From Armatimonadota bacterium (GTDB taxonomy: Bacteria; Armatimonadota; Chthonomonadetes; Chthonomonadales; Chthonomonadaceae), in contig JAGWMJ010000004.1 of the NCBI GenBank assembly GCA_028871815.1, forward strand, positions 186,001-250,000: DNA of 64,000 nt, in the 5' to 3' direction. The notes below the pieces were generated by a model that saw nothing but the letters and a program-made list of their open reading frames with translations, did no database searches and was not told the DNA's origin. Position numbers and translations under genes: made by a program. Of this stretch, positions 1 through 64,000 are shown piece after piece; the first letter of the stretch is position 1; each line of letters opens with the position of its first letter.

Positions 1-1437
1 CTGGGCGCCACGTTGGATCAGATCGGTTGGGTGGCTACAGGTTATATAATCTCAAATGTAATTATACTGCCGCTTACCGGCTGGCTGTCCGACTTCTTCG
101 GGCGCAAAAAGTACCTGTTCCTCTCCGTCTGCCTCTTCACCCTCGCATCGTTTATGTGCGGCACCAGCCGCACCCTCTCGGAGTTGGTGCTGTGGAGGAT
201 CGTGCAGGGGATGGGCGGCGCGGCATTCCTCTCTACTGCCCAGGCCACCTTGATGGAGATCTTCCGGCCGGATCAGCGCGGGTTTGCCCAGGCGCTCTTC
301 GGCATCGGCGTTATCGCGGCGCCAACCCTTGGGCCCACGCTGGGCGGATTCATCACCGATCGGTTCACCTGGCCGTGGATCTTCTTTGTAAACGTCCCGG
401 TGGGAATAGCTGCCGCCGCACTGACGCTGCTCTATGTGCCCGATTCGCCGGATGCCCGGGCGAGGCGCACGGCGGATTTCGTCGGCATTGGTTTTCTGGC
501 TCTAGGGCTCGGTGCGCTGCAGACCGTGCTGGAACGCGGCGAGGCGGACGATTGGCTCAAGTCGAATTTTATTGCAGCTCTGGCGCTTACCGCATTTGTG
601 GGTACGGCCATGTTCATCTGGTGGGAGCTGCGGCCCGGTAACCGGTCGCCGGCGGTAGACCTGCGTGTGCTCAAGAACCGGAACATGGCGGCCGGGACCG
701 TTTTTGCGTTCGCCCTCGGATTCGCGCTCTACGGAGGGGTTTTTGCGCTGCCGCAGTTCTTTCAGAACGTGCAGGGATACACGGCTGAGAAGACGGGGCT
801 GCTGCTGATGCCCGGAGGGCTTGCATCGGCAGCAATGATGCCTGTGGTGGGGCAGTTGTCAAACCGGATGGACAAGCGGCGGCTGATCTTTATCGGTAAC
901 CTGATATTTATTATGGCGATGTATCAGTTTGCGGTGCGGATCACACTCACCGCGCCGGCAAACTCCATGTACTGGCCACTCATCCTGCGCGGCAGCGGAG
1001 TTGGTCTGCAGTTCGTGCCGCTCTCGCTCGTAGCTCTGGGTACGCTGCCGGCCCGTGACCTCGGCTCGGGCGCCGGCCTTTACAACCTTGCGCGGCAGCT
1101 CGGCGGCTCCCTCGGCATCGCGATGCTGGCCACACTGGTCGACCGGCGAATGAAACTGCACTACGCAAGGCTGAGCGACCACGTAAGCATCTACCACCCC
1201 GCAACCCAGCACCGGCTGGCAGCCATTGAAGGATTCCTGCGCTCAAGCGGCAAAAGTCCGGCCGACGCGACGGCGGGAGCCTACAGCTTGTTGAACCACT
1301 CGATGATGGCGCAGGCTGCGACGATGACCTATGCCGACGTTTTCCACATGATGGCCTGGGTGGGAATGGGCGTAATGGTGCTCCTGCTGTTGTTTGAACG
1401 GCCGGCTCGAAGAGGCGGTGGGGCGCCGGTTCATTGA
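1..1437 (+). CDS. MFS multidrug exporter, DHA2/EmrB-type (5' end outside window)
   Basis: The reading frame is open from base 1, so the N-terminus lies upstream. What remains is a membrane protein of the DHA2 (14-helix) branch of the major facilitator superfamily, drug:proton antiporters in the cytoplasmic membrane. Visible family marks are WVATGYIISNVIILPLTGWL, the loop 2-3 motif GxLSDxxGRKK (here GWLSDFFGRKKYL), and motif C-like GVIAAPTLGPTLGG. About 12 hydrophobic segments follow. The C-terminus ends in a basic tail (RPARRGGGAPVH). The stop lies inside the start region of the next gene, which suggests translational coupling. The substrate cannot be read from sequence. An EmrB-like efflux role is inferred from family similarity. 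Confidence 0.88.
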   Translation: MGATLDQIGWVATGYIISNVIILPLTGWLSDFFGRKKYLFLSVCLFTLASFMCGTSRTLSELVLWRIVQGMGGAAFLSTAQATLMEIFRPDQRGFAQALFGIGVIAAPTLGPTLGGFITDRFTWPWIFFVNVPVGIAAAALTLLYVPDSPDARARRTADFVGIGFLALGLGALQTVLERGEADDWLKSNFIAALALTAFVGTAMFIWWELRPGNRSPAVDLRVLKNRNMAAGTVFAFALGFALYGGVFALPQFFQNVQGYTAEKTGLLLMPGGLASAAMMPVVGQLSNRMDKRRLIFIGNLIFIMAMYQFAVRITLTAPANSMYWPLILRGSGVGLQFVPLSLVALGTLPARDLGSGAGLYNLARQLGGSLGIAMLATLVDRRMKLHYARLSDHVSIYHPATQHRLAAIEGFLRSSGKSPADATAGAYSLLNHSMMAQAATMTYADVFHMMAWVGMGVMVLLLLFERPARRGGGAPVH

Positions 1438-2386
1438 TCCATCGCTGCCGACGCCCGTTGCTTCCTGCAGTAATGCAGTCGGCGGCGTTGGACGCTTAGT
1501 GGCTGCCGCCGGTGAGGCGCCGGAGTGGCGCGACCAGTTGTGGCTGGAGCAGAGGCTGGCGCTGCTTTGCCGAACCGCCTTTTCGGATGTAGCGGATGGG
1601 GCGGTCGTGATCCGGTTCGGTACCCCGGCGCTGCGACGGTTAGGCAGCATTGCCCGGCATGGCGCCCGCTCACAGATCCGTATCAACCCGCTTCTGGCCC
1701 ACCCGGATGCGCCGGAGTACGTTACCGATGGAATTATCGCGCACGAGCTGGCGCACTACTGCCATGGCTTCGGATCCGCACTGCCGCGCCGTTACCGTCA
1801 CCCGCACCAGGGTGGAGTGGTAGAGCAGGAGTTGGAACGTCGCTCATTGGGAGCGCTGAACGCCCAGACGGACCTCTGGTTGAAGAACGATTGGAACGCG
1901 CACTACCAGCGCTGCCATCCGGCCGGGCCGGCACGGGCCGCGGCGCGGCACGATGTCCGCAGTTCGATCTGGCAGGCGTTTCTTGCTCGCCCGGGGATGT
2001 GCGCGGAGCCGGCCATCCAGACGCGGCTGGAGGCGATTGCGGAGTGGTACGGCATGCAGGGCTTCGGCTTGCGTACCTGTTGGTTTCACGCAGGAGTTCG
2101 GCACGAAGGCATTTCGTGGTACCAGCCCAAAACCAAAACGATCCTCGTCCATGGCGTGCTGGCTACGCCCGCAGTGCCTGCTTGCGTCATTGATGAAGCG
2201 CTCAGATACTGGGTTATCCGGCGAGCGCCAAAAACCCCCTTACCGGCGGCGTTTGCAGCGGAGCGGTTGGCCCTGGAGGCCGGCCAGGCACGTTCAGCGA
2301 GCTGGCTGCGAAGGCACTGGTCGACGATGCTTCGGCAGGAGCATCCGCTGCGCGGAGTCCGCATTGTGACGGCTGGGCGCAAGTAG
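1394..2386 (+). CDS. Tandem SprT-like metallopeptidase-related protein; second copy degenerate
   Basis: A 330-residue protein starting with TTG at 1394, or possibly GTG at 1418; both overlap the end of the exporter gene. Residues 117-121 are HELAH inside GIIAHELAHYCHG, a zincin motif. The preceding stretch (RIRINPLL...P..V) is the usual SprT/WLM-type lead-in. In the C-terminal half a very similar lead-in (TILVHGVLATPAVPACV) runs into DEALRYW at 267-273, where HELAHY would be expected. I read this as an internal duplication whose second copy has lost the zinc ligands. There is no signal peptide, so it should be cytosolic. SprT-like proteins act on DNA-protein crosslinks or as zinc hydrolases. 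The substrate here is unknown. Confidence 0.6.
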   Translation: MNGRLEEAVGRRFIDPSLPTPVASCSNAVGGVGRLVAAAGEAPEWRDQLWLEQRLALLCRTAFSDVADGAVVIRFGTPALRRLGSIARHGARSQIRINPLLAHPDAPEYVTDGIIAHELAHYCHGFGSALPRRYRHPHQGGVVEQELERRSLGALNAQTDLWLKNDWNAHYQRCHPAGPARAAARHDVRSSIWQAFLARPGMCAEPAIQTRLEAIAEWYGMQGFGLRTCWFHAGVRHEGISWYQPKTKTILVHGVLATPAVPACVIDEALRYWVIRRAPKTPLPAAFAAERLALEAGQARSASWLRRHWSTMLRQEHPLRGVRIVTAGRK

Positions 2387-2482
2387 TCTCGCCGGACAGC
2401 GGTCCAGCTTCGCCGCACGGTAACCGCGTTGCCCGCGTCGGCTGCCCAAGATTGCACGATATCGAACCGCTGGGCAAACAGA

Positions 2483-2517
2483 ACGAGCCGCCGATCTACG
2501 AATAGACCGCGGCTCGT
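2483..2517 (-). terminator. Hairpin between convergent genes, likely terminator of the oxidoreductase pair
   Basis: A perfect 9-bp stem (ACGAGCCGC at 2483-2491 with GCGGCTCGT at 2509-2517) and a 17-nt loop lie in the gap between the SprT-like gene and the convergent aldo/keto reductase gene. Read on the minus strand the stem is followed by TTCTGTTT, a short T-rich run; on the plus strand there is none. It therefore fits best as a terminator for the minus-strand operon. The rest of the 2387-2549 gap shows nothing else. Confidence 0.5.
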
Positions 2518-2549
2518 CTGCTGCCAAATCGATGGCGGCGCCGGCGATC

Positions 2550-3518
2550 TTACCAGGAGATGCCTTCCGGCGCGGGCCGGTGTCCCGGGAACAGCTCGTC
2601 CAGGCGCTTTGTGGTAGCCGGTGAAAGGGATATCTCCAGGGCGCGCAGCGTATCATCCAACTGGGCCGTGGTGCGAGGTCCGATGATCGGCGCCGTGACG
2701 GCAGGTTGGTGGAGCAGCCATGCCAGCGCCACATTCGCCGGGTTTTCGCCCAACCGCCGGCAGAGATTCTCCCACATTGTGAGCTTCCGGCGGTTTGCCG
2801 TTATCTGTTTCTGCATCTGTTCGCTTGCCCGGCGCCCCTCCTCAATCTTCTGGAGTACGCCGCCAAGCAGTCCGCCGCCCAGCGGGCTCCAGGGCAAAAC
2901 GCCAACTCCGTACCCCTGGGCGGCCGGCAGTACCTCAAGCTCCACCTTCCGGGCATTGAGGTTGTACAGACACTGTTCGGAGACAAGGCCCAGCGAGTGC
3001 CGGCCATTTGCCGCCTCGTTCGCGCGGGCGATGTGCCAGCCGGCGAAGTTGCTCGAACCTACGTAGAGCACCTTCCCCTGCTGAACCAGCAGGTCCATCG
3101 CCTGCCACACCTCCTCCCACGGAGCGTCACGCCAGATATGGTGCATCTGGTAAAGATCGATGTAGTCGGTCTGCAGGCGCTTCAGGCTATCGTCGCACGC
3201 TTTCCGGATATGCAGGGCCGAGAGACGGCTTGTGTTCGGCCAGGCACCCATATCTCCGTAGACCTTGGTGGCGAGCACCACCTTATCGCGCCGGCCACCG
3301 CCCTTCGCGAACCATCGTCCGATGATCTGTTCGGTAACTCCCTCGCCTTTCTGCCAACCGTAGACATTCGCCGTATCGAAGAAGTTGATCTCGTGCTCGA
3401 GAGCACGGTCCATGATCACAAAGCTGTCGGCCTCGCTGGTTTGCGGGCCGAAGTTCATGGTTCCCAGGCACAAGCGACTGACGCGCAGCGCCGTTCTTCC
3501 GAGATTGGTATGTTTCAA
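2550..3518 (-). CDS. Aldo/keto reductase
   Basis: A 322-residue NAD(P)H-dependent aldo/keto reductase (TIM barrel, cytosolic). The expected tetrad is visible: Asp48 (FFDTANVYG), Tyr53, Lys85 (VVLATKVYG) and His126 (DLYQMHH). I place the start at TTG 3518, because AGGAGA sits about six bases upstream and the protein then begins KHTNLGRTALRVSRLCLGT, as in the AKR 'general' subfamily. The frame continues upstream but without family similarity. It lies 46 bases after a Gfo/Idh oxidoreductase on the same strand, and the two are probably co-transcribed. Such pairs are common in sugar or cyclitol catabolism, but the substrate cannot be told from sequence. Confidence 0.88.
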   Translation of the reverse strand: MKHTNLGRTALRVSRLCLGTMNFGPQTSEADSFVIMDRALEHEINFFDTANVYGWQKGEGVTEQIIGRWFAKGGGRRDKVVLATKVYGDMGAWPNTSRLSALHIRKACDDSLKRLQTDYIDLYQMHHIWRDAPWEEVWQAMDLLVQQGKVLYVGSSNFAGWHIARANEAANGRHSLGLVSEQCLYNLNARKVELEVLPAAQGYGVGVLPWSPLGGGLLGGVLQKIEEGRRASEQMQKQITANRRKLTMWENLCRRLGENPANVALAWLLHQPAVTAPIIGPRTTAQLDDTLRALEISLSPATTKRLDELFPGHRPAPEGISW

Positions 3519-3564
3519 TGCTTCTCCTTGATTCTCACAGCCTCTATCCGAAGTGCTGTGGCAC

Positions 3565-4707
3565 TCACCTGCCTGTTCGGTCAACCTCCACCCATCGCCG
3601 CTGCTCACCGGCAGCCACAACCGCATCAATCACCTGCTGGGCGCGCCACCCATCAGCGAAAGTGGGCGACGCGGAGCGATCGCCGTTGGCTATCGCCTCC
3701 ACAAAGCGCCATGTGGTGCTCGTGGAGTCGTGCCGGCCCGGCCGAAAGAGGTCTTCGTCTGCCAGCCCGGCGGACGGGTCCGTTACACCCTCCAGCTCCA
3801 GCGTGTCCCACTCCGTGACGCCGATGGGCATTCTGCGCAGATAGCTGCCTTTGTGTGTGGCGAGAAACTCAATCCGGCCCCCGGTGCCATAGGCCTCAAG
3901 CCGCTGGTGCTGGTGGTATGCGCCCTGGTGTGCCAGCCAGCTGGTGTGCAGTATGGCCTGGCTTCCGTTACTGAGCGCTGCGATGAACGCGCAGGAGTCG
4001 TCGTTTCGCTCGCCGGCCTCCGGCGAAGAGGTCGGTACACGCGCCGGCGCGCCGTCCGGCTTTCGGTTCAGTGTCAGCAGGCTGGCGGTTACCGCGTCGA
4101 ACTCAAGGCCCGTAACGTACCGCGTGAGGTCGATCAGGTGCGAGCCCAGGTCGCCCAAAATGCCGGCGCCGCTGCGTTCGCGCAGTCCACGCCAGCCCGG
4201 CCAGCCGCGCAGCCCAAAGCCACCGTGATACTCCCCAGTGATGTGGACCATGTCGCCGATGGCGCCCTCCGCGAGCAGCCGGCGAAATGCGTTCACGCAG
4301 GGATTGGCCCGGTATGGAAAGTTCGTCATACCGATCAAGCCGGCCTCTTCCGCCGCACGGGTCATGGTTTTCGCCTGCTCGGCATTCAGCGCAAGCGGCT
4401 TTTCGCAGATCACGTGAATGCCGCGCTCCAGAGCTTCCATCGTGCTCGGAAAGTGCAGGTCGTTTGGTGTACAAACTACCACTCCGACTGGATGCGTCTC
4501 ATCCAGCATGCTGGATGCACGGGTAAAGTATCGAACGGATTCACCGAACTTGGTGGCTACCTCGTGCGGCGGCCGATCCTTTGCGCCGGCGACTCCGGTT
4601 ATTCTTGCCCGAGGGTGGCGCAGAAGCGCCGGCAGATGCCAGTAATCTACCCACCAGCTTGGGCCGATGATGCCGATCCGAACTTCCTTCAGCTCAGGTG
4701 CCGCCAC
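3565..4707 (-). CDS. Gfo/Idh/MocA family oxidoreductase
   Basis: A 380-residue NAD(P)-dependent sugar or inositol dehydrogenase-like protein. The N-terminal Rossmann fold starts RIGIIGPSWW, and the family's EKP motif is at residues 102-104 (VICEKPLAL), which places the catalytic/cofactor Lys. The C-terminal half has the usual open beta-sheet domain with ILGDLGSHLIDL. The start is GTG at 4707 because AAGGAG lies five bases upstream. It heads a two-gene unit with the aldo/keto reductase and is divergent from the glycosyltransferase, with only 37 bases between the starts, so both promoters must overlap coding sequence. The substrate is unknown. Confidence 0.87.
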   Translation of the reverse strand: MAAPELKEVRIGIIGPSWWVDYWHLPALLRHPRARITGVAGAKDRPPHEVATKFGESVRYFTRASSMLDETHPVGVVVCTPNDLHFPSTMEALERGIHVICEKPLALNAEQAKTMTRAAEEAGLIGMTNFPYRANPCVNAFRRLLAEGAIGDMVHITGEYHGGFGLRGWPGWRGLRERSGAGILGDLGSHLIDLTRYVTGLEFDAVTASLLTLNRKPDGAPARVPTSSPEAGERNDDSCAFIAALSNGSQAILHTSWLAHQGAYHQHQRLEAYGTGGRIEFLATHKGSYLRRMPIGVTEWDTLELEGVTDPSAGLADEDLFRPGRHDSTSTTWRFVEAIANGDRSASPTFADGWRAQQVIDAVVAAGEQRRWVEVDRTGR

Positions 4708-4744
4708 GTAAACTCCTTCAGAGCGCAAACCGCCTGCCAAACGT

Positions 4745-5950
4745 ATGAACGTCGCCCTGTTCTCCGAATGCTACCTGCCCATCACCAATGGCGTCGTCAC
4801 GTCGATGTGTACGTTACGCCAGGCATTGGAGGAGCAGGGGCACCATGTGGCGATATTTGCTCCGGGTGACCCGCTTCCAGACGATGGACCCGACGTCTAC
4901 CGCTTGCCGGCGCTGCCTTTTCCACGCCATCCATACCACTGGGCGAGGCCGTTCCCGCGCGTGCCGCTGAACATTGACGAACTCCGCCTGGAGGTGGTCC
5001 ATTGCCAGCATCCATTCACCATCGGGCGGCTCGGCGCGGTTTTTGCCGCACGGCACGCGCTGCCCATGGTGTATACCGCACATACGCTCTACGACACAAT
5101 GGCGGGCCAGCTGCGCGTACCACTTGCGCGGAACCTGACGGAGCATGCCGTCCGCAGCCTGGTGCGGAGCTTCTGTCAGCGTGCCGAAATCGTGGTGGCG
5201 CCGTCAGCCGTCACCGTTCGGCAGCTGCGCCGGAACGGGGTGCGATCGCGGATGGAGTTGGTGCCGAGCAGCGTGATTCCGCCCAGGTGCACCGTGGGCG
5301 GCCGGGCACGTCTGCGCAGCTCGCTGGGTATCGACGAGCACGATCGCGTCATCCTGACTTTGGGCCGATTAGGCGTAGAGAAGCGCGTAGACATCGTGTT
5401 GGAGGCCATGGCGCTCTTGCTCCGACGGCGTGATCTGCGATCCACCACCCATCTCCTGGTCGTGGGTGGTGGTCCCTGCGCCGACGACCTGCGGACCCAG
5501 GCGGCCGACCTTGGCCTTGGCCGCCACGTGCACTTTGCCGGCTCTCAGCCCCATAACCGGATCGGAGACTGGTACGCGGCTGCCGATCTCTTCACCCTGG
5601 CTTCGCCGGTGGAGACGCAGGGGTTGGTGGTGCTGGAGGCAATGTGCTGCGGGCTGCCGGTCGTGCTGGTCGATGAAGGCGGGGCGCGGGAGTTCGTTCG
5701 CGACGGTGTTGACGGCCTGCGCGTTCCACTGGATGCCGTGGCATTATCCGAGGGATGGGGTTACGTACTCTCCGACCAGGACCTCCGTTTGAGGTTGGCG
5801 CAGGAAGCGCAGCGGCGATCGGGAGATTTTACTCCAGCCGCGATGGCGGGCAGGATGCTCGAGGTCTATCGCGCTGCAATCGAGTCCCGACGAATCCGCA
5901 CACCGCGCCAGCGCAGGCCGATGCGGAGTAGATGGCGACCGCGTCGATAG
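4745..5950 (+). CDS. Glycosyltransferase family 4 (GT-B fold)
   Basis: A 401-residue retaining glycosyltransferase. The N-terminal donor-independent half opens NVALFSECYLPITNGVV, typical of the lipid- or mannose-transferring GT4 proteins related to MgtA/PimB. The nucleotide-sugar site shows GRLGVEKR and the E-x7-E motif in SPVETQGLVVLEAM followed by CCGLPVV. There is no signal peptide, so it probably works at the inner face of the membrane on glycolipid or polysaccharide precursors. The C-terminus is strongly basic (RRIRTPRQRRPMRSRWRPRR), which could help membrane binding. Acceptor and donor sugars are not predictable. Confidence 0.85.
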   Translation: MNVALFSECYLPITNGVVTSMCTLRQALEEQGHHVAIFAPGDPLPDDGPDVYRLPALPFPRHPYHWARPFPRVPLNIDELRLEVVHCQHPFTIGRLGAVFAARHALPMVYTAHTLYDTMAGQLRVPLARNLTEHAVRSLVRSFCQRAEIVVAPSAVTVRQLRRNGVRSRMELVPSSVIPPRCTVGGRARLRSSLGIDEHDRVILTLGRLGVEKRVDIVLEAMALLLRRRDLRSTTHLLVVGGGPCADDLRTQAADLGLGRHVHFAGSQPHNRIGDWYAAADLFTLASPVETQGLVVLEAMCCGLPVVLVDEGGAREFVRDGVDGLRVPLDAVALSEGWGYVLSDQDLRLRLAQEAQRRSGDFTPAAMAGRMLEVYRAAIESRRIRTPRQRRPMRSRWRPRR

Positions 5951-5984
5951 TCCTGTAGGGCCTCCGGCGCGCTGACCGACCGGT

Positions 5985-6500
5985 TCAAGCCGATACGGTT
6001 GGCTGCAGCCTGGCCCAGCGCTCGGCGTTGTCCGGCGCCCGGAGCACGGGACGAAAACCAAGTGACCAGTAGAGCCGGAGCGCGGCGGTGCGCGTATCGT
6101 CCGTTTCGAGCACGGCTGCGTTGGAGCCGGCGGTCCGGAAAGCGTTCAGTACCGCGATGGTGACTGCGCGGCCCAAGCCCAATCCGCGATGAGCCGGATC
6201 GGCAGCAACCCAGTGCAGATACCCGGCGTCTGGAAACTGGGCCGGGATGTACCGCTCGGTGGCCGTCGCCGTCAACTGACCGGCGCACTCGATCACGAAT
6301 GTGGTGCGAACGCCGGAGTCGTCGAGGAGGTCGTTCGTCACGCGCTCGGCATGCCACTCCATCTCGGGGAACGCGCCGGTCATCAGCCGCGCCAGTTCGT
6401 TGGCGTCGGCATCGGATGCGGTGCGCATCGAGTACCCGGTCGGCAGCTTCGGCTCGCCGCACGCATTCAAACCATTCAAACGCATTAGTAGCTGATCCAA
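5985..6500 (-). CDS. GNAT family N-acetyltransferase
   Basis: A 171-residue single-domain GNAT acetyltransferase. The acetyl-CoA pyrophosphate loop is AHRGLGLGRAV (R/Q-x-x-G-x-G/A type) and the following helix and C-terminal strand LRLYWSLGFRPV are canonical. The sequence resembles the C-terminal domain of mycothiol-synthase-like GNATs, but that name would be unsafe. It is convergent with the glycosyltransferase (34-base gap) and divergent from secA. The substrate is unknown. Confidence 0.82.
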   Translation of the reverse strand: MDQLLMRLNGLNACGEPKLPTGYSMRTASDADANELARLMTGAFPEMEWHAERVTNDLLDDSGVRTTFVIECAGQLTATATERYIPAQFPDAGYLHWVAADPAHRGLGLGRAVTIAVLNAFRTAGSNAAVLETDDTRTAALRLYWSLGFRPVLRAPDNAERWARLQPTVSA

Positions 6501-6616
6501 CCTGCCGCCTTTCCAGCCCGCGGACGCGGGTCAACCTGCCGCGATTTCCGCGTGAAAGCCGCGTTATCCTTCTCGTGCCGCCTCGGTAAACGCCGGGGTG
6601 CGCCTGCCGGGCGCGG

Positions 6617-6625
6617 TGGTATACT
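6617..6625 (+). promoter_or_regulatory. Candidate extended -10 promoter of secA
   Basis: TGG followed by TATACT (-10 at 6620-6625), about 92 bases before the secA start. No good -35 hexamer is found 16-18 bases upstream. The rest of the 216-base gap between the divergent GNAT and secA genes shows no other feature. The form matches other extended -10 sites in this window. Confidence 0.45.
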
Positions 6626-6716
6626 ACACCGTTAAGATACGGCAGGATGCACTGCATCCAATACCATCCAGATTTGTGCACTGCAGCCGTCCTGCACCGG
6701 AGTAACCTACCACTCT

Positions 6717-9700
6717 ATGACCGCGATCCCTTCGCTCATCAACCGCTTCTTTGACAGTACCGCGCGCGATATTGCCCGGTATCGCCAGGTCGTGCTGCGC
6801 ATCAACGCGCTTGAACCGGAATACGAACGCCTTTCGGACGAACAGATCGGCGAGAAGACGGCGCAGCTGCGCGAACGCGTCCAAACCGAATACAAGCCGA
6901 AATACGAAGCAGCGGCGCCGAGTTGGGACCAGTTGAACGATCAGCAAAAGCGCGACGAAGATCGGCGGATATTCGACCCGATTCTTGATGCCGTTCTGCC
7001 CGAGGCATTCGCTCTGGTGCGGGAAGCTTCGAAGCGCACACTCGGTTTGCGGCACTACGACGTGCAGATGATTGGCGGAATGGTGCTTCACGATGGACGC
7101 ATCGCCGAGATGCGGACCGGCGAGGGCAAAACCCTCGTTGCCACGTGCCCGATCTTTCTGAACGCGCTGCTCGGCAAGGGCGCGCACCTGGTGACCGTAA
7201 ACGATTACCTGTCCAAGCGAGACGCAATCTGGAATGGCCCGATTTACCACCTGTTAGGCATGACGCTCGGTATCATCCAGGGTCAGTCGCCGGAAACCGG
7301 AGACGAGGGCGGCTCGTACATCTACGATCCGGAATACGAACTTGACGATCCACGGCATGCCTACGCGCGGCCATGCGAGCGTCACGAAGCGTACATGTGC
7401 GACATCACGTACGGCACCAACAACGAGTTTGGCTTTGACTATCTGCGCGACAACATGGAGTTCAGCGCCGAAGGGCTCCGGCAGCGCGAACGGCAGTTCG
7501 CCATTGTGGACGAGGTCGACTCGATCCTTATTGACGAGGCGCGCACGCCGCTGATCATCTCGGGCATGGTCGAGCAGTCGTCCGATATGTACCGCAAGAT
7601 CGACGATATCGTTGCGCGGATGAAGCGTGGAGTCGACGACCCAAAAGGTGACAAGGATAATCCCGACGCGGATAAGCACAATCCCAATGTGCACTATATC
7701 GTGGATGAAAAGCAGAAAACCTCCACGATAACCGACGCCGGCGTCGCCTTTGTGGAGAAGGCGCTGAATACCGCCAACCTGGCTGACGATCGGGAGCTGA
7801 TGCACTATCTCACGCCGGCGCTGAAGGCGCATGGCGTGTCGCGCAGAGACGTGGACTACGTGGTCAAGGACGTCGGCAAGGGGATGGAGATCATCATCGT
7901 TGATGAGAACACCGGCCGCCTGATGTACGGGCGCCGGTACAACGATGGCCTTCATCAGGCGCTTGAGGCAAAAGAGCACGTCGAGATCAAGCATGAAAGC
8001 CAGACTCTAGCTACAATTACGTTTCAGAACTACTTCCGGCTTTATACCAAACTGGCCGGTATGACCGGCACGGCCAAAACCGAAGAGGACGAATTCCGCA
8101 AGATCTATGCGCTGGATGTTGTGGAGGTGCCCACCAACAAACCGGTGGTGCGTAAGGATCATGCCGACGTTGTTTACAAGCTGGAAGAGCATAAGTTCCG
8201 CGGCATCGCCGCGGAAGTGCTGCGTCTGTATTGCAAGCAGCAGCCGGTTCTGGTGGGAACGCGCTCCATCGAGATGAGTGAGCGCGTCAGTGCGCTGATT
8301 CAGCCGGCGCCCCTCTCTACGCTGTGCCTGTTGGAGTTGCTGCGCGTGGTATTTGAGGAGACCAAATCCGTATCGGGCGAGCAGCGCAAGGCCTACACGG
8401 CGCAGATCAACAAGCCGCTGAGCACCCTCAGTGTGGTCGGGCTTAAGCCGCTGTGCCGGGAACTGCGCGTGGAGCCGGACCCGTTGGCGCCGCTAAACAT
8501 GAACCGCATCGCCGAAATCTTCGAAGTGGCCGATTCGGGGCTGGAGTATCTGGAGGAGGCCTTAACCCACGGCATACCCCACAACATCCTGAATGCGAAG
8601 TTTCACGAGCAGGAGGCCGTCGTAATCGCCGAGGCCGGACGCAAGGGTGGGGTGACCATTGCCACGAATATGGCGGGTCGCGGCGTCGACATTCTTCTTG
8701 GTGGAATGCGCACCGACGTGGATATCACCAATGTGGATGGCAGCGCCGGCTCGTTGAAAGCTGCCGAGAAGACGGCCGAAGCGTCGGACGTCAACGTGGA
8801 TGCTGACGAACAAGGCGGCGAGGATGGCGAGGCAGCGGAGAACACGAACTTCCGGCGCGGCGGTCGCCCTCGCGTTCTGGAAGCCGTAATCTCCGGCGCG
8901 CTCAGCGACGAGGAGCACAAACGCCTGGCCGACGAGGTATGCAAGCTTGGCGGTCTCTTCATTCTTGGCACGGAGCGGCACGAAAGCCGGCGAATCGATA
9001 ACCAGCTGCGAGGTCGATCCGGGCGCCAGGGAGACCCGGGCGAAAGTCGCTTCTTCGTCTCCATGGAGGACGAACTCTGGCGCCTGTTTGGCGACAAGGT
9101 GAACAACCCGCTGCTGCGAACGTGGGAAGACCACCTCTCGATGAACGTCCGGCTGCTCTCCCGGATGATTGAGCGCGCCCAGAAGAAGGTGGAAGAGCAC
9201 TACTTTGAGGCGCGCAAATACACGCTGGATTACGACGATGTCATGAACCGCCAGCGTGAAGTTATCTACAAGGAGCGCCGGCGCATCCTGCTTGGCGAGG
9301 ACCTCAAGGAGACGGTGCTGCACTACATCCGCGAGACCATCGTGGATGCCGTCGCGCTCTATGCTCCGGCCGACGCCGCGCCGCACGAATGGGAGCTCGA
9401 TCACCTGTATCGCGAGCTGGACGAATACTTCATGCTCGCACCGGCAGTCACTCTGCAATCCTTCGATGGAAAGACCCGTGACCAGATCGAGGATTTCCTG
9501 CAGGAGCATGTGCTGGCGGCGTACGAAAGTCGCGATGCCGAGTTTCAGGCGATACAGCCGGGCGCGATGCGGGATCTTGAGCGTTGGATGGCGCTGCGCG
9601 CTATCAACGCGAGCTGGATGGAGCACCTCGCGAACATGGACTATCTCCGCGAGGGCATACAGCTCCGCGGGTACGAGCAGAAGGATCCGCTGCTGATCTA

Positions 9701-10025
9701 TCAAAAGGAGGCGTTCGACGAATTCGAGCGGATGCAGGCAGCGATTCAGGATGACATCGTTCGACAGGTTTTCCGCGTACAGATAGTTGCAGAGCCTCCA
9801 CAAGGCGCGCAGCCGCCTCCGCTGGGTCAGATTCCCGACTCGCTGCGCAGTTATAACCAGACGGACGACTTCGACGCCATCCGCGACATTGAGATGAGTG
9901 GGGGCGGTCTGAGCCGGCCCGAAGCGGTTCGCAAGGATGGCGCTCCGGCCGACTGGAAAGGTGGTCGCAACGATCCTTGTTGGTGTGGAAGCGGCCTGAA
10001 GTACAAAAAGTGCCACGGCAAGTAA
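6717..10025 (+). CDS. secA: Protein translocase ATPase SecA, with large insertions
   Basis: SecA drives preprotein export through SecYEG. All main parts are present: Walker A MRTGEGKT (132-139), Walker B region VDEVDSILIDEARTPL (around 263-278), helicase motifs TNMAGRGVDI and QLRGRSGRQGDPGESRF, and a C-terminal SEC-C zinc motif CWCGSG...KKCH (Cys1088, Cys1090, Cys1099, His1100) that binds SecB or ribosomes in other species. At 1102 residues it is about 200 longer than E. coli SecA. Most of the excess is an insert of roughly 85-90 residues after RSIEMSERVS (about 527-615) and an acidic linker after GVDILLGG (about 665-720). It is monocistronic by position, preceded by its own candidate promoter. 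Confidence 0.97.
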   Translation: MTAIPSLINRFFDSTARDIARYRQVVLRINALEPEYERLSDEQIGEKTAQLRERVQTEYKPKYEAAAPSWDQLNDQQKRDEDRRIFDPILDAVLPEAFALVREASKRTLGLRHYDVQMIGGMVLHDGRIAEMRTGEGKTLVATCPIFLNALLGKGAHLVTVNDYLSKRDAIWNGPIYHLLGMTLGIIQGQSPETGDEGGSYIYDPEYELDDPRHAYARPCERHEAYMCDITYGTNNEFGFDYLRDNMEFSAEGLRQRERQFAIVDEVDSILIDEARTPLIISGMVEQSSDMYRKIDDIVARMKRGVDDPKGDKDNPDADKHNPNVHYIVDEKQKTSTITDAGVAFVEKALNTANLADDRELMHYLTPALKAHGVSRRDVDYVVKDVGKGMEIIIVDENTGRLMYGRRYNDGLHQALEAKEHVEIKHESQTLATITFQNYFRLYTKLAGMTGTAKTEEDEFRKIYALDVVEVPTNKPVVRKDHADVVYKLEEHKFRGIAAEVLRLYCKQQPVLVGTRSIEMSERVSALIQPAPLSTLCLLELLRVVFEETKSVSGEQRKAYTAQINKPLSTLSVVGLKPLCRELRVEPDPLAPLNMNRIAEIFEVADSGLEYLEEALTHGIPHNILNAKFHEQEAVVIAEAGRKGGVTIATNMAGRGVDILLGGMRTDVDITNVDGSAGSLKAAEKTAEASDVNVDADEQGGEDGEAAENTNFRRGGRPRVLEAVISGALSDEEHKRLADEVCKLGGLFILGTERHESRRIDNQLRGRSGRQGDPGESRFFVSMEDELWRLFGDKVNNPLLRTWEDHLSMNVRLLSRMIERAQKKVEEHYFEARKYTLDYDDVMNRQREVIYKERRRILLGEDLKETVLHYIRETIVDAVALYAPADAAPHEWELDHLYRELDEYFMLAPAVTLQSFDGKTRDQIEDFLQEHVLAAYESRDAEFQAIQPGAMRDLERWMALRAINASWMEHLANMDYLREGIQLRGYEQKDPLLIYQKEAFDEFERMQAAIQDDIVRQVFRVQIVAEPPQGAQPPPLGQIPDSLRSYNQTDDFDAIRDIEMSGGGLSRPEAVRKDGAPADWKGGRNDPCWCGSGLKYKKCHGK

Positions 10026-10046
10026 TTCCGGAATGCCACGATAATC

Positions 10047-11813
10047 ATGATCGCCGCCAGTGCGCCGGACCGAACAGCAAATAGCGCGTCGGTAACGTTT
10101 CTTTTCACCGACATCTCCGGCTCATCCCGACTCTGGGAGCAGCACGGTGACGCCTGGATTGCGGTCTGGCAGGCGCACGACGCCGTGATCCGTGATGCAA
10201 TCACGCGGTTCAATGGTCACGAGGTCAAAACCGAAGGCGACGCATTCATGGTTGCCTTTCGTAACCCGGTAGATGCTGTCAAGTGCGCGCTCTTTGCCCA
10301 GGCGTCGCTTCTCCGCTACCCCTGGCCCACCGATATCGGCGCCGTCAAGGTCCGCATGGGTCTCGATACCGGCGTGCCGCTGGTGCTTAACAACGACTAC
10401 TTTGGTCCGGCGGTGAATCGTGCTGCGCACATCTGCGCCTCAGCGCGTGGTGGTCAGGTCCTGCTGTCGTGCCGAACAGCCGAAAAGCTGCAGGCCCTGG
10501 CCTGCCCGGAGCTGGCGGTTACCAGTCTGGGCGACTTCCGACTGAAGGATATGGGCGAGCCGGTGCCACTCTACACCGCATCCATCGTGGGTGAAGCTCC
10601 AGTTGGGGTCGCGGTACCGCCCGATACGCTCGACGCTCAACCCAATAACCTGCCACTACAGCGCACGAGCTTTGTTGGTCGGGCGAGGGAGATTGAACAG
10701 ATTGCGGGGTTTCTGGCTGCCGGCAATCAGCCGGTGCTTACAGTAACCGGGCCGGGTGGTGTTGGCAAGACGCGACTGACCTTGCAGGCAGCGGCCTCGC
10801 AGAGCGGTTGGTTCCCGGATGGCGTGTGGTACGTTCAACTGAAAGGCGCCGGCGGGGTCGACGCGGCTGCCGCGCAAGTGGCGAACGCCATCGGCATCAA
10901 GGTAACTCCAGGGAGCAATGCCCTCGAACCGGTACGAACCTGGCTGGCCGAGCGGCACTGCCTGTTGGTGCTGGACGACGCCGACGGTGTGTCGGACGCC
11001 CATGCGTTCCTGCGTGAACTGATCTCAGGGTCGGGCAACTTGAGGTGCCTCGCTACCGCCCGTCACAGCCTTCAGATTGAGCACGGCGCGGAGTTGGAGA
11101 TTGGCGGCATGGAGCATGGCCTGCCTGCAGAGACCGGGGCAGGCAAGCCGGCCGGCGCCGTGTCTGCCTCCGCGCGCTTGATGATCGAACGCGCACTGGA
11201 TAGCAATCCCGGCATCACGCTCTCGTCTGGCGAACTCGATGCAATCGAGCGGGTGGTCGCTCGCCTGCAGGGCGTACCGGCGAACATCGAGAGCGCGGCC
11301 CGCGCAATTGAGAGCTATACCACGCAGAATCTGCTCGGCTGGCTGGAACGGAAGCTCGGTGTTCCGGAGCCTGCCGACGCCGCGGAACCTGGCCAGAACC
11401 GGTTTCGCCAGATCATTCGGACCGGAGCGCAGCGCGTCCGCGCCACGGTGGAAGAGTCGACAAGGCTCCCAGGCGTGTTCCAGGGCAAGACCGCTGCCGG
11501 CAGCGATGACGGCGATTCCGGCGAACTGCAGCGCTGCCATGCCGCGCTTGCTGCGGCCCGTGCCTCCGGCGATGAGTTGGCTACCGGCACGGCCCTGCGC
11601 AACCTTGCCGCCGCATATAAGAAGCAGCTGAACTTCTCGACGGCGGTTGCGCTGCTATCTGTTGCCGATGATATCTTTCGCCGCCGCGGTTTAGCCGAGC
11701 ATGCGGAAACCTCGCGCGAACTGGCGGAGTTGCGCGTCGCCGCCCAGCTGCCCATCAGCGCTGAAGCAGATGCTTCTCCCGATGCGCGCGCGGGCCAGCC
11801 GGCGCCGGAGTAA
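10047..11813 (+). CDS. Class III nucleotidyl cyclase domain fused to STAND (NB-ARC-like) ATPase
   Basis: A 588-residue signalling protein. Residues about 14-180 form a class III adenylate/guanylate cyclase domain: metal Asp22 in FTDISGS, Asp65 in KTEGDAF, and GPAVNRAAHI with Asn124. The Arg expected four residues after Asn124 is His128, so cyclase activity is doubtful. Residues about 212 onward start with SFVGRAREI and a P-loop GPGGVGKT (around 236-243), then LLVLDDADG as Walker B, as in BTAD/LuxR-type STAND regulators. The C-terminal region (about 490-560) looks like short TPR helices, with no DNA-binding domain visible. It lies 21 bases after secA and 6 bases before an acyl-CoA ligase gene, so it may be an operon member. 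Confidence 0.82.
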   Translation: MIAASAPDRTANSASVTFLFTDISGSSRLWEQHGDAWIAVWQAHDAVIRDAITRFNGHEVKTEGDAFMVAFRNPVDAVKCALFAQASLLRYPWPTDIGAVKVRMGLDTGVPLVLNNDYFGPAVNRAAHICASARGGQVLLSCRTAEKLQALACPELAVTSLGDFRLKDMGEPVPLYTASIVGEAPVGVAVPPDTLDAQPNNLPLQRTSFVGRAREIEQIAGFLAAGNQPVLTVTGPGGVGKTRLTLQAAASQSGWFPDGVWYVQLKGAGGVDAAAAQVANAIGIKVTPGSNALEPVRTWLAERHCLLVLDDADGVSDAHAFLRELISGSGNLRCLATARHSLQIEHGAELEIGGMEHGLPAETGAGKPAGAVSASARLMIERALDSNPGITLSSGELDAIERVVARLQGVPANIESAARAIESYTTQNLLGWLERKLGVPEPADAAEPGQNRFRQIIRTGAQRVRATVEESTRLPGVFQGKTAAGSDDGDSGELQRCHAALAAARASGDELATGTALRNLAAAYKKQLNFSTAVALLSVADDIFRRRGLAEHAETSRELAELRVAAQLPISAEADASPDARAGQPAPE

Positions 11814-11819
11814 CAGACA

Positions 11820-13373
11820 GTGCCCCTTTGCAACATTCCGGCAGACGCAGCTCGCAGATGGCCCGATAACCCGGCCCTGATCTTCCGCGATGAGCCGATT
11901 TCGTTCGCCCAGCTCGACGGCGCCATAACTGCGCTCGCAGCCGGATTCGTGGGCATCGGCCTTCGCCCTGGTGACCGCATCGCTCTTCTGCTTCCAAATT
12001 CACCAGCATTCGTTATCGCCTACTATGCGGCAAGCCGCGCCGCGCTCCAGGTGGTGCCCTGCAACCCGATGTTCCGGCCGCCGGAGCTGGCGTATATCTG
12101 GCGCGATGCCTCCGTTCGCACCGTTATCACGGTCTCGCCGTTGACTCCGCTTGCGCGCGAAGCCGCCCAGGATGCCGGCGCTTTGATACAGTTGGTTGTT
12201 GCGGGCGACTCGGCCGGCATCGTGGGAGACGATGTCAGGTCATTCGACTCGGTATTAGCTCTGGGTTCGGCGGGCCTGAAAAACGGAAGCATTGCGCTGC
12301 CGGAGCCGCCGGATGATGGCGAATGCGCCGTGATCATGTATACCTCCGGGACAACCGGGCATCCCAAGGGCGCGATGCTGAGTCACCGCAACTTGCAGGC
12401 GAACGTGGCGCAGGTTCAGGACGCGTTGGAGTTTGACCACCGCGATCGGTTTATTACGGTGCTGCCTCTGTTTCACTCGTTCTCAGGCACCGTATGCATG
12501 AATACGGCGCTCAGCGCCGGATGCGCATCGGTACTGCATGAATCGTTTGCGCCGGCCAACGTACTGGCAAGCATGGAGCGGCACAAGGTGAGCATCTACG
12601 CCGGTGTACCGTCGATGCATTTCGCGCTTCTTCAACAGCACGCGGCCGGCAAGGCGGACCTCGGTTCGCTTCGTCTCATCGCTTCCGGAGGATCGCCGCT
12701 GCCCGCCGATTTGCTTCACGACCTTGAAGAGCGCTTCGGTGTGCCGGTGCTGGAAGGCGACGGTCCAACCGAATGCAGCCCGGTGACCTCGGTCAACCGA
12801 CTGGAGGGTCCACGCAAGATTGGAAGTGTGGGACCGCCGCTGCGCGGTGTTGAGATCCAGATATGGGATGACGCGGATCAGGCGATGCCGACCGGAGAAC
12901 TTGGCGAGATAGTAGTTCGGGGCGACAACGTCATGCTTGGCTACCTTAACCAGCCCGAGGCAACCGCCGAAGCCATGCGCGGCGGTTGGTACCACACCGG
13001 CGATGTCGGCCGGCTGGATGAGGAGGGCTTCCTCTTCATCGTAGACCGCATCAAGGATATGATCATCACGGGTGGGTTGAATGTCTATCCTCGCGAGGTT
13101 GAAGAGGTCCTGCTGCAGCATCCGGCCGTCCAAGACGCTGCCGTGATCGGTATGCCGGACGCACTGCGTGGCGAGGCGGTGACCGCGGTGATCGTGCTCA
13201 AGCCTGATTGCACCGCTGCGGCGGATGCGCTTAGAAGCCACTGCGAGCAGCGGCTGGCGAAGTACAAAACACCTCGCAAGTTTCTCATTCGTGAAACCCT
13301 GCCGCGAACCGCTACCGGCAAAGTGCTGAAACGAATGCTCCGCAAGGAGCTTGAGCTGGGCTACGAGGCATGA
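11820..13373 (+). CDS. Long-chain fatty acid--CoA ligase-like AMP-binding enzyme
   Basis: A 517-residue ANL-superfamily adenylating enzyme; FadD-like fatty acyl-CoA synthetase is the best guess. Seen: the phosphate loop YTSGTTGHPKGA, the GPTECSPV motif, YHTGDVGRLDEEGF, the hinge DRIKDMIITGGLNVYP and the C-terminal catalytic Lys in LPRTATGKVLKR. The length fits acyl-CoA ligases without an extra domain. GTG at 11820 is six bases after the cyclase-STAND stop, so the two are probably co-translated. Fatty acids are a likely substrate, but aromatic or other carboxylic acids are possible. Confidence 0.88.
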   Translation: MPLCNIPADAARRWPDNPALIFRDEPISFAQLDGAITALAAGFVGIGLRPGDRIALLLPNSPAFVIAYYAASRAALQVVPCNPMFRPPELAYIWRDASVRTVITVSPLTPLAREAAQDAGALIQLVVAGDSAGIVGDDVRSFDSVLALGSAGLKNGSIALPEPPDDGECAVIMYTSGTTGHPKGAMLSHRNLQANVAQVQDALEFDHRDRFITVLPLFHSFSGTVCMNTALSAGCASVLHESFAPANVLASMERHKVSIYAGVPSMHFALLQQHAAGKADLGSLRLIASGGSPLPADLLHDLEERFGVPVLEGDGPTECSPVTSVNRLEGPRKIGSVGPPLRGVEIQIWDDADQAMPTGELGEIVVRGDNVMLGYLNQPEATAEAMRGGWYHTGDVGRLDEEGFLFIVDRIKDMIITGGLNVYPREVEEVLLQHPAVQDAAVIGMPDALRGEAVTAVIVLKPDCTAAADALRSHCEQRLAKYKTPRKFLIRETLPRTATGKVLKRMLRKELELGYEA

Positions 13374-13378
13374 CGTAA

Positions 13379-14686
13379 ATGAAGTACCTTACCCAGCTAC
13401 TGAACAAGCGGGTCATCCAGCCCGACGGGCAGCTGGTTGGACGGGTTAGCGACGTGGTTGCCGAATTGAAAGGTCGCCTGCCGCGTGTGTGCGCCATGGC
13501 TGTGAAGACCGACGGTGGTGAACTGCTCCTTCCTTACTCTGCGCTGCGGATTGAAACCGATGGGTCACATCCGGCCGGTACCGGCGATATCCGTGGCGAT
13601 ATCGGTGTTGAAACGACGCTTGCCGAGGCTGCCAGATACGTCGCTTCGGAAGAGGACATGTTCCTGCGTCGCGATGTGCTGGACAAGCAGATCGTTGACG
13701 TGCAGGATCGGCGCGTGGTCCGCGTGAGCGACGTGAGGTTGGCGCCGTTTGGCGATGGCTACTGCGTGATTGGCGTGGATGCCAGCCTCCGCGCCACCTT
13801 GAGGCGCCTCGGCGCGCTTGGTGCGCCGATCGAACTCATAGCGCGCAAGCTCCGCCGTCCGCTTCGGGCAAATCTGATTGGGTGGGACGACGTGCAGACG
13901 CTCGATCCCGGTAGCGAGGGCGGCAGAATCCGGCTGCGCGTGTCGCACGACAAGATTGCCAAACTTCATCCTGCAGATATTGCCGATATCGTGGAGCAGC
14001 TCTCCCCGCAGCAGGGCGCCGATGTTATCAAATCGCTCGACATGGAGACGGCCGCGGATGCCATCGCCGAGGCCGAGCCCGAGGTTCAGGTGCAGATCAT
14101 GCAGCATCTGGATCAGGAACGTCGCGCAGACATTATCGAGGAGATGGAGCCGGACGAAGCAGCCGATCTGCTGGACGGCCTGCCCGACTTCCAAATGACC
14201 GAAATACTGGATCAGATGGAACCGGACGACGCCAAGGACCTGCAGGAGTTGATGGCCTACGACGAAGATACCGCCGGCGGCCTGATGACCACCGAGCTGG
14301 TTTCGATACGGGAAGAGCTAACGTGCGAAGAGACGATTGACAAGCTGAGGAAGCTGGCACCGCGCGCCGAAACCATCTACTACGTCTATGTGGTGGATGA
14401 AGAAGACAGGCTGGTGGGCGTATTGAGCCTTCGCGACCTTGTGATTTCGCCGCCCTCCACTCCGGTTCGCCAGATTATGGTTCGGAATGTACTTCATGTG
14501 TATCTGGAGGACCATGCCAACCAGGTGGCGCAGGTGATAGGTCGATACAATCTGCTGGCTGTTCCCGTAGTGAGCGACGATGAGAAGCTGGTCGGCATCA
14601 TTACCGTGGACGATACCATGGAGCGGCTCCTTCCGCCCGAGCGGCGGCGGAAGCTCCCAACCCCTGCGCTTACCGATGGCGTCTGA
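13379..14686 (+). CDS. PRC-barrel / MgtE N-domain / CBS-pair protein without a channel
   Basis: A 435-residue soluble protein. Residues about 1-80 (KRVIQPDGQLVGRVSDVV) and about 95-165 look like two PRC-barrel modules. About 190-290 is an MgtE_N superhelix with the repeated DIVEQL, IIEEMEPDEAADLL and ILDQMEPDDA pattern. About 300-425 is a CBS pair ending VGIITVDDTMERL. In MgtE the N and CBS domains sense Mg2+ and gate a five-helix channel; here the protein stops after the CBS pair and the next gene is UPF0182, so no MgtE channel is attached. It may regulate another transporter or sense divalent ions or nucleotides. It starts six bases after the ligase stop. Confidence 0.82.
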   Translation: MKYLTQLLNKRVIQPDGQLVGRVSDVVAELKGRLPRVCAMAVKTDGGELLLPYSALRIETDGSHPAGTGDIRGDIGVETTLAEAARYVASEEDMFLRRDVLDKQIVDVQDRRVVRVSDVRLAPFGDGYCVIGVDASLRATLRRLGALGAPIELIARKLRRPLRANLIGWDDVQTLDPGSEGGRIRLRVSHDKIAKLHPADIADIVEQLSPQQGADVIKSLDMETAADAIAEAEPEVQVQIMQHLDQERRADIIEEMEPDEAADLLDGLPDFQMTEILDQMEPDDAKDLQELMAYDEDTAGGLMTTELVSIREELTCEETIDKLRKLAPRAETIYYVYVVDEEDRLVGVLSLRDLVISPPSTPVRQIMVRNVLHVYLEDHANQVAQVIGRYNLLAVPVVSDDEKLVGIITVDDTMERLLPPERRRKLPTPALTDGV

Positions 14687-14710
14687 CGGGACGGTACTGC
14701 CCGACCGCTA

Positions 14711-14719
14711 TGCTATACT
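14711..14719 (+). promoter_or_regulatory. Candidate extended -10 promoter of the UPF0182 gene
   Basis: TGC followed by TATACT (-10 at 14714-14719), giving a leader of about 42 bases before the ATG at 14768. No convincing -35 element is seen. It lies in the 81-base gap after the PRC/MgtE_N/CBS gene. Confidence 0.5.
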
Positions 14720-14767
14720 ACACACGAGGCCGAAGCCGGTCGCACCACGCAATGAACGGTTGATTTA

Positions 14768-17737
14768 ATGCCATCTTCTCCCGATCAGCCGCAGATCGTC
14801 CTGCAGTACTACACGCCCAATCAGCGACTGCGCCGGCTGCTATTGATGGTGCTGGTGCTGCTGTTTGTAGTCTTTATTATCCTGCACAACGCGGCGCCGC
14901 TGTTCGTCGATTGGCTCTGGTTTGGTGAGGTCGGTTACCGTCAGGTTTTCATCAACACAATTCTGGCCAAAACCGAGTTGTACGCGATGTTTGCCGTGTT
15001 CTTCTTTGCCTTCTTTTACGGCAACGTGGCGATTGCCCGCCGGTGCGCACCGGATACGTTCATCACGTTCCTGGCATCGCGCATGGGCCGGCAGGCAAGT
15101 GGCCTGCTGAACAGGGGAGTCACCTGGCTGTTACTGGCGGTAAGCGCCTTCGTATCGCTTTGGGCCGGGCGCATAGCATCCGACTACTGGATCACCTGGC
15201 TGCAATTCCGTCACGCCGCGCTGTTCCACACCGTAGACCCCGTCTTCCATCACGATGTGAGCTTTTACGTTCTCAAGCTGCCGTTTATTCAGTTCCTGCA
15301 GGGCTTTTGTCTCGCCGCGATCGTTGTGTCTTCCATCGCCGTGGTAGCCATTACGTTCGTAAGCCGCATGGCGGAGGTGACAACCGGCCTACCGACGCTG
15401 GGCGCCGCGGTCCGCGCCCACCTGACGGTTCTCGCCGGCCTCTTCGCCCTCGTGATGGCCTGGGGCTCGCGGCTCTCGGCCTGGGGCTTACTCACCACCG
15501 ACAACGGAGTGTTCAGCGGACCGGGGTACGTGGATTTGCGCTATCGGCTGCTCTCACTCAACATCGCATTGGTCGTTCTGGTCGCTAGTGGTTTAGGTGC
15601 AATCTCGCTCTGCCGATCTCGTCGTGGCCCTATTATTGTTGGCGTCGGAGTTGGGCTATGGCTGGCCGACCAGCTGCTCATTGGCGGCATGCTGGCATCC
15701 GCATCGCAGAAGTTTACGGTTGAACCCAACCAGCTGGCGCTTGAATCGCGCTATATTGCGCGCAACATCAAGTTCACGCGACTCGGTTTCGGCTTGGGGG
15801 ACGTGCGCCAGATCGACAGTTTCCCTGCGGATGACAGCCTGACGGCAGCGGCGCTTCGGCAGAACGCGGCAACCACCAACAACGTAAGGCTCTGGGACTA
15901 CAACTATCTTGGCAAGGTCTACTCACAGCTGCAGTCGGTGAAAACGTACTACAAGTTCGACAAGCAGTCGTCCACGGGTGACCAGGTCTTCAACATTGAT
16001 ATCGACCGGTATCCGGTTGATGGCGCCGAACGTCAGGTGATGCTTGCGCCGCGGGAAATGGACCCCAGCGGGCTGCCGCAATCGGCCCAGACCTGGCAAA
16101 ACCAGAAGGAGAGCTTCACGCACGGTTATGGCCTGGTCATGAGCCCCGTCAACCGGGATGTGGACGGCGCGCCCAGCTACCTGATCAAGGATATTCCGCT
16201 AACCGACACCGACCCGTCACCCTCACTCCGCGTGACGCAACCCGACATCTACTACGGAATGCTGACGGATGGTTACGTTTTTACCAACACCAATCAGAAG
16301 GAGTTTGACTACCCTTCCACCAGCAGCACTACCAACGCCCAGGATCAATACACCACGTACACGGGCACCGGCGGCATCAAGATCGGCGACTCGTTCTGGC
16401 GCAAGTTGGCGTTCAGTCTGGTACTTCCCGACATCAACATCTTCCTGGCACATAACTTTACAGACAGCACCCGCGTCCTCTACCGGCGCGAGGTCCGCGA
16501 TCGGATCCGCACGATTGCGCCATTCCTCCAGATGGACGGCGATCCGTATATCGTGATCGATCCCGATACGGGACACCTGGTCTGGATGATCGATTGCTAT
16601 ACGCTGTCGGACCAGTATCCATACTCCACGCCGGAGCCGATGGCGGTTAGCCAGGATTCGTACATCGCGCCGAATTACATTCGTAACAGCATCAAGGCGA
16701 CCGTGGATGCCTACGATGGCAGGGTGAACTTTTATCTCGTCGACCCAAAGGATCCCATCGCGCAGTCGTTTTCCGCCATGTTTCCCGGGATGCTGAAGCC
16801 GTTCTCCGCCATGCCCGCCGGCCTGCGCGCGCACATCCGGTATCCGGAAGACCTGTTTCGGCTGCAGCGCTCGGTGTACGCTTCGTACCATGTCCAGGAT
16901 CCGCGTGTTTTCTATCTTAAAGAGGATGCCTGGGCCACTCCAACGGTGCCAAGCTCCGACTCCTCCGATCCCACTCCAAACCCGATGGAGCCTTACTATG
17001 TGGTAATGCGGCTGCCGGGATTGGGTGACTCCGACTCGCAAACCGGGCAGCAAGAGGAGTTTGTTCTGATGAGCCCGCTTGCACCAATCAACCGTGAAGA
17101 TAAGAACATTCTCGGTTGGATGTGCGCCCGGTGCGATGGAAACGAGTATGGCCAGCTGGTGCTGTACCGGTTCCCGCAAGCCGCCTCGGTGAATGGTCCG
17201 TCGCAGATCCTTTCCCTGATTAACAGCGATCCGACCATATCCTCGCAGTTGGCGCTTTGGCGCACCGGCGGTTCCAGCGCTACGTTTGGCAACCTGCTCG
17301 TTATCCCTGTGGAGCATTCGCTGCTCTATATTGCGCCTCTCTACATCGAGTCGACCAGTGGCGATAACAAACTGCCTCAGCTGCAAAAGGTTGTCGTGGC
17401 GTTCGGCTCGCGCGAGGCGCGGGTGGCAATGGGCAATACGCTGGAAGATGCACTGACGCAACTCTTCCCGGGCTATACAGGCGGAACCGCGCCCTCATCA
17501 CCGGCTCATGCAGTTCCGAACGCACCAGGCGCCGGCGCCGCCGGCCAAACAGCCGCCGTACCGCAGTCGGTACGGTCACTGGTGCTGAGCGCAGATCAGG
17601 CTTACACGACGGCGCAGAAGCAACTCCGCGCCGGAGATTTTGCCGGATATGGCGCCAGTATGAAACAGTTGAAGCAAGCCATTGACGCGCTTGCAGCCAG
17701 CACCGCCGCTGCCAACAGAACTCAGCGCGGGCATTGA
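14768..17737 (+). CDS. UPF0182 family membrane protein
   Basis: A 989-residue protein of the UPF0182 family, found in actinobacteria, cyanobacteria and some other phyla, with no settled function. About seven hydrophobic helices occupy the first 330 residues (the first is LLMVLVLLFVVFIILHNAAP). A long extracytoplasmic domain follows with family-typical stretches such as WDYNYLGKVYSQLQ, YGMLTDGYVF and LVWMIDCYTLSDQYPYS. The C-terminal 90 residues are Ala/Pro-rich with a predicted helix (AYTTAQKQLRAGDF). It has its own candidate promoter. The next gene, a sugar-binding protein, begins within five bases of this stop or overlaps it, depending on the start chosen. Confidence 0.9.
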   Translation: MPSSPDQPQIVLQYYTPNQRLRRLLLMVLVLLFVVFIILHNAAPLFVDWLWFGEVGYRQVFINTILAKTELYAMFAVFFFAFFYGNVAIARRCAPDTFITFLASRMGRQASGLLNRGVTWLLLAVSAFVSLWAGRIASDYWITWLQFRHAALFHTVDPVFHHDVSFYVLKLPFIQFLQGFCLAAIVVSSIAVVAITFVSRMAEVTTGLPTLGAAVRAHLTVLAGLFALVMAWGSRLSAWGLLTTDNGVFSGPGYVDLRYRLLSLNIALVVLVASGLGAISLCRSRRGPIIVGVGVGLWLADQLLIGGMLASASQKFTVEPNQLALESRYIARNIKFTRLGFGLGDVRQIDSFPADDSLTAAALRQNAATTNNVRLWDYNYLGKVYSQLQSVKTYYKFDKQSSTGDQVFNIDIDRYPVDGAERQVMLAPREMDPSGLPQSAQTWQNQKESFTHGYGLVMSPVNRDVDGAPSYLIKDIPLTDTDPSPSLRVTQPDIYYGMLTDGYVFTNTNQKEFDYPSTSSTTNAQDQYTTYTGTGGIKIGDSFWRKLAFSLVLPDINIFLAHNFTDSTRVLYRREVRDRIRTIAPFLQMDGDPYIVIDPDTGHLVWMIDCYTLSDQYPYSTPEPMAVSQDSYIAPNYIRNSIKATVDAYDGRVNFYLVDPKDPIAQSFSAMFPGMLKPFSAMPAGLRAHIRYPEDLFRLQRSVYASYHVQDPRVFYLKEDAWATPTVPSSDSSDPTPNPMEPYYVVMRLPGLGDSDSQTGQQEEFVLMSPLAPINREDKNILGWMCARCDGNEYGQLVLYRFPQAASVNGPSQILSLINSDPTISSQLALWRTGGSSATFGNLLVIPVEHSLLYIAPLYIESTSGDNKLPQLQKVVVAFGSREARVAMGNTLEDALTQLFPGYTGGTAPSSPAHAVPNAPGAGAAGQTAAVPQSVRSLVLSADQAYTTAQKQLRAGDFAGYGASMKQLKQAIDALAASTAAANRTQRGH

Positions 17738-17741
17738 ACCG

Positions 17742-19073
17742 TTGATTGATCGGTTACGGTCCCTCATTCCAGCCACGGTTGCTCTTTTCATTGCGGGCGT
17801 TATCGTCTATAGCGAGGTCATTGTTCGGCCCCGGCCGCCAGGCAGGCGCATTCATGTGAAGTATTGGGAAAAGTGGACCGGCTTCGAGGGTGAGGCGATG
17901 CGGCAGGTGGTGAACGCCTACAACCACTCGCAGAACCGGATTCACGTCGACCTGCTGACGATCAGCGGCATCGAAAACAAAACCCTCTTCGCGATATCCG
18001 GTGGCGATCCGCCGGACGTTGCCGGGCTCTACGGGCCGAATGTGGCGCAGTATGTGGATGATCACGCCATCGAGCCGCTGGACAAGTACTGTGCGGCGGC
18101 CGGTATCAATGCGTCGCAGTACATACCTGCGTACTGGCGAATCGGTACGCTGCGCGGCCACATCTGGGCGCTGCCGAGCACGCCTGCTTCCACCGCGCTT
18201 CACTACAATATCGATATGCTGAAGGCTGCGGGTATCAGCCGGCCGCCAAGGACAATTGAAGAGCTGGATGCCGACAGCGCGAAGATCACGAAGTTTGGCC
18301 CAAATGGCCGCGTTCTCATCGCCGGCTTCATACCGCAGGAACCCGGCTGGTGGAATTCGGAGTGGGGCTTCATCTTTGGCGGGCGACTCTGGGATGGCCA
18401 CGATCGGATTACCGCCAACGACCCAGGAAACATCCGGGCGCTCACCTGGATCCAGTCGTTTTCCAGGCAGTACGGCACGCAGGCTCTCTCGGTGTTTCGC
18501 AGCGGTTTCGGAACCTTCTCATCCCCGCAGAATGCCTTTCTCGGCGGCAAGGTTGCGATGGAGCTGCAAGGCGTATGGATGAGCAACTACATCCACATGT
18601 TCAGCCCCAAACTGCACTGGGGCGCGGTGCCGTTTCCCTACCCGGCAGATCGACCCGACTTAGCGAACAGTACGTTTGTCGATGAGGATGTGCTCGTTAT
18701 TCCTCGCGGTGCGAAGCATCCCCGCGCTGCCTTTGACTTCATCAAGTATGTAGAGTCGCAGAAGGGGATGGAGATGCTTTGCCTCTTGCAGCGGAAACAC
18801 ACGCCGCTCATTAAAGTGAGCGAATACTTTATAAAGCACTCCGAAAACCCGTATATCCGGCTGTTTGCCTCCCTGCCACGCGGCAAGAATACGTTCTTTC
18901 CACCGCAAATCGGCATCTGGCCGGAGTACTCCGCCGCGCTGAACAATGCGGTGGATGAGGTTACGCTCCTGCGCGAAACGCCTAAGCAGGCGCTGGACGA
19001 CGTTCAGGTTCGCATTCAGAGGTCGTTCAACGAGTATCTGGAACGCAAGCGGATGCGTGGGGAGGCTTTGTGA
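17742..19073 (+). CDS. Sugar ABC transporter substrate-binding protein (family 1), membrane-anchored
   Basis: A binding protein of the family-1 extracellular solute type (maltose/glycerol-3-phosphate class). After an N-terminal hydrophobic anchor (SLIPATVALFIAGVIVYSEV) come VKYWEKWTGFEGEAM, the GGDPPDVAGLYG motif, and FLGGKVAMELQGVW plus WPEYSAALNNAVDEV near the end, all typical of this fold. No lipobox Cys is visible, so an uncleaved anchor is likely. TTG at 17742 is my start because upstream TTG codons overlap UPF0182; the Shine-Dalgarno evidence is weak. It ends in a 4-base overlap with the first permease gene. The sugar is unknown. Confidence 0.8.
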   Translation: MIDRLRSLIPATVALFIAGVIVYSEVIVRPRPPGRRIHVKYWEKWTGFEGEAMRQVVNAYNHSQNRIHVDLLTISGIENKTLFAISGGDPPDVAGLYGPNVAQYVDDHAIEPLDKYCAAAGINASQYIPAYWRIGTLRGHIWALPSTPASTALHYNIDMLKAAGISRPPRTIEELDADSAKITKFGPNGRVLIAGFIPQEPGWWNSEWGFIFGGRLWDGHDRITANDPGNIRALTWIQSFSRQYGTQALSVFRSGFGTFSSPQNAFLGGKVAMELQGVWMSNYIHMFSPKLHWGAVPFPYPADRPDLANSTFVDEDVLVIPRGAKHPRAAFDFIKYVESQKGMEMLCLLQRKHTPLIKVSEYFIKHSENPYIRLFASLPRGKNTFFPPQIGIWPEYSAALNNAVDEVTLLRETPKQALDDVQVRIQRSFNEYLERKRMRGEAL

Positions 19074-20011
19074 CCGCCAAACGCCGGGAGTTCTGGACCG
19101 CCATGGCGTTTGTGTCGCCCTGGATCATCGGGTTCCTCATCTTCATGGTCTACCCGTTGAGCGCATCCATCTACTACAGCTTTTGCGATTACTCCGTCTT
19201 GCGATCACCGATCTGGATCGGCTTCCAGAACTACACCGATCTCGTCCGCGACAACCTGTTTTGGACCAGCCTCGAAAACACATTCATCTTTGCGATGCTT
19301 GCGCTGCCGCTAGGCACTTTCGTGTGTCTCTCACTCGCGATGCTGCTGAACATGAAGGTCCGGTTCATGTCGGTCTATCGCACCATATTCTTTCTACCCT
19401 CTCTGGTGCCCACGGTCGCGATGGCCGTGTTGTGGCTCTGGATACTTAATGGCGACCTGGGGGTGCTGAACCAGGCACTTCGCCCAATACTATCGGTCGT
19501 CAGCATCGTACTGACGCATCTGCTTGGCCCGATACTGGGCCCGATTCGCCTCAAGCCGCCAAACTGGTTGAGCGATCCAGGCTGGACCAAGCCCGCGCTG
19601 GTGCTCCTTTCGGTATGGAGCGGCGGCAACACGATGGTGATCTATCTCGCCGGGCTGCAGGATGTGCCGCGTCAACTCTATGAAGCTGCCGATCTCGATG
19701 GGGCAGGCTGGTGGGCGAGGACGCTGCACGTCACCCTGCCGATGTTGTCGCCGGTGATTCTGTTTAACGTCATCATGGGGATAATCGGTTCCCTGCAGGT
19801 ATTCACGCTGCCGTATATCATGTTTGGGTCGGGTGGAGCGCCGGCTAACTCCACCTATTTCTATGTGATGTATCTGTTCGATAATGCCTTCATCTATCAC
19901 AAAATGGGTTTGGCATGCGCCATGGGCTGGATCATGTTCGTGATTATCATGGTGTTGACGCTTGCCTCGCTGCGCGCGTCCAGGCGGCACGTGCACTACA
20001 GCGGAGGCTAG
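19070..20011 (+). CDS. Sugar ABC transporter permease (MalF/UgpA-type)
   Basis: A 313-residue inner-membrane permease starting with GTG that overlaps the binding-protein stop (GTGA). Six hydrophobic segments are seen. The cytoplasmic EAA loop is EAADLDGAGWWARTLHVTLPML, which docks the ATPase. An extra segment between about residues 135 and 165 (LTHLLGPILGPIRLKPPNWL) is longer than in most MalF relatives. It works with the next permease and the preceding binding protein. Confidence 0.9.
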   Translation: MTAKRREFWTAMAFVSPWIIGFLIFMVYPLSASIYYSFCDYSVLRSPIWIGFQNYTDLVRDNLFWTSLENTFIFAMLALPLGTFVCLSLAMLLNMKVRFMSVYRTIFFLPSLVPTVAMAVLWLWILNGDLGVLNQALRPILSVVSIVLTHLLGPILGPIRLKPPNWLSDPGWTKPALVLLSVWSGGNTMVIYLAGLQDVPRQLYEAADLDGAGWWARTLHVTLPMLSPVILFNVIMGIIGSLQVFTLPYIMFGSGGAPANSTYFYVMYLFDNAFIYHKMGLACAMGWIMFVIIMVLTLASLRASRRHVHYSGG

Positions 20012-20014
20012 CCG

Positions 20015-20878
20015 GTGACGCAGGCGATTGGGCGCGTACGGTTTAAAATGGTGCTCGCCACGGGCGTGCTGCTGGCGCTTTCGGCCCTGTTCCTGTTCCC
20101 GCTTGTCTGGATGGTCGATACCTCGATCAAGCCGATCACGGAGACGATGCGGATTCCGCCGACATGGATTCCGTCGCACTGGCTCTGGAGCGATTATCCT
20201 CAGGCATTCACCTACGGAAGCAAGTCCCTTGGCTACATTCCGTTTCTCGTCTATGGCCGAAACACGCTGGTGCTCTGCATCCTTACGGTGGCCGGAACGG
20301 TGATCTCCAATGCCCTGGTCGCCTACGGATTCTCACGTATCGATTGGCGCGGCCGAGACAAGGTCTTCGCCGTAGTGCTCGGCACAATGATGGTGCCGTT
20401 TCCTGTGCTTATGGTGCCCATGTACGGCCTGTTCCGGAACATGGGCTGGATTGGAACCTTCCGGCCGCTGTGGGTGCCGGCATGGTTCGCCGGCGCGTTC
20501 AACATATTCCTTTTGAGGCAGTTCTTTAGGACGATACCTTTTGAGTTGTCGGAAGCTGCGCGCATCGATGGGTGTTCGCATTGGCAGATATTCCGACTGA
20601 TTATCGCGCCGCTCGCGCGTCCCGCACTGGCGGTAGTTGCCCTGTTCCAGTTCCTGGCCACATGGAACGATTTTCTTGGGCCGCTCATCTACCTCCTCAA
20701 CCAGAAGACCTTTACTCTTTCACTCGGTCTGCAGGTATTCCAGAGCCAGAACGGGGGCACGCCATGGAACCTACTGATGGCGGCCTCAACCATCGTTATC
20801 GCACCGATCATTATTCTATTCTTCTTCACGCAGCGGCAGTTCATAGAGGGCATTGCGATTACCGGTTTGAAGGGCTGA
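20015..20878 (+). CDS. Sugar ABC transporter permease (MalG/UgpE-type)
   Basis: A 287-residue second permease with six hydrophobic segments, starting with GTG three bases after the first permease. It carries the EAA loop EAARIDGCSHWQIFRLIIAP and the MalG-type C-terminus ending in GLKG. The operon ends here without an MsmX/UgpC-like ATPase. Such importers commonly share a single ATPase encoded elsewhere, so the absence is expected rather than proof of loss. Confidence 0.9.
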   Translation: MTQAIGRVRFKMVLATGVLLALSALFLFPLVWMVDTSIKPITETMRIPPTWIPSHWLWSDYPQAFTYGSKSLGYIPFLVYGRNTLVLCILTVAGTVISNALVAYGFSRIDWRGRDKVFAVVLGTMMVPFPVLMVPMYGLFRNMGWIGTFRPLWVPAWFAGAFNIFLLRQFFRTIPFELSEAARIDGCSHWQIFRLIIAPLARPALAVVALFQFLATWNDFLGPLIYLLNQKTFTLSLGLQVFQSQNGGTPWNLLMAASTIVIAPIIILFFFTQRQFIEGIAITGLKG

Positions 20879-20931
20879 TCCCGCTGAATCGAATCTTTTT
20901 TTGTAAATCTTCGGAAATAACCCCGGATCGC

Positions 20932-20960
20932 TTGCATTCCCCGAATAGTCTTGCTATACT
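20932..20960 (+). promoter_or_regulatory. Strong sigma-70-type promoter (TTGCAT - 17 - TATACT)
   Basis: TTGCAT at 20932-20937 and TATACT at 20955-20960 are separated by exactly 17 bases, and TGC precedes the -10. Transcription would start near 20967. It lies in the 391-base gap after the second sugar permease and points into the structured region described below. Confidence 0.7.
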
Positions 20961-20966
20961 AATTGT

Positions 20967-21181
20967 GTAGTGAGACTAGACTGGTCTAGTCAGGTTGTAC
21001 AAACCGGGCAAACATTTCGGTCGGCGCGCCAATGGCGGCCGACCTGCAAGCGAGCTACACCAACGTCTGGGGGGCGGAGGGGTAGCCGGCGCCCTTCGGA
21101 AGTCGCAGCGGTTCTTCTGGTGCGGCCCTGAAGGGAAAATCAAACCGGGCGGAGCGACTCTGGGGGGATGTCGCTCCGCCC
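20967..21181 (+). ncRNA. Candidate structured RNA (riboswitch-like leader or stand-alone ncRNA)
   Basis: About 215 bases follow the strong promoter with no coding frame but dense pairing: the palindrome at 20974-20991, a hairpin at 21019-21044 (GGTCGGC/GCCGACC plus an inner CGCC/GGCG), a long-range pair CCCTTC/GAAGGG (21092-21097 with 21130-21135), and a perfect 12-bp GC-rich hairpin at 21147-21158/21170-21181 with an 11-base loop. TCTGGGGGG occurs twice, once in that loop and once at 21066. There is no T-tract after the last stem. A cobalamin aptamer would suit the BtuD-like gene downstream, but I could not find its conserved core or B12 box. The family is unassigned. Confidence 0.45.
20974..20991 (+). 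repeat. 18-bp near-perfect palindrome just after the transcription start
   Basis: GACTAGAC and GTCTAGTC form perfect 8-base arms around a 2-base centre (TG). The site begins about seven bases after the expected +1 of the TTGCAT/TATACT promoter. A dimeric repressor operator is the simplest reading; a 5'-end hairpin of the transcript is the alternative. Confidence 0.6.
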
Positions 21182-21254
21182 ATCTGATTCCACGTTTCGC
21201 ACTATTGCCATTTATGCCTAAGGCGACCGGGATCCGTGCTCGATCGTGGCTCTC

Positions 21255-21263
21255 TGCTATAGT
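21255..21263 (+). promoter_or_regulatory. Extended -10 element placed for leaderless transcription of the BtuD-like gene
   Basis: TGC followed by TATAGT (-10 at 21258-21263) ends six bases before the ATG at 21270. A start seven bases after the -10 would fall on the A of the ATG, and no good ribosome-binding site precedes the gene. This would make the mRNA leaderless and would separate the gene from the upstream structured RNA. Confidence 0.4.
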
Positions 21264-21269
21264 TAGGCG

Positions 21270-22526
21270 ATGAGCATTCCGTTGGCAGCGTCGGAGGTCT
21301 GTGCTGGTTACGGGCGCGAACCGGTTCTTCGAGGCGTATCGCTCGACGTCCACCCTGGTGACCGCGTTGCGCTGGTAGGTCCCAATGGCTCTGGTAAGTC
21401 CAGCCTTATCCGGGCTCTCTCCGGCGCTCTGCCCTTGCAGCAGGGCAGGGTGGTGGTAGAAGGTCGGCCGCTTCTGGAGTGGCCACAGAAACAACTGGCG
21501 CGGGTTGTCGCCGTGGTCTCGCAGTCCGAAACGCCGGCATTTGCGTTCACGGTTCGCGACGTGGTTATGATGGGCCGGTATGCACACCTGGCGAATGGCC
21601 GTACGGAGCGCTCACACGATTACGAGGTCGCCGAAGGCGCCATGGCCGCGACCGACGTACTCCATCTGGCCTCGCGCGTAGTCACCGAGCTTTCTGGCGG
21701 TGAGTACCAGCGCGTAATACTGGCCCGTGCGTTGGCTCAGCAGCCACGCATCCTGCTGTTGGATGAGCCGACGGCCCATCTGGACCTCGCCCATCAGGCC
21801 GATATTCTATCGCTGGTCAGGCGGCAATCGGTGGAGCTGGGGCTAGCGGTGGTTATGGCCGTGCACGAACTTGGCCTTGCCGCGGAGTATTGCGACACGC
21901 TGCTGTGGATGGCGGACGGTGCGGTTGCTGCGCAAGGTACGCCGGAGGAGACCATCAATGCCGAGACGATCCGGCTCGTATACCGCGCCGAGGTGACGGT
22001 TGCCGCGAACCCCATCACGGGAAAGCCGATGATCGCGTCGTCACGGCGAATCGAGCCGATTGACCGCCGATCTGTAAAGGTACACCTGATTTGCGGCGGC
22101 GGCTCCGGACTCGAGTGGGTTCGTGGCATGCTGCGCGCCGGCGCTACCGTTTCGGTTGGCGTTGTGAACCAGTTTGATACCGATGAAGCGGCCGCACAGG
22201 CACTTTCATTGGAGGCGGCGGTGGAGGCGCCATTCTCGGCGGTGAGTGACGATGCGGCGGCACTTTGTCGTAAGTTGATGTTCGCCGCCGAACTCATCAT
22301 GGTGGCGGCCGCTCCGTTCGGGCACGGCAATGTTCGCAACCTCGAACTGGCGCTGGACGCTCAAGCTCATGGCATCCCTGTGGCGATTGCCGAAGCCGGG
22401 CCCGATCTCGCGCGCGACTTTACCGGCGGTATCGCCACCGGCCTGCTCGAGCGGCTGCGCGAACGCGGCGCCTCAACCGTTTCAACGGTAGCGGAGCTTT
22501 TAGACGTGCTGCCTTGCTCCGGGTGA
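21270..22526 (+). CDS. FecE/BtuD-type ABC transporter ATPase with extra C-terminal domain
   Basis: A 418-residue ATPase. Residues 1-260 form a metal-chelate/cobalamin-type ABC domain: Walker A GPNGSGKS (37-44), signature LSGGEYQRV, Walker B ILLLDEPTAHLDL and the FecE-like tail VYRAEVTVAANPITGKPMI. Residues about 270-418 are an added Rossmann-like domain (VHLICGGGSGLEWVRGMLRAG), similar in layout to the extension on archaeal BtuD proteins. No permease or binding protein of the FecCD/BtuCF type is adjacent. Cobalamin or siderophore uptake is inferred from the family; the role of the extra domain is unknown. Confidence 0.82.
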   Translation: MSIPLAASEVCAGYGREPVLRGVSLDVHPGDRVALVGPNGSGKSSLIRALSGALPLQQGRVVVEGRPLLEWPQKQLARVVAVVSQSETPAFAFTVRDVVMMGRYAHLANGRTERSHDYEVAEGAMAATDVLHLASRVVTELSGGEYQRVILARALAQQPRILLLDEPTAHLDLAHQADILSLVRRQSVELGLAVVMAVHELGLAAEYCDTLLWMADGAVAAQGTPEETINAETIRLVYRAEVTVAANPITGKPMIASSRRIEPIDRRSVKVHLICGGGSGLEWVRGMLRAGATVSVGVVNQFDTDEAAAQALSLEAAVEAPFSAVSDDAAALCRKLMFAAELIMVAAAPFGHGNVRNLELALDAQAHGIPVAIAEAGPDLARDFTGGIATGLLERLRERGASTVSTVAELLDVLPCSG

Positions 22527-22542
22527 GGCTTGCAGCTGAGGC

Positions 22543-23322
22543 CTATTCACGAGCCGGTTGATCGGTGCGCCCGTTCGGGTGCCCGCCGTTCCAGTTATAG
22601 ATGTGCCCGCCGATGCGCCCATAGAGCGAGTCGTGCGGTCCACTGGCGGCCGTGTAGTGGCTCACGACAACCGAGAGCGCATGCCCGTCCATGGCCACCA
22701 GTGCAAGCCGGTTACCGTGCAGGCTGGGATATGCAAACAGGCTGCTGTACCGGTCCTCAGTATCGCCATACGTCAGCTTTGCAATGTGCCCGTGACTGGC
22801 GCCGACCGTTTCTGAAGGAACCGGTGCCGACCACATCGGCCCGGCTTCCACAAACATCGCCGTTCTCTCCGGTAACTCCAGGTTGTCGAGCGGAAACGGT
22901 CCGGGTGAAAACACGCCCCATACGCGTCTGTTGAGCGCGTACGATGTGGAAACCGCATACCTGCGAGAAGGGTCCTCCAGTGGGTGGTCCGGATCGATGC
23001 GGTTGGATGGATTGCTGAGAACGCTGTGTCCGGTAATGTACCCACGCAGGTCATCCGGCCACAACTGCCAGCCCGAAGCCAAAGGTCGAGCAGGCTCCAT
23101 GGGATGGTCGTCCCAATCTTGTGAATACTCCAGAAACGCGTTGGCCAACTGCCGGAGGTTGCTGATGCTTTCGGTACGTTGTGACTCCAGCTGCTGCCAG
23201 CGATATAGGGGTCCAACCGCAATGGACATAATAACGACTAGAGCTACAACAACTGCAATTCCAGTGCGCGCGCCGGGACCGCGCCGGCTCGCCGGCGCGT
23301 TTGCGCCCGGGCCGTCAGACAT
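22543..23322 (-). CDS. DUF1559-like membrane-anchored protein with H-x9-DG motif but no prepilin site
   Basis: A 259-residue protein. A 20-residue hydrophobic helix (residues about 21-40) is followed by RTESISNLRQLANAFLEYSQDWDD, which matches the post-helix region of DUF1559 pseudopilins (SNLKQ..LA...Y.QDYDE). Near the end H202 and D212-G213 form the H-x9-DG motif. The prepilin peptidase signature (FTLIE) is absent; instead the N-terminus is PGARTGIAVVVALVV. It may therefore remain membrane-anchored rather than assemble into a pilus. It follows an ABC-2-type permease gene by 15 bases on the same strand and is convergent with the BtuD-like gene. Confidence 0.7.
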   Translation of the reverse strand: MSDGPGANAPASRRGPGARTGIAVVVALVVIMSIAVGPLYRWQQLESQRTESISNLRQLANAFLEYSQDWDDHPMEPARPLASGWQLWPDDLRGYITGHSVLSNPSNRIDPDHPLEDPSRRYAVSTSYALNRRVWGVFSPGPFPLDNLELPERTAMFVEAGPMWSAPVPSETVGASHGHIAKLTYGDTEDRYSSLFAYPSLHGNRLALVAMDGHALSVVVSHYTAASGPHDSLYGRIGGHIYNWNGGHPNGRTDQPARE

Positions 23323-23337
23323 AACGTAGCAACGGCG

Positions 23338-24981
23338 CTATGAGTGGTTCCATTCGTATCCGTTAAGTCGCCGTGATCCAAGCACTACCGGCATGGCTGC
23401 CAGCGTGACCGTCATGGCGCAAAAGACCAGTACGGCGCCGGCATAGACCCAGCCGGTGACATCCCTGAATGCTGGGCTGGTGGCCACGAACCAGGCCGTT
23501 CCAAACAGTACGCCGCTGATCAGCAGATAACCGCTGGAGCCCAAAAAGCCCAGTATCAAGGCCCAAGCGCTGACTCTGTGTGCCGGATTCTCGTACGCAA
23601 AGCGCGGCATCATCGCCGATAACCCTACGCCAAGGCAGCACAGAGTGCTCGCCGCGACGGCGATGAACACCGCAGCGACCGCGACGGTGTGCGTCGAACC
23701 GGGGCACACCGCAGTCGTTATGCCACACAGCGCCAATCCGGCGCCACCTGTGACGGCTGTGCTAAGCAGTACCTTACTCCGCACAACCATACTCGCCCTG
23801 ATCGGCGCAGCCAGCAAGAGCCAGAAGCTCTGTCCTTCCAATCCCAGGGAGGTGAGCGACAGAATGCTGGTCTGCATAAACACCACAACTGCCGTCATGG
23901 CCAACAGAAACGGCAGCAGAGCGCCGTGCGGCAGTCCGGGGCGTGCTCGCGCCGCTACGGGAAACGGCACCAGGTAGAGAATCATCGGCATCGCGAGTTG
24001 AGATTTGAGAATGGCGTCTCTGGAGCTCAGCATCACATCCTTGCCGATCAGCGCGCCCAGCACAGAGCGGCGACGCGGCTGCCGTCCAGTTCTGCCGGCC
24101 AGTGCGCCGGTCACACGCGCCTCCTGATCGACGAGCGCCTCAGGTGAAATGGTTCGTGCTCCGAGAAACACGGCGAGCAGTCCGATGACCAGTACCAGGG
24201 AAAGCGCTCGCGCGAGGCTGATCCAGAGCGTGGAGGGATCGCCGCCGCTACCCGACGCCAGCACCGCGTCGGCGAACAGAGCGGATGGAGCCTTACTCGC
24301 CATCGCGGAGTGGTAATCCGGCGCGGCGCTTGCAGTCGTCAGTCCCTCGCCGCGCGCCAGTGCCGCGGCCGGAAACTGCTGCGCTTCGGCCACCATGGTA
24401 AAGCAGACGCTTATCGCGAGAATCGCATTGAGTATTCCGATGCAGGCGCGGAGGCGCCTAGAGCCTATTACGGCTATTAGCGCGCAGAGTAGAACTGCGG
24501 TAATACAGGCCGGCAGCAGCACATACGCCGAAACGATTACCGGCAGCAGTGCCCAGCCGGCAGCGGAGTTGTGGCTGACATAGGTGGCCGCAACCATTGC
24601 CGGAAGCCCAAGGGCCAGAAACTGGACGGCGTTCGCCACCGCGGCATCCAGCAATCGGGCGGCAATGAGCGAACGCGGATGGGCGGGCGATGCAAATAGA
24701 AGCGTGTAGTCCTTCGCAAACAGCAGCGCAGAGGCTACAAACGGTACGCTGCCGGCGATCAGGAATAGAAACAGGAAGAAGAACACCTGGCGCACCGCTT
24801 CGTCAAGCTGATGGACTTGCGAAGCGACGTCAAAAAAGTACGTAAACCCCAGCAGAACGGTACCGAAGACCACGGCACCCGCGATGGCAATCAGGCCGGC
24901 CACGGCAGGTCGCTGCCGAAACGCCTCGATGACCACGTTCCGCGCGCTAAGAAACCGCTGCCGCAGCAACACAAACAGCAT
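23338..24981 (-). CDS. Multi-pass membrane protein, putative ABC-2-type exporter permease
   Basis: A 547-residue protein with about 12-14 hydrophobic segments. The arrangement and phrases such as FAKDYTLLFASPAHPRSLIAARLL and LQGFCL-free long loops resemble the 'putative ABC exporter' permeases, which normally pair with a separate ATPase. The central cytoplasmic loop (RTGRQPRRRSVLGALIGKDVML) is basic. No ATPase is adjacent on this strand. Upstream, TATACT on the minus strand (24994-24989) ends seven bases before the ATG, so this transcript too could be leaderless. The substrate is unknown. Confidence 0.62.
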   Translation of the reverse strand: MLFVLLRQRFLSARNVVIEAFRQRPAVAGLIAIAGAVVFGTVLLGFTYFFDVASQVHQLDEAVRQVFFFLFLFLIAGSVPFVASALLFAKDYTLLFASPAHPRSLIAARLLDAAVANAVQFLALGLPAMVAATYVSHNSAAGWALLPVIVSAYVLLPACITAVLLCALIAVIGSRRLRACIGILNAILAISVCFTMVAEAQQFPAAALARGEGLTTASAAPDYHSAMASKAPSALFADAVLASGSGGDPSTLWISLARALSLVLVIGLLAVFLGARTISPEALVDQEARVTGALAGRTGRQPRRRSVLGALIGKDVMLSSRDAILKSQLAMPMILYLVPFPVAARARPGLPHGALLPFLLAMTAVVVFMQTSILSLTSLGLEGQSFWLLLAAPIRASMVVRSKVLLSTAVTGGAGLALCGITTAVCPGSTHTVAVAAVFIAVAASTLCCLGVGLSAMMPRFAYENPAHRVSAWALILGFLGSSGYLLISGVLFGTAWFVATSPAFRDVTGWVYAGAVLVFCAMTVTLAAMPVVLGSRRLNGYEWNHS

Positions 24982-24988
24982 AGGGAGC

Positions 24989-24994
24989 AGTATA
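24989..24994 (-). promoter_or_regulatory. Possible -10 element for the exporter permease
   Basis: TATACT on the minus strand, seven bases from the ATG at 24981, with no clear -35. The remainder of the 213-base divergent gap (24982-25194) holds only GC-rich short inverted repeats and the FmdB ribosome-binding site AGGAGAG. Confidence 0.28.
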
Positions 24995-25194
24995 CCGCCG
25001 AGCGCCGCGAAGGAGCCGGTTGAGTGCGTTTATGTCACAATGGGCGGTCGGCCGGCCGGACGGCCCCTGCAGGCTACCGTTAGCCATGGCGTGCACAATC
25101 TGGAGCGTATGCATTTCGACCGGCGTAGTAACAGTGTAACGCGCATATTCAACAGGCGCCAGCCGATGGCCATGGGGCCCGAGAGGAGAGCAAC

Positions 25195-25431
25195 ATGCCG
25201 ATTTACGAATACTTTTGTCCAGACTGCCGCAAGCCATACTCCAGGCTGGTCCGCACGTCTGGAATAGCGGCGCCGGCATGTCCGGCCTGCGGCGGTAGCT
25301 CGGCCCGCCGGCTCATTTCGGCGCCGGCGCTGGCGTTCAAGCAGGCTCAAGAACCCGCCCCATGCTGCGGTGGCGGTGCGTGCGGCGTCGGTCAGGGCAG
25401 CTGCGCATGCGCGGCCGGTTTGGATGACTGA
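25195..25431 (+). CDS. FmdB family zinc-ribbon protein
   Basis: A 78-residue protein starting MPIYEYFCPDC, the hallmark of the FmdB family. Four Cys (8, 11, 29, 32) form the zinc ribbon. The C-terminal third adds a Cys-rich tail (CCGGGACG...GSCACA), which is longer in Cys than in most relatives. FmdB proteins are proposed regulators; none has a firmly proven activity. AGGAGAG lies just before the ATG. The next gene follows after 35 bases on the same strand. Confidence 0.85.
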   Translation: MPIYEYFCPDCRKPYSRLVRTSGIAAPACPACGGSSARRLISAPALAFKQAQEPAPCCGGGACGVGQGSCACAAGLDD

Positions 25432-25466
25432 ACAGCTGGCCGCCGACAAACTGATGGGAGGGTGTG

Positions 25467-25832
25467 ATGGCGAACATGAATAACCCCGATATACCAGGCC
25501 CGGACCGCGTGCCGGCCGACGGCGTGGGTGGCGAGCCGGTTGCCGTGTGGGAGGCCGCGAGTGAAGAAGAGGCCGAGGTGGTGACCGCTACGCTGCAGGC
25601 AGCCGGAATCCCGGCGGAGCTGGAGCGACCGGAGCCGACCGCCGGCATGGGTACGGTTGGCGAGGGAGTGGCCGCTGTGTGGCGGAACCGGGTTTTCGTT
25701 GCGCCGGAGCAGGCCGAGGCGGCACGCGCGGTTTTAAGCGCGATTCCGTTTACCACGGCTGAGTTAACCGCTGAGGAAGAGGCCGATCCTGAGACCCTGG
25801 AGCACGCCGAGGCCCGCGTACATGATGCGTAA
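25467..25832 (+). CDS. DUF2007-like small protein (putative signal-transducing domain)
   Basis: A 121-residue acidic protein. The middle part (VWEAASEEEAEVVTATLQAAGIPAEL, then RVFVAPEQAEAARAVL) matches the pattern of DUF2007, a ferredoxin-like fold sometimes called a putative signal transducer. I use ATG 25467 rather than GTG 25464, since GGGAGG is then well spaced. It sits between fmdB and metG, with 18 bases to metG, so it may be co-transcribed. No function is known. Confidence 0.65.
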   Translation: MANMNNPDIPGPDRVPADGVGGEPVAVWEAASEEEAEVVTATLQAAGIPAELERPEPTAGMGTVGEGVAAVWRNRVFVAPEQAEAARAVLSAIPFTTAELTAEEEADPETLEHAEARVHDA

Positions 25833-25850
25833 TCGCTGCGCCCCCGGAAG

Positions 25851-27857
25851 ATGACGAAGCCGTACTATGTAACTACGCCCATCTACTACGTAAATGGGAT
25901 GCCCCACATCGGCGCCGCTCTCACGACTATCGCTTGTGATGCCATCGCTCGCTACCAGCGGATGCTGGGCTCGGATGCCTTCCTGCTGACCGGAACCGAT
26001 GAAAACGCCGCCAAGGTTCTGGCGGCGGCGGAGCAGCAGGGCGAGGATCCGGCCGAGTTTGTTTGCGGACTGGCGGCCGAATTCCGGTCGTGCTGGAACG
26101 CGCTCCACGTGGAGTACAGCGACTTTATTCGCACCACGGAGGCTCGCCACACACTCGCAGTCCAGGAATGCGTCAGGCGATTGATTGCCACGGGTGATAT
26201 CTATCGCGGTGAGTACGAAGGCTGGTACAGCATCAGCGACGAGACCTTCTTTCGCGACAGTGAGGTGGATAACGGTTTCGCCAACGAGACCGGCAAGCCG
26301 GTGGTGCGGGTCTCGGAGCCCGGCTACTACTTTCGACTGTCGGCCTTCGCCGATCGCTTACTGCAGCACATCAATAGCAATCCGCAGTTTTTGCAGCCTG
26401 AGTCGCGCCGCAACGAGGTGACGAGTTACATCAGCGAAGGCTTGCGCGATATGTACATCACGCGACCCAATCGCGGTTGGGGCATCACCGTGCCAGGCGA
26501 TGAGTCCTGTGTGGTCTACGTCTGGCTGGATGCCCTGGTCAACTACCTGGCGGCAGCCGGTTGGCCGGATGAGATGGAAGCGCGTAACTTGTGGCCGGCC
26601 GACCTGCATATGGTTGGCAAAGAGATTTTTGTTCGTTTCCATGCCACGCTGTGGCCGGCGATGTTGATGGCGCTGAACTTACCGCTGCCGAAACAGATAT
26701 TCGCGCACGGCTGGTTCACGGTTCATGGCGCCAAGGGTGGCAAGACCGGGCCAAGCTTGCCACATCCGGTTCGGCTCGCCGAATTCATCCGCGACCGATC
26801 CGGTTGCACGATTGCGGCTGCAGTTGATGCCGAACGGTACCTACTGTGCCGGACGATGAGTTTCGCCGGAGACAGCGAGTTCAGCGTCTCTGCATGTCTA
26901 CAGCGATTCAACATCGATCTCGCCAATGATCTCGGCAACCTGGTGAATCGTACCGTGAACATGACGTGCCGCTATTGTGGTGGTCTGGTTCCACAGCCAA
27001 GCGATGCGCCGCAGCCCTTGGCGGAGTTCGTCGCCACAGTTGCCCACGACGTGGCCGCCGCGATGGAATCGGTTCGGTTGAACGTGTCGCTGGATGCCGC
27101 GTGGCAGCTGGTGAGCCGTATGAACAAGTATCTCGACGAGCATGCACCCTGGGCGCTGGCCCCACGCGCGGCGGCTGGCGACGCAGTGGCTGCGGAGCAG
27201 CTTGGAGATGTACTGTATGCGGGGTTGGAAGCGTCGCGCGTCGCCTCGGTGCTTCTGTATCCCTTCATGCCGGAGGTGTCGAGAGCTATTCGGCAGCAGA
27301 TCGGTGGGGAATGTGGCGCATCGCCACCAACCTGGGCCGAGGCCGCCTGGGGCGGGCTTAAGCCCGGTAGCCGGTTAGGGTCAGCGGAGCCGATATTCCC
27401 TCGGATCCGGGAGACCAACGTATCACACACTGAATTGGAGGACCTGGCAAGCCGCCGCAGCCCTGTGCGGCAAAGCGGTCAGGCTGGAACAACCGTGACT
27501 AACGAATCAGCGCCCGCACCTGTTGGGCAAGAGCCTATCACCATCGAAGAGTTTGGCCGCATCGACCTGCGAGTGGCCGAGGTTTTGGCGGCCGAGCCTG
27601 TTACCGGCGCCACGCGGCTGCTTCGGCTGACCGTGCACCTTGGTGGCGACGATACCCGGACGATTCTCGCCGGCATTGCCGAGGCGTACCGACCCGAGGA
27701 GCTCGAGGGGAAGCGTGTTGTGGTCGTCGCAAACCTTCAGCCTCGCGTTATGCGGGGAATCGAGTCGAAGGGCATGCTGCTTGCGGCCGATAGCGACGGG
27801 AAGGCGATTCTGATTGAGCCCGATCAGTCCGCCCCCTTGGGAGCCAGGGTTCGCTGA
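25851..27857 (+). CDS. metG: Methionyl-tRNA synthetase, with altered KMSKS and no zinc-knuckle cysteines
   Basis: Charges tRNA(Met) with methionine. The class I core is clear: TTPIYYVNGMPHIGAA (HIGH region), LLTGTDENA, VVYVWLDALVNYL, NLVNRTVNM, and a C-terminal EMAP/Arc1p-like tRNA-binding domain (about 565-668, DLRVAEVLAAEP to KGMLLAAD). Two motifs are odd. KMSKS reads KGGKT at 295-299, keeping both lysines but followed by a longer, unusual loop (GPSLPHPVRLAEFIRDRSG). The zinc knuckle positions are YSISDET at 126-132 with no Cys, so this is a zinc-less form. The frame is unbroken, so it looks functional. Its 3' end overlaps the convergent neighbour by 34 bases. Confidence 0.92.
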   Translation: MTKPYYVTTPIYYVNGMPHIGAALTTIACDAIARYQRMLGSDAFLLTGTDENAAKVLAAAEQQGEDPAEFVCGLAAEFRSCWNALHVEYSDFIRTTEARHTLAVQECVRRLIATGDIYRGEYEGWYSISDETFFRDSEVDNGFANETGKPVVRVSEPGYYFRLSAFADRLLQHINSNPQFLQPESRRNEVTSYISEGLRDMYITRPNRGWGITVPGDESCVVYVWLDALVNYLAAAGWPDEMEARNLWPADLHMVGKEIFVRFHATLWPAMLMALNLPLPKQIFAHGWFTVHGAKGGKTGPSLPHPVRLAEFIRDRSGCTIAAAVDAERYLLCRTMSFAGDSEFSVSACLQRFNIDLANDLGNLVNRTVNMTCRYCGGLVPQPSDAPQPLAEFVATVAHDVAAAMESVRLNVSLDAAWQLVSRMNKYLDEHAPWALAPRAAAGDAVAAEQLGDVLYAGLEASRVASVLLYPFMPEVSRAIRQQIGGECGASPPTWAEAAWGGLKPGSRLGSAEPIFPRIRETNVSHTELEDLASRRSPVRQSGQAGTTVTNESAPAPVGQEPITIEEFGRIDLRVAEVLAAEPVTGATRLLRLTVHLGGDDTRTILAGIAEAYRPEELEGKRVVVVANLQPRVMRGIESKGMLLAADSDGKAILIEPDQSAPLGARVR

Positions 27858-28513
27858 GTAGCGCGCAGTAACGACTTCGGGTGCGCTAGTTGGGCTACGA
27901 AGTCGTACGATTTGGCATCGACGCGGCGGAGTGCAATGGGCCGTCTGACGTACCACGCGAACGCCTCAGCAAACCCCTCCTGTGGCGACGCGTCCGCGTA
28001 GGTCGTAATCAGGCCACCAAGTTCCACTCGTGACTTCCAGAGCGCGCGGTAGGCCTCGCGCTGCGTTCGAGTAAGCTCGGTCTGCCAAACGTAGTGGCCA
28101 AGCTCGTGTGTGAACACCAATCCGGCCAGCATGCCGCGCAAGCCCTGCCTTACCATCACCTCCGCCGGGGTATCCTGTGCATCCGGTGGTGGTAAGTACA
28201 GTCCATCCACCGGTCCATCGCCGTCGGCCGCAACGGCGGTCGCCGAGACGGCTGCAGATGCGATCGCAGCCTGCGTTGTCTCAACTACCCGGATACCGGG
28301 ACCGCGCCGGAAAGCCGTCGGCAAATACGTTACGATGCGCTGCCAAAGCGCGGCCTGCCCGGAAGGCGCCGCAACCACCAAGAAGGCCTTTGGGTTCTTC
28401 GTCGAATGAGTTCCATGCCCTGCGTCCAAACCGGGAGAGGCGAACGCTGGAGCACACAGACACACCGAGGCTGCAAACGTTGATGCGATTTGGCGCAGCG
28501 CGATACTTTTCAT
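27824..28513 (-). CDS. Secreted HExxH metallopeptidase-like protein
   Basis: A 229-residue protein. ATG at 28513 gives a clean Sec signal peptide (MKSIALRQIASTFAASVCLCAPAFA). The mature part contains VFTHELGHYVWQ, an HExxH zincin site, and about 35 residues later EGFAEAFAWYV, whose Glu could be the third zinc ligand of a gluzincin. It should act outside the cytoplasm. The family is not recognised beyond that. It is divergent from the ECF sigma factor gene (34-base gap) and overlaps metG at the 3' end. Confidence 0.62.
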   Translation of the reverse strand: MKSIALRQIASTFAASVCLCAPAFASPGLDAGHGTHSTKNPKAFLVVAAPSGQAALWQRIVTYLPTAFRRGPGIRVVETTQAAIASAAVSATAVAADGDGPVDGLYLPPPDAQDTPAEVMVRQGLRGMLAGLVFTHELGHYVWQTELTRTQREAYRALWKSRVELGGLITTYADASPQEGFAEAFAWYVRRPIALRRVDAKSYDFVAQLAHPKSLLRATQRTLAPKGAD

Positions 28514-28547
28514 AGGTTGTAACCGTCTTATCCTCTCGGAGCGTTTC

Positions 28548-29105
28548 GTGCCCGCAACCAAATCAGACAGCGGCTTCGAGCATCGGCTGATATTGCGGCT
28601 CCGAGGTGGTGACCGTGCGGCTTGGAGTACCGCCTTCGATCTATACGGAGATCGCATCTACGGATACGCCCGGCGTGCGCTTGGACATCGGGAAGATGCT
28701 GAGGATGTAGCAGCCGAAACCTTCCAACGGGCGATCGAGAGGATCGGTGCGTTTCGGGGAGACTCACCGCTGATCGCCTGGCTGTTCGCGATTGCCCGGA
28801 ATCTCTGCCTCGACCGGCAGCGGCAGCCGAGGCTGCTCGGCCTGGAACTGGAAGAGGAGCTGGCTGATGATACCGCGACCGAGGAGCGCCTTGAAACGCG
28901 CATACTCGTGCGCCAGGCGCTTGAGCGGTTGACGGCGGAGCATCGAATGGTACTTCTACTCTGTGATGTGGATCAATGGGATGCTAAAGAGGTTATGGTG
29001 GCGTTGAACCGGTCTCTTGCATCCACAAAGTCGATGTTGTATCGAGCACGCAGGAATCTGCGCGACCGTTTGGCGGAGTCCGGGATGGGCGAGGAGTGCG
29101 CGTGA
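28548..29105 (+). CDS. ECF-type RNA polymerase sigma factor
   Basis: A 185-residue extracytoplasmic-function sigma factor. Region 2 is seen as LGHREDAEDVAAETFQRAIERI with the usual PLIAWLFAIARNLCLDRQR, and region 4 as MVLLLCDVDQWDAKEVMVALNRSLASTKSMLYRARRNLRDRL. It starts with GTG at 28548. The stop overlaps the next ATG (TGATG), tying it to a putative anti-sigma factor. It probably controls a small regulon, perhaps including its own operon. Confidence 0.9.
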   Translation: MPATKSDSGFEHRLILRLRGGDRAAWSTAFDLYGDRIYGYARRALGHREDAEDVAAETFQRAIERIGAFRGDSPLIAWLFAIARNLCLDRQRQPRLLGLELEEELADDTATEERLETRILVRQALERLTAEHRMVLLLCDVDQWDAKEVMVALNRSLASTKSMLYRARRNLRDRLAESGMGEECA

Positions 29106-29416
29106 TGCAATGCGAGGCCTGTCGGCTTCTACTGGACGAGGCGATGGAAGCGGAATTGGGAGAAGAGGCACAGCGCGCCGTAGACCTGCATCTGCTGCGG
29201 TGCCATGCGTGCGCCCACGAACTCAAGAGCCTTGAAACAGCAAGAGAGCTGCTGCGCAACGCCGTGCCTCAGGCCGCGATTGGTCCGGCAATGCGTGATC
29301 GGATCGAGACGCGCTTGAACCTTGGCGAGCCTGCTCTTGGTAAAACCGAGGCGTTACTCCAGTGGACGCTTCCTCTCCACGAAGGCGCAACCGGCGACCC
29401 GGACGACCCGCGCTGA
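29105..29416 (+). CDS. Soluble anti-sigma factor with zf-HC2-type zinc domain
   Basis: A 103-residue protein whose start overlaps the sigma-factor stop by one base. MQCEACRLLLDEAMEAEL and HLLRCHAC (H-x3-C-x2-C) form the zinc-binding anti-sigma domain. There is no membrane helix, unlike many partners of ECF factors, so it should sense a cytosolic signal such as redox state. The C-terminal half is short and of unknown fold. Convergent with the next gene. Confidence 0.75.
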   Translation: MQCEACRLLLDEAMEAELGEEAQRAVDLHLLRCHACAHELKSLETARELLRNAVPQAAIGPAMRDRIETRLNLGEPALGKTEALLQWTLPLHEGATGDPDDPR

Positions 29417-29430
29417 CTGCGCGATCGTGG

Positions 29431-29454
29431 CGCTAGACTGCTGGAGGTCTAGCG
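29431..29454. terminator. Hairpin between convergent genes
   Basis: CGCTAGAC (29431-29438) and GTCTAGCG (29447-29454) form a perfect 8-bp stem with an 8-base loop. The stem includes the stop codon of the minus-strand membrane protein gene. No T-tract follows on either strand, so it is at best a weak bidirectional terminator. Confidence 0.35.
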
Positions 29455-31569
29455 AGGTTCAACGAGAGCGGCCGCGGCAACATACTCCGGAGCTACTCCG
29501 AACGCCAGAATCAGCGCGGCTGCCGAGATGCCGGAATCGTTAAGCAGGAGGGCGGCCGCAGCGGCGATAGCCAGCGGTAACGGGAGGAACCAGCCCGTTC
29601 TATGGCTCCGACGCCGCAATAGCGAGATGGCGACGCCGGCTGCCAGGAGCTCCAGCGTCCAGACACTGTGGAGCACCAGCCAGCCTTCCATCGCGAGCTT
29701 CCGCACGGCGATGCGCATGATCGTACTGTAATGCTGCGAGGCCGCCCGCGCAATATGCGTGCGGCTGACGGCGGATGCAGCAGAATCCAGCTTAACGGCA
29801 GCCACCAGGAGTAGCCCGCCCGCGAGTGCCCCGAACGCCGCGCCTTTCCATGCGCCTTTTCCGGATCTCATGGATCCTAAAAAGGCGAATAGCGCAATGC
29901 AGCCTGTAGGGGCGGCGCCGGCCTTCGCGCCCATTATCGGCAGCGCCATGGCCGTCGAAAGCGCTGCCGCGCCGGAGTACGCCAGTCCCGGGATGAGCGC
30001 ATTGGTGCGGCGAGTTACAGTCTCGAAGCGCCAGAACTGGATGAGTGCGCACCCTGCGCCGATTGCTGTACCCATCATTTCGTTACCGATCCCGTAAAAG
30101 CGCGCCCCCTCCGTGATCGTGTAACTCATCCAGGCGCGCTGCATCAGGTGGGCGCCGGTAATCAGATCGATGAAGATGACCAGGGTCGTCACCGCAAGCA
30201 GCGCCACGATGGTGTTGCGGAGCCCAAAGCGCTCGACTGCACAGAGGCTGAATACCGCTGCCGCGACCGTGGCAGCCGCGAAGAGCGTCGCGCAGACGGG
30301 CGGGCTTCCGAAACCTGCCTGGGGAAGCAGTATGGAGCTCAAAGGCATCCAAAGTACCATAAGCAGTGCAGTACGGGCAACGCGGCTACCGGAAGGCAGC
30401 AGGGCTGCTGTAAGGAGCAGGACCGCCTGAAGAATCGGCCAGCCACCGAGGAGGTCCGCCGCGCGTGATTCCTCTATGACGTTCGCCCAAAACGCCGTAG
30501 TGGCGGTCGGCCGGCCGTGGTGCCGACCTGCGGCTGCGAGCCGAAGTGGACTTGCCTGATTCAGGTTGAGCATCGCCGCGAGCGCCGGTTCTATGTCTGT
30601 CACCGTGAGGACGCCGGATCGATGTGTAGAGGCCGAGACAAGTCGCGCGGCCTGGCTGTTCGGCGCACTAACGGCGCACACGCCGAGCCGACTCGCCGGA
30701 TCCGGCGCAGCTCGATCCGGCAGGCCGATCACAATCAAAGCGTGCGGCTCCTTGGCGCTCCGCACCTGGGCGTTGATCTGACCAATCGCGCGATCGACGG
30801 CGCGTACTGCGGCGGCATGTTGCGCCGCGGCCTGACGCGGCAGGCACCGGTCAGCGTAGCGATCGGCCCGGTAGAGGTCTCCGAGTGTTATAACAACAAG
30901 GCGCGCGGACGCAAGAGCGTGGTTGAGCGACACCAGGATCGCATGGCTGTCGTCGCGGATGCCGAATGGCCAGGTAGCGGCGGCTTCGCCACGAACCGGC
31001 GGCGCCGCCACGACGCACTCTCCAGCGCCGTCTATCGCCATCAGCAGTCCCGGCTCGCAGCCATCGTCGGCGCTTCCGCTGCCGATGGACTCAACGACTC
31101 CGCCGGCGGCCCGGACTTCGTCGCCGAGCCGCCCGGCAACGACCGGGTGGTCCAATCGGTCGTTGATGCGCTGTATTGTGCTGGCCGCCTGGGCAGTGCC
31201 GGCCAGCCACAGGTGCGGCGGTGCAGCTGCTCGCGATCCGGCGCCCAGAGTAATGCCTATGGCGTTCAGCCGCTGCGGGCTGCTTGTTGGCGTGCGATCC
31301 GCTGTCCTGATGGCTACAACGCCAAACGCAGCCGTCTTCATCAGGCTCGCCCACGCTGGTGACCGGCTGGCCGTGGTCGAAGACCAACCAGGAATCAGAA
31401 CCACCACCACTCCGGCCACCTTCGGAAGAGGATGGAGTGGAGCCGTTGTGCTGCATCCGGCCAGGAGGAGAATCAGCCCTCCGGCCAGAGCCGGGAGTGC
31501 GGCGCGGCGCCATCGCTGGTGGCGCTTGGCCCGCTCCAGATAGTAGACAAATTGTGTGTACAGTGGCAT
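29449..31569 (-). CDS. AlkP-like extracytoplasmic domain fused to multi-pass membrane domain
   Basis: A 706-residue protein from ATG 31569; the frame extends further upstream but without similarity and would run into ruvB. The N-terminus has a hydrophobic segment ending LLLAGCS, a possible lipobox. Residues about 50-390 start [11 protein letters not shown] and contain [12 protein letters not shown], a layout recalling alkaline-phosphatase-superfamily domains in large membrane proteins, but I do not see a full metal site. Residues about 400-706 carry about ten helices, with the conserved-looking loop [14 protein letters not shown]. Function unknown. Divergent from ruvB, with overlapping control regions. 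Confidence 0.55.
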
Positions 31570-31572
31570 AAT
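31544..31572 (+). promoter_or_regulatory. Promoter of ruvB (TAGACA - 17 - CATAAT)
   Basis: TAGACA at 31544-31549 and CATAAT at 31567-31572 are 17 bases apart, with TGG before the -10. The expected start near 31579 lies downstream of the first ATG in the ruvB frame (31571), which supports a later start for ruvB. The -10 overlaps the start codon of the divergent membrane protein. Confidence 0.6.
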
Positions 31573-31618
31573 GCGCCGAAGACCGGAGCGGGTTCGCTCT
31601 ACCCGGCGGGGACCGAAG

Positions 31619-32683
31619 TTGCGCAAAAACACACAGGATACCGAGCGGGTTGTCTCTGCTGCCCCGTGCGACGATGATCTCGCCGATCTGTCGTTGCGCC
31701 CGCGGCGCCTGCGGGAGATGATCGGCCAGCTTCGCGTCAAAGAGAATCTTTCAGTTTTCATCGACGCAGCGCGCGGCCGTGAGGAGCCGCTGGATCACAT
31801 TCTGCTGCATGGGCCGCCCGGACTCGGCAAGACAACGCTGAGCAATATCGTGGCCAATGAGATGCAGACCCGCATTCGCGTAACGTCCGGCCCGGCGATT
31901 GAGAAACCCGGGGACCTTGCAGCGATTCTTACCAGCCTCGAGCCCGATTCGGTTTTCTTCATCGATGAGATCCACCGCCTGAACCGAACCGTAGAAGAGA
32001 TCCTATATCCGGCAATGGAGGACTTCAAGCTGGATATCGTCATCGGACGTGGGCCATCCGCGCGTACCGTGCGGTTGGATGTGCCGGCTTTTACGCTGAT
32101 TGGCGCCACAACCCGGTCTGGCCTACTCTCTTCACCACTGCGGGATCGCTTCGGCATCCAGTTGGCGTTTGAACTATACCAGCCCGAAGAGCTTGAAACG
32201 ATCGTCCTCCGTTCGGCCACGATCCTGAACATCCCGATCGACCACGACAGCGCGGCGGAGATTGCGTGCCGTTCGCGCGGCACGCCGCGGGTGGCGAACC
32301 GGATACTCAAGCGGGTTCGCGACTACGCTCAGGCACGAGCAGATGGCCGGATCAACCGGTCGGTAGCCGACCAGGCACTGAGGATGCTGGACGTGGACGA
32401 ATTGGGTCTGGAAGCTTTCGACCGGCGGTTTCTGCGCGCTATCGCCACCAAGTTTGACGCAGGCCCGGTGGGGCTGGAAACGCTCGCGGCGATGCTCGGC
32501 GAGGAGTCAGCCACGATTGAGGATGTCTACGAGCCGTTTCTGCTCCAGATTGGATTCTTGAATCGAACGAGCAGAGGGCGGTGCACGACGCGGGCAGCAC
32601 ACCTCTACCTGGATCTGCCGTGGCGTGAGCGCCCGGACGCCACGGCTGTGCCGGTAGAGCCCGGTACGCTGTTCAGCAACTGA
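31619..32683 (+). CDS. ruvB: Holliday junction branch migration helicase RuvB
   Basis: The AAA+ motor of RuvABC branch migration. Seen: [13 protein letters not shown], Walker A GPPGLGKT (about 65-72), Walker B FIDEIHRL, the sensor region [20 protein letters not shown] and the C-terminal winged helix ([12 protein letters not shown], then [17 protein letters not shown]). I choose TTG 31619, since the N-terminus then reads [15 protein letters not shown], as in most RuvB proteins, and the promoter lies upstream of it. That gives 354 residues. tilS follows after eight bases. ruvA and ruvC are not in the window. Confidence 0.95.
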
Positions 32684-32691
32684 GCCGGAGC

Positions 32692-34185
32692 ATGGCTAAG
32701 CCGGTCTCGGCTCCACAGGCGTGTTCAGACCCGTTCGAGGAGTTGGTCGTTGGCGCTCGCGTTGTCCTTGCCGGCTCCGGTGTTGCCGCGGGACAGCGGC
32801 TGTTGGTTGGCGTCTCGGGTGGCGCTGACTCTTCGGCGCTCCTATGCGTGCTGGCACGCATTGCCGAAGAGGATGGTCTTCTACTGACCGCGGCGCATTT
32901 GGACCATGGCCTGCGGGCCAACGCCCACGAGGACGCCAGCTGTGCGGAGATGATGTGCCGGCGGCTCGGCGTTCCGCTGGTTTCCAACCGCGAAGACGTA
33001 GATGCGATTCGCCATCGCGCCAGGTGCTCCATTGAAGAGGCGGCCCGTTTGGCGCGGCACCGGTTTTTACGCCGCGCTGCCACCGACAGCGGTGCGGCGT
33101 TGATTGCCGTTGGACACACGCGCGATGATGTGGTAGAGACCGTGCTGCTAAACCTGCTTCGGGGATCCGGTTTGCGCGGTATAGCGGCGATGCGCGCCCT
33201 CGATCCTCCGATCATCCGGCCCCTGATCGCTGCAACCCATCGCATGACGATTGCGTGCTGCATCCAGGCCAAGCTGGCTTGGCGTGAAGACGAGTCCAAC
33301 CAGGATATCCGGTTCACGAGGAACTGGCTTCGGCATGCTGTGCTCCCGATGCTGCGCGAGCATCTTGGCGATGCTGTCGACGGGAACATCGCGCGGTTTG
33401 GCGCCATAGCTGGTTCGGAGGAAGCGGCTATGGAGGAACGTGCGACCTCTGAGTTTGCCGCGATGGCCTCCGAAGAGGATGATGGCTGTGTCGGATTGCC
33501 CGCGGAACGACTGGCCGGGCTTTCCGACGCCGTTGCGCGACGCGTGGTGCGACGGGCAATCGCCGCGGTGCGTGGGAACCTTGACGACGTGACCTTTGCT
33601 GACGTACAGCGTGCGCTTGCAATTGCACGCGGCGAGCGTCCGGCGGCAGAACTGAGCTGGTGCGATGGCGCATCGCAGATGATCGTACTGCGGCGCGGAC
33701 ACCTGTGTGTCACGCCGGTGAGCGCTCCACTCAAACACGTGCCGTGGCAGGCCGAGCTTGGCATTGGCCGATCCTTACATGTACCTGCAATCGGCTTGGA
33801 CGTAACGCTCCTGCCGCGAGGCGGGAGTGCGCTGCCGGATGGCGCGCTCCTTACGGTACCGGTGCCTGCCTGGGCGTCGGCGCCGATGAGCGTGGAGCTT
33901 TGGCGGAGTGGTGATCGAATAGGCGATAGTTCAGGCGGCAGTGGGAGCAAGGTTGCCGACCTGTTGACCCGCGCCGGATTGAAGGGCGCAGCGCGGCGCA
34001 AAGCGGTGGTCATGCGCGCGAACGATGGGCGGTGCGCCATCGTAATATGGTTAGGCGCCCATGAGGAGCCCGCGGCGATGTCAGCGCCTGGCGATGCCGG
34101 TGACCTGCACCTGGTGGTACGGTTACCCCTCGATCGACCCGGCAACAACCGAACGACTGGCCCCACGAGGAGCCGTGTGCTATAA
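32692..34185 (+). CDS. tilS: tRNA(Ile)-lysidine synthetase
   Basis: Modifies C34 of tRNA(Ile2) to lysidine so that it reads AUA. The N-type ATP-pyrophosphatase loop is SGGADSS at 42-48, followed by AAHLDHGLRANAHED and GHTRDDVVETVLLNLLRGSG. The middle domain has ESNQDIRFTRNWLRH, a typical TilS stretch. The C-terminal substrate-binding domain shows LWRSGDRIG and SKVADLLTRAGLKGAARRKAVV. It is 497 residues, in the upper normal range, and lies eight bases after ruvB. The ftsH promoter overlaps its stop codon. Confidence 0.93.
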   Translation: MAKPVSAPQACSDPFEELVVGARVVLAGSGVAAGQRLLVGVSGGADSSALLCVLARIAEEDGLLLTAAHLDHGLRANAHEDASCAEMMCRRLGVPLVSNREDVDAIRHRARCSIEEAARLARHRFLRRAATDSGAALIAVGHTRDDVVETVLLNLLRGSGLRGIAAMRALDPPIIRPLIAATHRMTIACCIQAKLAWREDESNQDIRFTRNWLRHAVLPMLREHLGDAVDGNIARFGAIAGSEEAAMEERATSEFAAMASEEDDGCVGLPAERLAGLSDAVARRVVRRAIAAVRGNLDDVTFADVQRALAIARGERPAAELSWCDGASQMIVLRRGHLCVTPVSAPLKHVPWQAELGIGRSLHVPAIGLDVTLLPRGGSALPDGALLTVPVPAWASAPMSVELWRSGDRIGDSSGGSGSKVADLLTRAGLKGAARRKAVVMRANDGRCAIVIWLGAHEEPAAMSAPGDAGDLHLVVRLPLDRPGNNRTTGPTRSRVL

Positions 34186-34186
34186 T
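34178..34186 (+). promoter_or_regulatory. Extended -10 promoter of ftsH
   Basis: TGC followed by a perfect TATAAT (34181-34186), overlapping the tilS TAA. The leader would be about 41 bases. There is no good -35. It lets ftsH be expressed independently of ruvB-tilS. Confidence 0.6.
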
Positions 34187-34233
34187 GAGCGGCATGTCGG
34201 GCCAAACCGCCGGCTGCCGCAGAGGATGACGTA

Positions 34234-36204
34234 TTGAAATCGACGAACAGCGGAGCGCGATGGCTCGTGCTCATTGTGGTTGCCGTACTGGTGATACTCC
34301 TGTTTCAGACGGGGGTATTCAAGGGCTTCGGGTCGTCGACCAAAACGTTAACGTATAGTGAGCTGCTGACCAAAATACATTCTCAGCCTCAGACGATAGC
34401 GCAAATCACGTTTGAAAAGGACCAGGCGACCGGAACGTTCCGGAATACCGAGCAGGTAATACCGGGCGACGAGCACGCCCAATTTGAGGTGAATCTGCCG
34501 GATTCACCGGAGGCGCGCAGCAAGCTGATCGATTTGCTGCAGGCCAATTCAGTCACCTTTCAGTTTAAGCAGTCGCTGCTTTCAGACTGGCTACAGGGCA
34601 TGTTCAGCATGATCCTGCTGCCTGTCATCTTCATCGCGATCTTTTGGATCCTGCTCATGCGGCAGAGCCAGAGCGGCGGCAACCAGGCGCTTAACTTTGG
34701 CCGGAGCCGCGCCAAGCGCCTCACCGAAACGGTGCCCAAGGTGACTTTCGGAGAAGTCGCAGGCGTCGACGAGGCGAAGCAGGAACTCGAGGAGATTGTT
34801 GAGTTCCTGAAGAACGCCAAAAAGTTTCAGAATTTGGGCGCAAAGATCCCTAAGGGCGTGCTTTTGCTGGGCCCTCCCGGCTGCGGTAAGACCATGCTGG
34901 CGCGCGCCGTCGCGGGCGAGGCCGGCGTTCCTTTCTTTCACATCTCCGGCTCCGACTTTGTGGAGATGTTTGTGGGCGTAGGCGCTAGCCGAGTTCGGGA
35001 CCTGTTCGAAACGGCCAAAACAAATCGGCCCAGCCTCATTTTCATCGACGAGATTGACGCCGTTGGGCGCCAGCGCGGAGCGGGTCTCGGCGGCGGCCAT
35101 GACGAGCGCGAACAGACACTCAACCAGCTATTGGTGGAGATGGACGGATTCGATCCGAATGCTGGCGTCATCATGATCGCTGCCACCAACCGGCCGGATG
35201 TGCTCGATCCAGCCTTGCTGCGGCCCGGGCGGTTTGATCGTCGGATCGTGGTCGACGCGCCGGACGTAGTGGGCCGAAAGGCAATCTTTGAGGTTCACCT
35301 GCGAGGTAAACCGGTGGATACGGATGTGAACGTCGACACGCTCGCACGCCTTACTCCCGGCTTTACCGGCGCAGACATTATGAATGTGGTGAACGAGGCG
35401 GCTATTCTTGCCGCTCGGCGCGACAAGAGCAAGATATCCATGGCCGAGTTCGATGAAGCTCGCGACCGCGTGCTGATGGGACCGGAGCGCAAGACACGGA
35501 TGAACAGCAAGCTCAAGCTGAAGGTGGTCGCTTACCACGAGCTTGGTCACGCTATTGTTGCCGCGAAGATCCCGAATGCCGACCCGGTTTACAAGATCAC
35601 CGTGATTCCGCGCGGCATGAGTGGTGGCGCGACCTGGTTCCTGCCCAAGGAAGAGACACTGGAGACACGGCAGGATATGCTGGACGACATCACGGCCTCC
35701 CTGGGTGGCCGGGTTGCCGAACAGCTGGTGTTTGGCGATGTAACCACCGGCGCCTCCGCCGACCTGGACCAGGCGACCAACATAGCGCGCGCCATGGTGT
35801 GTGAATACGGAATGAGCGAGCGACTCGGCCCGCTCCGACTTGGCCGCCGGCACGGTAACCCGTTCCTTGGCCGCGATATCATGGAAGATCGCGACTACAG
35901 TGAGGAGGTTGCGCGGGCGATCGACGAGGAGGTCCGCGCCTTTATCGATCAGGGATATACACGGGCGGTGGCGATCCTCACGGAGTTTCGCGACAAAATG
36001 GACGAGATCGCCGACGTGCTTATGGTCAAAGAGACGCTGACGCGGGAAGAGTTTCTTGCTCTCCTGAACGGAGAGGCAACCGGGGAACAGGTGATGTCCG
36101 GCATGTTCCTGCCGCCACCACCACCGCCGCCGACGGGTACAACCACGACCGTTGAGCCGGACCTCCCGCGACTTCCTCCACAGTTGCGCCCAGAGCCGGC
36201 GTAA
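34234..36204 (+). CDS. ftsH: ATP-dependent zinc metalloprotease FtsH
   Basis: Membrane-bound AAA+ protease that removes misassembled membrane proteins and some regulators. Two helices ([38 protein letters not shown]) flank the periplasmic part. Walker A GPPGCGKT is at 213-220, Walker [15 protein letters not shown], and the second region of homology ends LLRPGRFDR. The zinc site is HELGH at 435-439 with a third-ligand region [15 protein letters not shown] at 34234 has GAGG upstream. The C-terminus carries a polyproline run (seven Pro) and an extension of about 30 residues. 656 residues, within the family range. Confidence 0.96.
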
Positions 36205-36240
36205 CCGCGGGCCAGATCGTAGCGCTGTGCCGGCGCACAG

Positions 36241-36270
36241 TTGACAGCCCGCGCAGGGAGCCGGTATGAT
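36241..36270 (+). promoter_or_regulatory. Promoter of sucA (TTGACA - 18 - TATGAT)
   Basis: A perfect TTGACA at 36241-36246 and TATGAT at 36265-36270, 18 bases apart, in the 132-base gap after ftsH. Transcription would start near 36277, leaving a 60-base leader before sucA. Confidence 0.65.
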
Positions 36271-36336
36271 TTCGTGCGGTGCCGAAGACCTGACGAGCCA
36301 ACGCTGGCCCCTGGTCTGTCGTAATCGCGCTTGCTC

Positions 36337-39189
36337 ATGAACCAATCCAGCCAGTTCTGCGGGCCCAACGCCGCATGGGCCCTTGATCTTTACGAGCGCT
36401 ATCTTCAGGACCCCAACTCCGTCGACGAAGCGACGCGTCGCGCTTTTGCAGCCGGCGCTCCGGGTTTGCCAGCCGCCTCTTCGGTCGATTCTGAGCCGGC
36501 CCCAGCAGGTGTGGCCGGCGAGCGACTTGTGCGGCGCGTGGCGGCCGCCGCTCGGTACGCACGCATCATCCGTCAACAAGGGCATCTCGGCGCGCATGTA
36601 AATCCCCTGGATGCGGAGACTGCCGTTCCTCCAGAACTTGGTTTCGCAGCCAACGGCCTGGAAGTCGGCGACCTTGACGATCTGCCCGCGAGCGTGGTCG
36701 GCGGTCCGCTTGCCGAAACCGCCTCGAACGCGGCCGAAGCGGTAGATAGGCTTCGCGGCGTCTATTCCGGGTCGATTGGCTATGACCTGGAGCATGTTAC
36801 AAATGCCGAGGAACGCTACTGGCTGCGCGATGCGGCTGAGAGTGGCGCATTCCAGAAAGACTTCGACGCGGCTGACAGTCGCAAAATGCTCAAATCGCTC
36901 ACCGAGGTGGAGGCCTTTGAGCAGTATCTGCACCAGACATATGCCGGCGCCAAGCGATTTTCCGTAGAAGGCACCGACATGCTGGTGCCGATGCTCTCGG
37001 AACTGCTCCAGGAAGCCGCTGCCGCCGGTGCTCGTGAATGGGTCCTCGGTATGGCGCATCGCGGTCGCTTGAACGTACTGGCGCACATTCTCTGCAAGCC
37101 GTATGAGATGATCCTGTCGGAGTTTCATGAAGCCGGCGCCGTGGAGGAGGCGCAGGACGCTGCCACTGAGACTGCTGCCGGTTGGTCCGGCGACGTGAAG
37201 TATCACCTCGGAGCACGTGGCGCCTTTCATGAAAACGGCACGAGCGAGATGCAGCTGACGCTGCTGCCAAACCCCAGCCACCTGGAGTTTGTCAATCCCG
37301 TGGTAGAGGGCCACACCCGCGCGGCGCAGGACCTCCGCCAGGGGCCAGGGGCGCCGAGCCAGGAGACCGGCCGCGCGCTTGCCGTGCTGGTCCATGGCGA
37401 TGCTGCATTTCCCGGACAGGGCATCGTTGCAGAAACGCTCAACCTCTCGCGCCTGTTCGGTTACAACACCGGCGGCACGATCCATATCATTGCAAATAAT
37501 CAGATCGGCTTTACGACAGACCCCGACGACGGCCGATCCACCCTGTACGCTTCGGACCTTGCCAAGGGATTTGAGGTGCCAATCGTTCACGTGAACGCCG
37601 ACGACCCGGCCGCCTGCACGGCCGTGGCTCACATGGCGTTCGCCTATCGCGAACGCTTCCACAAGGATTTCCTGATCGATCTGATTGGCTACCGGCGATA
37701 CGGGCACAACGAGGGCGACGAGCCGGCATTTACACAACCGGTGCTGTACGAGGCAATTCGTAACCATCCCACGGTCCGGATGTTGTGGCTGCATCGATTG
37801 GTGTCGGAAGGCATTGTCACGTTAGCAGACGGTGAAGCGCAGTTGGCGGCCGTACGTGCGCGGCTCCAGGTCGCTCGCGCCGCAGCGCGCGGCCAGGAAG
37901 ACTCCGATATTCCTGTCGACGACCGCAGCTCGGCGAGTGTAAGCCCGCGTGCCGTAACCAAGGAAGAGTTGGAAAGCTGGAACGATGCGCTGCTACAGCG
38001 CCCGGAGTCGTTTCACCGTAACGTCAAACTCGAAGAGCAGGGCGCCAACGCGCTTCAAAAGCGCCGCGAGTTGCTGCACGCGGTCGGCGGCATACAGTGG
38101 GCGCATGCCGAAGCCCTGGCGTTTGCCGCGGTACTTACCGACGGTACGGCAGTTCGCATGTCGGGGCAGGACACCCAGCGAGGTACCTTCAGCCAGCGGC
38201 ACCTGGTACTGCGAGATAGCGTTACCGGTGACGGCTACGTGCCGCTTCAGCATCTGCCAAGTGCTAAAGCGCCGTTCGCTATATATAACTCCCCGCTCTC
38301 CGAGAATGCATGTCTGGGCTTTGAGTACGGGTACAGCATGCATGCCCCGGGCGTGCTGGTACTGTGGGAGGCGCAATTTGGAGACTTCGCCAACTCGGCG
38401 CAGGTGATCATTGACCAGTTTATCGTTTCAGGCAGCGCGAAGTGGCGGCAGACACCCTCATTGGTGCTGCTGCTGCCACATGGATACGAGGGGCAGGGTT
38501 CCGAGCACTCGAGCGCTCGTCTGGAGCGGTATCTTCAACTCGCCGCAGACAGAAACATCTGCGTCGTCAACTGCACAACCCCCGGACAGTACTTTCATCT
38601 TCTCCGACGGCATGTGGCGTCGCTGCTTACAGCACCCCGCCCGCTGATTGTTATGGCCCCGAAAAAACTACTGCGCCTGTCTCCAGCCATGCAGAAGGAT
38701 GCCAGGCTCGGCACCTCCCTGGACGATCTGGTTAGTGGCGCCTTCCAGCCGGTGATACGCGACCGCGAGGCCGAGCGCCGGGCACGTTCAATCAGCCGAT
38801 TGATCCTCTGCACCGGCAAGGTGTACGCCGAACTGATCCAGGAGAAGCGCTTCATCGAGTCGAAGCGAGCCGCGGCCGTGCGAATCGAGGAGCTGTATCC
38901 GTTTCCTGGGGCTGAGATTCGCGATGCCATCGCAGCGTTCCCAAATCTCATAGAGCTCGTATGGCTTCAGGAAGAGCCGCGTAATATGGGTGCGTGGAGC
39001 TATATCGCTCCGCGTATCCTGGCCGAGAGCGGCTGGCAGGGTACGCTCACGTACATAGGTCGTCCCGAATCGGCGAGCCCGGCCGAGGGTTCGCAGGCAC
39101 GGCACGATGCAGAGCAGCGGCGGGTGCTCGATGAAGCGACGTCTGACGCGCCGGCGCCGGCAGAGTTGGAGATTGCCCGGGCCGGTTAG
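36337..39189 (+). CDS. sucA: 2-oxoglutarate dehydrogenase E1 component
   Basis: Thiamine-diphosphate enzyme that decarboxylates 2-oxoglutarate and passes the succinyl group to SucB. The N-terminus FCGPNAAWALDLYERYLQDP matches the E1o assembly segment. Further marks are the stretch MAHRGRLNVLAHI, the ThDP site around HGDAAFPGQGIVAETLNL with NNQIGFTTDP, and GYRRYGHNEGDEPAFTQP. The second half has SGQDTQRGTFSQRH, GFEYGYSM and LLPHGYEGQGSEHSSARLERYL. At 950 residues it is full length. The start is ATG 36337 or TTG 36331; neither has a clear Shine-Dalgarno. sucB follows 71 bases downstream; E3 is not here. Confidence 0.96.
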   Translation: MNQSSQFCGPNAAWALDLYERYLQDPNSVDEATRRAFAAGAPGLPAASSVDSEPAPAGVAGERLVRRVAAAARYARIIRQQGHLGAHVNPLDAETAVPPELGFAANGLEVGDLDDLPASVVGGPLAETASNAAEAVDRLRGVYSGSIGYDLEHVTNAEERYWLRDAAESGAFQKDFDAADSRKMLKSLTEVEAFEQYLHQTYAGAKRFSVEGTDMLVPMLSELLQEAAAAGAREWVLGMAHRGRLNVLAHILCKPYEMILSEFHEAGAVEEAQDAATETAAGWSGDVKYHLGARGAFHENGTSEMQLTLLPNPSHLEFVNPVVEGHTRAAQDLRQGPGAPSQETGRALAVLVHGDAAFPGQGIVAETLNLSRLFGYNTGGTIHIIANNQIGFTTDPDDGRSTLYASDLAKGFEVPIVHVNADDPAACTAVAHMAFAYRERFHKDFLIDLIGYRRYGHNEGDEPAFTQPVLYEAIRNHPTVRMLWLHRLVSEGIVTLADGEAQLAAVRARLQVARAAARGQEDSDIPVDDRSSASVSPRAVTKEELESWNDALLQRPESFHRNVKLEEQGANALQKRRELLHAVGGIQWAHAEALAFAAVLTDGTAVRMSGQDTQRGTFSQRHLVLRDSVTGDGYVPLQHLPSAKAPFAIYNSPLSENACLGFEYGYSMHAPGVLVLWEAQFGDFANSAQVIIDQFIVSGSAKWRQTPSLVLLLPHGYEGQGSEHSSARLERYLQLAADRNICVVNCTTPGQYFHLLRRHVASLLTAPRPLIVMAPKKLLRLSPAMQKDARLGTSLDDLVSGAFQPVIRDREAERRARSISRLILCTGKVYAELIQEKRFIESKRAAAVRIEELYPFPGAEIRDAIAAFPNLIELVWLQEEPRNMGAWSYIAPRILAESGWQGTLTYIGRPESASPAEGSQARHDAEQRRVLDEATSDAPAPAELEIARAG

Positions 39190-39260
39190 TTTGGCCAGGC
39201 TGTGGCTGGAACTACAAAACTGGCGTGCACTGCATGTCGCAGATCAGGAGCTGACGATCC

Positions 39261-40472
39261 ATGTCGGTTGATATTCGCGTGCCAACCATGGGCGAATCGG
39301 TTGCCGAGGCCACGGTAGGGCGCTGGCTGAAGCAGCTCGGCGACACGGTAACCGTGGGCGAGCCGGTCGTGGAGCTTGAAACGGACAAGGTCAACCTCGA
39401 GGCATTTGCCGATTCGGCCGGCACGATCGAGAAAATCGCTGTGCAAACGGGCGCCTCGGTGAAGGCCGGAGACTTGTTGGCAACCATTGCTTCAGATGCC
39501 ACTGTTTCCGCCGAACAACCTGCGCCAGCACCGGCACCGAAGACCGTGCCACCCGTTCCGGAAGAGCCACGCCATGCCGATGAGCATCGGCCGTCGGCAA
39601 CGCCGGTTGCCGCGCGGATGGCGGAAAGAGCTGGGCTGGATGTTGCGGCGATGACCGGATCGGGCACAAGCGGCAAAGTTCAGAAGGCCGATGTAGCACG
39701 TGCGCTGCAAGCGCCGCCTGCTGCGCCGGTGGCTTCCACGCCCACGGCGCTAGCAGTCCTGGCCCCGACGGCGGACCGCGAAGAGCGCGTCCGAATCACC
39801 CGGAGACGCCAGACCATCATGGTCCGCCTCAAGGAGGCGCAGAATACGGCAGCGATGCTGACCACCTTCAATGAGGTGGATATGTCGGCGATTATAGATA
39901 TCCGCAAGCGGCGCAAAGAACAGTTTCTGGAAAAGTGGGGCGTCGGCCTCGGATTCATGTCGTTCTTCACGCGGGCGAGTGTTGGAGCGCTGCGTGAGTT
40001 TCCCGTAGTAAATGGCGAGATCCGCGACGGCGAGATCGTGCTGAAGCACTACTACGACATCGGCATCGCGGTGGCGACGCCCGACGGGTTGGTCGTGCCC
40101 GTTGTACGCGATGCCGATCGCAAGACCTTTGCCCAGATTGAGCGAGAGATCGGTGCGCTGGCGGCGCGGGCGCGGGAGAACCGGCTGACGCTGGACGACA
40201 TATCGGGCGGTACGTTCACCATTACGAACGGTGGTGTGTTCGGCTCACTGCTCTCGACACCTATCCTGAATACGCCCCAGGTAGGCATTCTCGGTATGCA
40301 TACCATTCAGGAACGGCCGGTGGTGCGTGGCGGCGAGGTGGTGGCGCGCCCGATGATGTATCTGGCGCTCTCATACGATCACCGCCTGGTAGATGGTAGT
40401 GATGCGGTTCGATTTCTTGTGCGGGTCAAGGAGTTCCTGGAGGACCCGGAACAGCTGTTACTGGCCGGTTAG
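39261..40472 (+). CDS. sucB: Dihydrolipoyllysine-residue succinyltransferase (2-oxoglutarate dehydrogenase E2)
   Basis: Transfers succinyl from the E1 intermediate to CoA. Domains in order: lipoyl domain (1-80) with the lipoylated Lys43 in ETDKVNLE; an Ala/Pro linker; an E3-binding domain ([20 protein letters not shown]); and the catalytic domain from about 170, with the active-site [11 protein letters not shown] containing His374 and Asp378. 403 residues is typical. It follows sucA and should share its promoter. Confidence 0.96.
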
Positions 40473-40556
40473 GCGCAATAAGGCAGCTTGCCCGGTTGCT
40501 TCCGCAGGATAGGACAGCACAGAGCAGGATATCCGCTGGATTTGGTCGAATACAGC

Positions 40557-40585
40557 TTGCAAGTTGTGATGCTGTCTGCTATAAT
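40557..40585 (+). promoter_or_regulatory. Strong promoter of the prepilin gene (TTGCAA - 17 - TATAAT)
   Basis: TTGCAA at 40557-40562 and a perfect TATAAT at 40580-40585, spaced 17 bases, with TGC before the -10. It is the best promoter match in the window, consistent with an abundant structural product. The transcript would have a leader of about 175 bases. The 293-base gap 40473-40765 holds no other clear element. Confidence 0.75.
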
Positions 40586-40765
40586 TCACGAGGGTGTGAT
40601 AGATTCCGCAGCGTGATGGCATCGTGCTGCACGCTGTTGGGAGCAACGGGCGAGGATATGCTTGCCTGACGGGGTGATATGGGCTGCCGGGAGAGGTTCC
40701 GCACTATTCGGGCGCGGATGCGGCCGCACACAATCTTAACTACTGCTCGAAAGGAGCATGGCTCG

Positions 40766-41602
40766 ATGCGAAAGCTAAAGGCTTTTACGCTGATTGAACT
40801 TCTAGTTGTCATCGCCATTATCGCCATACTGGCAGCAATCCTCTTTCCGGTGTTCGCGCAAGCACGCGAGAAGGCGCGCCAGACGGCTTGCCTCAGCAAC
40901 ACCAAGCAGATTCTGCTGGCGATTATCCAGTACGATCAAGACTACGACGAGATGCTTCCGCGCCTCCAGGTCGGCCCGATCAACTGGGACGGCAACATCA
41001 ACACGGACGATGAAGGCATCGGCATGGAGAACGAGCTGGAGCCCTACATCAAGGCTGGTGTTACGTGGGGGCCGGAGCGCAAATCGAGCGTATGGGCGTG
41101 TCCCAGCGACAGTGTGCTCCGTGACGATTGTGATGGCGCTCCGGGGGTTGGCGTCGGCTACGACATCAGCTACGGCTACACGTATTACAATCCCGCGGAC
41201 CCAACGCGCGACTACGGCGTGTTTGCTGGTGACGAGGGTGTCGATTCCCTGACCGATGCCGGCATCGGCGCGCCCTCCGATACCATCATCCAGTTTGAGT
41301 GGTGGGAACCCAATAACTACTCGCGCTTCATCGCCAACTATCGCGACAACAACGCCGATATCGCAACGTTCCCAGCGTGGCCGGGCTTCCTGAGCATCGG
41401 CAACTACTGCGGTGATGGCTACCAGTGGCACTTCTCCATCGGCGCCCACAATGGCCAGACTAACATGGGTTTCATGGACGGTCACGCGAAATCCATGAAT
41501 CACACGCGCGTCATGAACACCACATGTCCCACGCCTGGCTGTTTGTGGAACGGTCTTGCACCTAACCTGATCCACTACGACGCGCAATACCACACAGACT
41601 GA
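40766..41602 (+). CDS. DUF1559 type II/IV prepilin-like protein with H-x9-DG C-terminus
   Basis: A 278-residue class III prepilin. The leader MRKLKAF is followed by [20 protein letters not shown], the prepilin peptidase cleavage and methylation site, then [26 protein letters not shown]. In the C-terminal region His228 and Asp238-Gly239 form the H-x9-DG motif that defines these proteins in Planctomycetes, Verrucomicrobia, Lentisphaerae and Armatimonadota. It should be exported and either assembled into a pilus or pseudopilus or anchored in the membrane. AAAGGAG precedes the ATG. A strong promoter lies upstream and a 73-residue membrane protein gene follows 24 bases later. Confidence 0.9.
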
Positions 41603-41626
41603 CGCGCGGCGCAAGGAAGTAGTACA

Positions 41627-41848
41627 ATGGGCAAAGCAAGCCAGAAGGATAGAGGGATGCTCGGCTGTGCTGTTGTGCTGATATTGCTCGCAATCGTAGC
41701 GATTGCCTGGCAGGTGCACAGCAGCACGACTGGGCATCAGGTTGGGCCTACGATGAACATCGGTCATTCCCCAAAGCTTGACTACATGAAGGCCCACCCG
41801 GCCGGTGGGGCCGCAAGTGGCTCTGGAAAGGCCATGGGCGGCAACTAA
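41627..41848 (+). CDS. Small single-pass membrane protein downstream of the prepilin
   Basis: A 73-residue protein: a short basic N-terminus (MGKASQKDRGM), one helix (LGCAVVLILLAIVAIAWQV), then a Gly/Ser/His-rich external tail ending GSGKAMGGN. AAGGAAG precedes the ATG. Being 24 bases after the prepilin gene suggests co-expression. It is not a recognised family; a partner or accessory of the pseudopilin is inferred from position alone. The hydrophobic stretch includes Cys14, though without a lipobox. Confidence 0.65.
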   Translation: MGKASQKDRGMLGCAVVLILLAIVAIAWQVHSSTTGHQVGPTMNIGHSPKLDYMKAHPAGGAASGSGKAMGGN

Positions 41849-41893
41849 AGCCGGAGCTCGATCAGGCCAGACCGGCCGCAGTCAAACGTTAGC

Positions 41894-41943
41894 AGGGTCC
41901 TTGCCGATACACCAGGCATCATGCACTTACCGGCAGGGACCCT
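41894..41943 (+). terminator. Long hairpin after the prepilin operon (terminator or attenuator)
   Basis: A 13-bp stem (41894-41906 with 41931-41943) with one G-T wobble and a 24-base loop, followed by TGTATTTGTG, a loose T-rich stretch. It closes the prepilin-small protein unit. One possible ATG of the next gene (41921) lies in its loop, which is why I prefer the later start for that gene. Confidence 0.5.
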
Positions 41944-41965
41944 CATCTGTATTTGTGCTCGATTC

Positions 41966-43204
41966 ATGCCCGTATCTTCCGTTGCGCCCGGCGGCGACAG
42001 ATTGCGCCGTAACCGTATCACATCGGCCGTTGCCATCGCCGCGCTCGGCTCGGTCATGCTGGCTGTGTGGGTGGCTTCTGCTTCGTGGCGTGAGCGGCAG
42101 TTCCTGAAACACGCCTCCCTGAGCCAGCTCCAGCGAGCGGCGGCGCAGCAGCCTTACGATGCGGCAGTCTATCGGTACCTCGGCATCAAACAGCGCGCCG
42201 AGGGCGATGCGGCCGCGGCGGCTAGATCATTCCAGCATGCCGCCACCATCGACCCAAACGACGAGGAAAGCTGGCTTGGCTGGTCCAGCGCTACGGCGCA
42301 AGTAACCGGAACGCGCGATGCGACCGCAATTCTAATGCTGTACCTCACTAGGCACGGGCGCAGCAGTCGCGGTCACCTGGCGCTGGCCCGGCTGTACCAC
42401 CGCAACAACCTCACTTCGGCCGCTGCGGCAGAGGCCGTGCGCGCGTACCGTCTCGATCCCGCTCTTTCGGATGCCGCGCTTCTGGCCGCAGAGGACCTGA
42501 ACAAGGAGCACGCGTACGAGGAGTCTCAAAGCATCTTGACTGCGGCCATAAAGGCGCATCCTGACGATTGGCGGCTGCAGCAGGCGATGGGCGATCTGCT
42601 GTTCGAAGAGAATCTCGTTCCGGATAGCATCCCGTTCTACACAAGGGCTGTTCGGCTCAGACCTCGGGAAGGAGTTGCGCTTCTAGGCCTGGGCAGAGCT
42701 CTGTTGACGGCCGGTGGCACGCAGCAGGTCCAACAGTCATTGAGCGTGCTCCAGAGCGCGGAAGCGATCATGCCTGCGGACCCCCGCGTATGGCTTGCCC
42801 TCGGCCAGAGCCTGGCGTTGAATGGCCGGCCGGCGGATGCGCGCACCCAGCTGGATCGGGCCGAGGCAGCGGCGCCGCAGAGCCTTATCGTACATTACCA
42901 ACTCGCGCGCGTCGATCTGCAGCTTGGCGATCGCGCCGCTTCCGCGAAGGAGGCACAGCTCCACGAGTCTCTCCTGGCGCTTCACAATCAGCGCGTGACA
43001 CTCACGGGTCTGGTAAACGCACAGCCGCGCGACGCGTCGCTCTGGCTGCGGCTGGCACAGGTCTGTGATCGACAGCGCGACATCACGGCAGCCAGGGCCG
43101 CATGTGCCGATGCTTTGGCGATTGCCCCACATCTTGGCGCCGCGATATCGCTTTCGAGATCACTCAACCGCCTCCCACCGGTTGAGACGAACAAAGGAGA
43201 TTGA
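41966..43204 (+). CDS. TPR-repeat protein with N-terminal membrane helix
   Basis: A 412-residue protein: a membrane helix (ITSAVAIAALGSVMLAVWVASA, about residues 17-38), then at least eight tetratricopeptide-like helix pairs (for example AVYRYLGIKQRAEGDAAAAARSFQHAATIDP). It should be membrane-anchored with the repeats outside. TPR domains mediate protein contacts; the partner is unknown. ATG 41966 avoids the hairpin; ATG 41921 would add 15 residues. Its stop overlaps the region of the modA start, so the two are probably co-translated. Confidence 0.75.
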   Translation: MPVSSVAPGGDRLRRNRITSAVAIAALGSVMLAVWVASASWRERQFLKHASLSQLQRAAAQQPYDAAVYRYLGIKQRAEGDAAAAARSFQHAATIDPNDEESWLGWSSATAQVTGTRDATAILMLYLTRHGRSSRGHLALARLYHRNNLTSAAAAEAVRAYRLDPALSDAALLAAEDLNKEHAYEESQSILTAAIKAHPDDWRLQQAMGDLLFEENLVPDSIPFYTRAVRLRPREGVALLGLGRALLTAGGTQQVQQSLSVLQSAEAIMPADPRVWLALGQSLALNGRPADARTQLDRAEAAAPQSLIVHYQLARVDLQLGDRAASAKEAQLHESLLALHNQRVTLTGLVNAQPRDASLWLRLAQVCDRQRDITAARAACADALAIAPHLGAAISLSRSLNRLPPVETNKGD

Positions 43205-43209
43205 AGTCT

Positions 43210-43962
43210 TTGAAGGCAACGGCGTGCATTTGCCCTTGTCTGGCGCTCGCTGTCCTGGCTGGCTGCCATTCTACGGCTACGGGCAAGCAACCGCTGCGGA
43301 TCGCTGTTGCGGCGGATGCAGCCGGTGCTGCGAGGGATATTGGGACCGCCTTTACCGCCCAAACCGGCATTCCCACGGTGGTAGTGCCCGGTGCCAGCGG
43401 CGTCCTGGAGCAGCAGATTGCCGGTGGCGCGCCATACGGCGTATTCCTGTCGGCCGACAGCTCGTTTGTCGACAAGCTGATCCACTCCGGACAGGGCGAT
43501 GCGGCCTCGGCAGCCGTGTATTCACACGGCACGCTCGTGCTGGTATCACGCACGGGTCTCCCTGATGTGCGTACAGTGCGCGATCTTGCCAATGCTCGCT
43601 ACCAGCATATATCGGTTGCCAATCCCGCTGTGGCGCCCTACGGTGCGGCCGCGGTGCAGGCGCTGCACACTGCGGGCATCTGGCCCCAGGTGAAGTCGCG
43701 TGTGGTGTATGCTGGGAACGTCATCGAGGCGCTTCAGCAGGTTTCTACCGGCAACTCCGACGCGGCGTTCACCAGTCTTACGCTTACCATCAATCGTAAG
43801 CCGCCAGCCATGGTCGTGCCCGCAGCGCAGTACCGCCCGATCGCCCAGAAAATGTGCGTTACCAAATACGGCGATCGGTCGCCGGCGGCCCTGCAGTGGG
43901 TGAAGGTGCTTATGAGTCGGCAGGGCACTGCCATTCTGGCTGCACATGGGCTGAAGCGATAA
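43210..43962 (+). CDS. modA: Molybdate ABC transporter substrate-binding lipoprotein
   Basis: A 250-residue periplasmic binding protein. LRIAVAADAAGAARDIGTAFTAQTG and VPGASGVLEQQIAGGAPYGVFLSAD are the ModA ligand-cradle motifs. The N-terminus has a lipobox (AVLAGC), so it should be membrane-tethered. TTG 43210 is preferred because AAAGGAG is then about ten bases upstream; TTG 43201, overlapping the preceding stop, is the alternative. It precedes modB by seven bases. Molybdate or tungstate is inferred from the family. Confidence 0.85.
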   Translation: MKATACICPCLALAVLAGCHSTATGKQPLRIAVAADAAGAARDIGTAFTAQTGIPTVVVPGASGVLEQQIAGGAPYGVFLSADSSFVDKLIHSGQGDAASAAVYSHGTLVLVSRTGLPDVRTVRDLANARYQHISVANPAVAPYGAAAVQALHTAGIWPQVKSRVVYAGNVIEALQQVSTGNSDAAFTSLTLTINRKPPAMVVPAAQYRPIAQKMCVTKYGDRSPAALQWVKVLMSRQGTAILAAHGLKR

Positions 43963-43969
43963 CCTGACG

Positions 43970-44656
43970 GTGGATGGCGCCGCCCTGTTTCTCAGTCTGA
44001 AGGTGTCGGCCGCAGCCACCGCGATCTCCATTAGCGTTGGTCTGCCGCTCGCCTGGCTGTCCGCGCGCAGACGCGTCGTGCTCCGCCCGCTCTTCGACGG
44101 GCTTCTGCTAATGCCACTGGTGCTGCCACCCACGGTGCTGGGGTACTACCTCCTTGTTGCGCTGGGGCCAAGGAGCCCGCTCGGCATCGCGATCCACACG
44201 GTACTTGGGCATAGCCTGGTATTTACGTGGCAGGGAGCTGCCGTAGCGGCCGCCGCCGTCAGTTGCCCACTGCTGCTGCTGACCGCGCGGGCCGCATTTG
44301 CATCGATTGACCCGGACCTATTGAGTGCAGCGCAGCAACTTGGAGCGAATGAATTGCAGGCCGTATGGTTCGTGGCGCTGCCGCTGGCGCGCCGCGGCAT
44401 TACGGCGGGTATTGTCCTGGCGTTTGCCCGGGCGCTGGGAGATTTTGGCGCGACACTGATGGTAGCCGGCGATATTCCGGGCGTAACGCGCACGATGCCG
44501 CTCGCCGTGTACGACGCCTACTATGGTACGTCTGGCGGATCGGCGCTCGGATTGGTCCTTCTATTGACGGCAGTTGCGTTTGTGGTGGCCGGCGCTGCCG
44601 GATGGCTTGGCGCCACTTCCAGTGTGCTGCAGCGCCGGGAGCATCGATCGCTGTAG
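43970..44656 (+). CDS. modB: Molybdate ABC transporter permease
   Basis: A 228-residue permease with five hydrophobic segments starting with GTG at 43970. LLMPLVLPPTVLGYYLL and ARALGDFGATLMVAGDIPGVTRTMPLAVY are strongly ModB-like. The coupling helix region LGANELQAVWFVALPLARRGI contacts the ATPase. modC does not follow; the next gene is convergent. The ATPase must be supplied from elsewhere, or the system is incomplete. Confidence 0.88.
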   Translation: MDGAALFLSLKVSAAATAISISVGLPLAWLSARRRVVLRPLFDGLLLMPLVLPPTVLGYYLLVALGPRSPLGIAIHTVLGHSLVFTWQGAAVAAAAVSCPLLLLTARAAFASIDPDLLSAAQQLGANELQAVWFVALPLARRGITAGIVLAFARALGDFGATLMVAGDIPGVTRTMPLAVYDAYYGTSGGSALGLVLLLTAVAFVVAGAAGWLGATSSVLQRREHRSL

Positions 44657-44679
44657 AAGCAGGTGGTAACCACCCGCCG

Positions 44680-47600
44680 TCACCGAATCTCGAGCGCCTG
44701 CAGCACTGCGCTGCACCGGCTGTCGGCCTTCACCTGGATGACGATGTTGCCCTGCGCGTCTGGTTCCACACCCGTCGTCCGCAGGTCGCATGCCATTCCC
44801 GTTTGCCCCGCCGCGGATCCGGGATCCCAATGCCGCCATATCGTTTCGTTGTTAATTCGGATGTCCATCGGCCTGCGACCCGGCGTGTGGTTCCATAACT
44901 CCGCGAACTTCAAATGAACCGTGTAGAGGCCGGCTGGCAGCGGCACCCGAAAAGTTAGCAGTCGGCCGGCGATGCCGGTCTGGTACAGGCCTTGATCGTA
45001 GAGTGTTGGCGACGCCTGCGTCACCGCTCGCACGGTTCGGATTGTGTGCGCACCAGGGGGAGCCTGCGCCGGTCGCCAGATGTCACCATCCCAATCGACG
45101 TAAGGTTTGGTGGCGCCGGCATCGAGCAGGACGGCCGGCCGGAATTCCGGCAGGATCTCGATCCCCTGGACGGTTGCTTCGTGTGATACCTGCAGAGGGT
45201 CCCATCCGGTATGAAAGCCAATGTCGATCCGGCCGTTACGATTCGGAACCACATACCGAAACACGCGACTGACCGCGATATGCCGGCCGTGCGCGGCCTG
45301 GCATATGTCGAAGTTCCGCAGGCGCTGCTCACCATTGATTGACACGTCAAACGGTCGTTGAAACGACCATCGCAGTCTCGGCTCTGCAAACAGCAGCCGA
45401 ACCGAGTAGATGCCATCCCCTACGGGAATGGAATATCGAAAGTCACTGCCGGATCGCCCGCGCTCGTAAAGTGCAGGCGTGGCGGGTAGTGACGGCATAG
45501 CGAATCGCGCCGCGGGCTGGCGGGCCAATCTGTGGCCGCCGCGAAACCAGCGATCGGCCGACCAACGGTTTCCGCTGCTGTCGATTACCGAGCGCCGCGA
45601 ACCGCACCAAACGCGAATCGCGCGCGGCCTGCCGTCGATGGCGGCGCGCCGGCGGTAGACAATTCGCGGCATCCACGCGATTACGCAGCCGTGCGGATTC
45701 TGTGAGTGGTCCAGCGTGAACCAGATCGTGTCCCCGGCGACTACCTTCAGTTCCAGCCGGTGGGTCACGCCCTGCAGGTCATTGTTGCGGATCCGCGCCC
45801 ATCCCGTCGCTGGCCAAACCTGGCGCTCGTTCAGGCTTATGCGTACGCGCAGCGTATCGCCCGTATTCCGGCGGTAATACTCCTTCATTACCCGCCCAAC
45901 CACCGACACTCTGCCGCCGCGCGATGCGGTCCATCCTCGGCAGCAAGCGTCCGCATCGCCGGCGCGCTGCCAGCCCCTTCCAACTCGCGCGCCACCAGAG
46001 CCTTGCCAGTACCCCTCGGCGCCCCCCGGCTGGTTTGGCGTTCCGTTCGCGTCACCGGCTGGGCTTGCCGCCGGCGCAATCCAACTCATTTTCGTAAACT
46101 CGCCATTTGCAGACTGCGTGGCGGCAGACCAGCCGCTTCTCCCCTGGCGGCTGAAAAAGCCGCCAAGGGCACAAGCCTGCACCGGTTCCCCATCGAGACG
46201 CAGCGCAGTGACCCAATCGCTTCGATTTCCATCACCGTCGACGGTTCGCACTGCATAGTCTGCCCGCGCCCGTGCGGTGGCGGAGTGGTCGAAGAAGTAG
46301 AGGCCGGTGCTCACCGAGCCGATCACAACATGGTTGCGGCTTACCTCATACCGACTTACCCAGTTATTGTCTGTTCCTGCCGACCAGTAGATCCCCACAC
46401 CGCTGTGACCGATGTTCGTCTCCTGTCGGCAATATGCTCGCCCGGGAGCGCTCGGCCGGGTGTGATCAAGGCCGCTGCCCGGGCGGTTCGGCAGGTTGAG
46501 GTAGATCAGCTCGCCGGGTGGCGTGTGCAGCAGTACGATGCCGGATTGCATCAACGATCTGCCGGTGCGGATGGTCGTTTTGCGAGTGGAGGCGAATCCG
46601 ACGCGATACCTCATTCCGGGCACCAGGCCCGCCGGACGGATCGTGACGGCGCCGGATGGTCGGTTCTTCAGAATGATGCACGCGCGGGTGGCGCCATAGT
46701 TGATGCGCTCGAACACATCCGATTCGTTATCGCCTTTAACTTTTGGTCGCAGTGCATACGACCAGCGTCCCGCTACACCCGTGGCAAGAAGATAGTGGTA
46801 AATCTCCGCGATCTGCCTCAGCTGCTCCTGATCGGCCACAGAGGCATACAGGTCCCAGCATGGTGTCATCGTAAGTAGCTGGCGCCCCGTATCCGGATCG
46901 TACCGACCGCCGGTTTTGAAAGACGGCATCAAATCCATCCACTTGTCGGGAGTTTCAAGGTACGAGAGCCACGTGTTGGTCTGTGCTCCTTCGCCGGGAT
47001 CGGAGAACATGTTCACATCGGCATACTCCTGAGTGCTGAAGGTGTGGCCAAAGCTGCCGCCACCATTGCACGTCTGAAAAGAGCTGCCTGGGAACCGCAG
47101 ACGGAACGCGGTGATCCACGCGCGGAACATGGCGTCGGTCCGGAGGTTGAATGCCGGCAGACCATCGGTACGCCACTGAAAGTCACCCCATGCGCCGACT
47201 TTGGAGGCCATCAACCCCGGCGTGGGTAGGTGGCAAAACCATAACGCCCAGTTCATGCCCATCTTGCGCAAGTAGCGCTGCGTCAGGCTGAAGTCGGGTC
47301 CTTCCCGGCTCGGCGACCAGATGTCTGGATTCTCGCTCCAGCCGGCGTCGTCCCACAGGGTTTCCATTCCCACCGTTCGCATCATGTCCGGGAAATCCAT
47401 ATCGAGCTGGCCGAGGCGGCCTGTAAAGTTCTCCTGGAGGTTACGCGCGTCGTTGTACCAGGCTGTGTCCCACTCCATTCGATCTACTTTGTCGGCCTGT
47501 GAATAGCCCCATAAGTACTGGTATTGCCAGTCGTACAACCGGCGACTCATGTCGTCCAGGCTTTGATGGAAAAGGCCGAATGTGGTGACTGGAAGGTTGA

Positions 47601-48969
47601 ATTGAATGTGCGGAAGCAGATTCAACGGGCCGGGATCGGTGACTTCACTTCGCAGTATTGGGCCACCCAAGCGGGACGGTTGCAGCGCGAACCGCCAGGA
47701 GCCGATGTAGTCCAGCGCCATGAACAGACCGTCGGGGTGATGCCCCTCACGAATTGCAGCCAACCACGGCCAATACTCACGCCCCATTTCGGATTGAATC
47801 GTCCAGGACGTAGCGCGGCTAAGCCCTTTGCTGGCCAGATCACCTTGCCCGGCGCCGTTGGTGCCGCCATGCAGCCAGTATTGACGCCACCTGGCTTGCC
47901 CAATCGCGAGCGCGGATTGAAACGGGCGAACCAACCGTACGGGAGTCATCATTGGCGACCCGTTGATCAGCGTGAGCCACGTCCGCACGACGGCAGTATG
48001 CGGAAAGGCAAGAGTGTGGAAGACCGCTTTAACCGGATAGTGATCCAGGAATATACGCAGCTCTGCCGCGGGACGCCCTCCGGCGCTCACGAGGAGCGCC
48101 TGCGAGCCTGTCACCTTCCAAACGCTTTGTGAAGGTTTGCGGGCGCGCGGACGGGACTTGATGAGTAGTACCGCGATATCCACCACGTGATAGCCACGCA
48201 AATGGCGCGCGATGCCGTGGACGGTCACAACACCATCTCTTGGCGCCGTCCATAGGCGAACAGCGTCCATCCCGGCGCCGGGATGCATCATCGTCGCGCC
48301 TACATGTGGCACATCGCCCGGAGATCGCAACCCACTGGCTTGCGCGGCGATACGCACGCGTTCACGAGCGTTCGCCTGGTACTCCACGCTGTCCAGTGGT
48401 ATGAGGCGCGACGATGTGGGCATCCAAACGCAATACCGCCAGATTGGCCCCTGGTTCAGTGACGCGCCCTGCGAACTGAACGTCTGCCCGTTTCGGTATT
48501 GCACCGAAGTGATCCACTGCATCTGGTCGCCGCGATAGTCACCGTGCGGTCCTACAGCGAAGCCGATGGCGTCGCCGCGACGCACCCGGATCGGCCCGAC
48601 GGCTGAGCCGGGATCGGCTGTGTCGTTCGAAGGCACAGCTTGACGCCACAGGGTAGCGGCTGGGACTTGCCCGGGCCCATGCCGGAACCGGACGCGGAAG
48701 ATCGGCATCCCGTCTCCCCGGGCCATTAGCACAGGCTGACCATCGAATCGGCTGTAGAGGCCGGAGAGCGTTATTCCGCCGCCTGTTGCGTGGTAAGCGA
48801 GTGTGTATTCGGGTGAGGCAATTGACCAGCTCCTGTCATCGCTCGCGGTGGTGATATGGACATCGGCACACTGCACGATGCGCCGGTGATTCGGATGCGC
48901 AGAGGCGGCGGAGGCAAGCGTTGAAAGTGCAAGCGTGGCGAAGAGCGGGGCCGAACAAGGTCGGTACAT
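44680..48969 (-). CDS. Secreted GH36-like glycosidase with Fn3-like and two malectin-like domains
   Basis: A 1429-residue exported enzyme; signal peptide YRPCSAPLFATLALSTLASAASA, with GGAG upstream of the ATG. Residues about 30-400 look like the beta-sandwich N-domain of GH36/melibiase-like enzymes. About 460-780 is the barrel, with METLWDDAGW, MNWALWFCHLPTPG, FQTCNGGGSFG and VNMFSDPGEG. FQTCNGGGSFG parallels the Cys-Ser-Gly-Gly-Gly motif of GH36. A short Fn3-like module follows (about 870-950), then two malectin-like carbohydrate-binding modules (about 1115-1275 and 1276-1429), each with a SVRLLFAE or TVHLKFAELW strand. An alpha-galactosidase-like activity on plant or microbial glycans is likely but unproven. 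Confidence 0.78.
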   Translation of the reverse strand: MYRPCSAPLFATLALSTLASAASAHPNHRRIVQCADVHITTASDDRSWSIASPEYTLAYHATGGGITLSGLYSRFDGQPVLMARGDGMPIFRVRFRHGPGQVPAATLWRQAVPSNDTADPGSAVGPIRVRRGDAIGFAVGPHGDYRGDQMQWITSVQYRNGQTFSSQGASLNQGPIWRYCVWMPTSSRLIPLDSVEYQANARERVRIAAQASGLRSPGDVPHVGATMMHPGAGMDAVRLWTAPRDGVVTVHGIARHLRGYHVVDIAVLLIKSRPRARKPSQSVWKVTGSQALLVSAGGRPAAELRIFLDHYPVKAVFHTLAFPHTAVVRTWLTLINGSPMMTPVRLVRPFQSALAIGQARWRQYWLHGGTNGAGQGDLASKGLSRATSWTIQSEMGREYWPWLAAIREGHHPDGLFMALDYIGSWRFALQPSRLGGPILRSEVTDPGPLNLLPHIQFNLPVTTFGLFHQSLDDMSRRLYDWQYQYLWGYSQADKVDRMEWDTAWYNDARNLQENFTGRLGQLDMDFPDMMRTVGMETLWDDAGWSENPDIWSPSREGPDFSLTQRYLRKMGMNWALWFCHLPTPGLMASKVGAWGDFQWRTDGLPAFNLRTDAMFRAWITAFRLRFPGSSFQTCNGGGSFGHTFSTQEYADVNMFSDPGEGAQTNTWLSYLETPDKWMDLMPSFKTGGRYDPDTGRQLLTMTPCWDLYASVADQEQLRQIAEIYHYLLATGVAGRWSYALRPKVKGDNESDVFERINYGATRACIILKNRPSGAVTIRPAGLVPGMRYRVGFASTRKTTIRTGRSLMQSGIVLLHTPPGELIYLNLPNRPGSGLDHTRPSAPGRAYCRQETNIGHSGVGIYWSAGTDNNWVSRYEVSRNHVVIGSVSTGLYFFDHSATARARADYAVRTVDGDGNRSDWVTALRLDGEPVQACALGGFFSRQGRSGWSAATQSANGEFTKMSWIAPAASPAGDANGTPNQPGGAEGYWQGSGGARVGRGWQRAGDADACCRGWTASRGGRVSVVGRVMKEYYRRNTGDTLRVRISLNERQVWPATGWARIRNNDLQGVTHRLELKVVAGDTIWFTLDHSQNPHGCVIAWMPRIVYRRRAAIDGRPRAIRVWCGSRRSVIDSSGNRWSADRWFRGGHRLARQPAARFAMPSLPATPALYERGRSGSDFRYSIPVGDGIYSVRLLFAEPRLRWSFQRPFDVSINGEQRLRNFDICQAAHGRHIAVSRVFRYVVPNRNGRIDIGFHTGWDPLQVSHEATVQGIEILPEFRPAVLLDAGATKPYVDWDGDIWRPAQAPPGAHTIRTVRAVTQASPTLYDQGLYQTGIAGRLLTFRVPLPAGLYTVHLKFAELWNHTPGRRPMDIRINNETIWRHWDPGSAAGQTGMACDLRTTGVEPDAQGNIVIQVKADSRCSAVLQALEIR

Positions 48970-49100
48970 TGCGTCTCCACAGCGAAGCCGGGCGGATGGA
49001 GGGATGGTACCCGGCCCAGAGCGCAGTTAGGCCGCATTGCTGCCCTGGTCGCGTGAAGGCGGACCGCGTCAATGCCGGAGGCGAGAACTGTAACCCGCGA

Positions 49101-50498
49101 TTATGGCTGGAAGGGATACGGCTGGAACACGGGCCGATGAACCAAACGTCGCGGCCGTTCGGTGATCCGCAGCGTCATCGATACGTTTCGACCGGCACGT
49201 AATACGGTCGCCGGTACTTCGGCGCCGGGTCGCAGCGAAACAGACAGCGCGCGCACCTGGCTCGACGTGGTGATTATGACGCCGTTGATCGAGACGAACG
49301 CATCACCCGGCTCAATGCCGCTCGTATACGCTGGCGAACCTGGGAAGACACCGATTACCAGAACGCGTCGAGCAGCATCGAGCACGCCGTTGTGCCAATC
49401 CTCTTTTGCCTGTTCACGGGGAATCACGCCGATCCATCCCCTCTTGATGGGTTTGCCGCTCCGCAGGTCGGCGATGGTGCCCTTGAGGCTGTTGATCGGC
49501 ACCGCAAATCCTGCGCTGCTGACGGGCAGGGCAAAGAAGCTGAACACGCCGTTCTGCGGTGGCGCACCCGGCGTTCCGGGCAAGGGCCGCACGGTCACGG
49601 TTGTGGACGTATCGCGGTCGCCGCCTGCACCGGCCGGTGGACCGGGTCTCGGTGGAACAGCACCGCCGGTGCGGCCACTTCTCGCCCGTGACTCGTCCCT
49701 TCCGCCGGTGGCGCCGGGTCGAGGTCCCAGACCGGCAAAAAGGTTCTGTGGGAAGTAGTGGTCACCGGGAACTGCAACTACAATTCCCACTACATCACCA
49801 TCGGCATCCAGTAGCGGCGCGCCGCTTGTCCCGGCCCCTATGGTACCTGCCACCTGAATCAATGCTGGATAGAAGTGCCCGCCGGAGAATGCGCCATTGT
49901 TGCGAATGCCGCCTACCAGGTTCAGCGAGGCCGAGTTGTGTTCGCCGTTCTGGTTTCCAATAGAGATGGTGAAGTTACCGACGGCAAGGGTGCTGGAGTC
50001 GCCGAGCCGCAGCGCCGGAAGGTTGACCTTGCCCTGCAGCTGGAGCAAGCCGACATTAAGCACCGAGTCGATACCAAGAGTCCGCGCCTTCACGCGCACG
50101 CCCTGGTCGGTGACGATTACGGGATTCGTCATGCCCTCCAAAACATCGGCCGAGGTAAGCACATAGCCATCGCCGATGCAAAACCCCGTACCCGATTTTG
50201 GCGGTGCCGGCAGCGCCGGCCGGCGCGCCGGACCCGGTGGTCTTGGTGCGGCCGGCTGTGTGGCGCCGGCGGGCTGGGCAGGAGCGACTCCTGGTTGAAT
50301 TGGCCGCGCTCGCTCCAGCGCTATCATGGTGATGGGTCGGTCATCGTACACGGTAACCACCGATGGCCGGCAGCGCGTTACGATCTGCGCGACATCGGCG
50401 CCGAGTTGACTTAGCAGTGATTGAGCGCCCGCCGCCGGACAAAGCGCAACCAATATGGAGCAGATAGCGCAAATGCGCGCTGCACGGCAACTTACCAT
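49101..50498 (-). CDS. HtrA-like protein with PDZ domain, catalytic His and Asp lost
   Basis: A 465-residue exported trypsin-like protein with signal peptide (AICSILVALCPAAGA). The chymotrypsin fold is clear (GTGFCIGDGYVLTSADVLEG; LPALRLGDSSTLAVGNFTISIGN; GAGTSGAPLLDADGDVVGI) and a C-terminal PDZ domain follows (GVFPGSPAYTSGIEPGDAFVSINGV). At the triad, the His of TNAHVV is Asp118, the Asp of TDLAVL is Asn148, and only Ser225 (GTSGAP) remains. A long Pro-rich insert sits before the fold and another Gly/Pro-rich one before the PDZ. ATG 50498 has GGGAG upstream. It overlaps the end of the anti-sigma gene, so the three genes form an operon. A non-proteolytic chaperone or sensor role is inferred. 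Confidence 0.82.
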   Translation of the reverse strand: MVSCRAARICAICSILVALCPAAGAQSLLSQLGADVAQIVTRCRPSVVTVYDDRPITMIALERARPIQPGVAPAQPAGATQPAAPRPPGPARRPALPAPPKSGTGFCIGDGYVLTSADVLEGMTNPVIVTDQGVRVKARTLGIDSVLNVGLLQLQGKVNLPALRLGDSSTLAVGNFTISIGNQNGEHNSASLNLVGGIRNNGAFSGGHFYPALIQVAGTIGAGTSGAPLLDADGDVVGIVVAVPGDHYFPQNLFAGLGPRPGATGGRDESRARSGRTGGAVPPRPGPPAGAGGDRDTSTTVTVRPLPGTPGAPPQNGVFSFFALPVSSAGFAVPINSLKGTIADLRSGKPIKRGWIGVIPREQAKEDWHNGVLDAARRVLVIGVFPGSPAYTSGIEPGDAFVSINGVIITTSSQVRALSVSLRPGAEVPATVLRAGRNVSMTLRITERPRRLVHRPVFQPYPFQP

Positions 50499-51319
50499 GC
50501 GGTGGAATCTCCCGATTCCGGCGACCATGACGCCGTGGTTGGAGTTACGTTACCGGCGCCATAGCCGCCGATCACATAGTGGCGCTGCGGCTGCTGCTCT
50601 GCAGACATCGAGACAGGCGCCATTACGTACTCAAACCGCGACCTGGGCTCTTGCTGGCCGGCGCCGTCGAGTGACGCAAGCTCCATCTGGCTGTTGTTGC
50701 CGGGCGAGAGGCGGCTGCGCAGCGCCTTTTTGGCAGTGGCACCTACAGTTGACCGCGGGTGAAAGACGGCATTCTGTACCGAAACGTGATGACGCGTGGG
50801 TAACATGGCAAGCCGTATCGGCGGGTGCACCACGGCGCGTGGCTGTCGATGTGTGTCAGCGGCAATTACAACCTTAGGATGGCTCCGCACAGGTACGACC
50901 GCCGACGAGCCGGCTGAGTTCGGTGCAACCGTGGCGAATCTCGTTCCTCCGAAATTGTGCGTAGATGCCAACTGTGGTGCTTGTGATCGAACAACCAACA
51001 GAAGTGCGACGGCCAATGCACCGCAAAGGCTGCCGGCGCCGGTGAGGAGAATGGTACGGCGCGAATGGCCCCTCGCTGCCGGCTGTAGGTGAGGAAGAAT
51101 GGCGGCGAAGTTACCGGCGCAGGTTGGCAATGGCCGCGAGCGGGCGGCGGCAAACGTTGCCGTGAGCCGCTGTTCCAAGGCTAGCTCTTGGCGGCAGCGT
51201 GCGCAGCCGACCAGATGCTCCTCCAGGCGTACTTTGCTTGCGCCGTGCAGCTCGCCGGTTGCATAGTCCCACAACTGCGGTGCAAAGTGCCGACACCGTT
51301 GCGTGCGAAGATGGATCAT
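50492..51319 (-). CDS. Membrane-anchored anti-sigma factor (zf-HC2)
   Basis: A 275-residue protein. The N-terminal zinc anti-sigma domain has CRHFAPQLWDYATGELHG and EEHLVGCARCRQE. A helix at about 88-110 (TILLTGAGSLCGALAVALLLVV) follows, then a long basic, Ser/Ala-rich external region with no known domain. The ATG overlaps the sigma-factor stop (ATGA) and the 3' end overlaps the HtrA-like gene. By analogy with RseA it should hold the sigma factor at the membrane and release it on an envelope signal. Confidence 0.85.
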   Translation of the reverse strand: MIHLRTQRCRHFAPQLWDYATGELHGASKVRLEEHLVGCARCRQELALEQRLTATFAAARSRPLPTCAGNFAAILPHLQPAARGHSRRTILLTGAGSLCGALAVALLLVVRSQAPQLASTHNFGGTRFATVAPNSAGSSAVVPVRSHPKVVIAADTHRQPRAVVHPPIRLAMLPTRHHVSVQNAVFHPRSTVGATAKKALRSRLSPGNNSQMELASLDGAGQQEPRSRFEYVMAPVSMSAEQQPQRHYVIGGYGAGNVTPTTASWSPESGDSTAW

Positions 51320-51945
51320 TGTGCGTCACCCGTGCGGTAGACCGATTCCAGCCGCTCCCTCAGCCGTTTGCGTGCCCGAAAAATCCTCAGTTTGGCGCTG
51401 GCGGCCGAAATACCAAGTATCGAACCGATTTCGCTGCAGCTCATTCCTTCCAGTTCGTGCATTACAATCAGATTACGGGCATCGTGCGGCATATTCTTAA
51501 CGATGCGCATGAGAAGGTCCGCATCGTCCGCGCTTACCGTGGCATCGAATGGGTCAACTCCCCCTTCAACAGTGCGGACATACTCTGGGGGATCAACCGG
51601 ATCGTACAGGACCTCAGCTCGTCGCTCCCGGATTTTGGCTCGATCACGGCAGACGTTGCTGCAAATCGTCAACAGCCACGTTAGCAGGCTGCAATCATTT
51701 CGGAACCGGGGAAACGCGCGAAATGCGCGTATGAAAGTCTCCTGGCGAGCGTCGTCGGCATCGTCGCGATCATTCAACAGGTACCAGGCATGCCGGAACA
51801 CCTGCGCTCCATACTGGGCGTAGACTTGCGAGAATGCCTCGGTATCGCCGGCGCGGCAACGTACAACGAGTTGATCGTCGGCTATCCGCACGCGTACCTC
51901 TTGAACCGCGAGTGTCGTCACAAAAGCGCCCCCCGTCTTGTACAT
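51316..51945 (-). CDS. ECF-type RNA polymerase sigma factor
   Basis: A 209-residue sigma factor of the RpoE-like group. Region 2: DRDDADDARQETFIRAFRAFPRF with SLLTWLLTICSNVCRDRAK. Region 4: DARNLIVMHELEGMSCSEIGSILGISAASAKLRIFRARKRLRERL. It heads the operon sigma, anti-sigma, HtrA-like. TATACT on the minus strand at 51984-51979 could be its -10, but no -35 fits well. The remaining 159-base gap to the deacetylase gene shows nothing clear. Confidence 0.9.
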   Translation of the reverse strand: MYKTGGAFVTTLAVQEVRVRIADDQLVVRCRAGDTEAFSQVYAQYGAQVFRHAWYLLNDRDDADDARQETFIRAFRAFPRFRNDCSLLTWLLTICSNVCRDRAKIRERRAEVLYDPVDPPEYVRTVEGGVDPFDATVSADDADLLMRIVKNMPHDARNLIVMHELEGMSCSEIGSILGISAASAKLRIFRARKRLRERLESVYRTGDAQ

Positions 51946-52104
51946 TAGACGATGGCGCGGCGGATCGGTATCGCGTAAAGTATAGACGAGCCGTTAGCGT
52001 GGAGCGTGTCGAATTCAGCACAATCCGTGTCGCAGGCAGGTGGCAACGCAAAGGAGGCTAGGGCAGCAGCTAGACCAGCGAGGCATTTTGCCATGGTGGC
52101 GCCA

Positions 52105-52935
52105 TTATACTGCCGATACGCGTGAGTTTTGCGAGTGTTTGTTCGGAAACCTGTGGTCGCGGAGCAACTGGCCGACCGTTACCTGCCGCCAGTGGTGCTG
52201 GCCCATCCAGTCAAAGATCGCGCCAAGGGCATGCCCTGACTCGGGGCATGCAACGTGCATCAGCGTAATGTCGCCGGCACGCAGTTTCGCCCGGAAGCGA
52301 TTTGCAATGAACGCCGGTGTTTTGCGCTGCTGGAAGGCGTCCAGCGAATCGAGTGCCCAGCCAATTGGCTGGTAGCCGGCTTTTGCCACCAGCTTCAGCG
52401 TCCGCTTGTCGCAGTCGCCGTACGGGAACCGGAACAGAGGCGACGGTTTGGCGCCCGTAGCGCGCCGGATAGCGCTGGACGCCTCGGTCAACTGCTGCAG
52501 CACCTGCGCGTCCGTAAGTTTCGTAAAGTGCGGGTGTGAATATGAATGGCTGCCGATCTCCATTCCTGCCTCCGCAATCTCGCGGCATGCGGCGGGGTAC
52601 TTCTTGCAGAAGACGCCGGTGAGGAAAAACGTAGCGTGGTAGCCATGCTGTTGCAGCTGAGAGAGAATCGCCGAAACGCCACTGTCATCGCTGCCGGCGT
52701 CAAACGATACCGCAACTTCGTCGCCGCGCTGACGGCCGTTGAAAACCTTTGGAAGGGCTGCGGGAATGACCGCAGAAGTAAGCGGCTGTACCTTGTTTGG
52801 GTTGAGGAAATCCGGCCGCATCCCTGCGGCCGCTACGTGTGGACGCGAGTGACAGCCGGATGCCACGACGGCCAGCATCAGGCAAACGGAACCGGCAATC
52901 CGTTCCAACCCCCGTGCGTGTTTACTCGTTACCAA
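52105..52935 (-). CDS. Polysaccharide deacetylase (NodB homology), lipoprotein
   Basis: A 276-residue carbohydrate esterase family 4 protein. From TTG 52935 the N-terminus is a lipoprotein signal (SVCLMLAVVASGCHS). NodB motifs: SFDAGSDDSG (motif 1), GSHSYSHPHF (motif 2, H-S-x-x-H metal ligands), RFPYGD (motif 3) and LMHVACPESG (motif 5). It probably removes N- or O-acetyl groups from cell-wall or secreted glycan. The start is one base after the S41 peptidase stop, so they are co-transcribed. The start codon is not backed by a clear Shine-Dalgarno. Confidence 0.85.
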   Translation of the reverse strand: MVTSKHARGLERIAGSVCLMLAVVASGCHSRPHVAAAGMRPDFLNPNKVQPLTSAVIPAALPKVFNGRQRGDEVAVSFDAGSDDSGVSAILSQLQQHGYHATFFLTGVFCKKYPAACREIAEAGMEIGSHSYSHPHFTKLTDAQVLQQLTEASSAIRRATGAKPSPLFRFPYGDCDKRTLKLVAKAGYQPIGWALDSLDAFQQRKTPAFIANRFRAKLRAGDITLMHVACPESGHALGAIFDWMGQHHWRQVTVGQLLRDHRFPNKHSQNSRVSAV

Positions 52936-52936
52936 C

Positions 52937-54346
52937 CTAGTTGGCCGGGCCGGGCGCAACGTTTCCGGCCAGCCGCGCTCGCAGTATCTGCAGAGCCTTG
53001 TCAAGCTGCAGGTCGTGGGTCTTATCGGTAACGCCCTTCCAGCCTGCCGGCTGGGTTACGGCAACATTCGGCAGCACGCCACCGGTACCAGGAACCTTAT
53101 TCCCGTCGTTATCGTGTGTAAAGCTCAAATCGTAACCGCTTGGCGGAAAGTAGAGCTGCGTTGTGAGGCGAAGCGCACTGCCGTCATCCATCGGGAACAG
53201 AGTCTGAACTTCGCCCTTGCCGTATGTACGTTCGCCGACAACCGTTCCGGCGCCGTAGTCTTTGATCGCGGCCGTAACAATCTCGGCTGCGGAGGCACTG
53301 CTGCCGTTTGCCAGCACGACCAGTGGCATGGGATGGTAAAGCGGGTCTGGGTCGACCAGCTTCTCGTACTGTACATTGCCGGCTGCGTCACGAATGGAGA
53401 TGACCGCGTTGTGATAGGCCGCGTGCATGCGGCCGCGGATAAAGACGCTGGCGACCTGTAACGCTACGTCGAGCAGGCCGCCGGGATTTCCACGCACGTC
53501 AAACACCAGCCCGCGCATCCCCTGGGCGTCCAACGCCCGGAAAGCCACGTCCATCTGCTGCATGCTTTTTTCGTTGAATTCGCTCAGGGCAAGATGTCCG
53601 ATTTTGGCTTTCGGGTCTTCCATCCAATACTGAACTACGGGAGGCTCGACGAGCGCGCGCGTGATATCAAATGGCAGCTGCTTCTTATCCCGCAGGATGG
53701 TGAGATGAACGATGGTGCCTTTTGGTCCCTTAATCAGCTTGACCACGTCGTCGATGTTCTTACCGATGGCCGGAACCCCATCGACCTTGGCGATAATGTC
53801 GTTCGCCTTGATGCCGGCTTTCTCGGCGGGCCCACCCTGAATGGGCTCGGCCACCATGGTGTTCGGGCCGTCTTGTTGCAGCATCGCGCCGATGCCTTCG
53901 AAGTCACCCTGAGTGGTGATCGTCATTTGGCCCCATTCGCTGGGATCAAGGAACGTGGTGAACATATCCTTCAGGCTGGCGAGCATCCCTCGAATGGCGG
54001 CATAGGTCAACAACCGCTTCTGCTTGGCGTCGATGACCGTTCCATAGTGGTACTTGGCAAGAAGGCGCAGAGCGGTTTCGTAATTCTGCACCGGGTCGTC
54101 TGGCGTTACCTGGTCGCCGGCGTACGAAACTGCCGGATCTGCCGACTTCGTGGTAGCAAGGTCGCGGTCGTTCCGCGAAGCAAGCCGGATCGGCGCGCCA
54201 CCGGCATTGCTATGCCAGTTACTGCTCGCATAGCCGGATAGGATGGAGAAGCCGAGCAGGAGCGCGGCGCCCGGCACTGCTAGAAGCGCGCCGCCACGCC
54301 ACGATCGACCCCTGGTTTGAACTCGGCTGGATTCGGGTTGAGACAT
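52937..54346 (-). CDS. S41 C-terminal processing peptidase (CtpA-like), intact
   Basis: A 469-residue membrane-anchored protease with an N-terminal helix (GALLAVPGAALLLGFSILSGY). A PDZ domain (FEGIGAMLQQDG...GGPAEKAGIKANDIIAKVDG) precedes the S41 core, where VFDVRGNPGGLL, Ser352 in GSSASAAEI and Lys377 in TYGKGEVQ make up the catalytic dyad. It should cleave periplasmic or cell-wall-associated proteins. ATG 54346 lies two bases after the stop of the degenerate paralogue. The deacetylase gene follows one base later. Confidence 0.92.
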   Translation of the reverse strand: MSQPESSRVQTRGRSWRGGALLAVPGAALLLGFSILSGYASSNWHSNAGGAPIRLASRNDRDLATTKSADPAVSYAGDQVTPDDPVQNYETALRLLAKYHYGTVIDAKQKRLLTYAAIRGMLASLKDMFTTFLDPSEWGQMTITTQGDFEGIGAMLQQDGPNTMVAEPIQGGPAEKAGIKANDIIAKVDGVPAIGKNIDDVVKLIKGPKGTIVHLTILRDKKQLPFDITRALVEPPVVQYWMEDPKAKIGHLALSEFNEKSMQQMDVAFRALDAQGMRGLVFDVRGNPGGLLDVALQVASVFIRGRMHAAYHNAVISIRDAAGNVQYEKLVDPDPLYHPMPLVVLANGSSASAAEIVTAAIKDYGAGTVVGERTYGKGEVQTLFPMDDGSALRLTTQLYFPPSGYDLSFTHDNDGNKVPGTGGVLPNVAVTQPAGWKGVTDKTHDLQLDKALQILRARLAGNVAPGPAN

Positions 54347-54348
54347 CG

Positions 54349-55758
54349 CTACGCGGCCTCCAGCACGCTGGCTGCTCGCTGCAGCGCGCCCTCGGTATCC
54401 ACCAGATCGGCAGCCAGCAGAACGTCTGGCGTTACGCCCGAGGCAATGGATGCGCCGGTTTGCGTGCGCACGTGCGCCCACGCGATCTCTATTCCGGCTC
54501 CGTTCGCCATCTGTTCGTATCGCCGAATAACCGGATCGCCAAATGTTCGCGATCCCACAATGCGAGCCCCGGCATGCCTTAACGCAACTGCTGCCAACTC
54601 GGCCAGGTTGGACGTGCCGCCGTCAACCAGCACGGCAATCCGAAAGTGGTGTGACTGCGAAACCGGAATGGAAAACGGCTCGGTGTGTTTCGGCGCTGTA
54701 GCCAGCAGCGCTTCTGGTCCACCGGCGGTGAGACGAGCCAACAGAGCGCGCTCGGCACCGAGTCCATCCAGCTCGGGCGTAGTGGATGCCCACACGCCGC
54801 CTGGGTTACCACGGAGATCGATTACAAGGTTCCTGGCATTCGATCGGCCAATGGCGTCCAGCGCCACGCCCCATGCGTGTTTCGCCGCGCCATCAAACTG
54901 CCTGACCTGGAGGTACGCCGTATGCGGGTCGATGTTACGCCAAACGACTGGCTGTACCGTGGTCACGCCGGTTGTAATCGTTATCGCGGATGGAACGGTT
55001 TTACCGTCTCGTGTAATTCGGATGGAGTAGCTCGTGCCGGCGCCGGTAGTCAGCATCGACATAGCTTTGGAAATGAGGTAGCCGGAGATGAAACGTGCCT
55101 CGATGATCTTGGCTTCCGCAGCTATCTTCTGGATATTGGCGCCCGGCTGCCGCTCCTCATCCTGAAGGTGGGTGTAGTCCACGAGAGGGCTGTACGAGAT
55201 AATCCAGTGCTTTCCGATATCGGTGATCCGGTCACCCGCGTGCAGCCCGGCCCGCGCCGCCGGCCCACTGGGCGCCAGATCCATTACCGTGAGGTAGCTG
55301 TAGGCCACCTTGGAGCCATACTCGGTCGCCGTGGCGCCCCGCACTTCAAGGTCTGCGCCGATGCCGTGGTACGTTCCCGACAACATCGCCGCCTCATTGA
55401 TGCGCGCGGGGCCATCCATGTACCATGTTGCAGGATCATCGAGGGAAGCAACCATGGCGGTAAGCGCGCCTTTGGTGAGGCGACTGTCGGTTGCCATTTC
55501 AGGGTGAACGTACTGATGCTGAACCCGGTCCAGCACGATTTCATAGACCGCTTCAGGTGGCGTTGATGAGGGGTCCTGGTGCATCAGGCCTGCCAGACCC
55601 AACTCGGCTCCGGTCTTGGAGATTAGCCTTGCAAGCGAGTGAAACCGTGAACCCGGACGGTTCAGCGCAAATCCTACCCGCCTGCCCCACGCGAAACCGC
55701 CGACCGCCAACAAGGCGGCGGAAATGGCGATCCACCGATGTGCAGCAACTCTAGCCAC
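54349..55758 (-). CDS. S41-like protein with catalytic Ser and Lys replaced (pseudo-protease)
   Basis: A 469-residue paralogue of the next gene, with an N-terminal signal anchor (IAISAALLAVGGFAWG). PDZ-like region: HGIGADLEV...GPAARAGLHAGDRITDIG. Core: LVIDLRGNPGGVW is conserved, but the catalytic Ser aligns with Asn384 (GGTSNLAEL) and the catalytic Lys with Asp408 (TFGDPV). The fold is preserved and the frame is unbroken. GTG at 55758 has GGAGAG upstream. It probably regulates, or forms mixed oligomers with, the active peptidase translated immediately after it. That role is inference. Confidence 0.82.
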   Translation of the reverse strand: MARVAAHRWIAISAALLAVGGFAWGRRVGFALNRPGSRFHSLARLISKTGAELGLAGLMHQDPSSTPPEAVYEIVLDRVQHQYVHPEMATDSRLTKGALTAMVASLDDPATWYMDGPARINEAAMLSGTYHGIGADLEVRGATATEYGSKVAYSYLTVMDLAPSGPAARAGLHAGDRITDIGKHWIISYSPLVDYTHLQDEERQPGANIQKIAAEAKIIEARFISGYLISKAMSMLTTGAGTSYSIRITRDGKTVPSAITITTGVTTVQPVVWRNIDPHTAYLQVRQFDGAAKHAWGVALDAIGRSNARNLVIDLRGNPGGVWASTTPELDGLGAERALLARLTAGGPEALLATAPKHTEPFSIPVSQSHHFRIAVLVDGGTSNLAELAAVALRHAGARIVGSRTFGDPVIRRYEQMANGAGIEIAWAHVRTQTGASIASGVTPDVLLAADLVDTEGALQRAASVLEAA

Positions 55759-55798
55759 GTAATACTCTCCGGCTCACGGTCACCAGGCTGTATCCTTC

Positions 55799-55804
55799 AT
55801 TATA
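55799..55804 (-). promoter_or_regulatory. Possible -10 of the S41 pair
   Basis: A perfect TATAAT on the minus strand, about 40 bases before the GTG at 55758. No -35 is evident. The rest of the 369-base gap 55759-56127 holds no gene or repeat that I can recognise. Confidence 0.4.
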
Positions 55805-56127
55805 CCGCGCCGCGTAAGAAGCGGCTGGAGCACGAGCCAAACAATACGGAATACGCAATCAAGAAGAACCCGGTGCCCGAGCCGGCAACATCGACAGAAT
55901 CTCGGCCGTCGCTCCCACTGAACCCCTTCGAAGTGAGATGTCCGGCGCCATTCACAGACTACCAATTACGTATGCCCGCGAGGCAGCCGGTGCACCAACG
56001 ATGTGCGACAATGGATAGCCCCTGGTGGGAGCGACGTCGCGATCTGACGGCTGAAACGCGACGCGGATGTCGTTCGTCTGACAATTCAAGCCGCAGATCG
56101 CACCGGCAACCTGGAGACTAAACTGAG

Positions 56128-56307
56128 ATGCGAATCGTAATGGCCATCGTGGCGCTGATTCTTGTGCTGATCGTGTGGAGGGTGGTGGTCGGCTTGCTGG
56201 TCGGCGTTCTCGCTCTGGCATTCCACCTCATTATGCTGGCCGTTTTCATTGCAGCTGTGTACTATGTGTACACGCTTCTGGTTGGCAACAAGCGCAACGT
56301 GCTGTAG
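56128..56307 (+). CDS. Small hydrophobic membrane protein (59 residues)
   Basis: ATG at 56128 opens a 59-residue frame, MRIVMAIVALILVLIVW at the start and LLVGNKRNVL at the end, which is almost entirely two membrane helices with a short basic tail. A GGAG lies 11 bases upstream. It is an orphan by position, convergent with the ComB-like gene. The family is not known. The hydrophobic pattern over the full length makes chance unlikely. Confidence 0.55.
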   Translation: MRIVMAIVALILVLIVWRVVVGLLVGVLALAFHLIMLAVFIAAVYYVYTLLVGNKRNVL

Positions 56308-56319
56308 CAAGCGGAGAGG

Positions 56320-57099
56320 TTACGCCGAGCTTGCCAGTTTCAGCGGCCACCGGGCTGCCGATCCCTCGACGTCCAGCACCGGCACTATCTCGGACGTATT
56401 GACGGCGGAGCACCAGCCAAAGTCTGCGCCGAGGCCGGCATTAGCGAGTTCCGCGGCGTGGCTGGCCTCCATCAGGCTGCGCGGCACGTTTTGGTCTGCC
56501 GCCCAAATGCGGCGGCAGATAACCGCGCTGTCCGTTGGTTCCGCGCACTCCGCCTCGTCGGAACAGGCCGTGAGCTCCTCGATCAAGAGGCCCGCGGCTG
56601 CGGAGTCCTCCAGGCACGGCGTTCCTTCTCCCGAGGCACAGATTATCAATATCTGTTCAGCGCCCAGGGTGAGCGCCGCGTCCCAACAGTGACGCGCTGC
56701 CGCACGGGCATTTCTGAAGCACGCTGTAACCAGAAGCAGGGCGCTGCTGGCTGCAGCAACGGCACGCGTCCCGTTGGTTGTGCTCAGTATCGCATGGCGG
56801 TCCGTGAAGTCCTCCGTCGAGAGTTCCTCCGGTGAGTTTCCGAAATGGAAACCGGGCGGTTTGAGCCCGGCCGTCTCACCGCATAGGATGCCGCTACTGC
56901 GTGCCGCAGCCGACCGCGCCTCGTCGTGAGAAGCGGCTACGGTAACGCTTCGGCATCCGCGCGAAAACAGCACATCGATGACCGTTGTTGCGCGGAACAC
57001 ATCTACCACCATGCACACGCTGCCGGCGGTATTCACCGCAAGCTCCGGAACCATTGCCACATCGGTGCGCAATGGCCTACGCGTGCACGACCGCGCCAT
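56320..57099 (-). CDS. ComB-like 2-phosphosulfolactate phosphatase family protein
   Basis: A 259-residue protein of the ComB family: VVDVFRATTVIDVLFSRGCRSV, GETAGLKPPGFHFGNSPEEL, ILSTTNGTRAVAAA and ACFRNARAAARHC are all diagnostic. ComB dephosphorylates 2-phosphosulfolactate in coenzyme M synthesis, but many bacterial members lie in genomes without coenzyme M, so the substrate may differ. ATG 57099 overlaps the macro-like gene by 23 bases; ATG 57054 is the alternative. Last gene of the overlapping operon that begins with the aminotransferase. Confidence 0.82.
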   Translation of the reverse strand: MARSCTRRPLRTDVAMVPELAVNTAGSVCMVVDVFRATTVIDVLFSRGCRSVTVAASHDEARSAAARSSGILCGETAGLKPPGFHFGNSPEELSTEDFTDRHAILSTTNGTRAVAAASSALLLVTACFRNARAAARHCWDAALTLGAEQILIICASGEGTPCLEDSAAAGLLIEELTACSDEAECAEPTDSAVICRRIWAADQNVPRSLMEASHAAELANAGLGADFGWCSAVNTSEIVPVLDVEGSAARWPLKLASSA

Positions 57100-57688
57100 G
57101 GGTCCCGTCCGCGTGACGGTGGAGCGCGGCGGTCACCAAGCCGGCTGAGTCGGCGTCCCACAGCCAGATTCGAACCGTCTGCATCCGCTCGCCGATTTCA
57201 CGAACCGTTGCGGCTAGAATCCGGGCAGAGAGCTCCGCGAACTCCGCACGCTGCTCGGGGCGCAGCCAATTTGGCGATGGGCACAAGTGCGCCGTCAAAT
57301 CCGGCAGGATCACGGACCTTGCGTGCTGGCGGTATGCCCCGTCGGCGGCCGCTACCAGTCCTCGCTGAACCAACTGGGCATTCGTGGTCATGTTCTCATC
57401 AAAGATAACGGCGAGCGCCGTCCAGCGAAAACGATAGCGGGCTCCCGCGCCGAGCAGCGCGCTCCCGGGTTCCAGCGGCGCAACACGTTCCGCCTCACGC
57501 TGGATACGATCTGCGCCGAAGTCACGCGCCAGTTTCGACGCACCGGTTACCATGCGAAGGTCCGGTGCAACAGGCGCCACAAGGCAGTCTGCGCGCAGAA
57601 GGATGGGAATGTGGCGCGGCGCGTTCCATATCTCCACACGCCGGCCGTCGATCCGGAGTGTCTCTGCCGCTCGTTCCAGAATGGACAA
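57077..57688 (-). CDS. Macro-domain-like protein
   Basis: A 203-residue single-domain protein. RADCLVAPVAPDLRMVTGASKLARDFGAD and LEPGSALLGAGARYRFRWTALAVIF follow the layout of macro (A1pp) domains, which bind or remove ADP-ribose: core strand, Asn-rich loop, Gly-rich loop, then a T/G-A strand. The usual NAAN and GGGVA motifs are not exact (APVAP and VTGAS), so this is a divergent member at best. It lies between upp and the ComB-like gene in an overlapping operon. A nucleotide or nucleotide-sugar ligand is plausible. Confidence 0.5.
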   Translation of the reverse strand: MSILERAAETLRIDGRRVEIWNAPRHIPILLRADCLVAPVAPDLRMVTGASKLARDFGADRIQREAERVAPLEPGSALLGAGARYRFRWTALAVIFDENMTTNAQLVQRGLVAAADGAYRQHARSVILPDLTAHLCPSPNWLRPEQRAEFAELSARILAATVREIGERMQTVRIWLWDADSAGLVTAALHRHADGTHGAVVHA

Positions 57689-57714
57689 TTCATTCTCCTT
57701 TGTCGTCAGTTGGC

Positions 57715-58332
57715 CTATGTTCCGTACAGGCGATCACCGAAATCGCCCAGACCGGGAAGTATGTACTTTCGGCAATCCAGACCGCGATCCACGGCAGCGG
57801 CGATGATGGACACATCCGGATGCTCGCGGGAAACGCGGTCGATACCTTCAGGCGCAGCCACGATGCAGATCAGGCTTCGGCTTTTGCATCCTGAGCCATC
57901 AACCGCCGCCAGAGCAGCACAGGCGGAGCCGCCTGTAGCCAGCATGGGATCGAGCACCATAACATCGTTTCCGTCCACTGGTGGCAACTTGCGGTAGTAT
58001 TCGCTGCATCGTGCCGTCGCCTCGTCGCGTTCCAGGCCAATGAAGCCAACAGCTGCGCCCGGCAGCAGCTCAAGGGCCGCCTCCAGCATCCCGAGACCAG
58101 CCCGCAGCACGGGAACCAGAACTACGCCGGCTTTGAGCGTGACGCCGTCGGTCGGCTCCAGTGGCGTCTGCACCTGACGGGTACTGGTCGACAAGGCGCT
58201 GGCCGACTCAGCAATCAGCAGCGCTGTAACGGCACGTGCGCATCGACGGAACTCATCGGGATCCGTGTCCCGCGACCGCAGACGGGTCACCAAAACGTGG
58301 ACCAGCGGATGGTGGTGCTGAACTAATGGCAT
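57715..58332 (-). CDS. upp: Uracil phosphoribosyltransferase
   Basis: Salvages uracil to UMP with PRPP. The 205-residue protein has the typical start (PLVQHHHPLVHVLVTRLR), VLVPVLRAGLGMLEAALELLPGA, GFIGLERDEAT, the PRPP loop VLDPMLATGGSA and the C-terminal GLGDFGDRLYGT. Its ATG overlaps the plsC stop by ten bases. Confidence 0.95.
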   Translation of the reverse strand: MPLVQHHHPLVHVLVTRLRSRDTDPDEFRRCARAVTALLIAESASALSTSTRQVQTPLEPTDGVTLKAGVVLVPVLRAGLGMLEAALELLPGAAVGFIGLERDEATARCSEYYRKLPPVDGNDVMVLDPMLATGGSACAALAAVDGSGCKSRSLICIVAAPEGIDRVSREHPDVSIIAAAVDRGLDCRKYILPGLGDFGDRLYGT

Positions 58333-59057
58333 GAAGCAACCTGCCGGCTCGGAGGACTACCGGCCTCTTGGGCCTGAATCTCGCGAATCCAGTCCATCAC
58401 AATCTCGGCGGCTTCCACACGCGAGATCTGAGCCGGCAACCGCCGCGGCTCTCCGAAGACGACGCGCAGGCGCGACCGCCTGAGTGAATTCCGATGTGCT
58501 GGGAGCATTTGCCAGCTTCCGAATACAGCAACAGGAACTATAGGGACATTAGATTTAAGAGCAATAAAACCTAACCCCTGTTCCGGCGCCTGCAGCTTGC
58601 CGTCTGGGCTCCGGCCACCTTCCGGAAACAGCAGCACCGCCTCGCCATGCTCCAGCCACAGCAATACCCGGCGGATCGCCGCGAAATCGCCACTGTGCCG
58701 CCTGACCGGGCTGGCGCCGACCTGATCAAGGAACCACGCTACCAATCTGGAGCGCCATAGCTCCGACTTCGCGACGGAGCGCGTAAAGCGGTATCTGTAC
58801 AGGGCTGCCAGCACCATTATCGGGTCCAAATAGCTCACGTGGTTACACGCCAGCAGCAGCGGCCCAGTGCGCGGCACGTTCTCAACTCCCTCGACGGTGC
58901 AGTGTCCATACAAACGTAGGAAGAGCCGAAGGAGCCGCGCGGCAACATGATAGACCAGCGTGTGGCCGGCATGAGGGTGGGGCTGCCAACCGCTGGCGGG
59001 TTCGCTCGGCGCAAGCCGGCGCTCCGGCTCACTCCCATTCTCCGCGCTTTCAGGCAT
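58323..59057 (-). CDS. plsC: 1-acylglycerol-3-phosphate O-acyltransferase-like protein
   Basis: A 244-residue PlsC-type acyltransferase of phospholipid synthesis. The catalytic H-x4-D is His73-Asp78 in CNHVSYLD. Further blocks are FPEGGRSPDGKL and VPIVPVAVFG, and the first hydrophobic region is at about 33-50. I use ATG 59057, which overlaps the aminotransferase stop by eight bases; longer frames overlap that gene more and lack similarity. The substrate acyl donor may be acyl-ACP or acyl-CoA. Part of the overlapping operon. Confidence 0.87.
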   Translation of the reverse strand: MPESAENGSEPERRLAPSEPASGWQPHPHAGHTLVYHVAARLLRLFLRLYGHCTVEGVENVPRTGPLLLACNHVSYLDPIMVLAALYRYRFTRSVAKSELWRSRLVAWFLDQVGASPVRRHSGDFAAIRRVLLWLEHGEAVLLFPEGGRSPDGKLQAPEQGLGFIALKSNVPIVPVAVFGSWQMLPAHRNSLRRSRLRVVFGEPRRLPAQISRVEAAEIVMDWIREIQAQEAGSPPSRQVASCH

Positions 59058-60360
59058 CGCCGTCCGGAAGATCTGCCAGCATCTCCACGGCTTCATCGAT
59101 GGCCTCGTCGATGGCGCGCAGCGCTTCGTCAATTTCGTCGGCTGTTACGACCAGCGGCGGCTCCATGCGAATCACGCACGGGTTGTTGAGCGTATATGCG
59201 GCAATTACCCCGCGACGGACCATGCCATTGATCGTAACCTCGGCATAGTCCTGCTTGGTGAACTCGATGCCGGTCATGAGTCCAAGGCCGCGAACGTTGG
59301 CGACGGCGTCATGGTGGCGCGCCTTTACGCTGTTTAGCCCGGCAAGCAACTGCTCACCGCGAATGGCCGCGGCTGCAGCCAGATCCTCGTCTTCAATGAC
59401 CTGGATCGCGGCAAGTCCGGCAGCACAGGCCAACTGATTGCCGCCGAATGTACTCGAATGAACATACGGATTCGTTGTGAACGCCCGGTTCCAAACCTCC
59501 TCCGTGCCCATCGTTGCTCCAATCGGCATAACGCCACCACCAAGCGCTTTTGCCAATGTAAGCAGGTCTGGAGCCACTCCCTCGTGTTCGCATGCAAACA
59601 TCCGCCCTGTGCGGCCAAGGCCGGTCTGCACCTCGTCCACGATGAGCAGAATGCCGGCAGCATCGCAGATTCGCCTCAAGCCTGCCAGGTAGCCGCGGCG
59701 CGGCGTAACAATTCCGCCCTCACCCTGAACCGGCTCAATGATTATGGCGGCAGTACGCTCATCAACTGCAGCGGCGGCGGCGTCCAGATTGTCGTAGGGT
59801 ACGTGACAGCAGCCTGGCACGAGAGGTTCAAACGGCTGACGAAACTTGTCGCGTCCTGTTGCCGCAAGGCTCCCCATACTCTTGCCGTGGTAGGCGCCGA
59901 TCGTGCTGACGAAGTTCGTTTTGCCTGTAGCGATGCGAGCTATTTTGAGCGCCGCCTCCACAGCCTCGGTCCCGCTGTTGCTAAAGAACGTATAGGTGAG
60001 GTTGCCGGGCGCCACATCTGCAAGGCGCTCCGCCAGCCGGGCCTGCGGCTCTTGAAAGAAGGTTCGCGTTGAAAGCGGCATACGGTCGAGTTGTGCATGC
60101 ACCGCTTGAACCACGGCTGGATGGCGGTGACCCAGCGAGAAGACGCCGAACCCACCCAGAAAATCGAGGTACCTCCTGCCGGATGCCGTCATTACGTGGC
60201 AGCCGGAGGCCGAGACCTCCAGATCGTCAAAGCCGCCGAACTGAAGCAGACGGGCCAGCCCGGGATTGATGTGTGCTTTGTAGAGATCAATTACCGATTC
60301 GGCGCTCGAACGCGCTTCGGCGGTGACTGTGTCCGATTCTGTCTGCACCACGACGCTCAT
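59050..60360 (-). CDS. Class III PLP-dependent aminotransferase
   Basis: A 436-residue omega-aminotransferase of the acetylornithine/ornithine/putrescine group. FGVFSLGHRHPAVVQAV, SNSGTEAVEAALKIAR, Asp242 in VDEVQTGLGRTG and the PLP Lys271 in LAKALGGGVMP are seen. PLSTRTFFQEPQARLAERLA recalls putrescine--2-oxoglutarate aminotransferases. I use ATG 60360. TGC-TATACT on the minus strand lies about 50 bases upstream. First gene of the operon with plsC, upp, the macro-like gene and the ComB-like gene. The exact amine is not certain. Confidence 0.87.
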   Translation of the reverse strand: MSVVVQTESDTVTAEARSSAESVIDLYKAHINPGLARLLQFGGFDDLEVSASGCHVMTASGRRYLDFLGGFGVFSLGHRHPAVVQAVHAQLDRMPLSTRTFFQEPQARLAERLADVAPGNLTYTFFSNSGTEAVEAALKIARIATGKTNFVSTIGAYHGKSMGSLAATGRDKFRQPFEPLVPGCCHVPYDNLDAAAAAVDERTAAIIIEPVQGEGGIVTPRRGYLAGLRRICDAAGILLIVDEVQTGLGRTGRMFACEHEGVAPDLLTLAKALGGGVMPIGATMGTEEVWNRAFTTNPYVHSSTFGGNQLACAAGLAAIQVIEDEDLAAAAAIRGEQLLAGLNSVKARHHDAVANVRGLGLMTGIEFTKQDYAEVTINGMVRRGVIAAYTLNNPCVIRMEPPLVVTADEIDEALRAIDEAIDEAVEMLADLPDGDA

Positions 60361-60409
60361 GATACGGATGCCCCCTGAGTGGACCAAACCCGTCGGGTTG
60401 TCGCGCTTC

Positions 60410-60418
60410 AGTATAGCA
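60410..60418 (-). promoter_or_regulatory. Extended -10 promoter of the aminotransferase operon
   Basis: Minus strand TGC followed by TATACT (-10 at 60415-60410), with transcription expected near 60403 and a leader of about 43 bases. No good -35. It lies in the 121-base gap after the PhyH gene. Confidence 0.5.
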
Positions 60419-60481
60419 TTCCGCCCAAGCCACCGATGGCCGGCGCCGGAGTGCACGGTGCCTTTTGTGCGTCGGTTCCAG

Positions 60482-61249
60482 CTACGGCAAATGCGTTACA
60501 CCGAGCACAGTACGCTGTGCGGGAGTTAATCCGTCCCAGGTTGCCGGCCGCAGGTACTGCTGTTGATTCAACTGCTGCGGCTGGTTCCGGCGGCAGAAGT
60601 AACCGTGCAGAACCCTGCGGGACCGGCCCGAAGTGTTGAGCGTGCCACCGTGCCACACGTGGCTGTTTACCACCACAACATCGCCGGGATCACCGCGGAG
60701 CACCACCTCATCCGGATGCGTCGCCGACGTCTCTTCCATAACGTCACCCGGAAGTTGCGTACCACGATGGCTGCCGGGCACAAGTCGGGTTGCGCCATTC
60801 TCTGGACCAAAGTCATCCAGCAGCCAGAAGGAGTTGCACACCTGGTAGCCGGGCGTCTCTCTGCGGCCCCAATCAGCGTGCAGCGACTGCAGTCCCTGGC
60901 CGGGGAGCGCGTTACGGCTGTTAAGCGATGACAACTGAAGGTCGTAATCCAAAACGTGCGCCACAGCCGCCAGCACGCGTGGGTGAGAAATCACGATCCA
61001 GAATTCCGATCCCTTGTTGATCAAGTCGGAGAGCCGCTCCGTTCCACCCTCCTGGTGCACTTCGAGCCCAGCGCGGTCCTGCTCCTCCGCCATCAGCGCG
61101 CCAATCCGGTTTCGGAGCGCTTCCACGGTGCTGCTGGCCATAAGCCTGGGAAAGCGCACATAGCCGTCCCGATCAAGGCGTTCGCGGTCGTCCGCGGTGA
61201 TGGTGTCATCACCAACTCCAAGCTCGACCAGTGCCTCGCGTATCTCCAT
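60482..61249 (-). CDS. Phytanoyl-CoA dioxygenase (PhyH) family protein
   Basis: A 255-residue Fe(II)/2-oxoglutarate-dependent oxygenase. The iron ligands are His124 and Asp126 (SLHADWG) and His200 (HVWHGGTLN). The 2-oxoglutarate Arg is probably Arg212 (SRRVLHGYF). PhyH-type proteins hydroxylate very diverse small molecules. It lies 32 bases after the two-domain hydrolase on the same strand. No substrate can be named. Confidence 0.87.
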   Translation of the reverse strand: MEIREALVELGVGDDTITADDRERLDRDGYVRFPRLMASSTVEALRNRIGALMAEEQDRAGLEVHQEGGTERLSDLINKGSEFWIVISHPRVLAAVAHVLDYDLQLSSLNSRNALPGQGLQSLHADWGRRETPGYQVCNSFWLLDDFGPENGATRLVPGSHRGTQLPGDVMEETSATHPDEVVLRGDPGDVVVVNSHVWHGGTLNTSGRSRRVLHGYFCRRNQPQQLNQQQYLRPATWDGLTPAQRTVLGVTHLP

Positions 61250-61281
61250 AGAGTCAAACCTCCGTTGTCGCCAGCGCAGTG

Positions 61282-63300
61282 CTACTCCGTGCCGGTGTGT
61301 GAAGTGAACCAGGTGGCTAGGTCATCCGGCGATAGCGCATCGGGTGTCAACTCGGCCCTGCGTGCCTGGCCAAGATTGTGATATACGCGCATTATCGCGG
61401 CAGCGGGCGAGAAGCCGGAGTCGGCGCGCATTACCAGTAACGGGTGTGGTGCGGCAAGCAGCGCCGCGGTGGTGAAGTCGCCCATTTTTCGCAGCAGCGG
61501 ACTGTACAGGTCGTTCGTCAGCAGCGCAGCATCAGTCCTCAAGTCCAGGTTACCCGCATCACACATCGCTGCATCTGCGTCCGGCGCGGCAAGCAACGCC
61601 GGCAGTCCGCACCAGCCGGTCCCAGCTATCGCGACACGGGCGCCATGAAAGCGCTGGCGGAGCCATGACATCGCCGTAACGCAGTCCTGCACGCGATCCT
61701 GCAAGAGCGTGCGATTGTAACAGGTGAAGTAACCGTTCCACGGATCATAGCCTCGGGCCGTTTCCGCTGCCGCCGTAAGTGGATGAAAGATAAGAACCTC
61801 TGCCCCACGCCGCAGAAGCGCCTTTGCAACGTCCGTTGGCGCCGTGTTTAAAGGGTTCCAGTCTGAGTCGGCCAGCGCCACAACCGGTAGTGCCGGGTTG
61901 CGTCGCGCCGGCGAGTACAACATGCACTCGATTCTGTCGCCGAAACCGGCGCGACCAATGGCAAGTCGCTGCCCTTGAACATCCGCACCCATCGGTGTCG
62001 GCGCTGTTCCGAGCGTGCGTAGCTCTCCGGGCCCGGGAGCGCGAGCCTGGAGCGTGTCCCTCCAAACGGGGAGCCACCGTTGGTTGAACCGTTTTAAACT
62101 CGCGGCGTCGTGGGGCTCATCCGCGGCGAGGAGCGCACGCGCTTCGGCAATTCGCGCCGCGGTGTATTCGGCCGGCCCGGCGGCATCGGCTGGCATTCCG
62201 TTAGGGAAAACCCGGAGTTCGGCGAGCGGAGGCATCGTATATGGCGGTTCGATGTACGAGTCTGCCTTCGGCCGGTGCAGCAGCCACTTGCCGAAGAAGC
62301 GATCTACTGCCGTTCGACTCTCTCGATTGATGTTATGCGGCGCGTCGACGATGGTGGTAGCGAGCCGGTCGGCGTGGTGATAGAGTTGGTATATGCTTCG
62401 CACGGCCGGACCTTCCACCGTCATCATGGTGCGCGTCCAATCGCCAGTGGCGCCAACCATGATCTGTGGTTTCGGTGCCGCGCATGCCGCCAACTCCATG
62501 TTCGAGAACCGAATTCGAAGTTCCGGACCATTTTCACAGAGGCAGCCGCCTTGCATCGTATGCGACACCATGACGCATGGCGCAACCGCTGCAAGGCGGT
62601 CATCCACGGCGGTGAGGAGCATCGTTTGCGAACCGCCGCCGCTCTCACCGGTAATGGCCAGCCGGTTGCCATCAACCTCAGGAAGCGCTTTCAGAAAGTC
62701 GAGGCACCGGATACTGTTCCACGTCTGCAGCCCGATGAGCGTGACGCCCCACAACCAGTGTTCACGGTCATCGCCAAAGGAGTGATCCAGCTGGCGCGTG
62801 TCGTTATAGCCAACCATATCGTAACTGAACGCCACGCAGCCCATTCTGGCGAAGGTAATGCAGCGGGCCGGAATGGAACCGATGTCGCTGTTCTGGAGCC
62901 GGCCATCGGCCCAGTGCCCGTGGGCTACCAGAATTCCCGGCCATTTGCCGTGCGGCGGCTGCCCGAGCGGTGTGTACAGGTTTCCGGCCAGGTAGAAGTG
63001 CGGGTAAGTCTCAATGGCTACTTTAGCGACACGATATCCCGGGTGGTCGGTCCAGTCGAAGACTTTCGCGTTCAGCCGAGTCCGTCGGGGCAGTGGGTAC
63101 AATCCGCACGAAACCAGGACCTGACGCCGAATAGCAGCGCGCCGTCTGCGCCACGCAGCCAGCGTCGTCACCACCGGGAAGGTGCGCGGTGTGTTGAGCG
63201 TTACCGGTGGCTGCACGAGCCGTAAGTCGCTCTGGGGCAGCGTCGGTGGTGTGGTGGCGGCCATTGTAGCAGCAATCAGAAATGGCAGATGAAGCGGCAT
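61282..63300 (-). CDS. Secreted two-domain alpha/beta hydrolase (acetyl-xylan-esterase-like)
   Basis: A 672-residue exported protein with a signal peptide (PLHLPFLIAATMAA). The first hydrolase domain has GILVAHGHWADG, the nucleophile elbow GESGGGS with Ser220, and APHNINRES carrying the likely catalytic His. The second half (about 430-672) repeats the hydrolase layout, with RVAIAGTGWCGLPALL where the Ser is not in the normal G-x-S-x-G place, so it appears degenerate. Family resemblance is to acetyl-xylan esterase or dienelactone-hydrolase-like proteins, which fits the carbohydrate context but is not decisive. Confidence 0.7.
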   Translation of the reverse strand: MPLHLPFLIAATMAATTPPTLPQSDLRLVQPPVTLNTPRTFPVVTTLAAWRRRRAAIRRQVLVSCGLYPLPRRTRLNAKVFDWTDHPGYRVAKVAIETYPHFYLAGNLYTPLGQPPHGKWPGILVAHGHWADGRLQNSDIGSIPARCITFARMGCVAFSYDMVGYNDTRQLDHSFGDDREHWLWGVTLIGLQTWNSIRCLDFLKALPEVDGNRLAITGESGGGSQTMLLTAVDDRLAAVAPCVMVSHTMQGGCLCENGPELRIRFSNMELAACAAPKPQIMVGATGDWTRTMMTVEGPAVRSIYQLYHHADRLATTIVDAPHNINRESRTAVDRFFGKWLLHRPKADSYIEPPYTMPPLAELRVFPNGMPADAAGPAEYTAARIAEARALLAADEPHDAASLKRFNQRWLPVWRDTLQARAPGPGELRTLGTAPTPMGADVQGQRLAIGRAGFGDRIECMLYSPARRNPALPVVALADSDWNPLNTAPTDVAKALLRRGAEVLIFHPLTAAAETARGYDPWNGYFTCYNRTLLQDRVQDCVTAMSWLRQRFHGARVAIAGTGWCGLPALLAAPDADAAMCDAGNLDLRTDAALLTNDLYSPLLRKMGDFTTAALLAAPHPLLVMRADSGFSPAAAIMRVYHNLGQARRAELTPDALSPDDLATWFTSHTGTE

Positions 63301-63409
63301 AGGTTAGGCCAGGAATGGTGCGTGGCGCAGGGCGTTTCCAGATTTCGGCATCGGTTGCGTGCGAACCTGCGCATGTCCGGTTTGGATCGGCCAGTACGGA
63401 GCAGGCAGA

Positions 63410-64000
63410 ATGCAAGAGTCCGGCGTCGGTGTCATCGGCTTTGGCTTTATCGGACGCGTTCACGCGCACGCACACTTAAGCCTCCCACTGTTTTATGATC
63501 CTTTACCGCTTCGAACGCGTTTGACAGCGGTTTGCGCGCCGTCGGAATCGTCACGCCGGCGTGCGCTTCTGCAGGCGCCATTCGTTGCTGCCGAAAAAGA
63601 GGTCTCCACTCTGCTGGCGCGCGACGATGTGCAGCTGGTGCACATCTGTACGCCCAACGATTCGCATGCGGATGTAGCGATACAGGCCCTTGCGGCCGGC
63701 AAGCATGTTTACTGCGACAAGCCGTTGGCCCGAACATTGGCGGAGGCGGAGAGCATTGCCGCAGCGGCTGCGGCCAGTGACCGGGTTTTTCAGTTGACGT
63801 ATAACTACCGTTTCCTGCCGGCGACAATGCGCGCGCGCGAGCTTGTAGAGGACGGGATTCTTGGTCGCTTGCTGTCGTTTCGCGTGGCATATCTTCATGC
63901 CGGCTATGTTTCCAGGGATCGGCCCTGGACATGGCGAACGTCGTTTGCCCGGAGTGGAGGTGGCGCCTGTATGGACCTCGGCACGCACGCTGTGGATCTG
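63410..64000 (+). CDS. Gfo/Idh/MocA family oxidoreductase (3' end outside window)
   Basis: An ATG at 63410 with GGAG eight bases upstream opens a frame that runs to the window edge (197 residues seen). It begins SGVGVIGFGFIGRVHAHAH, a Rossmann nucleotide site, followed by HICTPNDSHADVA, CDKPLARTLAEAE (where the more common EKP is DKP) and the family motif GGGACMDLGTHAVDL. It is divergent from the two-domain hydrolase (109-base gap). It is a second member besides the one at 3565-4707, and the two are not close copies. The substrate is unknown. Confidence 0.88.
   Translation, partial: MQESGVGVIGFGFIGRVHAHAHLSLPLFYDPLPLRTRLTAVCAPSESSRRRALLQAPFVAAEKEVSTLLARDDVQLVHICTPNDSHADVAIQALAAGKHVYCDKPLARTLAEAESIAAAAAASDRVFQLTYNYRFLPATMRARELVEDGILGRLLSFRVAYLHAGYVSRDRPWTWRTSFARSGGGACMDLGTHAVDL

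Follow-up and report, generated by a model that had tools for sequence, protein, structure and literature searches.

A catalytically dead HtrA-like protein, encoded in an operon with an ECF sigma factor and a membrane anti-sigma factor, probably acts as a sensor that does not cut but holds on to the conserved C-terminal tail of the anti-sigma factor, because the residues needed for cutting have been lost in every operon examined (33/33). The operon lies in the window analysed here, a stretch of 64,000 nucleotides from the 3.68 Mb genome of an Armatimonadota bacterium whose nearest named relatives are Chthonomonas and Chthonomonadaceae.

The original prediction had described an overlapping operon for a sigma factor, an anti-sigma factor and an HtrA-PDZ protein, and all three genes were found in place on the minus strand, in that order and with neighbouring genes overlapping by a few bases (Table 1). 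The first product is a sigma factor of the ECF class, having regions 2 and 4 only (Pfam Sigma70_r2, E = 1.6e-13; r4_2, E = 1.4e-11) and scoring 81.5 bits against a cut-off of 42.9 for TIGR02937 (sigma70-ECF). GTG 51921 is a possible start instead of ATG 51945, and the sigma factors at the equivalent place in most relatives are 36–45% identical. The anti-sigma factor has the HxxxCxxC motif of a zinc finger (zf-HC2, E = 2.8e-8; 34.1 bits against a Pfam cut-off of 22.2), a transmembrane segment at about residues 92–110 by hydropathy and a gene adjoining the sigma gene, which together identify it as a membrane anti-sigma factor of the ZAS type; the zinc-finger His and two Cys are invariant in the Chthonomonadaceae alignment. 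The sigma and anti-sigma genes overlap by ATGA. From its first ATG the HtrA-like reading frame spans 49101–50528, and its most likely start is ATG 50498, within the sequence ATGGTAA that it would then share with the anti-sigma stop; this start yields a clean signal peptide (MVSCRAARICAICSILVALCPAAGAQ) and agrees with the starts of relatives in the alignment. At two loci the anti-sigma and HtrA-like genes lie in one reading frame.

Table 1. Features of the operon and its upstream region, in window coordinates.
Feature	Position	Strand	Description
Putative autoregulatory ECF promoter	51983–52010	−	GACACG-N16-CGTCTA; motif upstream of sigma gene
ECF sigma factor	51316–51945	−	209 aa from ATG 51945; Sigma70_r2, Sigma70_r4_2, TIGR02937
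Membrane anti-sigma factor	50492–51319	−	N-terminal zf-HC2 (ZAS), one TM, long disordered periplasmic part
Anti-sigma C-terminal tail	50495–50578	−	YVIGGYGAGNVTPTTASWSPESGDSTAW-COOH; putative ligand of the HtrA-like protein; conserved above linker in four clades
HtrA-like pseudoprotease	49101–50498	−	465 aa; signal peptide, trypsin-like domain, Pro-rich linkers, one PDZ

The HtrA-like protein belongs to the S1C HtrA/Do fold family, with a trypsin-like domain followed by a PDZ domain, both above Pfam cut-offs (Trypsin_2, E = 1e-20; PDZ_2, E = 3.3e-8). The AlphaFold2 model is confident for both domains (most blocks with a pLDDT of about 80–92) and disordered in the Pro-rich linkers between them, and structural comparison with DegP, DegQ, AlgW and MucD gave Z values of 25–30. 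Alignment to DegP, MucD and relatives revealed that the His-Asp-Ser triad of active HtrA/Do proteases is replaced by D118-N148-S225 (D128, N158 and S235 from start 50528), exactly the residues predicted when the protein is numbered from start 50498. Asp stands at the His position (TSADV for TNxHV) and Asn at the Asp position, and the Ser is kept within GTSGAP, for GNSGGP. In the window protein, this loss argues against cleavage of the anti-sigma factor on PDZ peptide binding, as in DegS and AlgW. Scores for the DegS/AlgW equivalog TIGR02038 (71.9 bits, cut-off 422.95) and the NCBIfam MamO equivalog (20.7 bits, cut-off 800) fell below threshold, and the Pfam result for the protein contains no MucB_RseB domain (PF03888). 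Padloc matches were only to the trypsin part of RT-protease fusions and were discarded. At the LA-loop position, leading from the first strand to the protease core, several copies (L042–L046) carry long coiled-coil-looking insertions, and the window protein has a Pro-rich stretch there (about residues 53–100 of the 465-aa form).

We searched 61 relatives and then 291 Armatimonadota genomes and compared the surroundings of the matches. The order sigma, anti-sigma, HtrA-like recurs at 33 loci in four families, namely Chthonomonadaceae (f1) and three further families labelled f6, f29 and f36. Dead HtrA copies are present in 15/17 Chthonomonadaceae genomes, ten f6 genomes, five f29 genomes and one f36 genome, 35 copies in all, two of which are separated from the sigma gene by contig ends. 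None of the 33 operons encodes an HtrA-like protein with an intact His-Asp-Ser triad, which bears out the original prediction of a stable, regulatory-looking module and not one in decay; and since all 33 share the layout, each with a non-canonical triad, a chance arrangement is excluded. The triads are D-N-S or E-N-S in f1, with one S-N-N copy, D-N-S in f6, N-D-S in f36, and DGP, EGS, ENP, EGQ and DGP in the five f29 operons. Among the dead copies, the His position almost invariably carries Asp or Glu, the Asp position holds Asn or Gly in all but one, the triad Ser is retained in 30/35 and the two flanking Gly in 35/35. As the oxyanion-loop Gly and the Gly following the Ser are invariant, the shape of the cleft is probably retained. 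Completion of the triad by another His, which the original prediction had allowed for, was rejected: the best His column among the 35 copies reaches only 8/35 and lies in the PDZ region.

H-D-S is present in the HtrA proteins encoded away from the operon, whether in these or in other genomes, the three exceptions being second copies of operon loci. In an unrooted tree built by a quick method with SH-aLRT and no bootstrap, and with the triad columns removed, a branch with 99% SH-aLRT support separated all canonical HtrAs from all dead copies; f1D, f1E, f6 and f29 each formed one group, with weak deep placement of f29 and f36. The dead copies have a dN/dS of about 0.06–0.20 for pairs with unsaturated synonymous sites. 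By these comparisons, the HtrA-like protein is an old, maintained pseudoprotease. Two loci of a further family, f14 (L096 and L097), encode in one run a sigma factor, a short anti-sigma factor, a MucB/RseB-like protein (PF03888) and an HtrA with intact H-D-S, a layout that resembles algU-mucA-mucB-mucD. Because their HtrA sits in the canonical clade, these loci represent a parallel solution and not a dead-HtrA operon with a working triad. Sampling beyond the phylum covered two phyla and gave no occurrence in 299 genomes (a sample without a positive control) and one match in a second sample of 198 genomes, where the HtrA is canonical and no sigma gene accompanies it. In four Chthonomonadaceae genomes the operon is present as a pair of paralogues, of which one has D-N-S and the other E-N-S: G003 (L044 and L053), G007 (L046 and L055), G012 (L043 and L052) and G015 (L045 and L054). 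The paralogues differ slightly in the −35 element where the promoter motif was found (GATACG vs GATAAC), and in the last residue of the anti-sigma tail (W vs Y).

The periplasmic part of the anti-sigma factor, 100–185 residues long across loci, is barely conserved except for its last 15–40 residues. In the AlphaFold2 model of the window protein, residues 1–60 are confident and residues 82–275 almost all have a pLDDT below 50, i.e. are predicted to be disordered; disorder of the tail in isolation is as expected for a ligand. The core of the tail is a Y-[VI]-[MI]-x strand, frequently ending in W, Y or F. Within f1, the window tail reads YVIG...AW, D-type tails Y[VI]MG...AW or PW, and E-type tails YIMGTLTP...AY or YVMSALQP...PY; f29 tails read YLPxxYG...SF, and f6 tails (YVIEAAYPATAGAVE) end in VE with no terminal aromatic residue. 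The terminal Trp codon of D-type tails, including that of the window, overlaps the htrA start (ATGGTAA), so that the start/stop overlap accounts in part for this Trp.

In blocks of 15 columns, the mean pairwise identity lies mostly at 0.06–0.2 for f1 and f29 linkers and at about 0.3 for those of f6, compared with 0.30–0.76 for most tail blocks. The pattern [YF][VIL][MILVPST] occurs within the last 40 residues at 31/32 loci, compared with 6.5 loci on average and 15 at most in 500 shuffles; the sequences counted here are related. Amino-acid-changing differences per site (pN) are lower in the tail than in the linker in all nine close pairs, by a factor of 1.6 to 3.8. This pattern of conservation looks like that of a short binding motif, whose natural partner would be the PDZ/HtrA protein encoded alongside, and it suggests that the PDZ domain or the cleft of the HtrA-like protein binds the anti-sigma tail itself. 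A conserved C-terminal tail, which the original prediction had not noted, also makes direct control of the anti-sigma factor more plausible. Binding of the tail by the PDZ domain may not be general, given the non-aromatic VE ends of the f6 tails.

The region preceding the sigma gene contains GA[TC]A[AC][CG]-N16-CGTC(TA) at 23/33 loci, compared with 0.016 expected per region; the matches lie in f1 and f6, with the conserved form GATAAC-N16-CGTCTA, and the motif was not found at the f29 or f36 loci. Its conservation ahead of the sigma gene indicates autoregulation. A genome-wide search with the promoter pattern for the wider regulon gave no signal (31 matches, compared with 55 for the reversed control pattern). 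Directly upstream of the start codon, the sigma-gene leaders of f6 also contain a hairpin that hardly varies, about 70 nt long and with an outer stem of 13 bp (CGGTGCGGGCACC/GGTGCTCGCACCG), located at L100:5269-5487 and at equivalent places in nine other genomes (L047, L048, L051, L099, L101–L104 and L107). Searches of four f6 genomes located it once in each, Rfam has no match to it, and its conservation exceeds that of the synonymous sites of the sigma gene; it is a candidate cis-regulatory RNA.

The RpoE-RseA-RseB-DegS-RseP system of E. coli and the AlgU-MucA-MucB-AlgW-MucP system of Pseudomonas share with this locus an ECF sigma factor with a membrane anti-sigma factor, an RseP-like protease and an HtrA-PDZ protein with a putative periplasmic-side role. 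DegS and AlgW are active proteases and not operon partners, whereas here a dead HtrA takes the place of operon partner and the anti-sigma factor carries a zinc-finger (ZAS) domain. RseB and MucB have a LolA-like fold and not that of HtrA. They shield RseA and MucA from DegS and AlgW (PMC8545111, PMC7400510). In Mycobacterium, the sigma, anti-sigma and htrA genes are likewise adjacent (sigE-rseA-htrA-tatB), but sigE and rseA are not cotranscribed there, and the HtrA, a serine protease, is essential and is described as degrading an amidase of the cell wall (PMC10027907). The HtrA/trypsin_2 pseudoprotease MamO, from magnetotactic bacteria, is also conserved for a non-catalytic function; it differs in retaining His and Asp, in carrying Thr in place of Ser and a residue other than Gly at the oxyanion position (chymotrypsin 193; Gly in all 35 dead copies here), in binding metal via two surface His and in its role in magnetosome formation (PMC4794232). 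Control of anti-sigma proteolysis by an envelope protein that does not itself cut is known from PbpP, which controls RsiP cleavage in the SigP-RsiP system of Bacillus thuringiensis (PMC8092216), and from FoxA, which shields FoxR in Pseudomonas (PMC11637429); as a penicillin-binding protein and a TonB-dependent transducer, the two have folds unrelated to the HtrA-like protein. In its logic, the present system comes closest to shielding as by RseB/MucB or activation as by MamO, and not to cleavage as by DegS.

Of these, we tentatively prefer RseB/MucB-like action, in which the pseudoprotease would shield the anti-sigma tail until stress ligands displace it and another protease cleaves. Its support, which lies at the level of sequence, comprises the HtrA fold and signal peptide, the lost triad, the shared operon, the conserved tail and the putative autoregulatory promoter. 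The third gene product would be an exported HtrA-type pseudoprotease and a fixed part of the sigma/anti-sigma switch. In unstressed cells, it would bind the C-terminal tail of the anti-sigma factor, probably as a trimer like its relatives, through the PDZ pocket, the inert substrate cleft or both, and so protect the flexible periplasmic stalk from another, active site-1 protease. When the envelope is under stress, unfolded polypeptides would compete for the tail-binding sites and free the tail, whereupon the anti-sigma factor would be destroyed by the active protease and then by an RseP-like site-2 protease, and the released sigma factor would transcribe its own operon. The overall function would be RseB/MucB-like on an HtrA scaffold; tail binding, the sign of control, the ligand and the site-1 protease are the parts that we infer.

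Consistent with shielding, the PDZ domain is intact and confidently folded, the tail is conserved relative to the linker and the genome encodes an RseP-like M50 protease. Against it stand the VE ends of the f6 tails, the overlap that helps to fix the terminal Trp of D-type tails, and MucB/RseB-like genes elsewhere in several, indeed most, of these genomes; the presence of the latter also leaves unsupported the idea that the dead HtrA substitutes for a lost RseB. A broader proposal, possible if doubtful, is that these proteins form an HtrA pseudoprotease subfamily, ancient in Armatimonadota, that serves as a dedicated, non-cutting receptor for the C-terminal ligand of its own anti-sigma factor, with the termini of unfolded proteins and the tail in competition for one inert HtrA, whose fold would be a signalling switch that involves no proteolysis.

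Ranked below shielding, and unlikely in our estimate, is an activator or adaptor like MamO, in which the dead HtrA would bind an active paralogue of itself, e.g. in a mixed trimer, as well as the anti-sigma tail, and present the anti-sigma factor for cleavage once stress peptides occupy the PDZ domain. MamO is a precedent in that it activates MamE-dependent proteolysis, and inactive/active pairs have evolved repeatedly (PMC4794232); PbpP, whose gene lies close to sigP-rsiP, is required for site-1 cleavage without being the protease (PMC8092216), and intact HtrA paralogues are encoded in the genome. However, no active HtrA lies beside the dead copy in the operons examined, and the Gly kept at the oxyanion position here is missing in MamO (PMC4794232). 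Less likely again, the protein would be an output and not an input, a stress-induced periplasmic chaperone (holdase) that happens to share a transcript with its regulator, a frequent situation for htrA in systems of the sigma-E type. Stress responses commonly have HtrA genes among their outputs, as with degP in the RpoE response (PMC8103513) and rseA-htrA-tatB in Mycobacterium (PMC10027907), and some HtrA proteins can act as chaperones (PMC12826053), but this explanation accounts neither for the conserved anti-sigma tail nor for the loss of catalysis by the operon copy alone, in every operon.

Residual or re-wired catalysis, with Ser225 and the acid at the His position forming an unusual pair that slowly cleaves the anti-sigma factor, would fit the retained Ser, the flanking Gly pair and the nearly fixed Asp/Glu; it is very improbable, as the Ser is replaced by Pro or Gln in 4/5 f29 operons and, in a single f1 copy, by Asn, all copies except one have Asn or Gly at the Asp position and a conserved His is found nowhere. 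Recent decay to a pseudogene with ordinary loss of function, which the broken triad taken by itself would suggest, was rejected as next to impossible, given an open reading frame under purifying selection, comparable substitutions across the 35 copies from four families, the split in the tree and 33 operons without an intact triad.

The best-studied task of HtrA proteins in envelope-stress signalling is the cutting of anti-sigma factors. If shielding by the dead copy is correct, the HtrA scaffold would also be usable as a pure sensor or shield, and a further bacterial HtrA pseudoprotease besides MamO would have been retained for a non-catalytic job; it follows as a protein-peptide prediction, simple and open to test, that the anti-sigma tail binds to the PDZ domain or the cleft. 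Loci that combine ECF/anti-sigma genes with htrA are already known (Mycobacterium sigE-rseA-htrA, PMC10027907), as are HtrA pseudoproteases (MamO). What appears to be new is the combination of a conserved anti-sigma tail with a conserved dead HtrA that is a constant part of the sigma/anti-sigma operon: the literature searched, which covered few subscription journals, yielded no description of a sigma operon with a dead HtrA, and no anti-sigma mechanism in Armatimonadota turned up there.

Two neighbouring regions of the window, both on the minus strand, deserve mention. Directly downstream of the operon, 44680–48969 encodes a secreted-looking protein of 1429 aa with malectin domains, for which the f1 and f6 relatives checked showed no counterpart close to the operon. 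At 54349–55758, adjoining an apparently intact CtpA (52937–54481), lies an S41/CtpA-like protein in which, judged by eye, the Ser region TSNLAE is kept and the Lys motif GKG has become GDP, and which may be a second dead protease.
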